A DNA stretch of 64,000 nt from Guyparkeria hydrothermalis (GTDB lineage: Bacteria; Pseudomonadota; Gammaproteobacteria; Halothiobacillales; Halothiobacillaceae), in contig NZ_JAJSED010000001.1 in the NCBI RefSeq assembly GCF_023555385.1, positions 1,364,001 to 1,428,000 of the forward strand. Direction: 5' to 3'. Of this stretch, positions 1 through 64,000 are shown piece after piece. Position numbers and translations under genes: made by a program. The notes below the pieces were generated by a model. The model saw only the letters and a program-made list of their open reading frames with translations. It ran no database searches and was not told where the DNA came from. Position 1 is the first letter of the stretch; each line of letters opens with the position of its first letter.

Positions 1-141
1 AGCATGCGCTCGGAAGGCTTGGGCGTCAGCCTGGTCGAGCGGATGGACAGCCGCGACCCGACCGCAATCCTCGGGCTGCCACTGATCGCGACCGCGCGCC
101 TGCTGCGCGAGGTCGGCATCGACCCCCTTGCCGCGACGTAA
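1..141 (+). CDS. Maf/YceF-family nucleotide pyrophosphatase, C-terminal fragment
   Basis: Only the last 46 codons lie in the window; the frame is open from base 1 and ends at TAA (139-141). The residues read GLGVSLVERMDSRDP followed by a segment around GLPL and ARLLREVGI. This is the characteristic C-terminus of Maf-like proteins, where the GLPL helix closes the fold, and it resembles the YceF branch (7-methyl-GTP pyrophosphatase) more than YhdE. Maf proteins are cytoplasmic house-cleaning enzymes that hydrolyse modified nucleoside triphosphates. The catalytic part is outside the window, so the substrate class is inferred from a short tail only. Confidence 0.75.
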   Translation, partial: SMRSEGLGVSLVERMDSRDPTAILGLPLIATARLLREVGIDPLAAT

Positions 142-288
142 CCAGAACGCTTTTCCACTGTTTCCAGCAGGGAATCCCGACGACCTGCCGCGGTCAACGA
201 AACATCAGCCGAATGCGCTATCCTGCCCGCCTTGTGTGTTCACGCCACGGCGCGTGACGAACCCCGGACCTGAGGAGACCCCTGTCCC

Positions 289-1098
289 ATGTTGCTTCCC
301 GAGTGGCTGACCGCACTCGTTCTCGGCCTGGTCGAGGGCGCGACCGAATTCTTGCCCATCTCCTCCACCGGCCACCTGATCATTACCGCGGACCTGCTCG
401 GCTATCACGGCACCAACGCCCAGGTGTTCGAGATCTTCATCCAGCTGGGCGCGATCCTCGCGGTGATGTGGCACTACCGGGACACGCTCTGGCAGACGGC
501 CCGCGGCCTGCCGCGCGAGCGCAAGGCGCAGCGGTTCACGGTCAACCTGCTGATCGCCTTCATCCCGGCGGCCATCGTCGGGCTGCTGGCCCACCAGTGG
601 ATCCAGGCGGTGCTGTTCAACCCGTTCTATGTCGCGATGGCGCTGATCGTCGGCGGTGTAATCATCCTGCTGGTCGAGCACTTCAAACCGCCGGTGCGTA
701 TCGAGACCGTCGACGAGATGCGCGCCATGGACGCGCTCAAGGTCGGCGTGATGCAGTGCTTCGCCCTGATTCCGGGCACCTCGCGCTCAGGCTCCACCAT
801 CATGGGCGGCATGATCTTCGGCCTGTCACGCAAGGCGGCCACCGAATTCTCCTTCTTCCTCGCCATCCCGACCATGCTGGCCGCGACGTTGTACTCGCTG
901 CTCAAGTACTGGCACCTGCTCGAGGCCGAGGACCTGATGATGCTCTCGGTGGGCCTGGCCGCCTCGTTCGTCAGCGGCCTGATCTTCGTCCGCTTCCTGC
1001 TGCGCTTCATCGCCACGCACACCTACAAGGGCTTTGCCTGGTACCGGATCGTGTTCGGCTCGCTGATCCTGTGGTACTTCTGGCCGACGGCCGGCTGA
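289..1098 (+). CDS. uppP: Undecaprenyl-diphosphatase UppP/BacA
   Basis: 269 residues, the usual length. UppP is a polytopic inner-membrane enzyme that dephosphorylates undecaprenyl diphosphate to recycle the lipid carrier for peptidoglycan and other glycans; overexpression gives bacitracin resistance. Both signature motifs are present: [14 protein letters not shown] at residues 16-29 and PGTSRSG near residue 162, which together form the active site with catalytic Glu, Ser and Arg. Several hydrophobic helices follow. The start ATG is preceded by a GAGGAG-type ribosome site. It stands alone, ending at a hairpin terminator that also faces the convergent phosphatase gene. Confidence 0.96.
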
Positions 1099-1128
1099 CC
1101 CGCCCATTCGCAGCACGAAAACCAAAGA

Positions 1129-1158
1129 CCCCGGCCGCGTCAGCAGCCGGGGGCTTTT
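1129..1158 (+). terminator. Rho-independent terminator after uppP (probably bidirectional)
   Basis: The arms CCCCGGC (1129-1135) and GCCGGGG (1146-1152) flank a 10-nt loop and are followed by GCTTTTCC. A-rich sequence on the left side supplies T residues for the opposite direction, so it may also end the minus-strand phosphatase transcript. Confidence 0.8.
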
Positions 1159-1188
1159 CCTGTATCGATGCGCCGGCTGGCCTCGGGA

Positions 1189-1959
1189 TCAGTACCCGAG
1201 ACGCTTGCGGGCGATCTGGTGCAGCTCGGGTGTGGCCGCCGCACACACCGTCGTGGTATCCAGACCGACGCCGTTGCCCTCGAGATCGGTGAACACGCCA
1301 CCAGCCTCCTTCACGATGACCGACAGCGCGGCAATGTCGAGCACGTTGACGTCCGACTCGACCACCAGATCGATCGCCCCGCGCGCCAGCAGGTGGTAGT
1401 GGTAGAAGTCGCCGTAGCCACGGGTGCGGTTGACCTCGGTGACCAGCGTCGCTAGACCTGCCCAGCCGACCGGCTGATGTGCCAGCGTGGCGAGGTTGCC
1501 CACGGACAGGGTCGCATCGGCCAGCGAGTCGATCGTCGAGACACGCGCCTGCTGGTCCATGTAGAAGGCGCCACCACCCTTTTCCGCGTAGGCGTATTCA
1601 CCGAACACCGGCGCGCTGGAGACGCCCAGGATCAGCTCGTCGCCCTTCATCAGCGCGATCTGGGTGGAGAAGAACGGGTACTCGCGCACGAAGCTCTTGG
1701 TGCCGTCGATCGGATCGACCAGCCAGGTGAACTCCGCCTCCGGCTTGGTCTTGCCGGTCTCCTCGCCGTAGAAGCCGTGTTCCGGGAAGGCATCGAGGAT
1801 GACCGCCTTGATCGCCTTCTCAGTTTCCACATCGGCGACCGTCACCGGCGTGGCGTCCTCCTTGATCTCGATCTCCACGTTCTGCTGCCAGTAGCGACGA
1901 ACGACGGCTTCGGCCGCGCGCGCGGCGGCAAGGGCGGTTTCGAGGTATTGGCTCTGCAT
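1189..1959 (-). CDS. Inositol-monophosphatase family phosphatase (histidinol-phosphatase HisN-like)
   Basis: 256 residues. Metal-dependent phosphatase fold with the family's metal-binding motifs: GEE at residues 65-67, DPIDGT at 82-87, and a C-terminal LDIAA motif near 205-210. In the usual WDxAA version the first residue is Trp; here it is Leu. The segment DPIDGTKSF followed by a short aromatic loop and IAL resembles HisN-type histidinol-phosphatases, so dephosphorylation of histidinol phosphate is the best guess; myo-inositol-1-phosphate or 3'-phosphoadenosine 5'-phosphate (CysQ) are alternatives that sequence reading cannot exclude. The gene is the most downstream in the minus-strand run parE-tamA-tamB-peptidase and is separated from the peptidase by 94 bp. 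Confidence 0.82.
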   Translation of the reverse strand: MQSQYLETALAAARAAEAVVRRYWQQNVEIEIKEDATPVTVADVETEKAIKAVILDAFPEHGFYGEETGKTKPEAEFTWLVDPIDGTKSFVREYPFFSTQIALMKGDELILGVSSAPVFGEYAYAEKGGGAFYMDQQARVSTIDSLADATLSVGNLATLAHQPVGWAGLATLVTEVNRTRGYGDFYHYHLLARGAIDLVVESDVNVLDIAALSVIVKEAGGVFTDLEGNGVGLDTTTVCAAATPELHQIARKRLGY

Positions 1960-2053
1960 GACGCGTTTCCTGGTTTTTATCTGGATTTCCTGCCGGATCT
2001 CGGCGTGATGGGCGGCATTGTACCCGAGACCCGTTTCGACCGGAGCGTGAGGC

Positions 2054-2743
2054 TCAGCGGCGCATGCCGCGCAGCCATTTGAAGACGTTGATCAGCGATG
2101 ACAGTGCCTGGGCGACGTAGGTGAAGGCCGCCGCACGCAGGATGCGGCGGGCGGGTCGGCGATCGGCGCGCTTGAGCAGGCCGGTCTCCTTGAGCATCGG
2201 CAGGGCCCGGTTGAAGCTCGCGTCGAGCTCGGTCGGCAAGGTCGCCAGATGGGCGAACACCGGCACGGCCATGGTCATCACGCCGGCGGCGAACATGATC
2301 AGGCCGGCAAGCGGCCCCTTCTGGATCACCGAGACCACGGGGATGGCCAGCAGGATCCAGCCGGCAATCCGCTGCGCCCACTGGGTGCGCTCGACCACCT
2401 CCTGGCGGCGCTGGAACGGCGGGTAATCTTCGGCGTCCTGCAGGGCATGACCCACCTCGTGCGCGGCCACCGTGATCGCCGTGAGCGACCGCCCGGCAAA
2501 GTGGGCCGATGACAGGCGCACCGCCCGGTCGGACGGGTCGTAGTGATCGCCCGAATCGGTCTTCTCCACCTTGACGTACTCGAGGTGGTGGCGGTCGAGC
2601 AGGTAGCGGGCGAGATCCGCGCCGCTGAAATCGAAACGGTCGGCCGGCTGGCTGTGACGGCGCATCACCCGACCGACCCACCAGCCGGGCAGGTAGGAGA
2701 GCGCGGCCATCAGGCCCAGGCCGATCAACAAACCAACGCCCAT
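2054..2743 (-). CDS. Membrane zinc metallopeptidase, YugP-type
   Basis: 229 residues. An N-terminal hydrophobic helix (about 2-20) is followed by a soluble region with the zinc motif HEVGH at residues 95-99, then two hydrophobic segments at about 125-165 and a basic tail. This layout matches the neutral zinc metallopeptidase group typified by Bacillus YugP; no physiological substrate is established for the family. The start ATG sits immediately beside one arm of a large inverted repeat, and its ribosome site (GAGG, 8 nt upstream) lies inside that arm, suggesting translation could be limited in transcripts coming from tamB. Confidence 0.85.
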   Translation of the reverse strand: MGVGLLIGLGLMAALSYLPGWWVGRVMRRHSQPADRFDFSGADLARYLLDRHHLEYVKVEKTDSGDHYDPSDRAVRLSSAHFAGRSLTAITVAAHEVGHALQDAEDYPPFQRRQEVVERTQWAQRIAGWILLAIPVVSVIQKGPLAGLIMFAAGVMTMAVPVFAHLATLPTELDASFNRALPMLKETGLLKRADRRPARRILRAAAFTYVAQALSSLINVFKWLRGMRR

Positions 2744-2745
2744 CA

Positions 2746-2887
2746 GGGTACCTCGAAAAACCGTCGAGAGCCGCCCGAGTGCAAGGAGCCGCGGAGCGAA
2801 TGACGAGACATATCAAACCGATAGGCGAGGAGTGAGTGAGCACGCGACGCTGCAATCGGGTGGCGCAACAGATTTCTCGAGGTACCC
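2746..2887. repeat. 142-bp imperfect dyad between tamB and the peptidase gene
   Basis: The outer arms are GGGTACCTCGAAAAA (2746-2760) and TTTCTCGAGGTACCC (2873-2887): 14 of 15 positions are complementary in DNA, and the remaining one is a G-U pair in minus-strand RNA. Weaker complementarity continues inward for about 25 bp (TGCAATCGGG versus the complement of CCCGAGTGCA). The centre contains TATC-AAACC-GATA at 2811-2823, which coincides with the dyad axis. The element fills the intergenic space. The downstream arm contains the peptidase ribosome site. It could be a REP/MITE-like relic or a folding mRNA junction. Confidence 0.75.
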
Positions 2888-2888
2888 A

Positions 2889-5800
2889 TCAGTCCTCCGG
2901 CCGTCCACGGTCGATCTGATAGATCAGGTCGCCCGACTGCGACTGGGCACTGCTGGAGAGCTCCAGGTGCAGGAACTTGTTGATGCGATAACGCGTGATC
3001 ACTTCGCCGACTCCGTCGAATACGCCCACGGCATAACGGACCAGTAGATTCTCCCCGATGCGCTTGCCCACGCTCAAGCGCGCGCCCTCGGCGCCACCGG
3101 ACGTGGTGAAGCCGATCTCGTCGATGCCGAACACCGAGCGCACCTGCTGGGCCATCTGGTCGCCCTGCCGAATGCCCAGCCCGGCAATGGCGTTCAGGAG
3201 CAGCGAGGCATCGGCATCGCTGCCGGCGGACAACTCCCGACCGGTCAGCAGGAGCGACAGGGCATTGCTCGGGGAGGTCGGCGGCCGCGAGAATACCTCG
3301 GTCTCCGGCGACTCTAGCGGCCCGACGATCTGCAACCCGACGACCGTGCCCTGCTCGTCCTCGATCTTCCGGGTCGCGACCACATCCAGTCCCGGTGACG
3401 TCAGTGGACCGGCGAAGGTCAGCCGCCCGCGTTCGACCATCAATGTCTGGCCGTAGGCCTCGTAACGCCCGTCGACCAGCCGGATCTCGCCAAACGCGCC
3501 GACCGGCTGTTCCGGCCGCAGGCGCATCTCCATTCCGCCGGTCAGGCGCGTTGCCAGCCCCTGGCCTCGCAGGCTCACCGAGTCGCCCAGCACCACGTTG
3601 ATGTCGCCGGTCAACGGATAGCCGGCCTTCCTTGGCTCCGGTTCCTTGCCGACGATCACCAGGTCCTCGGAATTGCGGCGGGCATTCTCGGGCAGCCGGG
3701 CGACGTTCGCGATCGCCAGCGGCACATGGATGCTGCCCGACAACCGCCCGCCCGACGGCGTGAACTCGCCTTCGAGGTCCGGCCGGGCATCCAGCGCCAG
3801 GCTGGGTAGACGCAGGAGCGGGATGGCCTCGCCACCCAAGGTGGCGGAGAACCGCCAGTCGTCGAGGGCCCTGAGATGCCCGGAGCCGTCGAGCTGGATG
3901 CGTCCGCGACTGGCCGGCATCGCCGTCTCGGTGACATGCCGCCCCTCGAAGACGGGCTTCGGCGGCGTGTCGGCCTCGCCGAGCAGCGAACCGGTCAGCT
4001 CGAGCTGGCCCGCCTCGTCGATGCGCAGTTCGACACGCCCGTCCCGATAGGAGGTGCCCGTCGGCAGCGACGAGAAACCGAGGCCCCGACCGGTTAGACG
4101 CCCTGCCAGTTGCGGAGCGTCCAGCCTACCGCTCAGCGTCATTTCGCCGCCGAGCGTGCCGGTCACGTCGCTCACCGGGGTCTGGATCGGCCCGACCAGA
4201 CGGTCGGCCAAGGTGAACAGCCGGGCAAGGTCGGCCTGCCGGAGAGACACGTTGCCATCGAGACTGCGGTCGGCCAGCCCGATCGTTCCCTGCCCATCGA
4301 CCATCAACCAGTCCTCCACGCCGCCGGACAACGCGGCTTTGACCCGCTCATCGGCAAGTCGGGCCGTCAGGCGCGTCTCGGGGTAGGTAACCGCCTCCGG
4401 CTCGTCACTCTCTCCGCCTGCATTATCGATGCGCAGTTCGCTCGCCGGAAGGACCAGCGACAGATCCGCCATCCGCCCGTCCGGGCCGAGATCAGCCTCG
4501 GCATCCAGCCGCATCCGACCGGCCCACGTCACATTGGCCGGGGCATCGCCGCGCCATTGCGCCCACAGGGTCTGCAGACCGAGATCGCCCTTTATGCTGG
4601 CCTGCGTACGGCCATCCTGCCGTTCGGCATCAAGGCACACCGACCCGTCGGCGGTGGACACCGTCGACTTGAGACACAAACCGTCGATCCGTTGCGCCGA
4701 CGGCGAGAGCAGCATGTCCGCCGCCGCGGGGAGTCGCCAGCCCCCCGCCCAGGGGGACTCCAGCGTCAAACGGGCAAGCTGTCCCCGCCAGGCGCCCTCT
4801 CGCCAGCCACCGTTTGCTTCGATGTGGGCATCCGCCGCGCCCTCGATGTCGATCATCCAGCGATGGTCCGTGCGCCGGCCGGCCAGCTCGACGGCCAGCC
4901 GGTCGAAGATCGGTGGCCCGCCCGCCGTGGATCGCAGGCCGACCGCCTCAAGCGACAGTTGCGCCGGACGATCCGCCGGCGCCTCGTCCGACGGCGGATC
5001 GAGGCGCACGACGGTCTGGGCACGTTCGAGGCGGTAGCCGGCCAACTGCAGTCCCCTGGCATCAAGATCGAGTCGGCCATGAGGTGCGACCAGCGGACCG
5101 GCGGCCTCTACGTCCATGTTGATCTTGCCTCTGGCTGTCTGCGGGCGAAGCGCTGCCAGGTCCACGCCGGGCAGACGGTCGACCAGATCCCAGGGCAAGT
5201 CGGCAAGATCGGGGATCGACAATCCGGCCTCGAGGGCCTCGATACGCCACCGGGCCCAGTCGGACGAGAGCATCAGATCGCCACTCGCCGCCAGCTCGCC
5301 ACCGGGGGCATCGAGCGCCAACTGCCCCACCGACAGGCGACCGCCATCCAACCGACCGATCAGGCGCGCCTCGGCCGATCGGGCCACCTGGCCGTCGCGA
5401 TGCTCGCTGACGCGCAACACCCCGCCTTGCAGGTCGACGCGACTCGACTCGATCCAGTCATCAATCGTCAGCTTGCGGCGCCAGTCGGGCAGCTGGCCGT
5501 CGAGTCGACCGCGACTGGCCAGACGCATGGCCCCGTGCTTTTCATCTCCGCCCGCGATCGGCAGCGCATCGATCTGCCACTCGGCGGCAAACGTGCGCTC
5601 GGGGGTCAGGTGTCCATCAAACGCCAGCTGGCCGCCGGCCGCGGAGCCGCTCAGTTCGGCGGTCGCCCGCGTCTGTTCTGCGCGCAGGTCGAGGGTCACG
5701 TCGTCGAGCGTCTCGCCGGCGAGACGCCCCGTCAGCCCGGACAACAGCACCTTGCCGCGCGCCGGCAGCCAGCCGTCGGCGGCCTCCAAGTGGGCATCGA

Positions 5801-6782
5801 GATCGAAGTCCAGCGTGCCGGGCAGCGACGGCTCGACCCATGCCGGGTCCAGAGAGCGCGCCTCGCCGACCAGATCGAACGACCAGCGCGGTGCCCAGCG
5901 CGCCTCGCCACGCAAATCGAGGTGGCCACCAAGCGAATCGACCCGCAGCGACTCGAGATCGAGCCGCTCGGTATCGAGCACCATCCGCCCGCACACCGAT
6001 GCCGGCACACCGTCGGTACCGATCCAGGCCAGGCGCGGAGTCAATGTCACCCCGTCGCGGATCGAGCCATCGGCCGTTATCGGCCCGCTCAGCCAGCCGC
6101 GCGGATGGTCGACCAGCAGGTCCAGGCGTGCCGTCAGCGGCATCTCGCCGGCGAGACCGGCGGCCACTTCGCCCCGACCGTTCACCCGGAGTGAGTCGGG
6201 CAGGCGCAGGTCGAGCGCCTGCAGCCGCATGGACAGCTGCGGGGACTGATCACGAGCCTCCAGGCCGGCACTGAGACGGGCTTCGACCAGTTCATAGCGC
6301 GCCTCGCCCTGGCGAACCACGACACGGTTGGCTGAAAACTGTTCGAGGTCGATGGCAATCGGCGGGATCGCGGGCAGACCGGCCGGTTGATCGGTCGCAT
6401 TCGGCTCCGGAGCAGGCGGCAGTTCGACCTCGGCCCCGTCGACCGACAACTTCGGGATGTGCAACCGCGCCCGCCAGAGCTCACCCGGATCGACCTGCAG
6501 GCTTGCCGCCTCGAATCTCAGGTTCGCGCCCTGCTCGGGTGTCCAGGAGAGACCGGCGACACGCATGCCGCGCCAGGGCGTACCGGACACCTCGTCGACC
6601 GTGAGGGCGCCGAGGTGGCGTTCGGCCTGCGCGACACCCCACTGCACGCCACTGGGCGTCGAGGTGAGCCACCACAACCCGACCAGCAACAGAAGCGTGG
6701 CGAGCACGACCGACCAGCCAATGACCAGCACCACGCGTCGAGCCCAGACCAACAGGGTGAACAGCCTCCGACCCCGGTTCAA
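2889..6782 (-). CDS. tamB: Translocation and assembly module protein TamB
   Basis: 1297 residues, in the normal range for TamB. A single N-terminal membrane anchor (about 12-36) is followed by a very long region of repeated short beta-strand segments and the conserved C-terminal DUF490/TamB domain, recognisable around GLGIRQGDQMAQQVR through SVGKRIGENLLVRYAVG. TamB is an inner-membrane-anchored periplasmic bridge-like protein that works with TamA in outer-membrane protein insertion and phospholipid transport. The start is TTG; the tamA stop codon TGA overlaps it as TTGA, so translation is probably coupled. No ATG lies at a suitable place before the anchor. Confidence 0.95.
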   Translation of the reverse strand: MNRGRRLFTLLVWARRVVLVIGWSVVLATLLLLVGLWWLTSTPSGVQWGVAQAERHLGALTVDEVSGTPWRGMRVAGLSWTPEQGANLRFEAASLQVDPGELWRARLHIPKLSVDGAEVELPPAPEPNATDQPAGLPAIPPIAIDLEQFSANRVVVRQGEARYELVEARLSAGLEARDQSPQLSMRLQALDLRLPDSLRVNGRGEVAAGLAGEMPLTARLDLLVDHPRGWLSGPITADGSIRDGVTLTPRLAWIGTDGVPASVCGRMVLDTERLDLESLRVDSLGGHLDLRGEARWAPRWSFDLVGEARSLDPAWVEPSLPGTLDFDLDAHLEAADGWLPARGKVLLSGLTGRLAGETLDDVTLDLRAEQTRATAELSGSAAGGQLAFDGHLTPERTFAAEWQIDALPIAGGDEKHGAMRLASRGRLDGQLPDWRRKLTIDDWIESSRVDLQGGVLRVSEHRDGQVARSAEARLIGRLDGGRLSVGQLALDAPGGELAASGDLMLSSDWARWRIEALEAGLSIPDLADLPWDLVDRLPGVDLAALRPQTARGKINMDVEAAGPLVAPHGRLDLDARGLQLAGYRLERAQTVVRLDPPSDEAPADRPAQLSLEAVGLRSTAGGPPIFDRLAVELAGRRTDHRWMIDIEGAADAHIEANGGWREGAWRGQLARLTLESPWAGGWRLPAAADMLLSPSAQRIDGLCLKSTVSTADGSVCLDAERQDGRTQASIKGDLGLQTLWAQWRGDAPANVTWAGRMRLDAEADLGPDGRMADLSLVLPASELRIDNAGGESDEPEAVTYPETRLTARLADERVKAALSGGVEDWLMVDGQGTIGLADRSLDGNVSLRQADLARLFTLADRLVGPIQTPVSDVTGTLGGEMTLSGRLDAPQLAGRLTGRGLGFSSLPTGTSYRDGRVELRIDEAGQLELTGSLLGEADTPPKPVFEGRHVTETAMPASRGRIQLDGSGHLRALDDWRFSATLGGEAIPLLRLPSLALDARPDLEGEFTPSGGRLSGSIHVPLAIANVARLPENARRNSEDLVIVGKEPEPRKAGYPLTGDINVVLGDSVSLRGQGLATRLTGGMEMRLRPEQPVGAFGEIRLVDGRYEAYGQTLMVERGRLTFAGPLTSPGLDVVATRKIEDEQGTVVGLQIVGPLESPETEVFSRPPTSPSNALSLLLTGRELSAGSDADASLLLNAIAGLGIRQGDQMAQQVRSVFGIDEIGFTTSGGAEGARLSVGKRIGENLLVRYAVGVFDGVGEVITRYRINKFLHLELSSSAQSQSGDLIYQIDRGRPED

Positions 6783-8563
6783 AACGCGGCCCCCAGCCCG
6801 AGGTGCAACCGCGGCAAGCCATCGCTGCCATCGAGCGGCTGCGCCACGTCGAGGCGGACCATGCCCACCGGGGATCGCCAGCGCACGCCCAGCCCGGCAC
6901 CGGTCTTGAGCTCCGCCTGGGGATCGATGTAGGCATTGCCGGTATCGACGAAGGCGGCGACATACCAGTCATCGCGGACCACCGGGTACATGGCCTCGAC
7001 GCTGCCGACCAGCAGGTACTTGCCGCCGATCAGTGTGCCGTCTTCGTTCTCCGGCGCGAGCGACTCGTACTCGTAGCCGCGCACGGAACGGTCGCCGCCG
7101 GTGAAGAACCGCAGCGAGCGCGGCATCTTGTCGAACTCGTCGGTCACGATCATGCCGGCCTCGCCCCGCCCGGCGAAGATCCAGCGGCCCAGCGACAGAT
7201 AGCCGCCGACGAACAGGTGCCCACGGACGAAGCTCGTCGCCGAGAGCACGGGCTCGGCCGCCCCCTGCAGCGAGACGTCGACCACCACCCCTTCGCTGGG
7301 AAAGAGCGGATCGTCCAACCCGTCGTACCCCAGCCGGCCGCCGAGGATGGCGAAGCCGTTCGATTCGGGAGGCTCGTCGCCGTAGCGGGTGCGGTCGAGC
7401 AGGTACTCGGTGAACAGCGACCGGGTCCAGCGATCGCCTTCGTACGCCCATTGCAGGCCGGTCGCCGCTGCGGTGGTGAGGATGTCGTTGTTGTCCTCGC
7501 GCGTCGCTCGGGCGTAGATGTCGTAGCGCTCACGCAGCGGATCGGCGGCGCGGGGGATGGTGTAGGTGGTGTCGATGCGCTGCTCGATCGCCGAGAGCTG
7601 GGTACGCGCCGCCCACTGATGCCCACGCTTGTTGACGTAGCGACGCGTCACCTTGGCCCCGACACGCGGACCGACATCGGTGGCATAGCCGGCGCTGAGT
7701 TCGTAGGAGGTGCGCGCGTTACGGCGCGTGGTGATGTCGACCGGCACCTCGAGATCCTCGCGCTCGTCCAGCCGCGGCCGGACCGAGACCGATTCGAAGT
7801 ACTCGGTGCCGGTGAGGTTCTGGTTCATCGCCAGCAGGTCCGCACTGGTGTACGGCGTCCCCGACGGCACGCCGACCAGGCGCCGCGCCAGCTGCGGCTC
7901 GAGGATCGACTGCTCGATGGTCACCTCGCCGAAGCGATAGCGCTGCCCCGGATCGAGGGCCAGCTTGATCCGCGCCGCCTGCTGTTCCGGGTCGACCCGC
8001 AACTCACGCGTGGTGAAGCGCGCATCGAGATAGCCCTGTTTCTGCACCCGCGAGAGCAACCCGTCGCGAAAGGCATCGTAGGCCGCCTGGTCGAGCGGCT
8101 CGCCTTCCTCGGGCCGGTTGTCCTCGAGGAAGGTCTCGACCGATTCGAGCGACTCGATCGCCGTCGGCAGTTCGATGCTGACCGACTCGATCTTTGTCAC
8201 CGGGCCGGCATCGATGTCGAGGGCCGGGTCGCGGCAATCCTCCCGCGACTGGATCGAGGTGCGGATGCGCGCATTGAAATGCCCGTAGGCCTGCAGAGCC
8301 TCTTCGGCGGCCTCGGCGGCCGAGTCGAGATAGCGGCGGATCTGGGCGGTCCCGGCCTGACACGAAAAGCCGATCCGGGGAACCGACAGGCCGACGTTGG
8401 TGACCAGATCTTTCTCCGACAGCCCCGTCAGCTGCAGCTGCGGCGTGGGCGCAGCCATCGCCCCCGTCATCCCGGACGCCAGCCCGCCCAACAGCAACGC
8501 TGCAGCCAGGCAGGCCGCGCCGGGACGCGGTCGGGACGGCAACCGCCGACCCGGCGCGACCAA
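6779..8563 (-). CDS. tamA: Outer-membrane assembly factor TamA (BamA/Omp85 superfamily)
   Basis: 594 residues, typical for TamA. An N-terminal signal peptide ends near AMAAPTP (about residue 38). POTRA-type repeats then occupy roughly residues 40-270, followed by a 16-strand barrel region with the Omp85 signatures FFTGGDRSVRGY and GLGVRWRSPVG and a C-terminal aromatic residue (AAF). TamA sits in the outer membrane and contacts TamB. The start is TTG directly after the parE stop codon in the same frame (TAG TTG), with GAGGTGGTG just upstream as a ribosome site. No usable ATG exists before the signal peptide. Confidence 0.94.
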   Translation of the reverse strand: MVAPGRRLPSRPRPGAACLAAALLLGGLASGMTGAMAAPTPQLQLTGLSEKDLVTNVGLSVPRIGFSCQAGTAQIRRYLDSAAEAAEEALQAYGHFNARIRTSIQSREDCRDPALDIDAGPVTKIESVSIELPTAIESLESVETFLEDNRPEEGEPLDQAAYDAFRDGLLSRVQKQGYLDARFTTRELRVDPEQQAARIKLALDPGQRYRFGEVTIEQSILEPQLARRLVGVPSGTPYTSADLLAMNQNLTGTEYFESVSVRPRLDEREDLEVPVDITTRRNARTSYELSAGYATDVGPRVGAKVTRRYVNKRGHQWAARTQLSAIEQRIDTTYTIPRAADPLRERYDIYARATREDNNDILTTAAATGLQWAYEGDRWTRSLFTEYLLDRTRYGDEPPESNGFAILGGRLGYDGLDDPLFPSEGVVVDVSLQGAAEPVLSATSFVRGHLFVGGYLSLGRWIFAGRGEAGMIVTDEFDKMPRSLRFFTGGDRSVRGYEYESLAPENEDGTLIGGKYLLVGSVEAMYPVVRDDWYVAAFVDTGNAYIDPQAELKTGAGLGVRWRSPVGMVRLDVAQPLDGSDGLPRLHLGLGAAF

Positions 8564-10468
8564 CTACACCACCTCGGCGAGGTCGCCGTTACGCTCCAGC
8601 CAGGCACGCCGGTCGGCCGCACGCTTCTTGGCGAGCAGCATGTCGAACACCTCGATGGTGTCATCACCCTCGACCTTTAGCTGCACCAGACGGCGCGTGG
8701 CCGGGGCAAGGGTCGATTCGCGCAGCTGTACCGGATTCATCTCGCCCAGGCCCTTGAAGCGGGTCACCTGGATCTTGCCGCGGCGCTTCTCGGCCTCGAG
8801 GCGATCGATGATGCCATCGCGCTCATGCTCGTCGAGTGCGTAGAAGGTCTCCTTGCCGATGTCGATGCGGTAGAGCGGTGGCATGGCGACGAAAACGTGA
8901 CCGGCGTCCACCAAGGAGGGGAAGTGGCGCAGGAACAAAGCCGAGAGCAACGTCGCGATGTGCAGGCCGTCCGAGTCCGCATCGGCGAGGATGCAGACCT
9001 TGCCGTAGCGCAGCTTGGAGAGATCGTCCGAGCCCGGCTCGAGGCCAAGGGCCACGGCGATGTCATGCACCTCCTGGCTGGCGAGCACCTGGGCCGGGTC
9101 GGTCTCCCAGGTATTCAGGATCTTGCCGCGCAGCGGCATGATCGCCTGGAAGTCGCGCTCGCGGGCCTGCTTTGCCGAGCCACCGGCCGAGTCGCCCTCG
9201 ACCAGGAACAGCTCGGTGCGCGAGAGGTCGGTCGAAGCGCAGTCGGCCAGCTTGCCGGGCAGCGCCGGGCCGCTGGTGACCCGCTTGCGGGCGACCTTCT
9301 TCTCGCTCTTGATGCGACTCTGGGCCGACTCGATCGCGATCTGGGCGATTTTCTCGCCCACATCCGGGTGCTGGTTGAGGTAGAGCGACAGCGCGTCCTT
9401 GACCACGCCGCTGATGAAGCTGGCCGACTCGCGCGAGGAGAGCCGCTCCTTGGTCTGGCCGGCGAACTGGGGGTCGTGCAACTTGGCCGAGAGCACGAAG
9501 CGCACCCGGTCGAAGACGTCCTCCGGCGACAGGCGCACCCCGCGCGGCAGGAGGCTGCGAAACTCGCAGAACTCGCGGATCGCCTCGGTCAGCCCCTGGC
9601 GCAGGCCGTTGACGTGGGTGCCGCCCTGCAGGGTCGGGATCAGGTTGACGTAGCTTTCGGTCAGCCCCTCGCCCGGCTCGGTGGCCCAGACCACCGCCCA
9701 GGCAACTTCCTGGGCCCGGCCACCATCGGGTGCCTTCATGTGACCGACGAAGCCCTCGGGCGGCAGCACCTCCTGGTCGCGCACGCTCTCGAGCAGGTAG
9801 TCGCGCAGGCCGTCGGCATAGCACCAGTCCTCGCGCTCACCGCTGGCCTGGTCGGTCAGGCTGACCTTGAGCCCCGGGCAGAGCACCGCCTTGGCGCGCA
9901 AGACGTGGCGCAGCCGGGCCATGTTGAAACGCGGCTGGTCGAAGTAGCTGGTGTCCGGCCAGAAGGTGAGCGTCGTACCGGTGTTGCGCTTGCCGACCGT
10001 GTCGATGACCTCCAGCGGCCGGGTGACGTCGCCGTGGGCGAACTCGATCCGGTGCAGCTTGCCATCACGCTTGATGTCCACCACCAGGCGGGTCGACAGG
10101 GCGTTGACCACCGAGACGCCCACGCCATGCAGGCCGCCGGAAAACTGGTACGACTTGTCCGAGAACTTGCCGCCGGCGTGCAGACGCGTGAGGATCAGTT
10201 CCACCCCGGAGATGCCGTGCTCCGGATGCACGTCCACCGGCATGCCGCGGCCGTCGTCGGAGACCGACAGGGCGCCATCCTCGTGCACGACCACGTCGAT
10301 CGATCCGGCGTATCCGCTGATCGCCTCATCGACACTGTTGTCGATCACCTCCTGCGCCAGGTGGTTGGGGCGCGAGGTATCGGTGTACATGCCCGGGCGC
10401 TTCTTTACCGGATCGAGGCCGGTCAGCACCTCGATCGAGCCGGCGGTATAGTCGGATCGTTCAGCCAT
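8564..10468 (-). CDS. parE: DNA topoisomerase IV subunit B
   Basis: 634 residues. An N-terminal GHKL ATPase domain (KKRPGMYTDTSRPNHL and VIDNSVDEA near the start, DDGRGMPVDVH around residue 73) is followed by a transducer and a Toprim domain with EGDSAGGSA near residue 420 and DADSDGLHIATLL later. The TDTSRPNHL form and the short length distinguish ParE from GyrB. With ParC it decatenates daughter chromosomes. It is first in a compact minus-strand run leading into tamA and tamB. The gene upstream is divergent, with 196 bp between the start codons. Confidence 0.97.
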   Translation of the reverse strand: MAERSDYTAGSIEVLTGLDPVKKRPGMYTDTSRPNHLAQEVIDNSVDEAISGYAGSIDVVVHEDGALSVSDDGRGMPVDVHPEHGISGVELILTRLHAGGKFSDKSYQFSGGLHGVGVSVVNALSTRLVVDIKRDGKLHRIEFAHGDVTRPLEVIDTVGKRNTGTTLTFWPDTSYFDQPRFNMARLRHVLRAKAVLCPGLKVSLTDQASGEREDWCYADGLRDYLLESVRDQEVLPPEGFVGHMKAPDGGRAQEVAWAVVWATEPGEGLTESYVNLIPTLQGGTHVNGLRQGLTEAIREFCEFRSLLPRGVRLSPEDVFDRVRFVLSAKLHDPQFAGQTKERLSSRESASFISGVVKDALSLYLNQHPDVGEKIAQIAIESAQSRIKSEKKVARKRVTSGPALPGKLADCASTDLSRTELFLVEGDSAGGSAKQARERDFQAIMPLRGKILNTWETDPAQVLASQEVHDIAVALGLEPGSDDLSKLRYGKVCILADADSDGLHIATLLSALFLRHFPSLVDAGHVFVAMPPLYRIDIGKETFYALDEHERDGIIDRLEAEKRRGKIQVTRFKGLGEMNPVQLRESTLAPATRRLVQLKVEGDDTIEVFDMLLAKKRAADRRAWLERNGDLAEVV

Positions 10469-10664
10469 AATTCAGTCGTACATTCCCTTGAGAATGATGC
10501 CCGCGAGTGCCGAAAGGCGTCCGGCAGGCCGTCGAAGCGAGCCCCTGTGGCTCGCTGCAAAGTGTACACCCCCGCCCGGCGCGTGACACCGGGGTTGAAA
10601 TCCGCCCCGGGCGCCGCCATGTCCAGCGGCAGTCTCACTATCCCGACACGAGGACAAGCTGACC

Positions 10665-11528
10665 ATGAGCGAGAGCGCACACGTCTTTTCCGTCACTGCC
10701 CAGGAATTCCACGACAAGGTGGTCGAGGCCTCCCACGAAACACCGGTTCTGGTGGATTTCTGGGCGGAGTGGTGTGGCCCCTGCCAGCAGCTGATGCCGC
10801 TGCTCTCGCAAATCGTCGAGGACATGGGTGGCCAGGTAAAGCTCGCCAAGGTCGACACGGAGGCCGAGCAGGAGCTCGCCCAGCAGATCGGCGTGCGCAG
10901 CCTGCCCACCGTGATGATGTTCGTCGGTGGCCGCCCGGTCGACCAGTTCCAGGGCGCCCTGCCCGAGGGGCAGATTCGCGAGTTCATCGCCCGCCACGTG
11001 CTGTCCGAAATCGACAAGCTGCGCCGCGAGGCCCAGCAGGTGCGCGCCGCGGGCGCCATCGAGCAGGCGATGGATCTGCTCAAGCAGGCCAACCAGCAGG
11101 AGCCCGGCAATGTCGAGGTGCTGCTGGACCTGGCCGACCTGATTGCCGCCGAGGGCGACTTCGACCAGGCCTGGCAGATCCTCGAGGCCCTGCCGATGGA
11201 CGCCGCGGCACGTGACGATGTGCGCGAGCTCAAGGCGCGTATCGGCATGGCGCGCTCGGCCCATTCCGGTCCGCCGGAGGACGAGCTGCGCTCGCGGATC
11301 GAGGCCGATCCGAAGGACATGGAGGCACGCGAGGCACTCGCCGCCAAGCTCGCCTTGCGCAACGACCACGAGGAGGCGCTCGAGCAGTACTATCAGATGA
11401 TGCTGCACGACCGTTCCTACAACGACGACGCCGGCCGCCGCGGCATGATCGACCTGTTCGAGCTGCTCGGTGCCGAGCACCCCCTCACCCGCCGGTTCCG
11501 GCGCAAGATGTTCGGCCTGCTGCACTGA
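10665..11528 (+). CDS. cnoX: Thioredoxin-domain chaperone CnoX/YbbN with intact CGPC
   Basis: 287 residues. An N-terminal thioredoxin fold (about 1-110) with WCGPC at residues 41-45 and a cis-proline region (SLPTVMMF) is followed by helical TPR-like repeats to the end, the YbbN/CnoX architecture. CnoX is a cytoplasmic holdase/co-chaperone protecting proteins under oxidative stress. Unlike E. coli YbbN, which lacks the first active-site cysteine, this protein keeps both cysteines and could carry out thiol-disulfide exchange. A GAGGA sequence lies about 10 nt before the ATG. The efflux gene follows 31 bp later and may be cotranscribed. Confidence 0.9.
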   Translation: MSESAHVFSVTAQEFHDKVVEASHETPVLVDFWAEWCGPCQQLMPLLSQIVEDMGGQVKLAKVDTEAEQELAQQIGVRSLPTVMMFVGGRPVDQFQGALPEGQIREFIARHVLSEIDKLRREAQQVRAAGAIEQAMDLLKQANQQEPGNVEVLLDLADLIAAEGDFDQAWQILEALPMDAAARDDVRELKARIGMARSAHSGPPEDELRSRIEADPKDMEAREALAAKLALRNDHEEALEQYYQMMLHDRSYNDDAGRRGMIDLFELLGAEHPLTRRFRRKMFGLLH

Positions 11529-11559
11529 CGCGCTGGTGCGACCGTCCGGCGGCTAAACC

Positions 11560-12453
11560 ATGCACGAGCACCACGCCCCCGATGAGCTGATCGATCACGC
11601 CGGCCGCGCGCTGGGCATCGGCATCGCGCTCAATCTGGGCTTCGTGATGATCGAGGCGGTGGCCGGCATTCTCGGGCAGTCGATGGCCCTGCTGGCCGAC
11701 GCGGCCCACAACCTCGGCGACGTGCTCGGGCTGGTGCTGGCCTGGGGCGCCAACCGGCTGAGCCGGCGCCTGGCCGACCGGCAATTCAGCTACGGGCTGG
11801 GCAGCAGCACCGTGCTGGCCGCCCTGATCAACGGCATCACCCTGATCCTCGCCTCGCTGTGGATCCTGTGGGAGGCCGGCATGCGCCTGCTCGACCCGCC
11901 GACGGTCGACGGCATGCTGGTGATTGCCGTCGCGCTGGCCGGCGTCCTCGTCAACGCGGGGACTGCGTGGTTGCTGATGGCGCAGCAGAAGCACGACCTC
12001 AACCTGCGAGGCGCCTTCCTGCACATGGCCGCCGACGCCGCGGTCTCGGTGGCCGTCGCGCTCTCCGGCCTACTGATCCTGCTGACCGGCCTCACCTGGA
12101 TCGACCCCGCACTCAGCATCCTCGTCAGCCTGGTGATCCTGATCCCGGCCCTCGAACTGAGTCGCCGCGCCCTGCAACTGATCCTGCATGGCGTACCGGC
12201 CGGTGTCGATCTCGACGAGGTCGATCGCTACCTCAGTGACCTGCCCGGCGTGAGCGACCATCACCACCTGCACGTCTGGGCGCTGTCCACCCGCGAGACG
12301 GCGCTTAGCGTCCATCTGGTAATGCCCGAACCACCGATGGATGGCGACCGTTTCCTGCGTGACCTGCAGGAGGCACTCGACGAACGCTTCGACATCCGGC
12401 ACGCCACGGTACAGATCGAGCGCGGCACCTTCCCATGCCCGATCGACGGCTGA
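11560..12453 (+). CDS. Cation diffusion facilitator (ZitB/CzcD-like divalent metal exporter)
   Basis: 297 residues. CDF architecture: six hydrophobic helices between about residues 18 and 205 and a cytoplasmic ferredoxin-like domain to the end. The transport-site residues are visible as DAAHNLGD in helix II (about 47-54) and HMAADAAVS in helix V (about 150-158), the HxxxD pattern of zinc-transporting members. An N-terminal HEHHAP and the later DHHHLHVW are potential metal contacts. It probably exports Zn2+ or Cd2+ from the cytoplasm by proton antiport. The convergent neighbour ends only 7 bp away. Confidence 0.92.
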   Translation: MHEHHAPDELIDHAGRALGIGIALNLGFVMIEAVAGILGQSMALLADAAHNLGDVLGLVLAWGANRLSRRLADRQFSYGLGSSTVLAALINGITLILASLWILWEAGMRLLDPPTVDGMLVIAVALAGVLVNAGTAWLLMAQQKHDLNLRGAFLHMAADAAVSVAVALSGLLILLTGLTWIDPALSILVSLVILIPALELSRRALQLILHGVPAGVDLDEVDRYLSDLPGVSDHHHLHVWALSTRETALSVHLVMPEPPMDGDRFLRDLQEALDERFDIRHATVQIERGTFPCPIDG

Positions 12454-12460
12454 CGTTCCA

Positions 12461-12982
12461 TCAGCGCAACTGCAGGCGCTCGAAAAAGGCATCGAGTGCC
12501 TGACGAGCACAGGCGGCATCCTTGTCGCCGCCCGGCGCACCACTTACCCCCAGCGCCCCGATGGTCGAGCCGGCCGACTCGATCAGCACCGCCCCGTCGA
12601 GCATCAGCACCCCGTCGACGTGGTTCATCTCCTGGCGAATGTCACCACGATTGGCGCGAAACGCGCCCGAGTCGATGCCCGAGAGAATCACCGCGCGGGC
12701 CTTGTCGGCGGCAATCTGGCGAGTGAAGCGCGGCGCATGCGTCGCGCGCATCATCACCTGCGGGTCACCCGACGGGTCGACCACCACCGCGGTGACCGCG
12801 TAGCCCTGCCCGGCACAGGCCGCCACCGCCTCCTCCGCGATGTCCGCGGCCAGCCCCATGCCGATGCGCTCGGCCGTCACCACATCGCCGGCGCCGTCAG
12901 CATTGCTCTCGGCGCGACCAACCGATGCCGTGAGCAGACAGACCAGCATCAGCGCCAACGGGTACATTCGCCCTCCCCACAT
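12461..12982 (-). CDS. Secreted GlcG/HbpS-family (DUF336) protein
   Basis: 173 residues. A hydrophobic signal peptide ends at about residue 24 (GRAES). The rest is a GlcG/HbpS domain, with the typical VVVDPSGDPQVMMR strand-turn, a KARAVI helix segment, and a glycine-rich end (SAGSTIGALGVSGAPGGDKDAACARQALD). HbpS-type members bind haem or small ligands; no function is established for exported single-domain versions. Two in-frame ATGs (12982 and 12967) both have GGAGG-like ribosome sites; either gives a valid signal peptide. It is transcribed away from the DUF294 gene, whose start is 74 bp distant. Confidence 0.8.
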   Translation of the reverse strand: MWGGRMYPLALMLVCLLTASVGRAESNADGAGDVVTAERIGMGLAADIAEEAVAACAGQGYAVTAVVVDPSGDPQVMMRATHAPRFTRQIAADKARAVILSGIDSGAFRANRGDIRQEMNHVDGVLMLDGAVLIESAGSTIGALGVSGAPGGDKDAACARQALDAFFERLQLR

Positions 12983-13056
12983 GACCGAACCTCCGCTATG
13001 GTTGTCGAAACGGACAGGCCGAGCATAGCCGCCCGGACCATTGCACGGAGTCAGTC

Positions 13057-14943
13057 ATGGGTGACGCCCAGCGAAACGATGCCGATAGCCGCAACCCGAT
13101 CGAGGCCCTGCGGCAGATCGCTCCCTTCGACCACATCGAGCCCGAGTTGCTCGAACGGGTGATCCCGGAAGCCCGTATCCGGCCGCTCGAGCGCGGCGAG
13201 GTGCTGCTCGAGCCAGGCATGGGGGCACCCGACACCTTCTATGTGCTGCTTGCCGGGCGCGTCGATGGCCTGGCCGGCGGCTCGGACGGACAGCCGGTCT
13301 GGTCACTGGGTCGCGGCGATGCCTTCCCCCTGGGCGCCCTGATGGAGCAGCGCCCGGTCAGCACGATCCAGCGCGTTGCCGCTCCCGGCGAGGCGGTGGC
13401 GATACCGGTCGATGCCTTCCGGCGCTTGCGGGAACAAAGCGAGGCCTTCGACGATTTCTGCACCCGCCGCATCGGCCACCTGCTCGCGCGCGGCCCGGTG
13501 GGCGAGGAAGACACCGCCGGTCTGGGCGGCTCCGGGGCGCTGCTCGACCCCACCACGCCCATCCGCTCACGCCTGGAAGGCGAGCCTCTGCGACTGGACG
13601 GCGACACGCCGCTCGACCAGGCGGCTCGCGCTCTGGAAGGCCACGGCGGCGAGGCGATCATCGTGCGCCTCGGTTCGGGCTGGGGCATCGTCACCCTGCG
13701 TGATCTGGCCTTCCGTGGCCTGACTCATAAGGAAGGCCACGATCGCTCGCTAGCGGAGATCGCGACGCGCGATCCGGTCAGCATCGATGCCGACACCTCG
13801 CTGCTGGAGGCAGCCGTCAGCCTCGCCGAACACGGCTTTCATCACCTGCTGGTCACCGACTCGGCCGGCAATGAACCGCTTGGAGTGCTCGACGAAGGTG
13901 ACCTGTACCGGGTCAACGCCATGACACCGGGCCTGATGCATCAGCGCATCCGGCGTGCAGGGGACATCGAGTCGCTTGCCGTCATCCGCCGCGAGGTGCC
14001 CGGCATCGTCGGCGCACTGCTGGAATCCGGCTCGGGGTTCGCCCCCATCAGCCGGATCGTGTCGGGCATCAATGACGCCATTACCCGGCGGGTGATCGCG
14101 CTTACCTTCGAGGATGCGCCCCTGCCACCGGAACTGGAGTGGTGTTGGCTGACGTTCGGCAGCGAGGCCCGGTCCGAGCAGACCCTGGCAACGGATCAGG
14201 ACAACGGCCTGGTGTTTGCCGGACCGCTGGACGAACAATCCGCTCGCGACCTGCTTCTGCCGTTGGCCCGGCGCGTGAACGAGGCACTCGACCAGCTGGG
14301 CTACCCGCTCTGCCCGGGCAACATCATGGCCGGCAACCCGGAACTTTGCCTGTCGTTCGAGGAGTGGAGCCGACGCTTCCGCGGCTGGATCGACCAGGGC
14401 ACCCCCGAACACCTGCTCAAAGCCACCATCTTCTTCGACGCCCGCGGCCTCGCCGGCAGCGAGGCGCTTTTCGACCGCTGGGCCGAAGCCTGGCGGGAAC
14501 CGGCCCGCAAGAACAGTCGCTTCCGCCGCCAGCTCGCTGCCAACGCCATGCGCAACCAGCCACCGCTGACCCTGTTCGGCGGCTTTCGTACGCGCGAACG
14601 TCAGGGACAGCGAGGCATCGACATCAAGACCGACGGCGCCACGCCGTTCGTCGACGCCGCTCGCATCGAGGCACTCGCCGAAGGTTCGCCGGCCACGCGC
14701 ACCGACCAGCGGCTGGCGCTGGTGCCCGAGCGCGCCCTGCCAGCCGAGGATCTGGCCGCCGCCTACGATTTCATCCAGCGACTACGGCTGCGCCACCAGC
14801 ACGCTCAGATCGTGCGCGGCGAGGACCCCGACAACCTGATCGACCCGGACGAGCTCGACGGCCTGACCCAGCGCCTTCTCAAGGAATCGTTTCGCATCGC
14901 CCGCAAACTTCAGCGCCATCTGGCCATTGCCTACCAGCTGTAA
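13057..14943 (+). CDS. DUF294 nucleotidyltransferase-like protein with cNMP-binding and CBS domains
   Basis: 628 residues. Domains in order: a cyclic-nucleotide-binding-like domain (about 15-140), a CBS pair (about 170-290; RDPVSIDADTSLLEAA marks the second), a putative nucleotidyltransferase domain DUF294 with TFGSEARSEQT and DQDNG (about 365-385), and the DUF294 C-terminal substrate-binding domain to the end. The GSxxR...DxD pattern resembles GlnD/GlnB-type uridylyltransferases, but the substrate is unknown. Such proteins are often found beside acetate-permease-like sodium symporters, as here, and are presumed regulators of the transport or its carbon supply. No exonuclease gene accompanies it. 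Confidence 0.88.
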   Translation: MGDAQRNDADSRNPIEALRQIAPFDHIEPELLERVIPEARIRPLERGEVLLEPGMGAPDTFYVLLAGRVDGLAGGSDGQPVWSLGRGDAFPLGALMEQRPVSTIQRVAAPGEAVAIPVDAFRRLREQSEAFDDFCTRRIGHLLARGPVGEEDTAGLGGSGALLDPTTPIRSRLEGEPLRLDGDTPLDQAARALEGHGGEAIIVRLGSGWGIVTLRDLAFRGLTHKEGHDRSLAEIATRDPVSIDADTSLLEAAVSLAEHGFHHLLVTDSAGNEPLGVLDEGDLYRVNAMTPGLMHQRIRRAGDIESLAVIRREVPGIVGALLESGSGFAPISRIVSGINDAITRRVIALTFEDAPLPPELEWCWLTFGSEARSEQTLATDQDNGLVFAGPLDEQSARDLLLPLARRVNEALDQLGYPLCPGNIMAGNPELCLSFEEWSRRFRGWIDQGTPEHLLKATIFFDARGLAGSEALFDRWAEAWREPARKNSRFRRQLAANAMRNQPPLTLFGGFRTRERQGQRGIDIKTDGATPFVDAARIEALAEGSPATRTDQRLALVPERALPAEDLAAAYDFIQRLRLRHQHAQIVRGEDPDNLIDPDELDGLTQRLLKESFRIARKLQRHLAIAYQL

Positions 14944-14946
14944 GCG

Positions 14947-14966
14947 CCTTTGGCGCGCACCAAAGG
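14947..14966 (+). terminator. Hairpin after the DUF294 gene
   Basis: CCTTTGG and CCAAAGG form a perfect 7-bp stem with loop CGCGCA, 4 bp after the stop codon. There is no strong T-run behind it (TTCACTTTCC), so it may be a weak terminator or an RNA-protecting hairpin. Confidence 0.4.
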
Positions 14967-15109
14967 TTCACTTTCCCCCCACGCTTCCAGTACGCTTACG
15001 CTTCGTCGGCATCCTCTGTTGCGCTCGCCTGATGGCGCGCGACGGGATGTTGGCTGGAGATGGAAAACTAAAATCGTTCGGATCCGACCGAAACCCCAAG
15101 GAGCCTCTC

Positions 15110-15370
15110 ATGGAGCACTCATCCAATCGCGCCGACTACTGGCGCGCCAACCTGAAGGTACTGTTCGGCTGCCTGGTCGTCTGGTTCCTGGTGTCCTACG
15201 TATTCGGCATCCTGCTGGTCGATACGCTCAACCAGATCTCGCTGGGCGGTTACCCGCTGGGCTTCTGGTTCGCGCAACAGGGCTCGATCTTCACCTTCGT
15301 GGTGCTGATCTTCTTCTACGCCTGGCGCATGAATGCCATCGATAAAAAATTCGGCGTCGCCGAAGACTAA
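15110..15370 (+). CDS. Sodium/substrate symporter small subunit (DUF4212)
   Basis: 86 residues with two membrane helices (about 18-40 and 52-72). The sequence YWRANLKVLFGCLVVWF, then the conserved LLVDTLNQI and PLGFWFAQQGSI, is the DUF4212 signature of the small subunit that accompanies a VC_2705-type sodium:solute symporter. The start was placed at the ATG with AAGGAG 6 nt upstream (15098-15103); longer upstream reading frames have no conserved residues. The large subunit starts 21 bp downstream, so the two are translated from one message. Confidence 0.92.
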   Translation: MEHSSNRADYWRANLKVLFGCLVVWFLVSYVFGILLVDTLNQISLGGYPLGFWFAQQGSIFTFVVLIFFYAWRMNAIDKKFGVAED

Positions 15371-15391
15371 TAAAGCAGGAGCCAAAGAGAC

Positions 15392-17152
15392 ATGGATCTT
15401 CAGACACTGATTTACCTGGTGGTTGGCGCCACCTTCGTGTTGTATTTCATCCTCGCGATCGTGGCGCGTGCCGGCACGACCAGCGAGTTCTACGTTGCCG
15501 GCAAGGGGATCAACCCGGTTCTCAACGGCATGGCCACCGCCGCCGACTGGATGTCCGCCGCGTCGTTCATCTCGATGGCGGGCCTGATCGCCTTCAACGG
15601 CTACTCGGCCTCCGCCTACCTGATGGGCTGGACCGGCGGCTACGTACTGCTGGCGATGCTGCTGGCGCCGTACCTGCGCAAGTTCGGCAAGTTCACGGTG
15701 CCGGAATTCATCGGTGACCGCTTCTACTCTAAGACCGCGCGCGTCATCGCCGTCATCGCCCTGCTGGTGATCTCGCTGACCTACGTCATCGGTCAGATGA
15801 AGGGCGTGGGCGTCGCCTTCTCCCGCTTCCTCGAGACCTCGGTCGAGGTCGGCCTGTTCGCGGGCATGGGCATCGTGTTCGTCTACGCGGTACTCGGCGG
15901 CATGAAGGGCATCACCTACACGCAGATCGCGCAGTACGTGATCATGATTTTCGCCTACACCGTCCCGGCGATCTTCATCTCGCTGCAGCTGACCGGCCAC
16001 TTCCTGCCGCAGATCGGCACCGGCGCAGAGCTGACCGACGGCTCGAACCAGTACCTGCTGCAGAAGCTGGACATGATCCTGGTCGACCTCGGTTTCGCCG
16101 AGTACACCGGCACGCCGGACCTGATGAACACCTTCCTGCTGACCCTGGCGCTGATGATCGGTACCGCCGGTCTGCCGCACGTGCTGGTGCGCTTCTTCAC
16201 CGTGCCGCGCGTCCGTGACGCCCGCAAATCGGCCGGCTGGACCCTGCTGTTCATCGCCATCCTCTACACCACCGCCCCGGCCGTTGGCGCCATGGCGATC
16301 TGGAACACCCTGAAGACCGTCCAGCCGGGCGCGATCGGGGCCGAGGAAGGCAACCTGCTGTACGCCGAGCGTCCGGAGTGGTTCAAGAACTGGGAGACCA
16401 CCGGTCTGCTGCAGTTCGAGGACAAGAACGGCGACGGCCGCATCCAGTACTACAACGACAAGAACGAAGAGTTCGCGGCTATGGCCGAAGCCCAGTACGG
16501 CTGGGAAGGCAACGAGCTGTACGTCGACCGCGACATCATGGTGCTGGCCAACCCGGAGATCGCGAAGCTGCCCAACTGGGTAATCGCGCTGATCGCCGCC
16601 GGTGGTATCGCCGCCGCGCTGTCGACCGCAGCGGGCCTGCTGCTGGCGATCTCGTCGGCCATCTCGCATGACTTGCTCAAGGGCGTGATCAAGCCGGACA
16701 TCTCCGAGAAGGGCGAGCTGATGGCCGGCCGGATCTCGATGACCGTAGCAATCGTCATCGCCGGTTACCTCGGTCTCAACCCGCCGGGCTTCGCCGCCCA
16801 GGTGGTGGCACTGGCCTTCGGTCTCGCGGCGAGCTCCCTGTTCCCGGCGCTGATGATGGGGATCTTCTCCAAGCGCATGAACAAGCAGGGCGCCATCGCG
16901 GGCATGCTGGCCGGTCTGACCATCACCCTGCTGTACATCTTCTGGTACAAGGGCTGGTTCTTCATCCCGGGCACCAACATGTTGCCGGACAACGCCGACA
17001 ACTGGATGCTGGGCATCAACCCGACCTCCTTCGGTGCCATCGGTGCTGCGGTGAACTTCATCGTCGCGATTCTGGTCGCGAAGATGACCACCCCGCCGCC
17101 GGCGGAGATCCAGGAGCTGGTCGAGGACGTCCGCGTCCCGCGCGCCAGCTGA
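15392..17152 (+). CDS. Sodium:solute symporter, VC_2705/ActP-like large subunit
   Basis: 586 residues, with about 13 membrane helices. N-terminal motifs (STAR-like AGTTSEFYVAGKGINP, and ADWMSAASFISMAG near 50) identify the solute:sodium symporter family in the acetate permease branch. A hydrophilic insertion near residues 310-390 (GDGRIQYYNDKNEEF, with a possible calcium-loop-like DKNGDG) is characteristic of the VC_2705 subgroup that pairs with DUF4212. Substrate is probably acetate or another short-chain monocarboxylate, by family. It is followed by a strong terminator, so the DUF4212/symporter pair forms a closed unit. Confidence 0.9.
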   Translation: MDLQTLIYLVVGATFVLYFILAIVARAGTTSEFYVAGKGINPVLNGMATAADWMSAASFISMAGLIAFNGYSASAYLMGWTGGYVLLAMLLAPYLRKFGKFTVPEFIGDRFYSKTARVIAVIALLVISLTYVIGQMKGVGVAFSRFLETSVEVGLFAGMGIVFVYAVLGGMKGITYTQIAQYVIMIFAYTVPAIFISLQLTGHFLPQIGTGAELTDGSNQYLLQKLDMILVDLGFAEYTGTPDLMNTFLLTLALMIGTAGLPHVLVRFFTVPRVRDARKSAGWTLLFIAILYTTAPAVGAMAIWNTLKTVQPGAIGAEEGNLLYAERPEWFKNWETTGLLQFEDKNGDGRIQYYNDKNEEFAAMAEAQYGWEGNELYVDRDIMVLANPEIAKLPNWVIALIAAGGIAAALSTAAGLLLAISSAISHDLLKGVIKPDISEKGELMAGRISMTVAIVIAGYLGLNPPGFAAQVVALAFGLAASSLFPALMMGIFSKRMNKQGAIAGMLAGLTITLLYIFWYKGWFFIPGTNMLPDNADNWMLGINPTSFGAIGAAVNFIVAILVAKMTTPPPAEIQELVEDVRVPRAS

Positions 17153-17191
17153 TCGACAGAGGCCGGCAAATGCCGGCCATGAAACAGAAAA

Positions 17192-17217
17192 CCCCGGGCT
17201 CGGCCCGGGGTTTTTTT
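17192..17217 (+). terminator. Strong Rho-independent terminator after the symporter
   Basis: CCCCGGGC (17192-17199) pairs with GCCCGGGG (17203-17210) around a 3-nt loop, followed by seven T residues. A second small hairpin, GGCCGGCAAATGCCGGCC, precedes it at 17161-17178. Confidence 0.92.
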
Positions 17218-17262
17218 GTGTCTGGCGACCGGGATTATCCCGGTGGGGGCGTCCTGTAGCGG

Positions 17263-17568
17263 TTAACGCCCGCCAGCGATCACCCAGCCGGTGATGCCGG
17301 TGAACATTAGGATCACCCCAGCCGGGGCGAGCATCAGCAGGTCCATAAACTGACGCTTGTCCTCGCCGCTGGTAAACACGATAGGCCCCAGCCCGCCGAT
17401 CACGCCCACGGCCGAGAGGATCGCACCGATCACCAGCATGACCTTGGATGCCCGGGCGAACCCGGGCTGAGGCGAGGGAGCCTCGAAGCGATAGGGATCG
17501 CCGATACCCGGCTCGAATTCGTCCTCGGGGGAAGGAGAGTCGGGTCGCTTGTCGGAATGGTCGCTCAT
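17263..17568 (-). CDS. Small two-helix membrane protein of unknown function
   Basis: 101 residues. The first 45 are polar, acidic and proline-rich (EDEFEPGIGDPYRFEAP); two hydrophobic helices follow at about 45-65 and 78-97, with a short charged loop (SGEDKRQ) between them. I do not recognise a named family. The start was set at the ATG preceded by GAGGG 8 nt away rather than at a further upstream codon. It is divergent from pepA with 176 bp between the starts; the shared region contains a plausible minus-10 (TAGACT) for pepA. Confidence 0.65.
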   Translation of the reverse strand: MSDHSDKRPDSPSPEDEFEPGIGDPYRFEAPSPQPGFARASKVMLVIGAILSAVGVIGGLGPIVFTSGEDKRQFMDLLMLAPAGVILMFTGITGWVIAGGR

Positions 17569-17744
17569 CGTGGCACCCTCAGGCGTCTGGGAAAGAGTGT
17601 GAATCCTAGCAGGAGCGGGCACCGGACCCGAAGCACGACCGGCCCGGTCCCGCCTTTTTGCTAGACTGCCGGCTAACGTACCGCGGGATGGTGGCTAACG
17701 TCCCGCGCCCCACCCCACGCACAGCAGAGACGAGGAATATCACC

Positions 17745-19268
17745 GTGCTCGAATTCTCGGTAAAGAGTGGCGCTCCGGAGAAACAGCGTACTGCCTGCCT
17801 AATCGTCGGCGTATTCGAGTCCCGGCGGCTTTCGGATGCGGCCGAGACCATCGACCGCGTCAGCGACGGGTTCATCACGGCGATCACACGGCGCGGGGAC
17901 ATGGACGGCGAACTGGGTGACACCCTGTTGCTGCATGGCGTGCCCAACATCCAGGCCGACCGGGTCATGCTGGTGGGCCTGGGCAAGGAACGCGAGCTGG
18001 ATACGCGTGGGCTGGTCAAGGCGACGCGCGCGGCTGTCGAGGCCCTACACCATCGGGGCACGGCCGAATGCGTCAGCCACCTCTCCGAAATCGACGTACG
18101 CGGCAGCAGCATGGAGCACGTCCTGCGGCAGAGCATCGTCGCGATCGACGATGCGCTATACCGCTTCGACGAACTGAAGACCGACCGTGAGCTCGGTCCG
18201 CGTCGACCTCTTCGCAAGGTCACCTTCATCCTGCCGACGCGTCGCGAACTGATGGAAGCCGAGCGTTACGTGCGCGAGGCCACCGCGATCAGCAACGGCA
18301 TGCGTATGGCGAAGAACCTCGCCAACATGCCGGGCAACCTGCTCACGCCCACCACCATGGCCGAGCATGCGCGCAAGATGACCGAGACCCACCTGCACCT
18401 CTCTGTCGAAGTGCTGGACCAGTCGCGCATGGAATCGCTGGGGATGAATGCCCTGCTCTCGGTGGCCAAAGGCAGCAGCGAGCCGCCGAAGATGATCGTG
18501 ATGGAGCACATGGGCGCGGACAGCGACACCCCGCCGATCGTGCTGGTCGGCAAGGGAGTCACCTTCGATTCCGGCGGCATCTCGCTCAAGCCGGGACCGG
18601 ACATGGACCAGATGAAGTTCGACATGGGCGGCGCGGCGGCCACCATCGGCGTGATGTCCGCGGTTGCCGAGATGCAGCTGCCCATCAACGTCGTCGGCAT
18701 CGTCCCCACCGTGGAGAACATGCCGGGCGGTGCGGCGCTCAAGCCGGGCGACGTGATCCGCAGCATGTCCGGGCAGACCATCGAGGTTCTGAACACCGAT
18801 GCCGAGGGCCGGCTGATTCTCTGCGACGCGCTGACCTACGCGGCCGGCTACAAGCCGGCAGCCATTGTCGACATCGCCACGCTCACCGGCGCCTGCATCG
18901 TCGCCCTGGGCCGTCACCCCAGCGGCCTGCTCTCCAACCACGACGCTCTCGCCCGGGAACTGCTCAGGGCAGGCGACACTGCCAATGACCGCGCCTGGCA
19001 GTTGCCGCTGTGGGACGAGTACCAGGACCAGCTGAAGAGCAACTTTGCCGACATGGCCAATATCGGTGGACGCGAAGGGGGAACCATCACCGCAGCCGCC
19101 TTCCTTTCACGCTTCGTGCGCGAACATCACTGGGCCCACCTCGACATTGCCGGCACTGCCTGGAAGACCGGCGAGGCGAAGGGCGCCACCGGCCGGCCGG
19201 TCCCGTTGCTCACCGAATTCCTGATGAACCGCGCTCGCCAGCAGCAGGAAGGGAACAACAACGGGTGA
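17745..19268 (+). CDS. pepA: Leucyl aminopeptidase PepA (M17)
   Basis: 507 residues when started at GTG 17745; this aligns the first residues (LEFSVKSGAPEKQR) with E. coli PepA, and GAGGA lies 8 nt upstream. PepA is a cytosolic hexameric dizinc/manganese aminopeptidase removing N-terminal residues; in E. coli it also binds DNA at cer sites and the carAB promoter. The metal-binding and catalytic motifs are intact: GKGVTFDSGGISLKPG, and NTDAEGRLILCDALTY in the C-terminal domain. Its terminator hairpin directly downstream has been split by an insertion sequence, so transcription probably continues to the IS left end. Confidence 0.96.
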   Translation: MLEFSVKSGAPEKQRTACLIVGVFESRRLSDAAETIDRVSDGFITAITRRGDMDGELGDTLLLHGVPNIQADRVMLVGLGKERELDTRGLVKATRAAVEALHHRGTAECVSHLSEIDVRGSSMEHVLRQSIVAIDDALYRFDELKTDRELGPRRPLRKVTFILPTRRELMEAERYVREATAISNGMRMAKNLANMPGNLLTPTTMAEHARKMTETHLHLSVEVLDQSRMESLGMNALLSVAKGSSEPPKMIVMEHMGADSDTPPIVLVGKGVTFDSGGISLKPGPDMDQMKFDMGGAAATIGVMSAVAEMQLPINVVGIVPTVENMPGGAALKPGDVIRSMSGQTIEVLNTDAEGRLILCDALTYAAGYKPAAIVDIATLTGACIVALGRHPSGLLSNHDALARELLRAGDTANDRAWQLPLWDEYQDQLKSNFADMANIGGREGGTITAAAFLSRFVREHHWAHLDIAGTAWKTGEAKGATGRPVPLLTEFLMNRARQQQEGNNNG

Positions 19269-19307
19269 TCCGCCTGACCAGGGCTCATGGAAGGCCCTGA
19301 AACGAAG

Positions 19308-19317
19308 AACGCCCCCG
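19308..19317 (+). terminator. Left arm of the interrupted pepA terminator
   Basis: AACGCCCCCG forms the 5' arm of a hairpin whose 3' arm (CGGGGGCGTT) is now at 20781-20790, on the far side of the insertion sequence. Removing the IS and one TCAT copy restores a 10-bp stem with loop GTCAT followed by TTTTGT. Confidence 0.85.
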
Positions 19318-19318
19318 G

Positions 19319-19322
19319 TCAT
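19319..19322 (+). repeat. 4-bp target-site duplication (TCAT), left copy
   Basis: TCAT here is repeated at 20777-20780 immediately outside the right terminal repeat. IS150-group elements usually create 3-4 bp duplications. Confidence 0.8.
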
Positions 19323-19330
19323 TGAAGTGA

Positions 19331-19366
19331 CCCCTGTCAGTTGGACAACAGTCCAACTGACAGGGG
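19331..19366 (+). promoter_or_regulatory. 16-bp perfect hairpin at the IS left end covering the transposase ribosome site
   Basis: Arms CCCCTGTCAGTTGGAC (19331-19346) and GTCCAACTGACAGGGG (19351-19366) flank loop AACA, then TTTCTTT and the orfA ATG (19374). The only ribosome-binding sequence, AGGGG at 19362-19366, is the end of the 3' arm. RNA read in from pepA would fold and hide it; the T-rich stretch could also terminate. A transcript starting inside the element downstream of the first arm would escape. By analogy, IS10 and IS50 protect themselves from external transcription in this way. Confidence 0.75.
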
Positions 19367-19373
19367 TTTCTTT

Positions 19374-19907
19374 ATGACCAAGTATTCGGAGTCATTCCGG
19401 CTCGCCGTCGTGCAGCACTATCAACAATCATCAGAAGGCAGCACCGCGACGGCAAGGCGGTTCGGTATCGACAGCGGGAGTGTTCGACGATGGTCGGCGG
19501 CTTATGAAGAGCATGGGCCGGAAGGCCTTCGCTGCGCAGGTGCCCGCTATTCGGCAACGTTCAAGCGTCAGGTGCTATCCACGATGGAATCGGAAGGGTG
19601 GTCCGTGCGGCACACCTGTGCGATGTTCAAGATTGCGGCATCGACCACGGTGCGCAAATGGCAGCGTGACTTTGTCCAGGGTGGGATGGCAGCGCTGGAG
19701 TCCAAACGCAGCAAGAGGCGCACTCTCATGGCCAAGCACAAACCTCATTCGCCACCGTTACCCGAACGCCGCAAGGCCACGGAAAACATGACGACGGACG
19801 AGCTGCATGAGCGCTTGGCCTATCTTGAGGCGGAGAATGCTTATCTAAAAAAGCTGAAAGCCTTGGCCCAGGAAAAGCGATCCGCCGAGAAGAAAAGGCG
19901 CGACTGA
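19374..19907 (+). CDS. IS3-family transposase OrfA (helix-turn-helix subunit)
   Basis: 177 residues. The N-terminal half holds two helix-turn-helix modules (YSESFRLAVVQHY...TARRFGIDSGSVRRW, and a second with TFKRQVL...AMFKIAASTTVRKW). The C-terminus is a leucine-zipper-like coiled coil (ELHERLAYLEAENAYLKKLKAL), typical of OrfA in the IS150 subgroup. OrfA binds terminal repeats and modulates transposition. The start was put at the ATG following the left-end hairpin. Near the end it contains the slippery heptamer where ribosomes can slip to the OrfB frame. Confidence 0.93.
   Translation: MTKYSESFRLAVVQHYQQSSEGSTATARRFGIDSGSVRRWSAAYEEHGPEGLRCAGARYSATFKRQVLSTMESEGWSVRHTCAMFKIAASTTVRKWQRDFVQGGMAALESKRSKRRTLMAKHKPHSPPLPERRKATENMTTDELHERLAYLEAENAYLKKLKALAQEKRSAEKKRRD
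19847..19853 (+). other. A AAA AAG ribosomal slippery site (programmed -1 frameshift)
   Basis: In the orfA frame the codons read CTA AAA AAG. Slipping back one base at AAAAAAG continues in the orfB frame, which is open from here to 20746, giving an OrfAB fusion transposase. This is the known frameshift motif of IS150-type elements. Confidence 0.85.
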
Positions 19908-19942
19908 TCACCGAACTGAGACCAAGGCACGCCCTCAAGTGG

Positions 19943-20746
19943 TTGCTCAAGGCAGCCCGAATGGCTCGCAGCGTGTATTACTACTGGCTGAGAGCCTCCC
20001 GCCGGCCGGAGCGATATGCCGATGAGAAGCGGCACATCGCCGCCATCTTTCATCGGCACAAGGGGCGTTACGGATACCGCCGTATCACCTGGACCCTACG
20101 CCGTCAGGGACGGCCGCTGAACCACAAGACCGTGCAACGCCTGATGGGGCAATTGGGCTTGGCTTCCCGCATTCGCCCGAAACGGTATCGCTCATACCGT
20201 GGCGAGGAGGGCCTGGCAGCCCCGAACCATCTCAGGCGTCGCTTCGAGACGGACCGGCCCAACCACAAGTGGGTCACCGACGTGACCGAGTTCAAGGTTC
20301 GGGGTGAGCGCGTCTACCTATCGCCGGTTCTGGATCTCTACAACCAGGAGATTGTCGCCTACGAAATCGCACGCAGCCCTCGATTGCCGCTGGTCATGAC
20401 GATGCTAGACCGGGCCTTGAGGCGCCTGAATGCGGGTGAGGCGCCGATGTTGCACTCCGATCAGGGGTGGCAGTACCGGATGGCCCCTTACCGACAGACG
20501 CTACACCGACATGGCATCGAGCTGAGCATGTCCCGAAGGGGCAATTGCCTCGACAACGCCGTCATGGAGAATTTCTTCGGGATTCTGAAGACGGAATGCT
20601 TCCATGGGCAGCGGTTCAGTAGCGTCGAGTCGTTCGTCGCCGAGCTCAAGCGCTACATCCACTACTACAACCACGACCGGATCAAGGACAAACTAAAAGG
20701 CCTGAGCCCCGTGGAATACAGGACTCAGGCCTTGGTGCCCGGCTAA
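19943..20746 (+). CDS. IS3-family transposase OrfB (DDE integrase catalytic domain)
   Basis: 267 residues if counted from the first possible TTG start; it is more likely translated as the second half of an OrfAB frameshift product, because its frame is open back to 19853. It contains an HTH_21-type segment (KRHIAAIFHRHKGRYGYRRI), then an rve integrase core with the catalytic triad: Asp in KWVTDVTEF, Asp in LHSDQGWQY, and Glu in NAVMENFFGILKTE, with the usual 35-residue spacing. The K/R residue seven positions after Glu is present. No stop or frameshift damages the gene. Confidence 0.93.
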   Translation: MLKAARMARSVYYYWLRASRRPERYADEKRHIAAIFHRHKGRYGYRRITWTLRRQGRPLNHKTVQRLMGQLGLASRIRPKRYRSYRGEEGLAAPNHLRRRFETDRPNHKWVTDVTEFKVRGERVYLSPVLDLYNQEIVAYEIARSPRLPLVMTMLDRALRRLNAGEAPMLHSDQGWQYRMAPYRQTLHRHGIELSMSRRGNCLDNAVMENFFGILKTECFHGQRFSSVESFVAELKRYIHYYNHDRIKDKLKGLSPVEYRTQALVPG

Positions 20747-20780
20747 CTAACCGTCCAACTTTTGGGGGTCAGTTCATCAT

Positions 20781-20792
20781 CGGGGGCGTTTT
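20781..20792 (+). terminator. Right arm and T-tract of the interrupted pepA terminator
   Basis: CGGGGGCGTT followed by TTGTGT is the complement of AACGCCCCCG at 19308-19317. It now lies after the IS right end and can no longer fold with its partner in a normal-sized loop. Confidence 0.85.
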
Positions 20793-20820
20793 GTGTCGGG
20801 CCGGAAAAAAATGGGGCGGA

Positions 20821-21342
20821 TCAGCCCTGCTCAGCGGCACGCGCCAAATTACGGCGTCGCTGCTGGCGCTTTCGCTCCGGCAGATTCTCGTAGAGCCGAT
20901 CACGCAGGGCGATCATGAAGCGCTCCACATCCTGAATGCTCACGCCGGGAACATCCACCTCGGTGAAAGTGCGGGCATAGAGCTTCTCGGCACTGGCACG
21001 TATCTCGTCGATCAGCGGCAGGGCGCGTTCGGTCAGACGGATGATCTTGCAGCGGCGATCGGTACCGCACTGGACCCGCTCGACCCACTCATCGCGTGAC
21101 AGGCGATCGACCATGGCAACCAGCGACGGGCCCTCGATACCCAGCTCCTCGGCCAATTCCGACTGGATGAGGCCCTCGGGATACAGCGACAAAATCGCCA
21201 TCGTCCGCCACTTGGCCTGACTCAAGCCGTGGTGGGCAAGCTCATGATCAAGCAGCTGGCGCCACAACTGGTCGACGCGGTGCAGCAGCACCGGCACGCG
21301 GTCCTCGGCACAGATGTCGAATTCGGTTTTCAAGTCGGCCAT
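20821..21342 (-). CDS. MarR/SlyA-family transcriptional regulator
   Basis: 173 residues. A winged helix-turn-helix domain is visible: LSQAKWRTMAIL, GLIQSELAEELGIEGPSLVAMVDRL as the recognition region, and the wing DRRCKIIRLTERA. This layout is closest to SlyA within MarR. Dimeric regulators of this type respond to small molecules and control efflux, stress or virulence genes, and usually their own gene. The start was set at the ATG with AAGGGG 8 nt upstream. A SlyA-like palindrome lies about 90 bp upstream of the start. It is convergent with the IS; the target genes are unknown. Confidence 0.88.
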   Translation of the reverse strand: MADLKTEFDICAEDRVPVLLHRVDQLWRQLLDHELAHHGLSQAKWRTMAILSLYPEGLIQSELAEELGIEGPSLVAMVDRLSRDEWVERVQCGTDRRCKIIRLTERALPLIDEIRASAEKLYARTFTEVDVPGVSIQDVERFMIALRDRLYENLPERKRQQRRRNLARAAEQG

Positions 21343-21432
21343 GCGGGGCCCCTTCGTGGGAGGGAAACGGTCTTGTCCGGACGTCCTGACCGGGACATTC
21401 ATTCTGCCACCCCGGCCCGGCCCCTCCAACTA

Positions 21433-21445
21433 TTAGCCTTGCTAA
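21433..21445. promoter_or_regulatory. Candidate SlyA/MarR operator TTAGC-CTT-GCTAA
   Basis: A perfect 5-bp dyad TTAGC/GCTAA with a 3-nt spacer, in the upstream region of the MarR-type gene. The published SlyA consensus is TTAGCAAGCTAA, with a 2-nt centre; the arms match completely and the spacing differs by one base. Probable autoregulatory site. Confidence 0.5.
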
Positions 21446-21463
21446 CGTCGTGTTTGCAGCCAC

Positions 21464-21500
21464 AAAAAAACCGCCTCGCTGCCCGAAGACAGAAGGCGGT
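21464..21500 (-). terminator. Terminator after rpoS
   Basis: On the minus strand ACCGCCT (21500-21494) pairs with AGGCGGT (21476-21470), with an inner loop, and TTTTTTTGTG follows. Confidence 0.85.
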
Positions 21501-21544
21501 CAGGCCTCACCAGGCTCCATCTGGCCGCCGAAGCGGCCGGAGAG

Positions 21545-22546
21545 TCATTCGCTGAAGATGACGTCGGACGTCACGCCCTCGTTGACGGCAAACTGCTTGA
21601 GGCGGCGCACCGCCTCGAGTTGGATCTGGCGGACCCGCTCGCGGGTACAACCGAGCAAGCTGCCCACCTGCTCGAGGGTGGCCGGCTCGTGGCCACGCAG
21701 ACCGTAGCGGCGCATGAGCACCTCGCGCTGCTTGCCTTCGAGCTTGTCGATCAGCCGGTCGAGCAGCTGCAGCACACCGTTGTCCTGCAATTCGTCCTCG
21801 GGCAGCTGGCTGTTCTCGTCGGGCACCATGTCCAGCAGCGAGAACTCGCCGTCACCCTTGAGCGGGCTGTCGAACGACGACTCGCGCTCGTTGTACGACA
21901 TCACCTTGAGTACGTCCTTGACCGGCTTTTCCAGATGCTCGGCGATCTGCTCGGGGCGCACGTCGCCGTTCTGGTTCTGCGCGATTCGACGCGCGGCGCG
22001 GTTGTAGGAATGCACTTCCTTGACCACGTGCACCGGCAGGCGCACCGTCCGCGCCTGGTTCATCAGGGCGCGTTCGATGGTCTGACGGATCCACCAGGTC
22101 GCGTAGGTCGAGAAGCGGAAACCACGCTCGGGGTCGAACTTCTCGACCGCTCGCATCAGACCGAGGTTGCCCTCCTCGATCAGGTCGAGAAGGTCGAGGC
22201 CACGATTGATGTAACGGCGGGCAAGCTTGATGACCAGTCGCAGGTTGCAGACGATCATCTTCTGACGTGCCCACTCTTCACCGGCCTGGGCGCGGCGAGC
22301 GTAGTCGACCTCCTCGGCCGGTGTCAGCAGTCGTTCGGTCTCGACATCCTTCAGGTAAAGTCGGACCGGATCCGGAGATTCCGAGTCATCCACATTGAAG
22401 TTGCGGGCGAATTCTGCCGCTTCCGGCGCGCTCTCCCGACGAGCCGCTCGAGGGTCGGTCGCCGGGGTGGCCGGGTCGGCAGCCAGCTCGTCCACCTTGC
22501 TGGGCTCGACCTGGGGAATGCTGTCGTGAACGATTGCCTGTGCCAT
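21545..22546 (-). CDS. rpoS: RNA polymerase sigma factor RpoS (sigma-38)
   Basis: 333 residues, the normal RpoS length. Contains region 1.2 (DPVRLYLKDVETERLLTPAEE), region 2 (NLRLVIKLARRYINRGLDLLDLIEEGNLGLMRAVEKFDPERGFRFSTYATWWIRQ), region 3 and a region 4 helix-turn-helix (TLEQVGSLLGCTRERVRQIQ). The linker after region 2.4 (VHVVKEVHSYNRAARR) and the absence of region 1.1 separate it from RpoD. It directs stationary-phase and general stress transcription. The start was set at ATG 22546 with AGGGA upstream. It follows nlpD as in other gammaproteobacteria, but with a 304-bp structured leader between the genes. Confidence 0.95.
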   Translation of the reverse strand: MAQAIVHDSIPQVEPSKVDELAADPATPATDPRAARRESAPEAAEFARNFNVDDSESPDPVRLYLKDVETERLLTPAEEVDYARRAQAGEEWARQKMIVCNLRLVIKLARRYINRGLDLLDLIEEGNLGLMRAVEKFDPERGFRFSTYATWWIRQTIERALMNQARTVRLPVHVVKEVHSYNRAARRIAQNQNGDVRPEQIAEHLEKPVKDVLKVMSYNERESSFDSPLKGDGEFSLLDMVPDENSQLPEDELQDNGVLQLLDRLIDKLEGKQREVLMRRYGLRGHEPATLEQVGSLLGCTRERVRQIQLEAVRRLKQFAVNEGVTSDVIFSE

Positions 22547-22630
22547 GTCGTGTCCCTCGCTCGATTGCGCTGTTGCCGAAACGATCTGTGTACAACCTTT
22601 GCACAGTGAGATGAGGCGATCAATCCCCAC

Positions 22631-22665
22631 GAAATCGAATAAAACAACATGACATATTCGATTTC
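22631..22665. repeat. 11-bp perfect inverted repeat in the rpoS leader
   Basis: GAAATCGAATA (22631-22641) and TATTCGATTTC (22655-22665) are exact complements separated by 13 nt. It lies 85-119 nt before the rpoS start codon, and could be an RNA stem-loop or a regulator dimer site. Confidence 0.8.
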
Positions 22666-22726
22666 TTGAGATCATTTACCCTGAGAGGCTCGAAGTCGGC
22701 CAGGAATGCGTTTGGCCGGCCCGATT

Positions 22727-22745
22727 CATGTACAAGACATGTACA
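22727..22745. repeat. Direct repeat CATGTACA x2, one helical turn apart
   Basis: CATGTACA at 22727-22734 and 22738-22745 are spaced 11 bp start to start, so both face the same side of the helix. Each contains the palindrome TGTACA, found again at 22589-22594. Confidence 0.65.
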
Positions 22746-22784
22746 CGCATATATAACTTGCGTAACGGGCGGCCCCATTCAGGG

Positions 22785-22801
22785 CATGTCCCTTGGACAT
22801 G
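22785..22801. repeat. Inverted repeat CATGTCC-CTT-GGACATG
   Basis: Perfect 7-bp arms with a 3-nt centre, 50 bp after the nlpD stop on the minus strand. The size fits a regulator operator or a very short hairpin. Confidence 0.65.
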
Positions 22802-22850
22802 GACACGGGTCAAACGTTTTCAAGAGCAGGCGGCGACCACCGAGGGGGGA

Positions 22851-23630
22851 TCAGGGCAGGTAGCGCTCCGGGTCGACCGGCTTGCCCTGTCGGCGGATCT
22901 GGAACAGCAGGTGTCCACCCTTGTCGGGCTGGCGATGGTCACGCGGGCCGACCCGGGCGATCGTTTCGCCCCGCCGAACCTGCTGCCCCTCCGATACGGA
23001 CAGACTCTTGTTGTAGGCGTAGGCCGACAGCCACTGGGCGTTGTGCTTGACGATAACGAGGTTGCCATAGCCAGGCAGGCCGTCGCCCGAATAGACCACC
23101 TTGCCCGCGGCAGCGGCCCGAACCGGCGTATCGACGCGCGCCGCAAGGATCAAACCCTTCTGCGCCGGCGCGCCTTCCGAGAAGCGATGCAGCACCTTGC
23201 CCTCCAGTGGCCAGCGCCAGTTGACCGGCGAAGCGGCCGGTGAGGGTCGCGACACCCTCACGGCTGTCGAGGAGTCGGCCTTCCGGCTGGGCGCGGCGAC
23301 CGAGCGCGACGGCGACCGTGACGTCGATCCCGCGCTGTTCGGCGGACTCAAGCGCAGCCGCTGTCCGATGCGCAGGTGCCGAGGGTTGGATATCCCGTTC
23401 CAGCGCGCCAGTCGCTGCCAGTCGACATCGTTGGCCACGGCGATGGAATAGAGGGTGTCGCCCCCCTTGACGTAATAGACCGGCTGCCCCTGCTCCCAGC
23501 TGCGGTAGTCGGTGGAGGAGGCACAACCGGCAAGCAGGAACACCACCGCGAATGCCGCCAGCAACCTCGACCAGCGGGGCGCCAGACTCGACGGGATACG
23601 GCACTCGCGGGCTGGCAGGCCGGTACGCAT
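22851..23630 (-). CDS. nlpD: NlpD-like lipoprotein with LysM and degenerate M23 (LytM) domain
   Basis: 259 residues. A lipoprotein signal peptide with lipobox LLAGC (Cys about 35), a LysM domain (VKGGDTLYSIAVANDVDWQRLARWNGI, about 53-95), a serine/arginine-rich linker, and a C-terminal M23-like domain. The zinc ligands of active M23 enzymes are absent: QKGLILAAR replaces HxGxD, and HLLFQIR replaces HxH. This is expected for NlpD/EnvC-type proteins, which activate periplasmic amidases instead of cutting peptidoglycan. It probably activates AmiC encoded at 51850. Position just before rpoS is conserved. The yqaA stop lies 3 bp upstream. Confidence 0.88.
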   Translation of the reverse strand: MRTGLPARECRIPSSLAPRWSRLLAAFAVVFLLAGCASSTDYRSWEQGQPVYYVKGGDTLYSIAVANDVDWQRLARWNGISNPRHLRIGQRLRLSPPNSAGSTSRSPSRSVAAPSRKADSSTAVRVSRPSPAASPVNWRWPLEGKVLHRFSEGAPAQKGLILAARVDTPVRAAAAGKVVYSGDGLPGYGNLVIVKHNAQWLSAYAYNKSLSVSEGQQVRRGETIARVGPRDHRQPDKGGHLLFQIRRQGKPVDPERYLP

Positions 23631-23633
23631 GGC

Positions 23634-24215
23634 TTACATCGTCTGCCAGATTCCGATGGCCATCAGCAGCAAGGCCACGAACAGCCAGCCGAGCCACTCG
23701 ATGTACTGTCGGAGCTTCGGCGCGACGCGCGGACCGGCCCAGGCCACCAGCCCCGAGACGAGAAAGAAACGTGCACCTCGACCGACGAATGAGGCGAGGA
23801 CGAATCCCAGTGGATTCATGGCCATGGCGCCGGCGGCGATGGTGAAGACCTTGTAGGGGATCGGCGAAAAGCCGGCGACCAGCACCGCCCAGAAACCCCA
23901 GGCAGCGAACCATTCGCGCGCGCGCTCGAAGCCTGCCGCGTAATGGGATTCGGCCAGCCAGGGCTGGATCGCCTCGATCGCCCACAGTCCGATCAGATAA
24001 CCCAGCAACCCGCCGAGCACGCTGCCTGCCGTGGCGATCAGGGCAAACCCCCACCAGCAGCGTGGCCGCGCGAGGGTCATCGGCATGAGCATCACGTCCG
24101 GTGGCACGGGGAAGACCGAGGATTCGGCAAAGCTCAATACGCCGAGCACGGCCGGCCCGCGGCGGTGGGCGGACCAGGCCAGGACACGGTCGTAGAGCGG
24201 GCCAAACAGCCTCAT
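23634..24215 (-). CDS. yqaA: YqaA-family membrane protein (DedA/SNARE-associated superfamily)
   Basis: 193 residues. Polytopic inner-membrane protein with the DedA/VTT-type pattern: SFAESSVFPVPPDVML near the N-terminus, GSVLGGLLGYLIG in the second helix, and a re-entrant FSPIPYKVFTIAAGAMAMN loop. Members are thought to act as lipid scramblases or transporters; YqaA itself has no proven activity. The start was placed at the ATG with GAGG 5 nt upstream; a GTG two codons earlier is less likely. It sits between pcm and nlpD, apparently in the same transcript. Confidence 0.88.
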   Translation of the reverse strand: MRLFGPLYDRVLAWSAHRRGPAVLGVLSFAESSVFPVPPDVMLMPMTLARPRCWWGFALIATAGSVLGGLLGYLIGLWAIEAIQPWLAESHYAAGFERAREWFAAWGFWAVLVAGFSPIPYKVFTIAAGAMAMNPLGFVLASFVGRGARFFLVSGLVAWAGPRVAPKLRQYIEWLGWLFVALLLMAIGIWQTM

Positions 24216-24248
24216 GCGCACCTCACGCCAACAGGGTCATGCCGCGGA

Positions 24249-24902
24249 TCAAGCCAAGGACCCCGGCAGCAGTGGAACGAACGACACCAGATCGTACCAG
24301 CGCGTCTGATATTCGGTATCGGAAAGCCGGGTGATCACGGTCAGCTTCTGCCCACCACCCTGCGCACCGACCGGTATCACCAGCCGGCCGCCGATCGCGA
24401 GCTGCTCCTTGAGTTCCGGCGGTACCGCATCGGGGGCGGCCGTCACCACGATGGCTTCGAACGGCGCCTGCGAGGGCCAGCCCTTGAAACCATCCCGGTG
24501 CATGTAGCGGATATTGAGCAGCCCCAGTTGCCGGTGACGGGCCTTCGCCTGATCGAGAAACGCCCCGATCCGCTCGACGGTGAACACCGACTGGCACAGC
24601 TGAGCGAGCACCGCCGCCTGGTAGCCCGAGCCGGTCCCCACCTCGAGCACACGCTTGAGATGACGCTCACCGGCCATCACGAGTTCCGTCATGCGCGCCA
24701 CGATATACGGTTGCGAGAGGGTCTGCCCCTGGCCGATCGGCAGGGAGCAATCCTCATAGGCGCGCACGCTCTGCACCTCGTCGACGAACGCCTCGCGTGG
24801 CACAGACGCCATCGCCTTGAGCACCGGCTTCGACCGAATACCCTGCGACTCGAGCCGTTCGAGCATCGTCTGGCGAGCCCATTGGTAGTTGCGTTGAATC
24901 AC
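24249..24902 (-). CDS. pcm: Protein-L-isoaspartate O-methyltransferase
   Basis: 217 residues. The SAM-binding motif VLEVGTGSGYQAAVLAQL is intact, as are the family segments VPREAFV, ALPIGQG-like LPIGQGQTLSQPYIVARMTEL, and VTAAPDAVPPELKEQLAIGGRLVIPVG. The enzyme methylates L-isoaspartyl residues in aged proteins, starting their repair. The start is GTG with GAGGGAG upstream, 10 bp after the surE stop codon. The surE-pcm pairing is conserved and both relate to stationary-phase survival with rpoS nearby. Confidence 0.95.
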   Translation of the reverse strand: MIQRNYQWARQTMLERLESQGIRSKPVLKAMASVPREAFVDEVQSVRAYEDCSLPIGQGQTLSQPYIVARMTELVMAGERHLKRVLEVGTGSGYQAAVLAQLCQSVFTVERIGAFLDQAKARHRQLGLLNIRYMHRDGFKGWPSQAPFEAIVVTAAPDAVPPELKEQLAIGGRLVIPVGAQGGGQKLTVITRLSDTEYQTRWYDLVSFVPLLPGSLA

Positions 24903-24912
24903 CGGCTCTCCC

Positions 24913-25653
24913 TCAAGCCAGCCAATGTTCGAGTGCAGGCATTGTCTCGTGACGCGTCATGTCGAAATGGATCGGCGTCACCGAGACCCAACCGGACGCC
25001 AACGCGTGGAAGTCGGTGCCCTCGCCGGCATCCTCCGCCTCGCCGGCGGCACCGATCCAGACGATCTCGCGACCACGTGGATCGGTGTCCCGCACCAGCT
25101 GCCCGGAGGGGTGACGGCGCCCGAGCCGCGTCGCTTTGACGCCACCGATCTCGTCCAGCGGCGCATCCGGCACGTTGATATTGAGCAGCGTGTAGGCGGG
25201 CAACGGATGGTTGCCCAGCCGGCGGATCAGCCATTCCACCCAATGTGCCGCCGATTCGAGGTATTCCGGGGCGAACGACTGGCAGGAGGCGGCGATCGCC
25301 GGCAGGCCCAGTGCACGACCCTCGCTGGCCGCGGCCACGGTACCCGAGTAGAGGACGTCGTCACCGAGGTTCGCACCGTGGTTGATGCCCGAGACCACCA
25401 GGTCCGGCATTTCCGGCAGCAGCCCCTTGATGCCCAGGTGCACACAGTCGGACGGTGTGCCGTCGATCACCCACAGCCGCTCCTCCAGCTGACGCGGACG
25501 CAGCGGGCGGGAGAGCGTGAGGCTGTTGGAGGCACCGCTGCGATCGCGGTCCGGGGCAACGATGGTGACAGTGGCGAACCGGGCCAGTCGTTCGGCAAGT
25601 ATGTTGAGTCCCGGGGAAAGGTAGCCGTCGTCGTTGCTTAGAAGAATATGCAT
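24913..25653 (-). CDS. surE: 5'/3'-nucleotidase SurE
   Basis: 246 residues. Starts MHILLSNDDGYLSPG, the metal-binding N-terminal motif of SurE, followed by VAPDRDRSGASNSLTL and the conserved VVSGINHGANLGDDVLYSGTVAAASEG. SurE is a cytoplasmic metal-dependent phosphatase acting on nucleoside monophosphates, important in stationary phase. The start is fixed by the MHILLSNDDG motif; the ribosome site is weak (GAG). First gene of the surE-pcm-yqaA-nlpD run, divergent from smrB with 158 bp between. Confidence 0.96.
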   Translation of the reverse strand: MHILLSNDDGYLSPGLNILAERLARFATVTIVAPDRDRSGASNSLTLSRPLRPRQLEERLWVIDGTPSDCVHLGIKGLLPEMPDLVVSGINHGANLGDDVLYSGTVAAASEGRALGLPAIAASCQSFAPEYLESAAHWVEWLIRRLGNHPLPAYTLLNINVPDAPLDEIGGVKATRLGRRHPSGQLVRDTDPRGREIVWIGAAGEAEDAGEGTDFHALASGWVSVTPIHFDMTRHETMPALEHWLA

Positions 25654-25811
25654 GGATTGCTCGTTTCGATTCCGAAGGTCGCGACCCAAACGGGCCGCGA
25701 CGGGTGCTCCCGCAAGGATACCGCCTGCCGGTCGGCAATTCAGCCCGAAAGTGGGACCTCGGCACCCGTCGTTGATGGCACCGACCCTCACCGGGGCGCT
25801 ATCATGCCTCC

Positions 25812-26360
25812 ATGAGCGACCAGTCACGCATCGACCCCGAGGATCGCGCCCTGTTTCTCGATGCCGTCGGCCCTGTCGACCCGGTCGAGGACGAGCGCGT
25901 CGAACCCGAGCGCCCGCGCGTCAGCGCCCGTCCGCGACGCGAGGCCGGCTTCGACGAGATGATCGACGAAGTGGCCTTCAGCGATCTGGCCGACGCACCG
26001 GAACAGGGTGAACAGGTCCAGTATGTCCGTCCGGGCGTGCAGAAGGCGATACTGCGCAAGCTAAAGCGCGGCGGTTATAGCGTCGCGGCCTCGCTCGACC
26101 TGCACGGCCTGACCGTCGACGAGGCCCGCAACGAGGTGGGCGCCTTCATCCGCAGCGAGCGAGGCGAGCTCCGTCGCTGCGTACGCATCGTCCATGGCAA
26201 GGGCTATCGCTCCGCCGATGGCCAGCCGGTCCTGAAGACCCTGCTCAATCGCTGGCTTCCCCAGCGCGACGACGTGGTCGCCTTCTGCTCCGCCCCGCCG
26301 CACGACGGCGGCACCGGCGCGCTCTACGTGTTGTTGCGCCGCCTCAACCCGGGCGACTGA
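25812..26360 (+). CDS. smrB: Smr-domain endonuclease SmrB (YfcN-like)
   Basis: 182 residues, close to E. coli SmrB. A charged N-terminal extension (DEDRALF-like start, later VQYVRPGVQ) precedes a Smr domain from about residue 95, with SLDLHGLTVDEAR and the glycine motif VHGKGYRSADG. The N-terminal YVRP segment followed by KLKRGGY is shared with SmrB/YfcN and contacts the ribosome in that family. SmrB is recruited to collided ribosomes and cleaves the mRNA between them, triggering rescue. It stands alone; the next gene is convergent, one base away. Confidence 0.85.
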   Translation: MSDQSRIDPEDRALFLDAVGPVDPVEDERVEPERPRVSARPRREAGFDEMIDEVAFSDLADAPEQGEQVQYVRPGVQKAILRKLKRGGYSVAASLDLHGLTVDEARNEVGAFIRSERGELRRCVRIVHGKGYRSADGQPVLKTLLNRWLPQRDDVVAFCSAPPHDGGTGALYVLLRRLNPGD

Positions 26361-26361
26361 C

Positions 26362-26868
26362 CTAGCCCTCTGACGGCCGCGACCGATCCACGGCAAACGG
26401 CAACCGCAACAGGTAGGCGCCCTCGGTACTGTGAATGGTCAGGTTCGCCAGCCAGTCACTGCGGTCCGTGGTGCAGACCGGCAGGATGACGGTCGCCTGG
26501 TAGTGGCCATCGGCGAGCCGCTCCAGCCGGTAGGCGTTGATCCCCATGTCCATGTCGACCATCTCGAAATCGACTCGGACCGAGCCGACCGAACGGGCTG
26601 CTTCGCCCAGCGGTTCGACGGTAAAGTCGAACTTCTTCAGGGGCGCCACCGTCGCCGGCATGGCGACTCGGAAGTCGCCCAGGTCGTCGATCGTGATCGT
26701 ACAGCCCTCGCCTTTCAGCTGGCAGTCGTCCGGCGTCTCGACCTGAGTCAGCGTCCCGGTGACCGGCACGTCCGTGGATAGCTTGCTGGGCGCCCGCCCC
26801 CACAGATAGGTCATCACGCCCAGGATCAGGAGGGTGGCGACCAGCCACTTCGCCTGCTTCATGCTCAT
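26362..26868 (-). CDS. Membrane-anchored periplasmic FixH-like protein, function unknown
   Basis: 168 residues. An N-terminal hydrophobic anchor (about 7-22) is followed by a periplasmic beta-rich domain. A CxxxxxxC pair (DDCQLKGEGC, about 45-54) could form a disulfide. The C-terminal half (DMDMGINAYRLERLADGHYQATVILPVCT) resembles the FixH-like beta-sandwich found in many proteobacteria. No activity is known. The start was set at the ATG with GAGGAGA upstream; a GTG overlapping the stop of the previous gene (GTGA) is the alternative. It ends the minus-strand run argJ-Nudix. Confidence 0.6.
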   Translation of the reverse strand: MSMKQAKWLVATLLILGVMTYLWGRAPSKLSTDVPVTGTLTQVETPDDCQLKGEGCTITIDDLGDFRVAMPATVAPLKKFDFTVEPLGEAARSVGSVRVDFEMVDMDMGINAYRLERLADGHYQATVILPVCTTDRSDWLANLTIHSTEGAYLLRLPFAVDRSRPSEG

Positions 26869-26885
26869 TCGTCTCTCCTCACGAC

Positions 26886-27869
26886 TCACCAGAAGGCCGA
26901 GATGCCGGCCACGCCAAACCCGCCGCGGCGCCAGATACGCGGCAGATCATCGGTAGCGACACCACCGAGCGCATAGACCGGCATGGAGGCGGCCGCAGCC
27001 AGCTCGGCGAAGGCCGACCAGCCAATGCCCGGCACGCCCGGATGCGTTCCCGTTTCCCGTACGGGCGAGACGGTGACGAGATCGACGGTCAGCTCAACGG
27101 CACGGTCAAGCGTGGCCCGATCGTGCACGGCCGCGGTAACCAGATGACCCGACGCCTGCCACTCCCGCACCTTCGCGACGGAGACGGACGTGAGCCGGGC
27201 ATGATTCAGATGCAGCCCGACGCGGGGGTCGAGCCCCTCCGGAAGCGGCCGTTCAGTGGACGGATTGACCAGCGGCCAGTGGCCCGCCGCCAGCACCGCC
27301 CGGGCCAGCGCCGGCCAGGGCACCTCCATTGCGCCGACCGACGCCCCGGGACGCAGGTTGACCAGCATCGGCGCGGGCAGCGAGCGCAGTTGCGACTCGA
27401 CTCGAGCCTGCCATGCCACGAACCCGTCCGCGCCGACAGGCGGCGTGATGGCGAGGCAACGCGGCAATACGAGCGCGTTGATCAGGCCACGATTGGCCGG
27501 CGGCATCGCGGCCAGCCACTCGCCTCGGTCATCGCGGCCGAGTGGCTCGGCCGCGAGCGCCTGCCCCTCGGCCGAGCGAGGCTGGCCGAGCCAGTCGGTC
27601 ACCTCAAAACCAATCAGTCGCAAATGCCGGTCGGGATAATCCCAGTCAAGCGTGATCAATCGCCTCGCCCGACGCACGCGGATACCGATCTCCTCGGCCA
27701 ACTCACGGTCGAGCGCCGCGCGCAGGGTCTCCTCGGGCCGGCGCTTGCCACCCGGGAACGCGCGCATGCCCGCCAGGTGCTTGTCGTCCGGGCGGACTTC
27801 CGTCCAGACGCGGCCGTCCGGCTGGCGCAGCAGGCCGAGGACGATGTCGATCCGTGGCGTTGCCGTCAC
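26886..27869 (-). CDS. Nudix hydrolase (MutT-like) fused to a thiamine-phosphate-synthase-like domain
   Basis: 327 residues. The N-terminal Nudix domain contains a complete Nudix box, GKRRPEE...RELAEEIGI (about 41-63), preceded by KHLAGMRAFPGGK as in 8-oxo-dGTP diphosphatase MutT. The C-terminal half (about 175-327) is a TIM-barrel ThiE/TenI-like domain ending YALGGVATDDL and GVAGISAFW. This fusion is widespread in beta- and gammaproteobacteria, usually next to argJ as here. The first domain likely sanitises oxidised dGTP; the role of the second is unclear. The start is GTG, 2 bp after the argJ stop codon. Confidence 0.88.
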   Translation of the reverse strand: MTATPRIDIVLGLLRQPDGRVWTEVRPDDKHLAGMRAFPGGKRRPEETLRAALDRELAEEIGIRVRRARRLITLDWDYPDRHLRLIGFEVTDWLGQPRSAEGQALAAEPLGRDDRGEWLAAMPPANRGLINALVLPRCLAITPPVGADGFVAWQARVESQLRSLPAPMLVNLRPGASVGAMEVPWPALARAVLAAGHWPLVNPSTERPLPEGLDPRVGLHLNHARLTSVSVAKVREWQASGHLVTAAVHDRATLDRAVELTVDLVTVSPVRETGTHPGVPGIGWSAFAELAAAASMPVYALGGVATDDLPRIWRRGGFGVAGISAFW

Positions 27870-27871
27870 GA

Positions 27872-29101
27872 TCAGGAACGGTACTCGGCGTTGATCTTGA
27901 CGTAGTCGTAGGAGAAGTCGCAGGTCCAGACCTGATCGACGGCCGAGCCGCGGCCGAGATCGACATGCATGGTGATCTCGGGCTCTGCCATCACCGCGGC
28001 GGCCTCGGCCTCGACGTACTCCGGGTCTCGGCCACCATTCACCACGACACGCACGTCACCCAGCCAGAGGCTGACCTTGCCCACATCCAGATCGTCGATA
28101 CCGGCATTGCCCACGGCAGCGAGGATACGCCCGAGGTTGGGATCGGAGGCGAACAGCGCCGTCTTGACCAGCGGGCTGTGGGCGATCGCCTTGCCCGCCA
28201 GCCGGCACTCGGCGCGGTCACGCCCGCCACTGACCTCGATGGTGACGAACTTGGTCGCGCCTTCGCCGTCCCGCGCAAGCGACTGGGCGAGGAACACCGC
28301 CACCTCGGCCACCGCATCACGCAGCGGGGCATAGTTGGGGTCGTCGATGCTCGAGACCTCGAGACTGCCCTCCCGGCCGTTCGCGATCAGCATGAAGGCA
28401 TCGTTGGTCGAGGTGTCGCCATCCACGGTCACCCGATTGAAGCTTTCCTCGGTGATCTCGAGGAGCATGGCCTGCAGCACCGGCTTGGGCACCTGCGCGT
28501 CGATGCCCATGTAGCCGAGCATGGTCGCCATGTTCGGATGGATCATCCCGGAACCCTTGGCAATGCCGGTGACCGTCACCGACGCCCCGCCGATCACGCG
28601 GGTCAACGACCGCCCTTTCGGAATGGTGTCCGTGGTCATGATCGCCGAGGCGGCGCGCAGCCAGTTGTCCTCCACGGCCTCGGCCACCGCTGCGGGCAAC
28701 GCATCGATGATCTTCTCGGACGGCAGGGTCTCCATGATCACGCCGGTCGAAAACGGCCAGACGGCCCGGTCATCACAGCCCAGCCGGTGGGCGAGTGCGT
28801 GACAGACGGCTTCGGCTCGCGCCATGCCGTCGGCGCCGGTACCGGCGTTGGCATTGCCGGTGTTGATCACCAATGCGCGCGGCTCGACATCGCTAAAGCG
28901 ACGCTCGCGGCACATGATCACCGGGGCGGCGCAGTAGCGGTTCTGCGTGAACACACCGGCCATGGTCGCCCCCTCAGGCAACAGCATCACGGCGAGGTCG
29001 TCACGATTGGCCTTGCGTACCCCAGCCCGGGTGATGCCGATACGGATACCGGGAACGGGCCGCAGTTCCCCGTCGGCCGGGGCGGTCAATCCAACGCTCA
29101 T
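27872..29101 (-). CDS. argJ: Bifunctional ornithine acetyltransferase/N-acetylglutamate synthase ArgJ
   Basis: 409 residues. The self-cleavage motif is present: NMATML within GSGMIHPNMATMLGYMG; cleavage before the Thr releases the alpha and beta chains and makes Thr the nucleophile. Other family segments are VVINTGNANAGTG and VDGDTSTNDAFMLIANG. ArgJ transfers the acetyl group from N-acetylornithine to glutamate, closing the acetyl cycle in arginine synthesis; many versions also use acetyl-CoA. It is followed almost directly by the Nudix fusion gene, implying cotranscription. Confidence 0.96.
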   Translation of the reverse strand: MSVGLTAPADGELRPVPGIRIGITRAGVRKANRDDLAVMLLPEGATMAGVFTQNRYCAAPVIMCRERRFSDVEPRALVINTGNANAGTGADGMARAEAVCHALAHRLGCDDRAVWPFSTGVIMETLPSEKIIDALPAAVAEAVEDNWLRAASAIMTTDTIPKGRSLTRVIGGASVTVTGIAKGSGMIHPNMATMLGYMGIDAQVPKPVLQAMLLEITEESFNRVTVDGDTSTNDAFMLIANGREGSLEVSSIDDPNYAPLRDAVAEVAVFLAQSLARDGEGATKFVTIEVSGGRDRAECRLAGKAIAHSPLVKTALFASDPNLGRILAAVGNAGIDDLDVGKVSLWLGDVRVVVNGGRDPEYVEAEAAAVMAEPEITMHVDLGRGSAVDQVWTCDFSYDYVKINAEYRS

Positions 29102-29131
29102 GCCTAACTATCTCCTAAATGATTGTCTCGC

Positions 29132-30454
29132 TCAGCCACCACCGAGCGCCATGTTCAGCAACTGGTTGGCGGATGTGCCGTTCAGTTCGAGATTGCCCTG
29201 GCGGAAGTCGACGGTGGTCTTGACCACGTTGTCCTCGACCGCGATCCAGCCCTGGGCGACCAAGGGGGCGAGTTGCTCCTCGACCTGCCCGGCACGCCCC
29301 TGTGCGGCTGCCTGCTTTTCCAGCAGGGCGAGCGGCATCTTCAGGCTGCCCTCGACCGCCATCGCGCTGATCAGGGCCATCCACATCATCGGGTTGGGTT
29401 CGCCCTTGACCACGCCGGCCGGCACCTCGACGGATAGCGCCATTTCGGTATCGCCTTCCGCGGTCGTGGCCTGGAGCGGATCAATGGCAATGCGCGGACC
29501 ACGGCTCAGCAGTGCCGGCAGTTCCTCGCGCATCACCTGGGCAACGGCCTGCTCGACGTCAGCACCGCTGGCTGCCAGCTCCTGAAGCTCCTCGATGCGT
29601 TCGGCGATGGTGCGCACCGCCTCGGCATCGAGACGCTCGACCGCCAGGCGCATCCGCGCATTGCGGAACGATTCGCCCTCGATGGTCGCCTCGCCCACCT
29701 GGTAGTCGATCGCGAAACGGAACAGATCGTCCTCGCGGCTCGAATCGAAACCGACGGTCAGATCCTCGATCGAAGCGGTGCCGTCGGGCTCCGCGACCTG
29801 CATGCTGTCGACCGACATGCGACCTTCGCTATCCCAGACGAAGCCGTCGTCGGCAACCTTGCCGGAGGCGACCAGCCGCAGTCCCTCGGCGGTGGCACGG
29901 GCACCGGCCTCGACCCCTTCGGCCTGTTCGTCGACCGCGAGGCGTTCGCTCTCGATGGCGTAGTCGAATCCGCCGTCGGCCGAAGTCTCGAGCATCAGGT
30001 CGGCCCCGGAAAACGTAACGCCTTCGCGGTCGACCATCGGCACGCGCCCGGTGGAGCGCGTCCCACCGGTCGGATACAACGCGGTGGTGAGAGTGAACTC
30101 CGCCTCATCGCCGAACACCTCGGCCAGCTGACCACGCAGCAGCGGATCGGCCGGCTCCCAACGGGTATGCACGGTGGCGTAGCGTCCGTCGAGTCCCGGC
30201 AGCTGGTCGATGCGATGGGTCAGCTTCACCCGCACCGGCTCCTGTTCGGGCAGATGCAGCAACAGCTCGGACTCGGCACGGGACTCGAGATAACCGCGCT
30301 GGTAGTCGGACACTTCAAGGCTCAGAGCCTGTCGCGTGCCCGGGAAGTGTTTCACCTCGGCCAGAGTCCTTTCCATGACATGCCCGGTCACGAACGGGGC
30401 GGCCGCGACAGCGGCGGCCAGCACGACCACCACGGCAAGTATCAGACGTTTCAT
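29132..30454 (-). CDS. YdgA-like DUF945 protein
   Basis: 440 residues. A hydrophobic N-terminal segment (about 3-22) serves as signal anchor. The remainder is a periplasmic, beta-rich, acidic protein with VSDYQRGYLESRAES near residue 48 and PSNPMMWMALIS-like features near the C-terminus, consistent with DUF945 (YdgA of E. coli). The C-terminal part, with LDGRYATVHTRW and repeated short strands, suggests an AsmA/TamB-like lipid-binding groove, but this is inference. Molecular function is not established. The argJ start lies 30 bp downstream. Confidence 0.78.
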   Translation of the reverse strand: MKRLILAVVVVLAAAVAAAPFVTGHVMERTLAEVKHFPGTRQALSLEVSDYQRGYLESRAESELLLHLPEQEPVRVKLTHRIDQLPGLDGRYATVHTRWEPADPLLRGQLAEVFGDEAEFTLTTALYPTGGTRSTGRVPMVDREGVTFSGADLMLETSADGGFDYAIESERLAVDEQAEGVEAGARATAEGLRLVASGKVADDGFVWDSEGRMSVDSMQVAEPDGTASIEDLTVGFDSSREDDLFRFAIDYQVGEATIEGESFRNARMRLAVERLDAEAVRTIAERIEELQELAASGADVEQAVAQVMREELPALLSRGPRIAIDPLQATTAEGDTEMALSVEVPAGVVKGEPNPMMWMALISAMAVEGSLKMPLALLEKQAAAQGRAGQVEEQLAPLVAQGWIAVEDNVVKTTVDFRQGNLELNGTSANQLLNMALGGG

Positions 30455-30543
30455 TCCCTGTCTCTCTTTCTCGGTTGTTGTTTCCTGACCACCACGGCGG
30501 TCATCCCTGCGAAACCCGCTGGGGACGAGTGTGCCACATGGCC

Positions 30544-31353
30544 CTAGATACGGTTGTCCCGCAAAAACCGCTCGAACGACAGGTTGTCGCTCACGAAACG
30601 CGACAGCCGCTCGAACACCGCCCGGTTGTCGACGGTGCCGTACGCCTCGATCGGAATGTAATGCTCGCCCGAAACGAACGGCTTGCCCAGTGGCTCGGAG
30701 ACCAGCGGCTTGCCGCAGTAGAGGCTGGTGAGCAACCGCGGCGCCTCGGTGTACACCCCGTCCTCGAAGTGGACATTAAGGACCGCCGAGCAAGCACCCA
30801 CCTGGCGGTAGAGATCGTCGAAGAAGGTGCCGGACACCAGTTGGCGCACCTGAAACCCGTCGATACGATCGATCACGTCCGCCCGGCGCCCGTCACCAAT
30901 CGAGCCGAAGAACGCCACACACTCGTCACCATCGGGGTCGAACGCCAGCGGCTGGCTGGGAAACAGATACGGCCCGAAGCGGACCTTGCCCTCAGCCAAT
31001 GCGCCCGGGTAATGCGTCTCGTAGAACGGTCGGTTGGCCGGCGAGAGATCCAGAACGAGATCGGCATGCCGGGCGGCGAACGACAGGCGCCGTGCCCGCT
31101 TGCGGGACTGCCCCCAGAGCGGTTTGCCGTTCTGGTCGTACATCTGCTCGGTCTGCAGCGCGACCTTGTAGCCGCGACGCAGCCAGGCCAGCCCGAACCC
31201 CTTGTGGATGCCGCAGAACACGAGCACCCGCTCGTGACATGTCTGCAGATCAGCGGGCAGCCCGCCCAGGACCTCCCAGGCCAGATGATCGAGCATCACG
31301 TGCCGCGAGAGGAACGTGATGCGCCCTTTCCGTCTCTTGAAAATACGCGGCAC
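30544..31353 (-). CDS. Unrecognised protein with glycosyltransferase-like features
   Basis: 269 residues, no signal peptide or membrane helix. The basic N-terminus (KRRKGRI) is followed by a region with HLAWEVL, then an alternating beta/alpha pattern. The C-terminal part around GACSAVLNVHFEDGVYTEAPRLLTSLYCGKPLVSEP looks like the donor-binding half of GT-B glycosyltransferases or the CgeB-like group (conserved E-x-P-R-L near a sugar-nucleotide site). I cannot name the family with certainty. The start is GTG with AAAGG upstream. It lies alone between secA and the DUF945 gene; a role in envelope polysaccharide is only a guess. Confidence 0.5.
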   Translation of the reverse strand: MPRIFKRRKGRITFLSRHVMLDHLAWEVLGGLPADLQTCHERVLVFCGIHKGFGLAWLRRGYKVALQTEQMYDQNGKPLWGQSRKRARRLSFAARHADLVLDLSPANRPFYETHYPGALAEGKVRFGPYLFPSQPLAFDPDGDECVAFFGSIGDGRRADVIDRIDGFQVRQLVSGTFFDDLYRQVGACSAVLNVHFEDGVYTEAPRLLTSLYCGKPLVSEPLGKPFVSGEHYIPIEAYGTVDNRAVFERLSRFVSDNLSFERFLRDNRI

Positions 31354-31409
31354 AGGCGGGCCTTTTCAGGCAGCACGGACCCGGCGTGCAGGACGGCCGG
31401 GCGCCCCAG

Positions 31410-34211
31410 TCACGACAGGCGGCCGCAGCAGTGCTTGTACTTCTTGCCCGAGCCGCAGTAACAGGGGTCGTTGCGGCCGATCTTGGGATTCTCGCGACGC
31501 ACCGGCCGGGTCGGCGCCTCACCGGCCGCCTCGCCCTGCCCTGCCTGACGGGCCGGGGCAGCCGGCTCCTCGGATTCGTCGAATGTCGAGACCGATTCGT
31601 GGCGGGTGCGCAACTGGCTCGGATCAACCCGCGGGTTGTCGACCAACTCGTCGAGCATCGAATTGATGTCGTCCTGCTCCATGCCCTCCGGCGCGGCGAT
31701 CTGCAGGCGGGTGAGCGTGCGGATGATCTCGTAGTTCATGTCGTCCAGCATTTTGCCGAACATCTCGAAGGCCTCGCGCTTGTACTCCTGCGTCGGATTC
31801 TTCTGCGCATATCCACGCAGGCCGATGCTCTGGCGCAGGTAGTCCATCGCCGCGAGATGCTCCTTCCACTGGGCATCGAGCACCTGCAGCAGCACGCCCT
31901 TCTCGAACTGGCGCAGGTTGTCTTCGCCGACCAGCTTTTCCTTGGCCTCGTAGTGACGCTGCGCGGTCTCGATGATCTTGTCGAGCAGGGTGTCGTCGGT
32001 CAGCTCGTCGTCCTCGTCCAGCCACTTCTGCAGCGGGAAGTCGAGACCGAAATCTTCCTTGAGGTGGGCGGTGAGCCCCTCGATGTCCCACATTTCCTCG
32101 AGCGCGCCGGTCGGCACGAAGCGACGGAAGCGGTCGGCAAGCACCTCGCGGCGCATCGACTCGACGATCGGCCGGGTGTCGGTGGTCGCCATGACCGCCC
32201 GGCGCTGCTCGTAGATAACCTTGCGCTGCTCGTTGGCAACATTGTCGTAGTCGAGCAAGTGCTTACGCATGTCGAAGTTGTGGCCCTCGACCTTGCGCTG
32301 GGCGTTCTCGATCGCACGCGAGACCCAAGGGTGCTCGATCGCCTCGCCCGACTTCATGCCGAGCTTCTTCATCAGGCCCGAAACGCGGTCGGAGGCGAAT
32401 ACCCGCATCAGGCTGTCCTCGAGCGACAGGAAGAAGCGGGTGGAGCCCGGATCGCCCTGACGACCGGCGCGGCCGCGCAGCTGATTGTCGACCCGACGCG
32501 ACTCGTGGCGCTCGGTACCGACCACGTGCAGGCCACCGGCCTCGAGCACCTGCTGGTGGCGCTCCTCCCACGACTTCTCGACGCGGCGCTTTTCCTCGTC
32601 CGATACCTCGGAACCCAACGCCAGGGTTTCCTGCTCGAGGTTGCCGCCCAGCACGATGTCCGTGCCCCGACCGGCCATGTTGGTGGCGATGGTCACCGCC
32701 CCCGGGCGCCCGGCCTCGGCGATGATCTCCGCCTCGCTCATGTGGTTCTTGGCGTTGAGGACGTTGTGCGGGATGCCGGCCTTCTTGAGGGCCTCGGAAA
32801 TGATCTCCGAGGCCTCGATCGAGGCGGTGCCCACCAGCGTGGGCTGACCGCGATCGCGCGCCGCCTGGACGTCCTTGGTGATCGCGTCGTATTTTTCCTG
32901 CGCGGTCAGGAAGACCAGATCACCGTGGTCGACACGCTGGATCGGCCGGTTGGTCGGGATCTGGATCACGTCCAGGCCGTAGATCTCGCCCAGCTCGCGC
33001 GCCTCGGTCTCGGCGGTACCGGTCATGCCGGCAAGCTTGGGGTAGAGGCGGAAGTAGTTCTGGAAGGTGATCGAGGCGAGGGTCTGGTTCTCCGGCTTGA
33101 TCGTCACGCCTTCCTTGGCCTCGACGGCCTGGTGCAGCCCCTCGGACCAGCGCCGACCGGCGAGCGTACGGCCGGTGAACTCGTCGACGATCACCACGTC
33201 GTCGCCCTTGACGATGTAGTCGACGTTGCGCTTGTAGATCGCGTGTGCTCGCAGGGCCGAGGTCAGGTGCGAGAGCAGCATGATGTTGTGCGAGTCGTAC
33301 AGCGACTCGCCTTCCTCGAGCAGGCCTGCCTGGATCAGCAGCTCCTCGGCCTTGTCGAAACCGCGCTCGGTGAGGAAGACCTGCTTGTTCTTCTCGTCGA
33401 CCGTGAAATCGCCGATCTCATCCTCGGTCAGCGGCGGCTCGTCGTCCTTCGGCTCCTCGCGCGCCTGCTTTTCCAGCTCCGGAATCAGGCCGTTGATCTT
33501 CAGGTAGGTGTCCGAGGAATCGGCTGCCGGGCCGGAAATGATCAGCGGGGTACGCGCCTCGTCGATCAGGATCGAGTCAACCTCGTCGACGATCGCAAAC
33601 GCCGGCTCACGCTGCATGATCTGCTCGGTCGAGAACGCCATATTGTCGCGCAGGTAGTCGAAGCCGAGCTCGTTGTTAGTCGCGTAGGTGACGTCGCAGT
33701 GATAGGCGTCACGCTTGGCGCGCGCATCCATCCCCGGCACCACCGTGCCGACGGTCAGGCCCAGCGCGGTATAGATGCGCCCCATCCATTCCGCGTCACG
33801 CTTGGCCAGGTAATCGTTGACCGTAACCACGTGCACGCCTTTCTTGGTGATGGCGTTGAGGTAGACGGCCAGTGTCGCGACCAGTGTCTTGCCCTCACCG
33901 GTCTTCATCTCGGCGACCTTGCCCTGGTGAAGCACCATGCCGCCGATCAGCTGCACGTCGAAGTGGCGCATGCCCATGACGCGCCGGCTCATCTCGCGAC
34001 AGACGGCGAATGCCTCCGGCAGCAGCGAGTCGAGGCTCTCGCCGTCGCTCCAGCGCTGATGAAATTCCTCGGTGCGTCCCTTCAGTTCCTCATCGGACAG
34101 GGCCTGCGTCGCCTCTTCGAGGGCGTTGATCTCCGTGACGCGTTTCCTCAGCTTCTTGACCTGGCGGTCATTGCGCGTACCGAAAACCTTGGCTGCAAGC
34201 GATCCAATCAT
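31410..34211 (-). CDS. secA: Protein translocase ATPase SecA
   Basis: 933 residues. Starts [16 protein letters not shown]; Walker A is [13 protein letters not shown], and the DEAD-like [21 protein letters not shown] is present, as are the preprotein cross-linking domain and the helical scaffold. The C-terminus is a SEC-C zinc motif, [16 protein letters not shown], which binds SecB and ribosomes. SecA drives Sec-dependent export through SecYEG. No secM-like arrest gene precedes it; dciA is divergent 146 bp upstream. The start was chosen by homology, since earlier codons in the frame encode no conserved residues. Confidence 0.97.
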
Positions 34212-34357
34212 GTCATTCCCGTGAAAAGCGAAAACCACGCCGGAAGCCGCGCGGCAAATGGAAGTAAATGCGCTGAATCTTACGGCAGATGCGTGGATAA
34301 TGATAGGTACTGAGCCGGGCCGCACGCCCGCCACACTCGCAGCAGAAAGGCCGCGCG

Positions 34358-34810
34358 ATGAAGCTCGAACAGTACCGCCGGAACAACCCCGCCCTGGCCG
34401 GGATACTCGACCGCGTCGCCCTGATCCGCGGCTACCAGGCGATCGTCGACGGACTGGTATCGGGGCGGGCTGGCCAATCGGTGCAGGTACTCAATGTCGA
34501 CGAGCACATGCTGACCCTCGGCGTGGGCAGCGCGGCCATGGCAAGCCGGATGCGCTTCGAGGCGAACGATCTGCTTGCGCGCCTGCACGAGGCGCTCAAG
34601 GATCACCCGGGGGCGCCGAAGCCGGCCAGCATTCGTGTGCGTGTCGTTGCCGACCGCCCCACCCCCGGCAATCCGCCGCAGAAGCGCGAGCGCCCGCCAT
34701 CGCGCTCCGGCAGCCAGGCGCTGGGCTGCCTGGCCGAGGCACAGGCCGACCCGGCCCTGTCGCGCTCACTCGGCCGGCTCGCCCGGCTGCTCGACCCCGA
34801 CGCCGAGTAG
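34358..34810 (+). CDS. dciA: DciA-like DUF721 protein (DnaB helicase loader)
   Basis: 150 residues. The N-terminal 100 residues match the DUF721/DciA fold: [12 protein letters not shown] and [18 protein letters not shown] correspond to the conserved KH-like core, followed by a proline- and arginine-rich disordered tail. DciA is the ancestral bacterial replicative helicase operator that loads DnaB; it replaces DnaC in most bacteria. Location beside secA and near lpxC is common in gammaproteobacteria. A GATAAT sequence with a weak minus-35 sits about 60 bp upstream. The ATG has a plausible ribosome site (AAAGG). Confidence 0.82.
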
Positions 34811-34816
34811 GCCCGC

Positions 34817-35407
34817 CTACAACGCATCGAGCAGCTCGGTCTTCTTGCGCTCGTATTCTTCACCGGTGATTACCCCCTCGTCGCGCAACTGCTTGAGTTC
34901 GCGCAAACGCTCGCCCGGCGAATCGGGAGCGTCACCGTTGAGTGGCTGGATGCCGCCTGCGGGCAGATCCGCCTCGACCAGCTTCGAGTCCACCACGCCC
35001 TGGCGACCGCGTTCGGCATCGACCTCCTGCAGCAGGCTGCGGGCCATCCACATGCCCATCTTCACTTCCTGCCAGACGTAGGTGTTCTCGCCGGTCGCCA
35101 CGGTCACCGGCAGAGTCGAGACGTTCTCGGTGTGTGACTCGACCCGGTAGCGCCCCGGCTCGAGTTCCAGCCAGAAATAGCTGTTGGCCGCCGTCTGACC
35201 GATGACGTGGCCATTGACCGACACGGTCATGGGGATTGCCGCACCGAACACCTCGTCACGGAAGATGTACAGCGCGCCCTTGTCGGCAGCGGGCGTGAAG
35301 GCCTTTGCCTCGGCATCCGCCTCCATGGATGCCATCGGCACCGAGGCACAACCGCCAAGCAACAGGAGCGCCGCCACCAGGGTGAAGAGTCCGTAGAGTC
35401 GCGTCAT
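34817..35407 (-). CDS. DUF2846 lipoprotein with C-terminal SHOCT motif
   Basis: 196 residues. A lipoprotein signal with lipobox LLGGC (Cys 20). A DUF2846-like beta domain covers about 40-120 (LYIFRDEVFGAAIPMTVSVNGHVIG, ELEPGRYRV). The C-terminus carries a short helical SHOCT motif: RLRELKQLRDEGVITGEEYERKKTELL. SHOCT tails occur on many unrelated proteins and are thought to mediate oligomerisation. No function is known. It converges with dciA, ending 6 bp away, and follows the flavin reductase gene on the minus strand. Confidence 0.8.
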   Translation of the reverse strand: MTRLYGLFTLVAALLLLGGCASVPMASMEADAEAKAFTPAADKGALYIFRDEVFGAAIPMTVSVNGHVIGQTAANSYFWLELEPGRYRVESHTENVSTLPVTVATGENTYVWQEVKMGMWMARSLLQEVDAERGRQGVVDSKLVEADLPAGGIQPLNGDAPDSPGERLRELKQLRDEGVITGEEYERKKTELLDAL

Positions 35408-35493
35408 ATCGTCGTCCCTCGCATGCGCCCATGTACCAATCGTCAGCCCGACTTTACTGCGATCCCGGAGGACGGGGAACGACTTTATGCGCG

Positions 35494-36051
35494 TCAGAGC
35501 ATGCCCGGACGAAACTGTTGGCGCCGATCGATGTGCCGTCCGGAAATCATGAACACCCCGTCCCCGGTGTAGTGCAGGGTTTCCGGCCAGGCCGGTTCGG
35601 GGGCGACCCGCGCACGAATCACCTCGAAGACGAAGAAGTTGCGGTCGGTCACCAGGCGATCATCGACGAGGCGGCACTCGAACTGGGCATGGCACTCGGC
35701 GATGGCCGGCGCGGCCACCCTATCGGATGACTCGGCAGTGAGGCCGAAGTGGTCGAACTTGTCGATCGCGTCACCGTGGGTATTGCCGATTCCGATCACC
35801 GTATCAACCATCGCGGCAGTCGGCAGGTTGATCACGCATTCTCCTGAGCGGCGAACCAGCTCGAAGCTGTGATTGCCCGCCGAAATCAGACAGCCGACCA
35901 GCGATGGCGAGAACTCCATCACCGTGTGCCAGCCCAGCGTCATGATGTCGCGCTCGCCGTCACAGGCCGACGACACCAGCACCACCGGGCCGGGCTCGAG
36001 GTAGTGGCGCACGCGTTCGACGGGAAAATCGGCCTTGCGTGATTTCTCCAT
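35494..36051 (-). CDS. Flavin reductase-like FMN-binding protein
   Basis: 185 residues. A split-barrel flavin reductase-like domain (DIM6/NTAB type): GPVVLVSSACDGERDIMTLGWHTVMEFSPSLVG at the N-terminus, SGECVINLPTAAMVDTVI in the middle, and AECHAQFECRL then a VIRARV strand. Such proteins bind FMN and reduce flavin or act on small substrates; the specific partner cannot be told. There is no strong ribosome site at the ATG, so expression may be low. Confidence 0.85.
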   Translation of the reverse strand: MEKSRKADFPVERVRHYLEPGPVVLVSSACDGERDIMTLGWHTVMEFSPSLVGCLISAGNHSFELVRRSGECVINLPTAAMVDTVIGIGNTHGDAIDKFDHFGLTAESSDRVAAPAIAECHAQFECRLVDDRLVTDRNFFVFEVIRARVAPEPAWPETLHYTGDGVFMISGRHIDRRQQFRPGML

Positions 36052-36110
36052 ACGGAAAATCTAGGCCAGCTGCCGGCGGGATGCGAACCACGCCGCAGCC
36101 GATCAGACGT

Positions 36111-36614
36111 TCAGATCGCCTGCGGATCGAAGGCCGAGGGCTTGCGCCGCTGCGGCAGCCGGCCATCACGAACCAGCCGCTCGATGCGGGTGAACACCTC
36201 GGCGCGACCGAAGGGCTTTTTCATGAAGTCGTCCGAGCCCAGCCGGTCAAGCACCATCTTGGCCATCGACTGCTCGTCGCCGCTGATCATGATGATCGGG
36301 ATGTCCGCGGTGGCCGGGTGCTGACGCAGGCGCCGCAGGGCCGCAAAGCCGTTCATGCCGGGCAGGATGATGTCGAGGAAGATCAGGTCCGGCGGGGACT
36401 GACGGGCCAGTTGCAGGCCCTCCTCGGCATCGCCGGCACCGATCGGCTCGAACTCGTTCTGGCTGAGCATCCGGCTCAAGATCTTGACCACCGTGCGCGA
36501 GTCATCGATCACCAGGATCCGCAGCCCGCGCGAGGCCTCCCAACGACGACCTCGGCGACGGTCGGCAGACGTACGCAGCCCCAGCAGGCTGCCCAGTCGC
36601 GGCATGTAGCCCAT
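36111..36614 (-). CDS. Single-domain response regulator (CheY/PilG-like)
   Basis: 167 residues. A 30-residue basic N-terminal extension precedes a receiver domain: ILVIDDSRTVVK (acidic pair), FLDIILPGMNG (phospho-acceptor Asp), IIMISGDE (Thr/Ser switch) and DDFMKKPFGRAEV (conserved Lys). No output domain is present, so it acts by protein contact, as PilG/PilH do in twitching motility, or as a phosphate sink. No histidine kinase gene is adjacent. AGGGAGAAG precedes the ATG. It is downstream of the lpxC terminator and likely has its own promoter. Confidence 0.9.
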   Translation of the reverse strand: MGYMPRLGSLLGLRTSADRRRGRRWEASRGLRILVIDDSRTVVKILSRMLSQNEFEPIGAGDAEEGLQLARQSPPDLIFLDIILPGMNGFAALRRLRQHPATADIPIIMISGDEQSMAKMVLDRLGSDDFMKKPFGRAEVFTRIERLVRDGRLPQRRKPSAFDPQAI

Positions 36615-36766
36615 GACACTTCTCCCTGTGCTGTGGTTGTTCGTGCCGGCCCTCCTGGCCGGTCACTGGCTCGACGATCCTGTCGAAACCGGAAAACAGT
36701 TTTGCCCAATCCACTGGGGTTGTCCAGCAACCCGGCACTGGCCGTAACAACGACTCCACCGAGCAA

Positions 36767-36790
36767 GAAAAAACCCGGCGCGAACCGGGC
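36767..36790 (-). terminator. Terminator after lpxC
   Basis: On the minus strand CCCGG (36789-36785) pairs with CCGGG (36778-36774), with TTTTTTCTTG following. It lies 20 bp after the lpxC stop codon. Confidence 0.85.
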
Positions 36791-36810
36791 GTTTCTTCAA
36801 CCGCCTTGCT

Positions 36811-37728
36811 TCACTCGGCGACCTGCGCCGCCGGGCGGGAAAACGACACCGGAGGTGGCTCCTCGTTCTCGAAGGTGACCGTCTCGTAGGCCGACTCCTT
36901 CGCCAGCAACGCGCGCAGCAACTGGTTGTTGAGCGCGTGCCCCGACTTGTGGCCGGTGAAGCTGCCGATCACGCTGCAGCCGAGCAGGTAGAGATCGCCG
37001 ATCGCATCCAGGATCTTGTGCTTGACGAACTCGTCGCCGTAGCGGAGACCGTCCTCGTTGAGGATGTGCTCCTCGCCGACAACGATGGCGTTGTCGACCG
37101 AGCCGCCCAGGGCAAGGTTGCGCGAGCGCATCATCTCGAGGTCGCTCATGAAGCCGAAAGTGCGGGCACGAGCCACTTCCTTGACGAAGGTGGTCGAGGA
37201 GAAGTCGATCTCGGCCAGGCGCGCGGACTTGTCGAGCACCGGGTGATTGAAGTCGATCGACATCGCCACGCGGAAGCCCTCGTGCGGGTCGAAGCGCACC
37301 CAGCGGTCGCCGTCGACCACCTCGACCGGCTCGAGGATGCGGATGAAGCGCTTGTGCGCATCCTGCTCCTCGATGCCCGCCGACTGGATCAGGAAGACAA
37401 ACGGGCTGGCGCTGCCGTCCATGATCGGCATTTCAGGGCCGTCGATCTCCACGCGGCAGTTGTCGATACCCAGACCCGCGAGGGCGGACATCAGGTGTTC
37501 GACGGTGGAAATCTTCACACCATCCTTCACCAGCGTGGTGGACAACTGGGTCTCGCCGACATTGAACGCATGACCCGGAATGATCGCGTTCTCGCCGAGG
37601 TCGACCCGGTGGAAGACGATACCGGTATCCACGTCCGCAGGACGGAGCGTCAGACGGACCTGCTCGCCGGTGTGCAGACCGATGCCCGTGGCGCGGATGG
37701 TGTTTCGGAGTGTGCGTTGCTGAACCAA
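36811..37728 (-). CDS. lpxC: UDP-3-O-acyl-N-acetylglucosamine deacetylase LpxC
   Basis: 305 residues when begun at TTG 37728, aligning MVQQRTLRN with E. coli MIKQRTLK and giving the same length. LpxC is the zinc hydrolase for the committed step of lipid A synthesis. Zinc ligands are visible as [10 protein letters not shown] (His) and the pair [10 protein letters not shown]; the catalytic base His is in KSGHALNNQ. There is no ATG or clear ribosome site; another TTG lies five codons earlier. The last residues ([11 protein letters not shown]) form the tail that in E. coli carries the FtsH degradation signal. Confidence 0.95.
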
Positions 37729-37861
37729 GATCGAAGAACCCAAGCCGGTAAATCGGGTAATTATCGCATGCTAATGGACGCAGAAAAACACGACGTTCGT
37801 GGTGGATTCCCCCGCCCTTGCGACAGGCTTCCGTCCGTGGACAGGGCACCCATACGACAAA

Positions 37862-37880
37862 CCCCCGGGCATGCCGGGGG
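37862..37880 (-). terminator. Terminator after htpG
   Basis: CCCCCGG and CCGGGGG form a 7-bp stem with loop GCATG. On the minus strand TTTGT follows. It ends 28 bp after the htpG stop codon and separates htpG from lpxC. Confidence 0.85.
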
Positions 37881-37908
37881 TTCTCACGGGCGCCGAGATA
37901 TCTGACCG

Positions 37909-39792
37909 TCAGGCCAGCAGGCGGTTCAGTCGGCTGACGAAGTCCGCCGAATCCCCCAGCTTGCCACCCTCGGCCAGCATCGCCTGACCGTAGAGCACAT
38001 GCGCGATGTCGGCGAAGCGGGAATCGTCGGATTCCTTTTCCGCCTGCTTGAGCAGACGGTGGTCCGGGTTGATCTCGAGGATCGGCTTGGTCTCGGGCAT
38101 CGCCTGACCCGCCTGCTCGAGGATGCGCTGCAGATGCAGGCTGACATCGCCCTCGTCGGTGACGAGACACGCCGGGGAGTCGACCAGACGGCGCGAGCGG
38201 CGCACGTCCTTGACCTCCTCGCCCAGGGTCTCCTTGAGCCGGTTGATCAGCGCCTCGTGCTCCTGCTTCTCCTCCTCGGACTCGTCCTCGTCTTCCTCGT
38301 CGACATCGACCTTGGCCTTGGTGACCGACTTGAGGGTCTTGCCGTCGAACTCGGTCAGATGCGCCATCACCCACTCGTCGACGCGATCGGAGAGCAGCAG
38401 TACCTCGATGCCCTTCTTGCGGAAGATCTCGAGATGCGGCGAGGCGAGCGCGGCCTGGTAGGAGTCGGCGATGATGTAGTAGATCTCGTCCTGATCCTCG
38501 GGCATCCGCTCGATGTAGTCGGCCAGCGAGACCGTCTCGTCACTCCCCTCGCCCTTGGTCGAGGCAAAGCGCAGCAGGCCGGCGATCTTCTCCTTGTTGG
38601 CCGGGTCCTCGCCGACGCCCTCCTTCAGCACCCGGCCGAAGGTCTGCCAGAACTCGGCGTACTTCTCCGGCTCGTTCTTGGCCATCTTCTCCAGCAGCGA
38701 GAGCACGCGCTTGACCGAGCCCGAACGGATGGTATCGAGCACGCGGTTGGACTGCAGGATCTCGCGCGAGACGTTCAGCGGCAGATCGGCCGAGTCGATC
38801 ACGCCGCGAACGAAGCACAGGTAGCGCGGCATCAGCTTGTCGGCGTCGTCCATGATGAACACGCGCTTGACGTACAGCTTGACGCCGTGGCTCTGCTCCG
38901 GCTCGAACAGGTCGAACGGCGCGCGCTTGGGGATGTAGAGCAGCGAGGTGTACTCGACCTTGCCCTCGACCTGGTTGTGCGCCCAGGTCAGCGGCGGCTC
39001 CCAGTCGTGCGAGACGTGCTTGTAGAACTCGGTGTATTCCTCGTCCGAGATCTCGCTCTTCGGCCGGGTCCACAGGGCGTTGGCATCATTCACGGTCTCC
39101 CAGCGGCCCGGGATTTCCGTCTCGTTGCCCTCGTCGTCCTTCTCGGTCTTGGGCGGCACCCACATCTGCACCGGGAAGTTGATGTGGTCGGAGTACTTGC
39201 GGATCACCGAGCGCAGGCGGAAGTCGTCGGCGAATTCCTGCTGGTCCTCGCGCAGGTGCAGCACAATGCGGGTGCCGCGCTCGGGCTTGTCGACCGTCTC
39301 GATGGTGTACTCGCCCTCGCCGTTGGAGGTCCAGCGCACGCCGTGCTCGGCGCCGACGCCGGCACGGCGGGTGGTCAGCTCGACGTGGTCGGCGACGATG
39401 AAGGCCGAGTAGAAGCCCACGCCGAACTGGCCGATCTGGTTGGCATCCTTCTGCTTGTCCGCCTCCAGCTGCTCGAGGAAGGCCTTGGTGCCCGAATGAG
39501 CGATGGTGCCGATGTGCTCGACCACCTCCTCGTGGTTCATGCCGATGCCGTTGTCGTCGATGGTGACGGTCTTCTTCTCGGCATCGAACGACACCCGAAC
39601 GCGGAGATCCTGGTCGTCCTCGTACAGGCCGTCATCGGCGAGCGCCTCGAAACGCAGCTTGTCGCAGGCATCCGATGCATTCGAGATCAGCTCGCGGAGG
39701 AATACCTCCGGGTTGGAGTACAGCGAATGGATCATCAGGCGAAGCAGCTGCTTCACCTCGGTCTGGAAGGCATGCGTCTGGGCTTGACTCAT
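37909..39792 (-). CDS. htpG: Hsp90-family chaperone HtpG
   Basis: 627 residues. The N-terminal GHKL ATPase domain has ELISNASDACDKLR, DDNGIGM, GTIAHSGTKAF and GQFGVGFYSAF. The middle domain includes YTSLLYIPKRAPFDLF and LPLNVSREILQ, and a C-terminal dimerisation domain follows. It is a cytosolic chaperone acting with the DnaK system. An acidic run (DVDEEDEDESEEEKQEHE) occupies a loop near residue 500. The start ATG is preceded by GGAG, and a consensus sigma-32 promoter lies about 80-110 bp upstream. Confidence 0.96.
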   Translation of the reverse strand: MSQAQTHAFQTEVKQLLRLMIHSLYSNPEVFLRELISNASDACDKLRFEALADDGLYEDDQDLRVRVSFDAEKKTVTIDDNGIGMNHEEVVEHIGTIAHSGTKAFLEQLEADKQKDANQIGQFGVGFYSAFIVADHVELTTRRAGVGAEHGVRWTSNGEGEYTIETVDKPERGTRIVLHLREDQQEFADDFRLRSVIRKYSDHINFPVQMWVPPKTEKDDEGNETEIPGRWETVNDANALWTRPKSEISDEEYTEFYKHVSHDWEPPLTWAHNQVEGKVEYTSLLYIPKRAPFDLFEPEQSHGVKLYVKRVFIMDDADKLMPRYLCFVRGVIDSADLPLNVSREILQSNRVLDTIRSGSVKRVLSLLEKMAKNEPEKYAEFWQTFGRVLKEGVGEDPANKEKIAGLLRFASTKGEGSDETVSLADYIERMPEDQDEIYYIIADSYQAALASPHLEIFRKKGIEVLLLSDRVDEWVMAHLTEFDGKTLKSVTKAKVDVDEEDEDESEEEKQEHEALINRLKETLGEEVKDVRRSRRLVDSPACLVTDEGDVSLHLQRILEQAGQAMPETKPILEINPDHRLLKQAEKESDDSRFADIAHVLYGQAMLAEGGKLGDSADFVSRLNRLLA

Positions 39793-39872
39793 GGAAGCGG
39801 GTCTCCGTGTTGTCACTCGGTTTCGAATACGGATGACGGACCAACGACACGCCGGCCTCGTCGACGCGATGG

Positions 39873-39901
39873 AGATGGGGGCGCCTGCGGGGATTTTCAA
39901 G
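39873..39901 (-). promoter_or_regulatory. Sigma-32 heat-shock promoter of htpG
   Basis: Reading the minus strand: CTTGAAA (39901-39895), a 14-bp spacer, and CCCCATCT (39880-39873). This matches the sigma-32 consensus CTTGAAA-N13/14-CCCCATnT completely. The transcript would begin near 39866, about 75 nt before the ATG. Confidence 0.85.
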
Positions 39902-39975
39902 TCCCGGAACGGGTCAGTGACGTCACCGGTGATGCTCGAGTGCCGCGCCGCAAATCACCGCCCCAGAAAAAGCAA

Positions 39976-40003
39976 AACCCCCGACACCAGCGGTGCGGGG
40001 GTT
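39976..40003 (-). terminator. Terminator after rplS
   Basis: On the minus strand AACCCCC (40003-39997) pairs with GGGGGTT (39982-39976), with an internal CACCGCTGGTG mini-hairpin and TTTGCTTTTT afterwards. It ends the rpsP-rimM-trmD-rplS operon. Confidence 0.85.
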
Positions 40004-40025
40004 GATCCGGTCAATCCGGATCCGA

Positions 40026-40373
40026 TCAGCCGAGGCGCTCGCGGATACGGGCAGCCTTGCCGGTACGGCCACGCAGGTAGTACAGCTTGGCGCGACGGAC
40101 GTCACCGCGACGCTTGACCTTGATGGCGGCGATCTGCGGGCTGTAGGTCTGGAAGACACGCTCCAGGCCCTCGCCGTACGAGAACTTGCGCAGGGTGAAG
40201 GAAGAGTTGAGGCCGCGGTTGCGCTTGGCAATCACGACGCCCTCGAACGCCTGCAGGCGCTCGCGGTCACCTTCCTTTACCCGGACGTCGACGGAAACCG
40301 TGTCGCCGGGACCGAACTCCGGCACCTCGCGGGTCATTTGATCGGCTTCGATTTGCTTGATGATCTCGTTCAT
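40026..40373 (-). CDS. rplS: 50S ribosomal protein L19
   Basis: 115 residues, standard for L19. Conserved [39 protein letters not shown] and the basic end [26 protein letters not shown] are present. L19 lies at the subunit interface. It is last in rpsP-rimM-trmD-rplS, 16 bp after trmD, with AGGTGG before the ATG. A terminator follows. Confidence 0.98.
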
Positions 40374-40389
40374 TTTCCGCCACCTGTTA

Positions 40390-41166
40390 TCAATCGCGTG
40401 TCTGTTGGCTGCCCGGGGTTTCATCGCGTCCCGCGAGCCAGTGTCTTTCCAGCGCCGCCCGCTCCTTTGCGGACGGCCCGTGTTGCAAAAATAGGTCCGG
40501 TCGCCGCCGGGCCGTTGTCAGCAGTGCCTGCTCGGCCCGCCAGTCGGCGATGCGCCGGTGGTCACCGCTGGCGAGCACCGCCGGCACGTCGCGGCCTTCC
40601 CATTCCGGCGGCCGCGTGTAGTGCGGGTGATCCAGCCGGTCGGCCTCGAACGAGTCCTCGACCACCGACTGCGCATCCCCGACCACGTCGGGCAGGCGGC
40701 GGGCGATCGCATCGACCACGACCATCGCCGCCAGTTCGCCCCCGGAGAGCACCAGGTCCCCGAGGGAATACTCGACGTCCACGCGGGAGTCGAGTATCCG
40801 CTGGTCGAAGCCCTCGTAGCGACCGCAGACCAGGACCAGCGGTTGTTCCCGCTCGGCCCAGTCGGCAATCACATGCCGATCGAGCCGCTTGCCCTGCGGC
40901 GAGAGCGCGACGACCAGAGGCCGCTGCGCCCCGGCATCCGCCACCGCCGCATCGATCGTGCGACTGATGGGCTCCGGCTGCAGCAGCATCCCCGGACCGC
41001 CGCCGAAGGGGCGGTCGTCGACCCGCCGATTGCGGTCGGTCGACCAGTCGCGCGGATTGTAACCCGAGACGCTGAGGCGATCCTTCTCGATCGCCGCACG
41101 GACCATGCCGCACTGGTTCCCCGCGTCCACCAGCTCGGGGAACAGGGTCACCACCGAGATCCGCAT
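40390..41166 (-). CDS. trmD: tRNA (guanine-37-N1)-methyltransferase TrmD
   Basis: 258 residues. The SPOUT trefoil-knot motifs are clear: [27 protein letters not shown] and [13 protein letters not shown]; the [12 protein letters not shown] segment is also conserved. TrmD methylates G37 of tRNAs next to the anticodon, preventing frameshifts. Its ATG overlaps the rimM stop codon (TGATG), so translation is coupled. The frame extends upstream with no conserved residues, so the ATG start fits the family. Confidence 0.97.
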
Positions 41167-41687
41167 CAGAACTCGGGGTCCCAGTCGACCTCGATACGCC
41201 GGGCGTCCAGATCGACGGCCAGGATCACCTCGTCCGGCAGGAACGGAATCAACCGCTCCCGGTCGCCGTCGACCACCAGCACGTCGTTCGCACCGGTTTC
41301 CATCATTTCCCGCACCTGCCCGAGCGACTGCCCCGACACGTGCACTACCTCGCAACCGATCAGATCGCGCCAGTAGTACTCCTCCGGGCCGGCCGGCGGC
41401 AACGCTTCGCGCCCCACCACGAGCTCGACCCGACCGAGCTGTTCGACGGCGGTGCGATCCTCGACCCCGTCGAGCTTGACGGTGACCCCCTTGGGATGCA
41501 CCGCCAGCTTCTCGATGCGCGCCGGGCGGACCTGACCGCGGTCATCCCGCAGGTAGACGTCCCGGTAGCGCTTGATGTTCTCGACCGGCCGGGTAAACAC
41601 CTGCAGCCATACCCAGCCCTTGATGCCGTAGGGACGGCCGAGCTGGGCGATGACGACCGGATCGGCCGGTCCCGCCGACGCCGTCAC
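41166..41687 (-). CDS. rimM: 16S rRNA processing protein RimM
   Basis: 173 residues. The N-terminal beta-barrel (VIAQLGRPYGIKGWVWLQVFT) and C-terminal PRC-barrel-like domain (YYWRDLIGCEV, LIPFLPDEVILAVDLDARRIEVDW) match RimM. It binds S19 and assists 30S head maturation. The start is GTG 3 bp after the rpsP stop codon; AAGG lies close upstream. Confidence 0.96.
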   Translation of the reverse strand: MTASAGPADPVVIAQLGRPYGIKGWVWLQVFTRPVENIKRYRDVYLRDDRGQVRPARIEKLAVHPKGVTVKLDGVEDRTAVEQLGRVELVVGREALPPAGPEEYYWRDLIGCEVVHVSGQSLGQVREMMETGANDVLVVDGDRERLIPFLPDEVILAVDLDARRIEVDWDPEF

Positions 41688-41690
41688 GCC

Positions 41691-41957
41691 TTACTCGGCG
41701 GCGGCCGTCGCCTGCTTCTTGCTCTGGCGAACCAGGGAAGCAACGCGCTCGCTGGTCTGAGCACCGCGTTCCTGCCAGAAGGCAACGCGATCCAGGTCCA
41801 GGCGCAGGCGCTCTTCCTGACCACGGGCTACCGGGTTGAAGAACCCGATGCGCTCGACGTACGAGCCGGCATCACGCGCATTGCGCTTGTCGGTAACGAC
41901 GACGTGGTAGAAGGGCTTCTTTTTGGCACCAGTACGAGCCAGACGAATCTTGACCAT
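41691..41957 (-). CDS. rpsP: 30S ribosomal protein S16
   Basis: 88 residues. [21 protein letters not shown] is the invariant S16 start, with [10 protein letters not shown] in the middle and an alanine-rich tail. First gene of the rpsP-rimM-trmD-rplS operon. AGGAAT before the ATG is the likely ribosome site. Confidence 0.98.
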
Positions 41958-42076
41958 AACGCTTAACGATTCCTGTTGGAGTAGTGACTGCCAGACTGCG
42001 TCGACGACGACGCCGGCCAGCCAGTTGACCGATCTCGCAGCCTCGGCAATTCACCGAGGGAAATTCAAGTGGCGCG

Positions 42077-42104
42077 ATTTTACGGATTTTTTCGCAGAAA
42101 TAAA
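42077..42104 (-). promoter_or_regulatory. Candidate sigma-70 promoter of the rpsP operon
   Basis: Minus strand: TTTATT (42104-42099), a 16-bp spacer containing an A-tract, and TAAAAT (42082-42077). The minus-10 is strong and the minus-35 weak. Its minus-35 coincides with the T-tract of the purA terminator. Confidence 0.5.
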
Positions 42105-42139
42105 GACCTGCAACCCACCGATTTTCCGGCGGGCAGGTC
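42099..42139 (-). terminator. Terminator after purA
   Basis: Minus strand: GACCTGC (42139-42133) pairs with GCAGGTC (42111-42105), extended by CCGCCG with CGGTGG, followed by TTTATT. It overlaps the start of the rpsP promoter. Confidence 0.7.
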
Positions 42140-42161
42140 AAAAGCGGGACTCGGCGAACGC

Positions 42162-44640
<2,479 letters not shown>

Positions 44641-44740
44641 GCTGTTGCTGGTTACGAGTGGTTCGTGGGCAGATGCGCCGCAGCCGACCGGAATCGGCCG
44701 TCACGGCACGGGCAAAACCCGCGTATTGTAAACGCGGCGC

Positions 44741-44768
44741 ACAAAAAACCCCAGCCCGGGCTGGGGTT
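44741..44768 (-). terminator. Terminator of the hfl operon
   Basis: A perfect 22-bp palindrome at 44747-44768 (arms AACCCCAGCCC / GGGCTGGGGTT), followed on the minus strand by TTTTGTGC. It lies 23 bp after the DUF2065 stop codon. Confidence 0.88.
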
Positions 44769-44791
44769 CCTGCAATGGCCGGAGACGGGAA

Positions 44792-44974
44792 CTAGCCCCA
44801 GACCCACAACGCCAGGCCGAGCAACAGCACGGCCAACGCGATGCCTCGCATCCGCGAGTCCGGGGTCAGGGCGAGCTGAGCGACCGCCTGCCGATAGGCC
44901 CGCGGGCTGATGAACGGCAGCAGCGCCTCGATGATCAGCACCAGGCCGAACACCCGCAGCAGGTCGTCCATCAT
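44792..44974 (-). CDS. DUF2065 small membrane protein
   Basis: 60 residues. Two hydrophobic helices (about 6-24 and 42-60) with a polar loop containing PFISPRAYRQ and LTPDSRMRGIAL, the DUF2065 signature (YjeT-like in E. coli). Conserved immediately after hflC in many gammaproteobacteria, hinting at a link to the HflKC complex, but no function is shown. It lies 12 bp after hflC and ends the operon. Two consecutive ATG codons begin it. Confidence 0.88.
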   Translation of the reverse strand: MMDDLLRVFGLVLIIEALLPFISPRAYRQAVAQLALTPDSRMRGIALAVLLLGLALWVWG

Positions 44975-44986
44975 CCCGGCGAAACC

Positions 44987-45889
44987 TTATTTCGCCGGCA
45001 GCGCGCCGCCTTCCGACTCGCCCTCGCCGTTCGGCGACCGGAAGTAGCGGAAGAACGGGCTGGCCGGATTCAGGATGAAGGTGTCGTTGCCGTTGGCGAA
45101 CACCTGGTCGTACGCCTGGATGCTGCGGTAGAAGGAGAAGAACTCCTCGTCCTGACCGTAGCTCTCGGCATAGGTCTCGGCCGCCTTGGCATCGCCCTCG
45201 CCTCGGATCTGGTCGGCCTCGCGCTCGGCCTCGGACAGGATGACCACACGCTGGCGATCGGCATCCGAGGTAATGCGCTTGGCCTGCTCCTCACCGCGCG
45301 AACGGATCGCCTTGGCCACCGTGGAACGCTCCTTCTCCATCCGCGAGTAGACCGACTCGCGCACTTCCTGCGGCAGTTCGATCCGCATGATGCGCACGTC
45401 AACGATCGCCAGACCCAGGCCCTCGATGTCCTGGTTGGTGGTCTCGATCACGTTGCGCATGAACAGGTCACGATCCCCGGAGACCACCTCGGCGATGGTC
45501 CGGCTGGAGATCTGGCTCTTCATGCTGTCCTTGACGATCTGGTTGAGCCGGCTCTCGGCCACGCCTTCCTGACCGCCGGTCGCCCGGTAGAAGTTCGCCG
45601 GATCGGTGATGCGCCACTTGATGTAGTAGTCGACGATCAGGTTCTTCTTCTCGCTGGTCAGGAACCGCTCGGGCGGCGTGGACAGCGAGAGGATGCGCGT
45701 GTCGAACAGGCGCACCGAGTTGACGAACGGCAGCTTGAAGTGGAGGCCCGGGTCGAAGTCGGTCTCGACGATCTCACCGAGACGGAACTTCACGCCCTCC
45801 TGGTATTCGGCCACCTGGAAGGTCGCGGTCGCGTACAGGAACACGACCACGACGATCAGCGGCAGCAGCAGACGTGTCACCCAGTTCAT
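44987..45889 (-). CDS. hflC: HflC, SPFH/Band 7 subunit controlling FtsH
   Basis: 300 residues. An N-terminal membrane helix (about 6-24) is followed by a Band 7/SPFH domain (VAEYQEGVKFRLGEIVE, DFDPGLHFKLPFV) and a coiled-coil region with SRGEEQAKRITSDADRQ. HflC with HflK forms a large periplasm-facing membrane cage around FtsH that regulates membrane protein degradation. Its ATG overlaps the hflK stop codon (ATGA). Confidence 0.96.
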   Translation of the reverse strand: MNWVTRLLLPLIVVVVFLYATATFQVAEYQEGVKFRLGEIVETDFDPGLHFKLPFVNSVRLFDTRILSLSTPPERFLTSEKKNLIVDYYIKWRITDPANFYRATGGQEGVAESRLNQIVKDSMKSQISSRTIAEVVSGDRDLFMRNVIETTNQDIEGLGLAIVDVRIMRIELPQEVRESVYSRMEKERSTVAKAIRSRGEEQAKRITSDADRQRVVILSEAEREADQIRGEGDAKAAETYAESYGQDEEFFSFYRSIQAYDQVFANGNDTFILNPASPFFRYFRSPNGEGESEGGALPAK

Positions 45890-47028
45890 TCGGACCCCCT
45901 CGTGCGCAGACCGGAGCGGTTGTTGTTGGAGGACGAGCTCGACGAGTCGCTACCGAAGGTCTGTCCGGTCGTCAGCGACGGCACGGCGAGCGGCGCCGTG
46001 TTACGGCTGTCCGTCTCCTGGACGACGCTACCCTTCACGCCGGCCGGCAGATTGAGAATGTTGTTGGCATTCTCCGGATCGACAATGATCTTGTTGCCCT
46101 TGGCGTAGATGTCGCCGAGCGTCTCGATGTACATCCGCTCGCGGATGATCGACGGCGCGATGCGGTAGGACTCCAGCAGCGCGTCGAAGCGGGCTGCCTC
46201 ACCCTGGGCCTTGTTCATCACGCGCGCCTTGTAGCCTTTCGCCTGCTCGAGGATCTGGGCAGCGTCACCACGGGCACGCGGCACCACCTGGTTGGCGTAG
46301 GCCAGCGCCTCGTTGATGTAGCGCTGCTCGTCCTCGCGGGCCCGGATGGCATCCTCGAAGGCCGGCTGCACCGGCTCGGGCGGCTGGACGTCCTGCAGGT
46401 TGACCGAGCGGACGTTCAGGCCGGTCTGGTAGGAATCGAGCAGTTCCTGCATGCGGGTGCGCACCGCGTCGACGATCTCGACACGGCCGTCGGTGAGGAC
46501 GTAGTCCATGCGGCTCGAACCGATCACCTCACGGGTCGCGCTCTGCATGACGTCCTGCAGCGTGCCGTTGGGATCACGCACGTTGAACAGGAACGACACC
46601 GGATCGAGCACAGTGAACTGGCTCGCCAGATCGACCTCGACGATGTTCTCGTCGTTGGTCAGCACCGACATGCTCAGCTCGCGGTCGCGGTACTGGTCGA
46701 CGTTGACCGTGACCACGTCCGAGATCGGATACGGCGGGTGCCAGTGCGGCCCGGGGCCGGCAGTGCTGGTGTACTTACCGAAGGTCAGCACGATGCCGCG
46801 CTGGCCTTCATCGACGATGTAGATGCCCGAGATCAGCCAGCCGATCAGCACGATCCCGATGATGGCAAGGATCCCCTTGGATCCGCCGGCATTGCCCATG
46901 CCGCCGCCACCGCTACCGCCGAAGCGATCTTTCAGGCGCCCGAGGGCATCGTCGATGTTGGGCGGTTTGCCCCGGCCGCGAGGGTTTGACCAGGGATCCT
47001 TACCGCCACCCGGCTCATTCCAGGCCAT
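45886..47028 (-). CDS. hflK: HflK, SPFH/Band 7 subunit controlling FtsH
   Basis: 380 residues. The glycine/proline-rich cytoplasmic N-terminus (MAWNEPGGGKDPWSNPRGRG) is typical of HflK. A membrane helix (about 52-70), the SPFH domain (IVDEGQRGIVLTFGKY), a coiled coil (NEALAYANQVVPRARGDAAQ) and a serine/asparagine-rich tail follow. Partner of HflC. GGAGAAG precedes the ATG; 147 bp separate it from hflX, more than elsewhere in the cluster, so an internal promoter is possible. Confidence 0.96.
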   Translation of the reverse strand: MAWNEPGGGKDPWSNPRGRGKPPNIDDALGRLKDRFGGSGGGGMGNAGGSKGILAIIGIVLIGWLISGIYIVDEGQRGIVLTFGKYTSTAGPGPHWHPPYPISDVVTVNVDQYRDRELSMSVLTNDENIVEVDLASQFTVLDPVSFLFNVRDPNGTLQDVMQSATREVIGSSRMDYVLTDGRVEIVDAVRTRMQELLDSYQTGLNVRSVNLQDVQPPEPVQPAFEDAIRAREDEQRYINEALAYANQVVPRARGDAAQILEQAKGYKARVMNKAQGEAARFDALLESYRIAPSIIRERMYIETLGDIYAKGNKIIVDPENANNILNLPAGVKGSVVQETDSRNTAPLAVPSLTTGQTFGSDSSSSSSNNNRSGLRTRGSE

Positions 47029-47175
47029 GGGCTTCTCCAATGATTGCCGCCGGGGAGCCCGGCGGGAATGGGTATTCGATACATCCTGCCCTGTCCGCGC
47101 CGACAAGCGGGCGCGCAAGGCAGCGCCAAAGTGTAGTGCTCGCCGGCAGGCGAGGCAACCGCGTGCACCGGCCGG

Positions 47176-48528
<1,353 letters not shown>

Positions 48529-48533
48529 CGGGG

Positions 48534-48785
48534 TTATTCGTCACCCCCGTTGTCACGCCCCTTCGGCTCCGGGTCGATGTTGACCGGCCGGGTCGGCACG
48601 ATGGTGCTGATGGCGTGCTTGTAGACCAGCTGGCTGACGTTGTTCTTCAGCAGCACGACGAAGTTGTCGAACGAGTCGATCTGACCTTGGAGTTTGATAC
48701 CATTGCGAAGATATATGGACACAGGAATGTGCTCACGACGCAACGTGTTGAGAAACGGTTCTTGTAGTGACTGGCTTTTGGCCAT
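48534..48785 (-). CDS. hfq: RNA-binding chaperone Hfq
   Basis: 83 residues. Sm1 and Sm2 motifs are intact: [39 protein letters not shown] and VYKHAISTI, followed by a short acidic tail. Hfq hexamers pair small RNAs with mRNAs. The short C-terminus lacks the long disordered tail of E. coli Hfq. AGAGGAAG precedes the ATG. A sigma-32-like promoter lies in the 202-bp gap upstream. Confidence 0.98.
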
Positions 48786-48902
48786 GATTCTTCCTCTTGT
48801 GATTCTTCCGACCGATACCGTCGGCCGGTGGGCCGTTCTCGGCGGCCTTTCGACAACCGGCAATCCTCGCCTTGCGGCACGGACGCCTGGCTCAGCCCCT
48901 AG

Positions 48903-48929
48903 AAGTGGGGGCACGCCCGACATTTTCAA
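48903..48929 (-). promoter_or_regulatory. Sigma-32-like promoter before hfq
   Basis: Minus strand: TTGAAA (48929-48924), a 13-bp spacer, CCCCACTT (48910-48903), against consensus CTTGAAA-N13/14-CCCCATnT. One mismatch in the minus-10. E. coli has heat-shock promoters in the miaA-hfq region, which supports the idea. Confidence 0.4.
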
Positions 48930-48987
48930 TCCCGCACCGCCAGCGAGCCTAGTGTAGCGCCCCGACTCGGCCATGCACGCCGGCCCG

Positions 48988-49947
48988 TCAAGATTGGCAC
49001 AGGTCGACAAAATTCAGTATCCGCTCCTCGGCGGCGACGGTCGCCTCGGCATCCATCGCCTGCCACTCGCTCGCGCCTCGCAGCCAGGTGCGCTGGCGCT
49101 TGGCCAGCTGGCGCGTGGCGGTGATCGCGCGCTCGCGCATCGTCGCCCGATCGGTCTCGCCGGCCAGATAGGCCCAGGCCTGCCGATAACCGACCGCGCG
49201 CACGGACGGCATGCCGGCATGCAGATCGCCTCGCTGGTAGAGCGCCTCGACTTCGTCGAGAAAACCCGCGGCCAGCATCGCGTCGAATCGTTCGGCGACT
49301 GCCTGACGGGTGTGGGCGGTGCTGCGCGGCCACAGGGCGATCGGCAGCGTTTGCTCGTCGGCCAGTGGCGAGACCGGCGGATGACGGCGCTGCCACTCGG
49401 TCAGGCTCTGCCCGGTGGCCCGATGGACCTCGAGCGCCCGGCCGATACGCTGCGGATCGGTGGCATGAATGCGGGCGGCGGCCTCGGGGTCGACCTCGGC
49501 GAGCTGCGCGTGTATCGCCGGCCAGCCCACCCGCTCGGCCTCCTCGCGAACAGCCTCGCGGACCGCGGGTTCGGTCGGCGGCAGACGCGACAAGCCGCGC
49601 AGCAATGCCTGAAAGTACATCATGGTCCCACCGACGAGCAGAGGCACCCGGCCGGCTGCCCGCGCCGCGGCGATGGCATGGAGCGCATCGCGTGTGAACC
49701 GCTCGACGCTGTAGGCCTCGGCCGGGTCGCAGATATCGACCAATTCGTGCGGGTAGCGAGTCAGCAGGTCGGGCGACGGCTTGGCCGAGCCGATGTCCAT
49801 GCCGCGATAGATCATCACCGAGTCGACCGAGATGATCGACACCGGCAAGCGATCGGCCAGTCGCATGGCAAGCGCGGTCTTGCCCGAAGCCGTCGGGCCG
49901 GCGATGGCGACGATGGGCGGGGAACGGTCGATCGACGCCACCCTCAC
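48988..49947 (-). CDS. miaA: tRNA dimethylallyltransferase MiaA
   Basis: 319 residues. The P-loop [52 protein letters not shown] and [14 protein letters not shown] are conserved. MiaA adds dimethylallyl to A37 of tRNAs reading UNN codons. The start is taken as GTG 49947, overlapping the mutL stop (GTGA); another GTG two codons on is equally possible. Upstream residues in the frame are not conserved. Confidence 0.96.
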
Positions 49948-51755
49948 TGCCCCCGCATGAACCAGCGGTCGAGCTCGTCGATCGACAGCGTCCGCCAGGT
50001 GGGTCTGCCGTGGTTGCACTGGTCCGAACGCTCGGTGCGCTCCATGTCGCGCAGCAGCGCGTTCATCTCGGCGACCGTCAGGCGGCGGTTGGCGCGCACC
50101 GAGCCGTGACAGGCCATGGTCGAGAGAATCTCGTCGATGCGTTCGTCGACGATGGCCCGTGGCACAGTGTCCTCCGCCATCGGTACCCGCCGCAGTTCGG
50201 CAAGCATCTCGCGCACCAGGGTTTCGATATCCGCCTCGCGCAGCATGGCCGGCACCTCTCGCACCCGGACCCGTTCCGGACCGATCCGGTCGATCATCAC
50301 GCCGGCCGCACTGAACGCCTCCTGCCAGTTTTCGAACGCCTCGGCCTCCGACGGCGACACGGCCAGATCGACCGGCAGCAACAGCGGCGCGCCGGACAGG
50401 CCCCGCTCTCGATAGGTGCTCTTGAGACGCTCGTAGGTGACCCGCTCGGCGGCCGCGTGGGCGTCGACAATCACCAGCCCGTCACGGTTGCGCGCCAGTA
50501 TGTAGATCTCGCCCAGATGTTCGACCGCGTAGCCCAGCGGCGGGATTTCCTCGTCCGCCGGCAACGGCTCGGCGACACCCAGGCCCGACGGGACGCCCTG
50601 CGGCTGCTGACCGTGGGCGAGCAGCGACAGGTAGCCCTGCGAGCCCCGGCCCGTCGTCGCACCGCCCGCCGGGGAACCGAATGCCGGCCGGGCCGCCGAC
50701 ATCTCGCCACCCGGCACGCTCGTCGAGGGCGCGTGCGGGACCGATTCGACAGCGGCCGACGCACCGCCCGGGGCTGCCAGTGCCCGGTGCACCGTCTGGA
50801 ACAGGAAGTCGTGCACGCTGCGGGCGTCGCGAAAGCGCACCTCCGCCTTGGTCGGGTGGACATTGACGTCCACCGCCGCCGGGTCGAGCGTGAGCGAGAG
50901 CACGTAGGCAGGATGTCGACCGTGGTGCAGCACATCGCTGTAGGCGCGACGCACCGCGTGGGCGATCAGGCGATCGCGCACCACCCGGCCATTGACGAAG
51001 AACAACTGCTGGTCGGTCGAGGCACGCGCGTATTGCGGGCTGGCCACCCAGCCGGTCAGCGCGAAGCCGGAAGCGGCCGAGTCGATCTCGCGGGCCTGGT
51101 CGAGAAAGGCGCGTCCGAGGACCTTGGCAATGCGCGCCTCGATGGCATCGGCATCCGCCGCCGGCAGGTCGAGCACGCCCTTGTCGTTGTTGATCAGGCG
51201 AAAGGCCACCGAGGGGTTGGCCAGCGCGAGCTTGCGCAACAACTGGTCGACGTGACCGAACTCGGTGCGTTCAGTGCGCAGGAACTTGCGCCGGGCAGGC
51301 ACGTTGAAGAAGAGATCGCGCACATCGACCAGCGTGCCGGGCTTCGCCGGCGTTGGCCGAGGCTCGTCAATCACCCCGGGGGTCAGCTCCCAGCCGTGGT
51401 CGATGTCGGCCGTACGCGACACCAGCCGCAGACGGGAGATGGACTGGATGCTCGCGAGCGCTTCGCCGCGGAAACCGAAGCTGGCAACCGCCTCTAGGTC
51501 GTCGAGGTCGCGAATCTTGGAGGTGGCATGCGGCGCGATCGCCAGCGGCATTTCCTCGGGCGTCATACCGTGGCCATTGTCGCGAACGGACAGCTGCTTG
51601 ACCCCGCCGCCGGCGACCTGGACGTCGATCCGGTCGGCGCCGGCATCCAGGGCGTTCTCCACCAGCTCCTTGATGACGCTGGCCGGCCGCTCCACCACCT
51701 CGCCGGCGGCGATCTGGTTGACCAGGGATTGGGGCAACTGGCGGATTTCGGGCAT
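49944..51755 (-). CDS. mutL: DNA mismatch repair protein MutL
   Basis: 603 residues. The N-terminal GHKL ATPase has LPQSLVNQIAAGEVVERPASVIKELVENALDAGA, DNGHGM, HATSKI and GFRGEALASI. A proline/serine-rich linker (about 330-400) and a C-terminal dimerisation domain follow; I do not see the DQHAxxERxxYE endonuclease motif of non-methyl-directed MutLs, although VDAHAAAERVTYERL partly resembles it. GGGAG precedes the ATG. Part of the amiC-mutL-miaA-hfq-hflX superoperon. Confidence 0.96.
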   Translation of the reverse strand: MPEIRQLPQSLVNQIAAGEVVERPASVIKELVENALDAGADRIDVQVAGGGVKQLSVRDNGHGMTPEEMPLAIAPHATSKIRDLDDLEAVASFGFRGEALASIQSISRLRLVSRTADIDHGWELTPGVIDEPRPTPAKPGTLVDVRDLFFNVPARRKFLRTERTEFGHVDQLLRKLALANPSVAFRLINNDKGVLDLPAADADAIEARIAKVLGRAFLDQAREIDSAASGFALTGWVASPQYARASTDQQLFFVNGRVVRDRLIAHAVRRAYSDVLHHGRHPAYVLSLTLDPAAVDVNVHPTKAEVRFRDARSVHDFLFQTVHRALAAPGGASAAVESVPHAPSTSVPGGEMSAARPAFGSPAGGATTGRGSQGYLSLLAHGQQPQGVPSGLGVAEPLPADEEIPPLGYAVEHLGEIYILARNRDGLVIVDAHAAAERVTYERLKSTYRERGLSGAPLLLPVDLAVSPSEAEAFENWQEAFSAAGVMIDRIGPERVRVREVPAMLREADIETLVREMLAELRRVPMAEDTVPRAIVDERIDEILSTMACHGSVRANRRLTVAEMNALLRDMERTERSDQCNHGRPTWRTLSIDELDRWFMRGQ

Positions 51756-51849
51756 GGGACTCCCAAGGGCTCTGCACGAAGCGAAACCCTCATTGTCCCC
51801 CGCCCGGTGGCGCGGTGACAAGCGCGACGTCGGCCCTCGGCCGACGCCG

Positions 51850-53106
51850 TCAGAGCATGGCGTAACGGGTGCCCTGCGGCGCGTGTGCCGTGTAGTAGCT
51901 GTTCACACCCTCGAGGATCGATTCGGCGATCTTGCGCTGATACCAGGAACTGCGCAGACGCTTTTCCTCGTGCGGATTACTGATGAAGGCGCTCTCGACG
52001 AGAATCGAGGGAATGTCCGGCGACTTGAGCACCGCAAAACCGGCCTGCTGCACGGTTTCCTTGTGCAGCTCCGCGACGCTGTCGATGTGCTGCAGCACGC
52101 GATCACCAAAATCGAGACTGGATTCCAGTGTCTTGGTCTGTGCCAGGTCGAGCAGCACCGAGGCGACGTCCTTGTCGTGAGCCGCCAGCGACGCCCCACC
52201 GACGAAATCCGCACTGTTCTCCTTGGCCGCCAGCCAGCGGGCCGCCTCTGAGCTTGCGCCGTTCTGGCTCAGGCAATAGACGGATGCTCCCTTGGCCGAG
52301 GAGAGGCGGAAGGCATCCGCGTGCACCGAAATGAACAGGTCCGCCTCGTGCTTGCGGGCGATCTCGGTGCGCCCGCGCAAGGGAATGTAGCGGTCGTCGT
52401 CGCGCGTCATCACCGGCGTGAGGCCCGGCGTGGCGGCGATCAGGTCGCGCAGTTGCAGACCGATGTTGAGGACGACGTCCTTCTCGCGGGTGCCGCGACG
52501 GCCAATCGCGCCCGGATCCTTGCCGCCATGACCGGGATCGATCGCGACCACCAGGTCGCGGAATGCGCCGGAACCGGATTGCGCCGCGGATTCCTGCTGC
52601 GGCACATCGGGACGCTCGGCAATTACGGTCTCCTCGCCACCGCCATGCGGCAGGTCGACCACGAGCCGATAATCACCGCCGTCGGTCGGCGGCAAAATGA
52701 TGATCTGGGGACGGGCCCGCTTCTTGAGGTCGAATACCAGACGCAGGTCGTGACCGTTGCGCACGCCGGCCCGCAGCCCCTTGACCACCGGCGAGTCCGG
52801 CGCCGACGGCAGCGAGGCACCGGTCAGATGCGCGGAACGCACGTCGATCACGGCACGCGCGGGATTGTCGAGCAGCAGGGTGTCGAAATCGACCGGCGAG
52901 GAGATCGCGAATACATAGCGGGTGAAACGCTCGTGGCGCCCGGCCTGGACGCGCGAGACCGCCACCGACCTCGCCGCGAACGCCGAACCGGCGAACGGCA
53001 GGCCGAAGGCGGCTACCCCGCTTCCGATCGCGGAACGCAGAAAACGTCGACGCTCGGCGTCCAGCAAGGCGAGCGCTTCACGGGCAGATTGGGTTGAGTT
53101 GTTCAT
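51850..53106 (-). CDS. amiC: N-acetylmuramoyl-L-alanine amidase AmiC/AmiB-type, Tat-exported
   Basis: 418 residues. The N-terminus has a twin-arginine signal (RRRFLRSAIGSG about 19-30, then a hydrophobic stretch ending AFA). An AMIN domain (about 55-150) targets septal peptidoglycan, and an Amidase_3 catalytic domain has VVAIDPGHGGKDPGAIG (zinc His), RGRTEIARKHEADLFISVHAD (zinc His) and a final catalytic Glu in ILVESAFISNPHEE. It splits septal peptidoglycan during division and requires an activator such as the NlpD-like protein at 22851. AGAGGTGG precedes the ATG. Confidence 0.93.
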   Translation of the reverse strand: MNNSTQSAREALALLDAERRRFLRSAIGSGVAAFGLPFAGSAFAARSVAVSRVQAGRHERFTRYVFAISSPVDFDTLLLDNPARAVIDVRSAHLTGASLPSAPDSPVVKGLRAGVRNGHDLRLVFDLKKRARPQIIILPPTDGGDYRLVVDLPHGGGEETVIAERPDVPQQESAAQSGSGAFRDLVVAIDPGHGGKDPGAIGRRGTREKDVVLNIGLQLRDLIAATPGLTPVMTRDDDRYIPLRGRTEIARKHEADLFISVHADAFRLSSAKGASVYCLSQNGASSEAARWLAAKENSADFVGGASLAAHDKDVASVLLDLAQTKTLESSLDFGDRVLQHIDSVAELHKETVQQAGFAVLKSPDIPSILVESAFISNPHEEKRLRSSWYQRKIAESILEGVNSYYTAHAPQGTRYAML

Positions 53107-53332
53107 GTTCCACCTCTGGCAACACAGCCCCAAGATCGTGTTTCATCACACGGCCCTTACAGTGTGCGCCAAAAGGGAATTTTTTCAACAAATGCAAGAG
53201 GATAGCGGGCATTCCTAAACCCGATACACGATCCCGATTCACCAAATGTGGCGCCAACGCATCAAGAAAAGCACTAGATGATGTGGTTTGCGTGACGTTG
53301 AAAAAACACCACACTCGGGACGGCAAGCCGAC
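53107..53332 (-). promoter_or_regulatory. A+T-richer intergenic region before amiC
   Basis: 226 bp with no credible gene. It interrupts the otherwise compact tsaE-amiC-mutL series and is visibly lower in G+C. A TTGAAA with ACACTGTAAG about 17 bp later on the minus strand near 53160-53195 is a possible promoter for the amiC superoperon; the match is weak. Confidence 0.4.
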
Positions 53333-53827
53333 TCAGATGTCGCCTAGCCGCGCCATCCAGGCCTCGCCGCGCGGCGTTTTGGCCTGCAGGACGACATCGC
53401 GACAGGTCGGCTGGGTACTCTCCCCGGCCAGCGAGAGCTCGAGATCGGCGACCAGTTCGCCCTGCGCCTGCCCAAGCCATTCGATCAGCAGCAGGGCCTC
53501 GTCGAGCTCGTCGCGCAGGCCGAGGTAGTCGAGCTCCTCGGGGTCGGCCAGGCGATAGAGATCAAGGTGCAATACCCGTGCGGGGCCGCCGGTCGGCGCA
53601 TCGACGTCGTAGGGCTCGATCAGCGTGTAGGTGGGGCTGCGAATGGTGCCCGTGACACCCAGCGAGCGCAGGAAGGCCCGCGCGAAGGTCGACTTGCCCG
53701 CGCCCAGCTCCCCGCGCAGCGACAGGATGCCGGCAGGTGGCGCCAGGGAAGCCAGGCGGGCAGCCAGATCCTCGACGGCCGCCTGCTCCAGGGCCTGGGC
53801 CTCGCGGCGATTCTCAGCCGTCGCCAT
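53333..53827 (-). CDS. tsaE: tRNA threonylcarbamoyladenosine biosynthesis ATPase TsaE
   Basis: 164 residues. The Walker A loop SLRGELGAGKSTFARAFL, a switch-like SPTYTLIEPYD, HLDLYRLADPEELDYLGL and LLLIEWLGQ are all characteristic. TsaE works with TsaB and TsaD to form t6A37 on tRNAs reading ANN codons. Start at ATG 53827 with GAGGG upstream; it overlaps the end of nnrDE by 14 bp, implying coupled translation. Confidence 0.94.
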   Translation of the reverse strand: MATAENRREAQALEQAAVEDLAARLASLAPPAGILSLRGELGAGKSTFARAFLRSLGVTGTIRSPTYTLIEPYDVDAPTGGPARVLHLDLYRLADPEELDYLGLRDELDEALLLIEWLGQAQGELVADLELSLAGESTQPTCRDVVLQAKTPRGEAWMARLGDI

Positions 53828-55406
53828 CGCCACCCTCGTCCGAGGTCGATTGAAGGATGCGCCAGCCGCCGGCCGCAGCCGATCGGCCGTTGACGACGGC
53901 ACGAATCGAATCGCCCAGCTCGCCGGCTGCCATGCCCCATTCGCCATGACGTTCGGCCTCGATTTCGCCAGCCTCGGCGTGCACGCAGACCGCCGCTTCC
54001 ATCGCCGTGAATCGCGCCATGCCCATGCCGACGAAGGCGCCCAGCACGCCGGCCAGCACGTCGCCGCTGCCGGCGGTCGCCAGAGCGGCCGTACCGCGCT
54101 GGCATACGGCCAGACGCTCGCCGCCGGTCAGCACGGTACCGGCGCCCTTGAGCACTACCGCGCAACCGAATCGCTCCGACAGCGCGCGCGCAGAGCGCAG
54201 GCGGTCGGCATTGATGTCGGTCGCGCCACACTCGAGCATTGCAGCCGCCTCGCCCGGATGCGGTGTGACAATCGCCTCGCGTCCCTCGAGCGACTGCGGT
54301 CCCAGCAGTCGCAGGGCATCGGCATCGACGACCAGCGGCAACGGGCAGTCCCGCAGCGCCCGCCAGGCCTCAACAGCCCAGCGATCGCGTCCCAGCCCCG
54401 GCCCGACAACCACGGCCGTGGCCTCACCCGCCAGCCGCAGCAGGTCGCGGGCATTCTCGATGCCGTGGACAATCAGTTCGGGACGGCCGATATTGAGGGT
54501 TGCCGCATGCGCGGGGTGAGTGGCGACGATGACCTTGCCAGCCCCCACCCGCAATGCACCCTCGGCCGCGAGCCGTGCCGCGCCGGGCATGCCGCGATTG
54601 CCCGCGACGATCAGCACCGTGCCGAAGCTCCCCTTGTGCCCGTCACGTGGGCGCGCTGCCAGACGCAGACCACCCGGCAGCAATGGCACGCCCCCTGCCC
54701 GCTCACTCACCGGGTGGCCCAGTTCGGCCAGCACGCGCTCGCCACAGGCGGCCAGTGCCGGCCCAGTGGTCAACCCGCGCTTGATGCCGAGGAAGGTCAC
54801 GGTGACATCCGCGGTCAGTGTCAACGGGTCGAGCGCACCGGTATCGGCATTCACGCCGGACGGCAGGTCCACCGCCAGCACGCCCGGGCATTGCCGCAGG
54901 CCGTCGAGTTCGTCTCCGACCCGCTCGAGAAACTCGGCCGCATCGCCGGCGATCGGCCGCGACAGGCCGACGCCGAACAGAGCATCGACCACCACTTCGG
55001 CCCGCTCGAACGCGCTGGCCACAGCCTCGGGGGCCACTGCAACCTCGATCGCCGGCAAGGCCTCCCGCAGTGCGGCCCAGGCATGCGCGGCGCTGCCGTG
55101 AAATTCGGGCTGCTGCCAGCCCAGCAAACTCACATCGAGACCGGCCTGATGTGCCAGGCGGGCGATCACCAGCCCGTCACCGCCGTTCTGCCCCGGGCCG
55201 ATAAGCACCGCCAGCCGCCCGGCCTCGGGCCAGCGACGGCGCAGCTCAAGGAAGGCCGCCTCGCCGGCACGCTCCATCAGCCCGTAGGCATCCACCCCGC
55301 CGGCGAAGAGCTCGCGTTCGTGGGCCTGGACCGCCTCGACCGACCAGGCCCGCATCAGGCCGGGCGCGACCGGCGTTCGGATCAGCTGTGGCGCGCGGGC
55401 CGGCAT
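53814..55406 (-). CDS. nnr: Bifunctional NAD(P)H-hydrate epimerase/dehydratase (YjeF/Nnr)
   Basis: 530 residues. The N-terminal epimerase domain (about 20-220) has GLMERAGEAAF and GPGQNGGDGLVIAR; the C-terminal ADP-dependent dehydratase domain contains VIVATHPAHA, VVVGPGLGRD, VTPHPGEAAAML and ATAGSGDVLAGVLGAF. It repairs hydrated NADH/NADPH. Located between trpS and tsaE; the yjeF-tsaE-amiC-mutL series is conserved in gammaproteobacteria. Starts 4 bp after the trpS stop codon. Confidence 0.95.
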   Translation of the reverse strand: MPARAPQLIRTPVAPGLMRAWSVEAVQAHERELFAGGVDAYGLMERAGEAAFLELRRRWPEAGRLAVLIGPGQNGGDGLVIARLAHQAGLDVSLLGWQQPEFHGSAAHAWAALREALPAIEVAVAPEAVASAFERAEVVVDALFGVGLSRPIAGDAAEFLERVGDELDGLRQCPGVLAVDLPSGVNADTGALDPLTLTADVTVTFLGIKRGLTTGPALAACGERVLAELGHPVSERAGGVPLLPGGLRLAARPRDGHKGSFGTVLIVAGNRGMPGAARLAAEGALRVGAGKVIVATHPAHAATLNIGRPELIVHGIENARDLLRLAGEATAVVVGPGLGRDRWAVEAWRALRDCPLPLVVDADALRLLGPQSLEGREAIVTPHPGEAAAMLECGATDINADRLRSARALSERFGCAVVLKGAGTVLTGGERLAVCQRGTAALATAGSGDVLAGVLGAFVGMGMARFTAMEAAVCVHAEAGEIEAERHGEWGMAAGELGDSIRAVVNGRSAAAGGWRILQSTSDEGGDGDG

Positions 55407-55410
55407 CGCT

Positions 55411-56433
55411 TTAGCCCAGGATGTCCGGGCGTGGCAGGAAACCGAGCGCGTCGAAGGCGCGCTGCAGCGTCGGGCGGGCACGGGCCGCGGCGCGCTCGGC
55501 GCCCTGGGCGAGGATCGCATCGAGGCCCGCCTCGTCGGCGCGGATCTCGCGATAGCGCGCCACGATCGGCTCGAGGTGGGCGATGACCGCCTCGCCGGTT
55601 TCGACCTTGAGCTTGCCGTAGCCCTCTCCCGACAGGCGGCTCTCGATCGACTCGATCGACTCGTCGCCGAAGATCGACAGCAGGGTCAGCAGGTTGGAGA
55701 CGCCCGGCTTGTTCTCCGGGTCGAAGCGGATGTCCATGTCCGAGTCGGTCACCGCCTTCTTGAACTTCTTGAGGATCTTCTTCGGCTCGTCGAGCAGCGC
55801 GACGTAGCTCGCCTCGCTGGGATCGGACTTCGACATCTTGGCGGTCGGGTCCTGCAGCGACATCACGCGCGCGCCCGCCTTGGGGATGAACGGCTCGGGC
55901 ACCGTGAAGATGTCGCCGTAGAGCTTGTTGAAGCGCATGGCGAGATCACGGGTCAGCTCGAGGTGCTGCTTCTGGTCGGCGCCGACCGGCACGTGGGTGG
56001 CCTGGTAGAGCAGGATGTCGGCGGCCATGAGCACGGGGTAGTCGAACAGGCCGGCGTTGATGTTGGCCTGGTGGCGCTGCGACTTGTCCTTGAACTGGGT
56101 CATGCGCTCGAGCTCGCCCATGTAGGTGTAGCAGTTGAGCACCCACCCGAGCTCGGCATGCGCCGGGACGTGCGACTGGACGAACAGCGTGCTCTTGTCC
56201 GGGTCGAGTCCGCAGGCGAGGTAAAGCGCGAGGAAGTCGTAGCAGCGCGAGCGGAACTCGGCCGGGTCCTGGCGCACGGTGATCGCGTGCAGGTCAACCA
56301 GCATGAACAGCGCATCGTGCGTGTCCTGCATGTTGACCCAGTTGCGGATCGCGCCGACGTAGTGGCTGATCAGCAGTTGCCCCGAAGGCTGGATGCCGGA
56401 GAGCACCACCGGCGGCTTGTCGTTCTTGGACAT
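55411..56433 (-). CDS. trpS: Tryptophanyl-tRNA synthetase
   Basis: 340 residues. Class I synthetase: [20 protein letters not shown] contains the HIGH-equivalent, and AKMSKSDPS the KMSKS loop. The central [26 protein letters not shown] is diagnostic for TrpRS. The start is set at MSKNDKPPV. The ribosome site is weak. It heads the minus-strand trpS-nnr-tsaE series and is divergent from the HAD phosphatase gene. Confidence 0.97.
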
Positions 56434-56608
56434 AAGGTGATTTCTTGTAAGGGGTGATTGCGACGTATTCGGCGCCGACCGGGACGCATCCTTCACCCGG
56501 CCGGACAAGGCGGCTCATCATAGCAAAGGCTGCGTGCCGGTCGTCAGGGCCGGTTCCTGCTATAGAAAGAGGAACCGCGACCGAACGCCAACCGCTGGAC
56601 CTCCGCCG

Positions 56609-57397
56609 ATGAAAGCGATTCTTTTCGACATGGACGGCGTGCTCTACGTCGGCGACCGGCCGATCGAAGGTGCCACGGAGACCCTCGGCTGGTGCCGCCG
56701 CGAGGGCATCCCGTTCCGCTTCGTCACCAACACCACCTCCAAACCACGCGATGCGCTGGTCGACAAGCTCGCCGCGATGGGCATCGAGGCGACCATCGAC
56801 GAGATCCTCACCCCGCCAGTAGCCGCCCGGCAGTGGTTGTCGACCAACGACGGCGAACCAGTCGCCCTGTTCGTACCCGAAGCCACCGCCATCGAATTCG
56901 GCCGGCTGGCTGAAGCCCACTCGGTCGACGAACCCATCGGCGCCCTGGTCATGGGCGATCTCGGCGAGGGCTGGGACTTCGCCACCTACAACCGGGCCTT
57001 CCGCTGGCTGCAGGCCAACCCCGAAGCAACGCTCGTGGCACTGGGCATGACGCGCTTCTGGCAAGCCGAGGACGGCCCCAGGCTGGACGTCGGCCCGTTC
57101 GTGCGCGGGCTGGAGTACGCGCTGGGTCGCGAGGCCGTCGTGCTGGGCAAGCCCAGCGCGGCCTTCTTTCATACCGCGCTGGAAGCACTGGGCGTGGGTG
57201 CGGCGGAGACGGTCATGATCGGCGACGACATTGCCGGCGATATCCGCGGCGCCCAGCGGGCCGGACTGACGGGGCTGCAGGTACGCACCGGCAAGTTCCA
57301 CCCCGACGACCTGGAGCGGGGCATCACGCCCGACGACGTGCTCGAGAGTATCGCCGAGCTGCCGAGATGGTGGCAGCGACGCGACGGATCGAGCTGA
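56609..57397 (+). CDS. HAD-IIA phosphatase (HDHD2/LHPP-like)
   Basis: 262 residues. HAD motif I DMDGVLYVGD at residues 7-16, motif II around VTNTTSKPR, and motifs III/IV in LGKPS and VMIGDDIAGDIRGAQRAGL. The NagD/HDHD2 type with a C2 cap between. Related proteins dephosphorylate small phosphometabolites, or in animals phosphohistidine/phospholysine; the substrate is unknown. It stands alone, convergent with the next gene. Confidence 0.85.
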   Translation: MKAILFDMDGVLYVGDRPIEGATETLGWCRREGIPFRFVTNTTSKPRDALVDKLAAMGIEATIDEILTPPVAARQWLSTNDGEPVALFVPEATAIEFGRLAEAHSVDEPIGALVMGDLGEGWDFATYNRAFRWLQANPEATLVALGMTRFWQAEDGPRLDVGPFVRGLEYALGREAVVLGKPSAAFFHTALEALGVGAAETVMIGDDIAGDIRGAQRAGLTGLQVRTGKFHPDDLERGITPDDVLESIAELPRWWQRRDGSS

Positions 57398-57469
57398 CGA
57401 CAAGCGCAGGTAAAGCGCGACCGCCTCAGCCGGACCGGGGTGACGCGAGGACGACCACCTCGAAAAAGT

Positions 57470-58084
57470 TCACCCCGCCACCGCCGCGCGACGCACCGCA
57501 TCGATGCATGCTCGGGGCTCCTGGCAATGGATGGCCTGCAACCCTTCACCCCGGGCCCGCCTCACGTGCCCCTCGCTGTCGTCGACGAACAGCGCCTCGG
57601 CGGCGCGGCAACCCAGTTCGCCGATCACGTCACGAAAGATGCTGGGATCGCGCTTGCCCTTGCCGAGGTAGTAGCTGTTGAACACGCGATCGAAGTGACG
57701 GTAGATACCGTCGCGCTGATCGAGCTCGTCCAGCCAGTGGGTCTGATCGGAGAGGATGGCGACGGTCAGCCCGGCCGAGCGCAGCTCGTCGACCAGGGCG
57801 ATCATCTCGGGGCGCAGCACGAAACTGCGCATCACCTCGGCACGAAAGGCCTCGAAACGCTCCGGAAAGGGCATCTTTTCCTGCAATACCTGCCAGAAGG
57901 CCGCCTCCCCGCCCGTCCCGAGCACGAAACCCGAGTCGTAGACCGCATCCATCGCCTGCCGGACAAGCGCCTCCGGGTCGAGGCCATGCCGCTGCGCGGC
58001 AGCCACCAGAGCGCGACGAAAGCCTTCCTCGGCGATCACCCCACCGAAATCAAACAAGACGCATCGCACGTCACTCTTCTCCAT
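57470..58084 (-). CDS. HAD-IA family hydrolase
   Basis: 204 residues. Motif I is [13 protein letters not shown], the DxG form found in YihX-like phosphatases; motif [10 protein letters not shown], motif III near KGKRDPSIF, and motif [20 protein letters not shown] helical cap lies between residues 15 and 90. Likely a phosphatase for a small phosphorylated compound. Divergent from rpmB with a 315-bp gap. Confidence 0.85.
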
Positions 58085-58399
58085 GGCTCTCCTCGACCTC
58101 CCCTTCGGACCTCATGGCGCGGGGTCCACCCGATGGCCAAATATCCAGGACTTAGCATCGGCCTGCTCGCATTCCGCCGCCGGACCAGAGCCCGAAACTC
58201 CGGTGCCGCCCCCGCCCGTCCATGGCCGATCGCCGATCGCGCGAGCCTTGATGCCATCCACACGGGCGGTGCTTGCCAAGCCGGCAAGGTTCTTTTATCC
58301 TACGCGACCTTTGAATTGACCCGCCCGCGTGCCGGCCGCCTGACAGGCACCGTATTCTCGGTACGCGCGCAAACAAGACGAGTCGCTCAGGAGACAATC
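58085..58399 (+). promoter_or_regulatory. Gap before rpmB; contains its probable promoter
   Basis: No gene or RNA is recognised in these 315 bp. The only strong signal is the promoter at 58273-58301; the left part reads as ordinary GC-rich sequence without clear motifs. Confidence 0.5.
58273..58301 (+). promoter_or_regulatory. Probable sigma-70 promoter of rpmB-rpmG
   Basis: TTGCCA (58273-58278), a 17-bp spacer, and TATCCT (58296-58301). Four of six bases match the minus-35 consensus and four of six the minus-10. Transcription would start near 58308, about 90 nt before rpmB. Confidence 0.55.
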
Positions 58400-58636
58400 A
58401 TGGCCCGAGTTTGCCAAGTAACCGGGAAGCGCCCGGCGGTCGGTAACAACGTATCGCACGCGAACAACAAGACCCGGCGTCGGTTTCTGCCCAACCTGCA
58501 CAAGAAGCGGTTCTGGGTAGAGAGCGAGCAGCGGTTTGTCAGCCTGCGTGTTTCCAGCCACGGCCTGCGCACGATCGACAAGGTCGGCATCGACACGGTC
58601 ATCGCCGAGATGCGTGCGCGCGGCGAGAAGGTCTGA
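58400..58636 (+). CDS. rpmB: 50S ribosomal protein L28
   Basis: 78 residues. [23 protein letters not shown] and [14 protein letters not shown] are the L28 signature. AGGAGA lies before the ATG. The single N-terminal Cys without a CxxC partner indicates the zinc-independent type. Followed by rpmG 36 bp later, the conserved pair. Confidence 0.98.
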
Positions 58637-58672
58637 ACACCGCTCACCATAACGTCTAACAGGTAATACGAT

Positions 58673-58828
58673 ATGCGCGACAAGATCCGACTGGTATCCA
58701 GCGCCGGCACCGGCCACTTCTACACCACCGACAAGAACAAGCGGAACATGCCGGAAAAGATGCAGATCAAGAAGTACGATCCGGTAGTACGCAAGCACGT
58801 CATCTACAAGGAAGCCAAGATCAAGTAA
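58673..58828 (+). CDS. rpmG: 50S ribosomal protein L33
   Basis: 51 residues. [28 protein letters not shown] and [19 protein letters not shown] match L33. It has no cysteine pairs, so it is the zinc-free form. AGGTAA precedes the ATG. Ends the rpmB-rpmG unit. Confidence 0.97.
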
Positions 58829-58881
58829 GACGTGCCTCGGCCGCTGCGGCGGCCGCCGTCTTGTCCTGATCGGCACCTGGA

Positions 58882-58910
58882 CCCCGCGAGGAATTTTCCC
58901 GCGGGGTTTC
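58882..58910 (+). terminator. Terminator after rpmG
   Basis: CCCCGCG (58882-58888) pairs with CGCGGGG (58900-58906), followed by TTTCTTCG. It lies just before mutM. Confidence 0.8.
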
Positions 58911-58939
58911 TTCGTGGCGACAACCCGACCGAGCGGACC

Positions 58940-59764
58940 ATGCCCGAACTTCCCGAAGTCGAAACCACCCGCCGCGGCCTCGAGCCCCATCTCGCCGGCC
59001 GGCACATCGAGGCGGTGACCGTGCGCGATCCGCGCCTGCGCTGGCCGGTGCGCGAGGATCTGCCCGAGTTTCTCGCCGGCCGCCTGATCAAGTCGGTCGC
59101 GCGGCGCGCCAAGTACCTGCTGCTCCTGCTGGACCGTGGCGACCGGGTGCTGATCCATCTGGGCATGTCCGGCAGCCTGCGTCTCGACGACCCGGCCAGC
59201 CCATTTCGCAAGCACGACCACGTCGAGTGGCTGCTCGACAGCGGGCAGGCACTGCGCCTGCACGATCCGCGTCGCTTTGGCGCCGTGCTCACCGATCGGG
59301 TCGACACACCCCACGTGCGGCTGGCCGCGCTCGGCCCCGAGCCGCTCGACCCGGCCTTCGACGGCGACTATCTCGCCGAACGCCTCGCCGGGCGACGGGT
59401 GGCGATCAAGCAGGCCGTCATGAACGCGGCCATCGTGGTGGGCGTGGGCAACATCTACGCCTCCGAGGCGCTGTTCATCGCCGGCATCCACCCGCAGCGC
59501 CCGGCCGGCAGCCTCGATCACGAGGAATGCGCCGCGCTCGCCGCTGCCATCCGCCAGGTACTTGAGGCGGCCATCGCCCAGGGCGGCACCACCCTGCGCG
59601 ACTTCCTCTCGCCCTCGGGTGACCCGGGTTACTTCCGCCAGACGCTCAATGTCTACGAGCGGACCGGAGAACCCTGCCGGCGTTGCGGCACACCCGTCGA
59701 ACGCCTCGTGATCGGCCAGCGCTCGACCTGGTTCTGCCCGAACTGCCAGCCGAAGGACGGCTAA
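58940..59764 (+). CDS. mutM: Formamidopyrimidine-DNA glycosylase MutM (Fpg)
   Basis: 274 residues. The N-terminus PELPEVETTRRGLEPH carries the catalytic proline after Met removal. LIHLGMSGSLR, NAAIVVGVGNIYASEALF (H2TH) and a C-terminal zinc finger CRRCGTPVERLVIGQRSTWFCPNCQ follow. MutM excises 8-oxoguanine. It is close to rpmBG, as in E. coli. It converges with the TlpA fusion gene, 8 bp apart. Confidence 0.97.
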   Translation: MPELPEVETTRRGLEPHLAGRHIEAVTVRDPRLRWPVREDLPEFLAGRLIKSVARRAKYLLLLLDRGDRVLIHLGMSGSLRLDDPASPFRKHDHVEWLLDSGQALRLHDPRRFGAVLTDRVDTPHVRLAALGPEPLDPAFDGDYLAERLAGRRVAIKQAVMNAAIVVGVGNIYASEALFIAGIHPQRPAGSLDHEECAALAAAIRQVLEAAIAQGGTTLRDFLSPSGDPGYFRQTLNVYERTGEPCRRCGTPVERLVIGQRSTWFCPNCQPKDG

Positions 59765-59772
59765 CCTCCCGC

Positions 59773-61140
59773 TCAGTCCGGCTCGATCGCCAGCAGTTCA
59801 CGCATGATCGCGTCCACTTCCGGCGTATCCCAGATGATGCCGGCGTTGACCGAGTAGTGGATGCGCCCGTCCGGGGCGACCATGAAGGAGGTCGGGAACG
59901 CGAAGGCCCCGTAGCGCTCCGCGACCTCGCCATCGACATCGGTGGAAACGGGGAACGAGATATCGAAGTCCTGCATGAAGTCCCGGACATGCTCCGGGGA
60001 CTCCTTGAAGTCGATGGCATAGATGCGCAGCCGATCGGGGTAGCGCTGCGCCAGGCGCTCCATCGACGGGATTTCCTCGACGCAGGCCGGGCACCAGGTG
60101 GCCCAGAAGTTGACGATCTGCACCCCGTCGAAGTCCGGGTCGAGGCGCTGGGTGCGCCCCTGCAGGTCGGTCAGCTCGAAGTCGGGGGCGGGCTCGGGCT
60201 CGACGCGCGTCAGGCCCACCTGCTTTTCCAGCGGCTCGGCCCGCCCGCCGTCCAGCTCGGCCGCTTGGGCCGGATGCCGGGCGCCGGCCAGCAGGGGAAT
60301 CGACTCGCGTATCTGCCGCGGCAATGCCCGCACCGCCGCGGCGTCGTCAGGGCTTTTCAAGACTTCGGCGACCGTGTCGAGCGATTCGGTGCGCGCCGCC
60401 TCCATCTCGATGAAGTAGTAGTCCTTGGTCTCGGGAATCACGCGTACGAAGGCGTCACTGCCACCATCGAGGAGGCGTTGCCACAGCCGGTCGACGCGAT
60501 TCATGTACACGCCCCGCTCCGGCTGGAAGACCATGACCGGCAGGTTGGTGGCATCCACGATGCCGAAGAACTCCGGCTCCTCACCGGCCACGGGCGTGCC
60601 GCGATAGAGATTCGGGAACAGCAACACGGCACCGGCCAGCGCCGACGTGTCGCTCACGCCCTGCTGCCAGGCCCGCATGCCGCGCAGGATCGGCACGGCC
60701 ATGCGGTCGCTGCCGACGATGGCGATATCGCGCTCACCGCCGAAGCGCTTCACCGCCTCGCCGATCAGCGCGGCGACGGCCGTCCCGTCGCGCTCGCGCA
60801 CCACCGTGTCGGAACGGGTCAGGAACAGCGAGTCGAGCAGGTCCACCATCCAGACCGTCGCCCCCTGCCGCACCAGGGCGTGGGCGATACTGGTCGGACC
60901 GGGCATGTCGCCGTACTGGTTGACCATCCACAGCACCAGCGGCCCGTCCGTCGCCGCGCCGTCCGCGGGCGCGATGACTTGCACCTCGAGCCGATCACCG
61001 CCCTCGCCCACCGGAACGGCAATGTCCGCCGCCTGGGCAGTCGGGCCGACGAGAGGGAGCAGCAGGGCGGCCAGCAGCCCCTGCCATGCCCTCCGCCTCG
61101 TGGCCTTGCGGCTCGGATTCGGGTCATTTTCCGGATACAT
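59773..61140 (-). CDS. Exported alpha/beta-hydrolase-like domain fused to a TlpA/ResA thioredoxin
   Basis: 455 residues. A signal peptide (hydrophobic about 18-37, cut after AQAA). Residues about 40-290 have alpha/beta-hydrolase-like alternation ([46 protein letters not shown]), but the nucleophile-elbow position reads VGSDRM and not GxSxG, so hydrolase activity is doubtful. The C-terminal 140 residues are a TlpA-type thioredoxin with [13 protein letters not shown] (active CxxC) and [15 protein letters not shown] (cis-Pro region). It is probably a periplasmic thiol oxidoreductase with an unusual partner domain. Confidence 0.8.
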
Positions 61141-61162
61141 CGCGTCACGCCTCGCGCTTTCG

Positions 61163-61168
61163 TACAAT
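61163..61168 (+). promoter_or_regulatory. Candidate minus-10 (TACAAT) for purC-bioD
   Basis: TACAAT matches five of six consensus bases; no good minus-35 is visible. A transcript from here would have a leader of about 60 nt that includes the palindrome TAGCATGCTA (61210-61219). Confidence 0.35.
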
Positions 61169-61234
61169 ACCCACCCGTTCGAGCCGGCATGGCCGGACGG
61201 GAAATTCCTTAGCATGCTAGCAGTTGAGCACCCA

Positions 61235-62152
61235 ATGACACACTCGGCCCCCGCCGTCTTCGAGACGCAGATCGACGACCTGGAACTGATCCATCGCGGC
61301 AAGGTGCGCGATCTCTACCGCATCGACGACGAGCGGATGCTGATCGTCACCACCGACCGGGTCTCGGCCTTCGACGTGATCCTGCCGACGCCGATCCCCG
61401 ACAAGGGCCGGGTCCTGACCGAGATCTCGCGCTTCTGGTTCGAGAAAAGCCGCGACCTGGTTCCCAATCACCTCTGCGAGAACCAGGATCTCAGCAGCAT
61501 CGTGACCGACGCGGGCCAGCGCGCCCAGCTCGAGGGCCGTAGCGTGATCGTACGCAACCTCAAGGCGCTGCCGATCGAGGCGGTGGTCCGCGGCTACCTG
61601 ATCGGCTCGGGCTACAAGGATTACCAGGCCAGCGGCGCGGTCTGCGGCATCACCCTGCCCGCCGGGCTGCAACTGGCCGACCAGCTGCCCGAGGCGATCT
61701 ACACGCCGGCGACCAAGGCCGATGTCGGTGATCACGACGAGAACATCGACTTCGCCGAGACCGAACAACTGGTCGGCCCGGAAATGGCTGCCCAGGTGCG
61801 CGACACCGCCATGCGCCTGTACCGCATGGCCGCCGACTACGCGGCCGAGCGCGGCATCATCATCGCCGACACCAAGTTCGAGTTCGGCCTCGACGAAAAT
61901 GGCACGCTGCACCTGATCGACGAGGCCCTGACGCCGGACTCCTCGCGCTTCTGGCCGGCCGACGAATACCGCCCGGGCATCAGCCCGCCGTCGTTCGACA
62001 AGCAGTTCATCCGCGACTGGCTGGAGACACTCGACTGGGACAAGACCGCCCCCGGGCCGGCCATCCCCGACGAGATCGTCGCCCAGACCCGCGAGCGCTA
62101 CCTGACCGCCTACCGCCGGCTGACCGGCGAGGACCTGCCCGGCATCGCATGA
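61235..62152 (+). CDS. purC: Phosphoribosylaminoimidazole-succinocarboxamide synthase
   Basis: 305 residues, the long form like yeast Ade1. Motifs: [51 protein letters not shown] and [12 protein letters not shown]. It converts CAIR and aspartate into SAICAR in purine synthesis. The ATG at 61235 has GAG 6 nt upstream; another in-frame ATG (61214) would add seven non-conserved residues. The stop codon overlaps the bioD start (ATGA). Confidence 0.97.
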
Positions 62153-62859
62153 GCACACCGACTCGCGATCCGCGCGGCTGGGTGGTGCTGGCCACCGACA
62201 CCGGCGTCGGCAAGACCGTGGTCTCCTGCGCGCTGGCCCGGCTCCTGCGCGAGCACAGCCTCGACGCCCGGGTGCGAAAGCCGGTGGAGACCGGCTGCGA
62301 GGTCCGGGACGGCGAGCGCCTGCCCGCCGACGGCACCGCCCTGCACGAGGCCGGCGGTGGGCGCGAACCGCTGGCGACCGTCTGCCCGATCCGCTACCTC
62401 ACGCCGGTCGCCGCCCCCGAGGCGGCGCGGCGCGAAGGCGAGACGCTGGAATTCGGACGCGACCTTGTCCCGATTCTCGACCAGTCGCTCAGTGATCTGG
62501 CCGACGACGAGCGCGTGATCATCGAGAGCGCCGGCGGCCTGCTCTCACCGCTGGCCGAGGATGCCCTCAACACCCGTCTGGCCGAACACACCGGCCTGCC
62601 GGCCCTGCTGGTCACCCCGGATCAGCTCGGCACCCTGTCGAGCACACTATCGGCGGTCGAATCCCTCCAGCATCGCGGCATTCGCGTGGCGGCGATCATC
62701 CTCAACCGCCGTCCGGAGGACCCGGACGATGCCGACACGCCGGACAATCTCAGCTCGCTCGCCGAGTGGCTGCCGCGATTGGTAGCGCACCCACCTCCTG
62801 TCCTGCGGTTCGACAACGACGTGCAGCGCCTCGCCCCCCTGCTCGGCCAGACCGACTGA
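62149..62859 (+). CDS. bioD: ATP-dependent dethiobiotin synthetase BioD
   Basis: 236 residues. P-loop [21 protein letters not shown], and [10 protein letters not shown] (corresponding to EGAGG) are present; the CxxxY-type region near [16 protein letters not shown] is also conserved. BioD closes the ureido ring of dethiobiotin, the step before BioB. Coupled to purC by ATGA overlap, an unusual pairing of purine and biotin genes. No other biotin gene is in the window. Confidence 0.93.
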
Positions 62860-62882
62860 GCTCAGCGATACCCCAAACGAGA

Positions 62883-62918
62883 AAGGCCGCGCCCAACGGC
62901 GCGGCCTTCTGCTTTCGC
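62883..62918 (+). terminator. Bidirectional terminator between bioD and the Usp gene
   Basis: AAGGCCGCGCC (62883-62893) and GGCGCGGCCTT (62898-62908) form a perfect 11-bp stem with loop CAAC, followed by CTGCTTTC; in the other direction TTTCTCG follows. Confidence 0.82.
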
Positions 62919-62940
62919 ACTGCCACAGGCGTCCCGCCGC

Positions 62941-63804
62941 CTAGCGGACCACCAGCAGCGGCACCTTGGCCTTCATGATCATCTTGGTGGTGGTGCTGCC
63001 CAGCACCAGATAGCGGATCGGGCTGTGGCCGTAGGCGCCCATGGCCAGGAGATCGATGCCCTTCTCGTCGATGTAGCCAGAGACCGCGCGGTCGACCTTG
63101 CCCTGACGGATGGCCACCTGCGTGTCGAAACCCGCCTTCTGCAGGCGCGTGTTGGCCACTTGGAGCTTGTCCCAGTTGCCCTGCTTCTCCTCGCCGACCA
63201 TCAGGATATGCACGGGCAGGCCCTGCAGCAGCGGGGTGCGCGCGGCCATCTCGACCAGCTTGTAGGCCGTCGGGCTGCCGTCGTAGGCAATCAGGAAGCT
63301 CTCGGGGCGCTGGAACTCGAGCGGCGTGACCAGCGTCGGCTTGTGGATCATCGACAGGATGCCGGCCAGATGGCTGCCGACATGCATGGCCACGGCATCG
63401 CCTTCCTTGCCCTGCTTGCCGAGCACCAGCATCTGCATGCTCTTCTCGAGATCGAGGATCACCTGGGTGATGTCGCCGTTGCGCAGCAGTTCGTCGGGGG
63501 AGGAAAAGCCGCGGTCACGGGCGCGTGACATGACGTCGGCGAGCAGCGCCCGCCCACGCTCGCGCTCCAGGCGGCCGCGCTTTTCCTCCAGCTCGACCAT
63601 CTCCTCGAGGAGTTTCTCGCGCCCGCCCAAGGTCATGTTGCCGGACAGGTCGGTCTTGCTCGGGGCGTGCGGGTTGCTGATCGCATGCAGGAAGGTCAGT
63701 GGGGCGGACAGCGCGTCGGCAGCCCAGACGGCGTAGTCGGTGACCGCCTCGGAGGAGCGCGAACCGTCGACGCAGGCCAGTACCGGTTCCTTTTTATCGG
63801 TCAT
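62941..63804 (-). CDS. Tandem universal stress protein (two Usp domains)
   Basis: 287 residues from MTDKKEP; an ATG five codons earlier (63819) is possible, but GAG is better spaced before 63804. Two Usp folds: domain 1 starts VLACVDGS and ends with VLGKQGKEGDAVAMHVGS, domain 2 starts FLIAYDGSPTA and ends LLAMGAYGHSPIRYLVLGSTT. Both have the GxxG-x9/10-GS/T ATP-binding pattern. UspE-like tandem proteins act in stress survival. Its start follows the SulP stop codon within 1-17 bp, so they form one unit. Confidence 0.9.
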   Translation of the reverse strand: MTDKKEPVLACVDGSRSSEAVTDYAVWAADALSAPLTFLHAISNPHAPSKTDLSGNMTLGGREKLLEEMVELEEKRGRLERERGRALLADVMSRARDRGFSSPDELLRNGDITQVILDLEKSMQMLVLGKQGKEGDAVAMHVGSHLAGILSMIHKPTLVTPLEFQRPESFLIAYDGSPTAYKLVEMAARTPLLQGLPVHILMVGEEKQGNWDKLQVANTRLQKAGFDTQVAIRQGKVDRAVSGYIDEKGIDLLAMGAYGHSPIRYLVLGSTTTKMIMKAKVPLLVVR

Positions 63805-63820
63805 GTTCTCGATTCCCATG

Positions 63821-64000
63821 TCATTGGCCCATCAGCGTGGCGGCGTCCGCCTTATCGTGGACCCCGTGCTTGTCGACGATCGTCGCGGTGGCCTGGTTCA
63901 TGCCGACCACCTCGACCTCGATGCCCTCACGACGGAAGTCGACCACGACCTTGTCCAGCGCCCGCACGGCGGTGATGTCCCAGAAGTGGGCGCGCGTCAG
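63821..64000 (-). CDS. SulP-family anion transporter, C-terminal STAS fragment
   Basis: Only the last 59 codons are present, running off the right edge of the window. The residues AHFWDITAVRALDKVVVDFRREGIEVEVVGMN match the end of the STAS domain in SulP transporters (the DITA segment and the following helix). Such transporters move sulfate or bicarbonate with sodium or protons. Substrate cannot be told from this part. A universal stress protein gene follows directly. Confidence 0.85.
   Translation of the reverse strand: MTRAHFWDITAVRALDKVVVDFRREGIEVEVVGMNQATATIVDKHGVHDKADAATLMGQ

Follow-up and report, generated by a model that had tools for sequence, protein, structure and literature searches.

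Results

An IS150-group element lies in the loop of the pepA terminator

In the 64,000-nucleotide stretch of DNA that was analysed (the window), the leucyl aminopeptidase gene pepA (17658–19268, plus strand; M17 family, Peptidase_M17 match with E 2.6e-129) converges with an ORF for a MarR/SlyA-type regulator assigned from its domain matches (20821–21429, minus strand). The bidirectional terminator common to both genes is split by an insertion sequence (19323–20776, plus strand, 1454 bp). On its left, the sequence reads AACGCCCCCG-G-TCAT (19308–19322), i.e. the left stem arm AACGCCCCCG (19308–19317) followed by the left target duplication TCAT (19319–19322), which lies within the loop GTCAT; on its right, it reads TCAT-CGGGGGCGTT-TTGT (20777–20794), i.e. 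the right duplication (20777–20780) followed by the right stem arm CGGGGGCGTT (20781–20790) and TTGT, all on the plus strand. A repeat finder identified AACGCCCCCG and CGGGGGCGTT as an inverted-repeat pair. Deletion in silico of the element and one TCAT restored a 10-bp stem of these two arms with the loop GTCAT, and the rebuilt 42-nt empty site folded with -24.4 kcal/mol (z -4.0). The preliminary description had placed an IS in the loop of the pepA terminator, with a perfect 10-bp stem and a 5-nt loop once the IS and one TCAT are removed, and both statements were borne out.

The preliminary description had also proposed a comparison with sister genomes lacking the element. At the corresponding position 3' of pepA, the same-genus genome G005 carries the uninterrupted sequence AAAAACGCCCCCG-ATCGC-CGGGGGCGTTTTT, an empty site including the stem, and further congeners (loci L005 and L007–L010) have related terminator-like hairpins at the pepA position. 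Because G005 and these other congeners have a hairpin there, the empty site is real. A hairpin as good as that at the pepA junction was found at only ~1–2% of other flanking positions.

The element is structurally complete, is present as a single copy in its own genome, and is bounded by the ends TGAAGTGACCCC...GGGGGTCAGTTCA, which are TG...CA inverted repeats. It contains orfA (19374–19907, plus strand), which encodes a helix-turn-helix protein according to domain matches, and an overlapping orfB frame (19829–20746, plus strand) in the -1 frame relative to orfA, as in the IS150 group of the IS3 family; orfB is open from 19829 and its first listed start is TTG at 19943. An A6G slippery motif lies in the overlap (19847–19853, plus strand) and, by analogy with the IS3 family, probably directs -1 frameshifting from orfA to orfB. 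OrfB is an integrase-core transposase that matches NCBIfam transpos_IS3 (E 2.8e-98) as well as rve domains, and the DD(35)E spacing can be read off its translation. With the helix-turn-helix of OrfA, the A6G motif and the open orfB frame, the transposase looks intact. Together with the TG...CA ends and a target duplication within the 3–4 bp of the IS3 family, these features confirm the IS3-family label given earlier. Moreover, in a quick transposase tree with long control branches, IS150 fell inside the clade of the element and four control subgroup rows fell outside, which places the element in the IS150 group.

The element carries terminator-like hairpins at both ends

Folding and a terminator scan revealed an inward-facing terminator-like hairpin at the left end of the element (19329–19373, plus strand) with an 18 bp stem, the loop AACA and a T-run (fold -40.5 kcal/mol, z -8.2). 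This hairpin lies ~60 nt past the pepA stop codon and is followed by TTTCTTT and then the orfA ATG. A second inward-facing terminator-like hairpin, supported by the scan and by co-variation, lies inside the 3' end of orfB on the opposite strand (20687–20733, minus strand); it reads AAGGCCTGAGTCCTGT-ATTCC-ACGGGGCTCAGGCCTT followed by the T-run TTTAGTTTG, and overlaps the codons for KLKGLSPVEYRTQAL.

Both hairpins are conserved in the clade. Stability exceeded that of shuffled sequences (z<-2) for the left hairpin in 44 of the 49 clade members and for the right hairpin in 46 of 49, compared with 0/8 and 0/8, respectively, in control elements of other IS3 subgroups. In most members, each hairpin is followed by a T-run, which is on the sense strand for the left end and on the antisense strand for the right end. 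The only Rfam match was a chance one to a miRNA, far under the cut-off.

In the right hairpin, stem positions paired at 94.5% among 43 distinct sequences, compared with 84.9% when columns were shuffled and 67.1% when synonymous codons were shuffled. Fifty-nine cells of the stem were changed on both sides; shared ancestry inflates this count, but different pair types occur nonetheless in well-separated branches. A glycine codon changes together with the codon of the residue 10 codons on (GGC/GCC for Ala, GGA/TCC for Ser, GGG/CCC for Pro and GGT/ACC for Thr at the second position), and CTG, TTG and ATG accompany CAG, CAA and CAT, respectively, the ATG/CAT pair switching Leu-Gln to Met-His. Because compensatory changes even alter amino acids, the right hairpin appears to be maintained by selection acting on the nucleic acid.

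These data bear on two statements about the fate of the pepA terminator. That the terminator was disabled holds for the old hairpin, which is split; however, pepA is now followed by a stronger terminator-like hairpin, and the convergent gene faces a further one. That the left-end hairpin replaces the lost terminator agrees with the conserved anatomy and is extended by the antisense hairpin found at the opposite end; from sequence features, both hairpins would terminate transcription and so replace the split terminator.

A 51-bp mini-element was observed in a congener (L043; G008:C48, ~55081–55131). It consists of the left-end hairpin closed by right-end sequence, has the duplication GATG and lies in the terminator loop AATCCGCCCGGATG/GATGGGCGGATTTTT; since it is itself palindromic, this terminator can still fold, as a longer hairpin.

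Most related elements sampled are inserted in hairpins of different sequence

It had been proposed to list the target sites of all other copies in the genome and in relatives. Because the genome itself has a single copy, we used relatives as the test. Relatives spanning Pseudomonadota and Bacillota were collected by OrfB similarity alone, without regard to the insertion site; element ends were set from inverted repeats and duplications, and 62 empty sites were rebuilt. A site was scored as passing if its hairpin exceeded the 99th percentile of random flank positions. By this measure, a junction-spanning hairpin was present in 48 of the 62 sites, while 1.7% of control positions 40–150 bp from the junction passed. 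Hairpins are thus enriched at the target sites, and structure-directed targeting, which the preliminary description had only hinted at, is strongly supported by these independent copies. About one-fifth of the sampled sites were below the cut-off, comprising some that are truncated or have uncertain ends, some REP-type palindromes and a few plain exceptions.

Individual genomes gave a similar picture. In four congeners (G001, G006, G007 and G008), copies lie between an A-tract/GC arm on the left and a GC arm/T-tract on the right, and the stem arms differ at every site. In one Vibrionales genome, the copies are near-identical and recent; 10 of the 11 pass and the 11th is at the cut-off, and all sites are different. 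In E. coli, relatives are inserted in the ugd and ssrA terminators, and the unbroken ssrA hairpin is seen in another E. coli strain. By contrast, 1 of 10 copies of other IS3 subgroups from the same bacterial family had a hairpin site. This one copy (L144; G041:C22 18692–19710), with ends AGCGGCG..., lies in the 15-bp palindrome GGTAATCCCCCC/GGGGGGATTACC with the duplication AAAAAT. Two flank pairs in G007 (L049/L041 and L202/L182) have matching arms and unequal putative duplications (ACAA vs CATT and GTTG vs ATCG, respectively). They are located close to the ends of contigs or on opposite strands, and may reflect either two copies in similar terminators or an artefact of assembly.

The innermost eight arm positions paired at 97.1%, a value that is partly high from choosing the best stem within passing sites; when right arms were swapped between sites, pairing dropped to 37.2% (maximum 47.7% in 2000 swaps). 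Single arm columns carried 0.1–0.8 bit; A-tract and GC-rich steps were over-represented in the arms, and the information in some columns was as high as 0.5–0.8 bit. The duplications, mostly 3–4 bp and located in or beside the loop, were 3–5 bp long at 43 of the 48 strong sites, and their sequences were nearly all different among sites. In total, the swap control shows, at the level of sequence, that the arms are site-specific and without consensus, the common feature being a palindrome and not a sequence.

A fixed orientation of the element relative to the T-tract, which was apparent in the first right flanks, was dropped as a candidate: A- and T-tracts were equally strong on the left and on the right, and the directions of the flanking genes, assigned by a rough longest-ORF rule, showed no significant orientation bias (++ 6, -- 15), convergent pairs being the commonest arrangement (29 of 62). 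The lack of a significant orientation bias and the symmetric tracts fit the recognition of a twofold-symmetric palindrome.

IS150 insertions at hok/sok loci coincide with a hairpin

IS150, which lies inside the clade of the window element, has the right antisense hairpin and, unlike the window element, is without a left-end hairpin. The seven sampled E. coli IS150 copies (L209–L215) are all adjacent to hok/mok genes, and the GCCCC and GAGGC arms on either side of them resemble the terminator of the antisense RNA Sok. In an evolution experiment, IS150 inserted at hokC/nhaA at positions 16,972 and 16,989, and it also inserts within genes in such experiments (PMC5419217). Both hokC/nhaA insertions fall in the corresponding hairpin (L226, E. 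coli REL606 16700–17300). Thus, IS150 insertions that were read as adaptive toxin loss may instead reflect target preference.

Discussion

Altogether, we propose that a clade of IS150-group IS3 elements inserts into the loops of intrinsic terminators by structure, and that the terminators at the ends of the element replace the broken one; we put the probability of this reading at about three in four. Points against it are the roughly one-fifth of sites below the hairpin cut-off, the contribution of stem choice to the pairing value, and IS150, which belongs to the clade yet is without the left hairpin and also inserts within genes. The transposase would recognise a palindromic target, as a hairpin or a cruciform, and not a sequence; that the hairpin form itself is recognised is suggested by the sequence comparisons above. 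The cuts of strand transfer would be 3–4 nt apart, within the loop or next to it, and since the target is twofold symmetric the element could insert in either orientation. IS3 elements transpose through a circular intermediate with abutted ends. The hairpin target is perhaps accepted because these abutted ends form a palindrome with a 3–4 nt spacer. After insertion, the two inward terminators (the left in sense, the right antisense in orfB) would halt transcripts from flanking genes soon after they enter the element. In the case of the pepA locus, the pepA and marR transcripts would be stopped in this way, so that the split terminator would be replaced, and the transposase gene would be shielded against read-through. 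Insertions are probably tolerated because the end hairpins terminate transcription.

Four other explanations were weighed. Insertion might be random or weakly intergenic, with purifying selection sparing harmless places such as the terminators of convergent genes, which is the neutral refuge that the preliminary description had considered. Convergent pairs are indeed the commonest context, and insertions in terminators should be mild, as the IS brings its own hairpins. However, the junctions fall within the loop itself or next to it, although most positions 40–150 bp away, where 1.7% pass, would be equally harmless; the recent, almost identical copies of the Vibrionales genome sit in hairpins at different sites; and elements of other IS3 subgroups, which face equal selection, do not sit in hairpins in this way. 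We therefore consider this explanation quite improbable, and as a sole account it leaves insertion into the loops themselves unexplained. It is likewise improbable that the transposase recognises some short sequence that terminators have in common, e.g. an A-tract followed by a GC-rich stretch, with the hairpin being incidental. The enrichment for such steps in the arms speaks for this idea, but most columns have low information, pairing drops upon swapping of the right arms (97% to 37%), the duplication sequences vary, and insertions also occur in palindromes that have no T-tract, namely those of the REP and Pseudomonas types.

The function of the end hairpins could also be a different one. 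They may not mainly be substitutes for terminators: in read-through transcripts, the left one would hide the ribosome site of orfA, while the right one would have another role, e.g. in mRNA stability or in the control of antisense RNA. Protective hairpins that hide a ribosome site are known in other IS, and AGGGG lies in the 3' arm of the left hairpin a few nt 5' of the orfA ATG; on the other hand, the hairpins are followed by T-runs in most members, in sense on the left and in antisense on the right, and control of orfA translation leaves an antisense hairpin with a T-run at the 3' end of orfB unexplained. As the main role we regard this as possible but doubtful; the left hairpin may additionally hide the orfA ribosome site, and the two roles may both be present. 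Finally, the element could be an ordinary REP/PU-targeting element like ISKpn1, with the pepA hairpin being a copy of a repeated palindrome. While ISKpn1 is in the same clade and targets palindromes (PMC1525189), hairpins with the pepA stem are present at just two further sites of the genome, the stems at the sites of sister copies are all different, and the target of the pepA element is not a repeated REP palindrome of the ISKpn1/IS1397 type. We consider this last explanation very improbable.

Beyond terminator-loop targeting with replacement by end terminators, we lean slightly towards a broader interpretation, in which a phylum-spanning IS3 lineage captures cruciform or hairpin palindromes of any sequence. 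The element would be a terminator cassette in which two inward terminators, one of them antisense in the transposase gene and costing amino-acid choice, substitute for a split bidirectional terminator, and REP-specific ISKpn1 would represent a later narrowing.

If the proposal is correct, a widespread transposase family picks its targets by nucleic-acid structure, following an insertion rule that is sequence-independent yet safe, and the transposase offers a natural means of probing cruciforms or terminators in vivo. It would also explain how the elements spread with little harm, because they swap terminators, and would give a structural reason for recurrent insertions read as adaptive, such as those of IS150 at hok/sok loci.

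Among known IS3 elements, ISKpn1 and IS1397 insert into REP palindromes (PMC1525189). ISKpn1 is in the same clade of the transposase tree as the window element, its OrfB is ~58% identical, its ends are similar and it has the right-end antisense hairpin. However, ISKpn1 and IS1397 target a repeated REP sequence, whereas the lineage of the window element targets many unrelated terminator hairpins. In the quick tree with its long control branches, elements inserted in terminator loops surround ISKpn1 as well as a set of Pseudomonas elements that insert into palindromes. Four Pseudomonas clade members (L100, L101, L103 and L106) lie in the recurring palindromes GTGTCCACTTA/TAGGTGGACAC or GTCCGC/GCGGAC, which have no T-run, and the ends of these elements are also without T-runs; besides ISKpn1, they are a possible second shift from a terminator to a REP-like target.

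IS1272 and TnSha1 of the IS1182 family insert into hairpins, many of them terminators, in both orientations and with no primary sequence consensus (PMC4923244), and hairpin or terminator targets without a sequence consensus are likewise those of the lineage described here. Their transposase family is unrelated, however, and they make a blunt cut with part of the stem being deleted and no target duplication (PMC4923244), whereas at the pepA site both arms are kept and TCAT is duplicated, the duplications in the clade being 3–5 bp. Our literature search, which had subscription papers mostly outside its reach, found no report of terminator-loop targeting in IS3 elements. Hairpin targeting by IS is thus already known; as far as this search shows, what is new is duplication-making targeting of terminator loops across a wide IS3 clade, together with paired inward end hairpins of which one is antisense within orfB.
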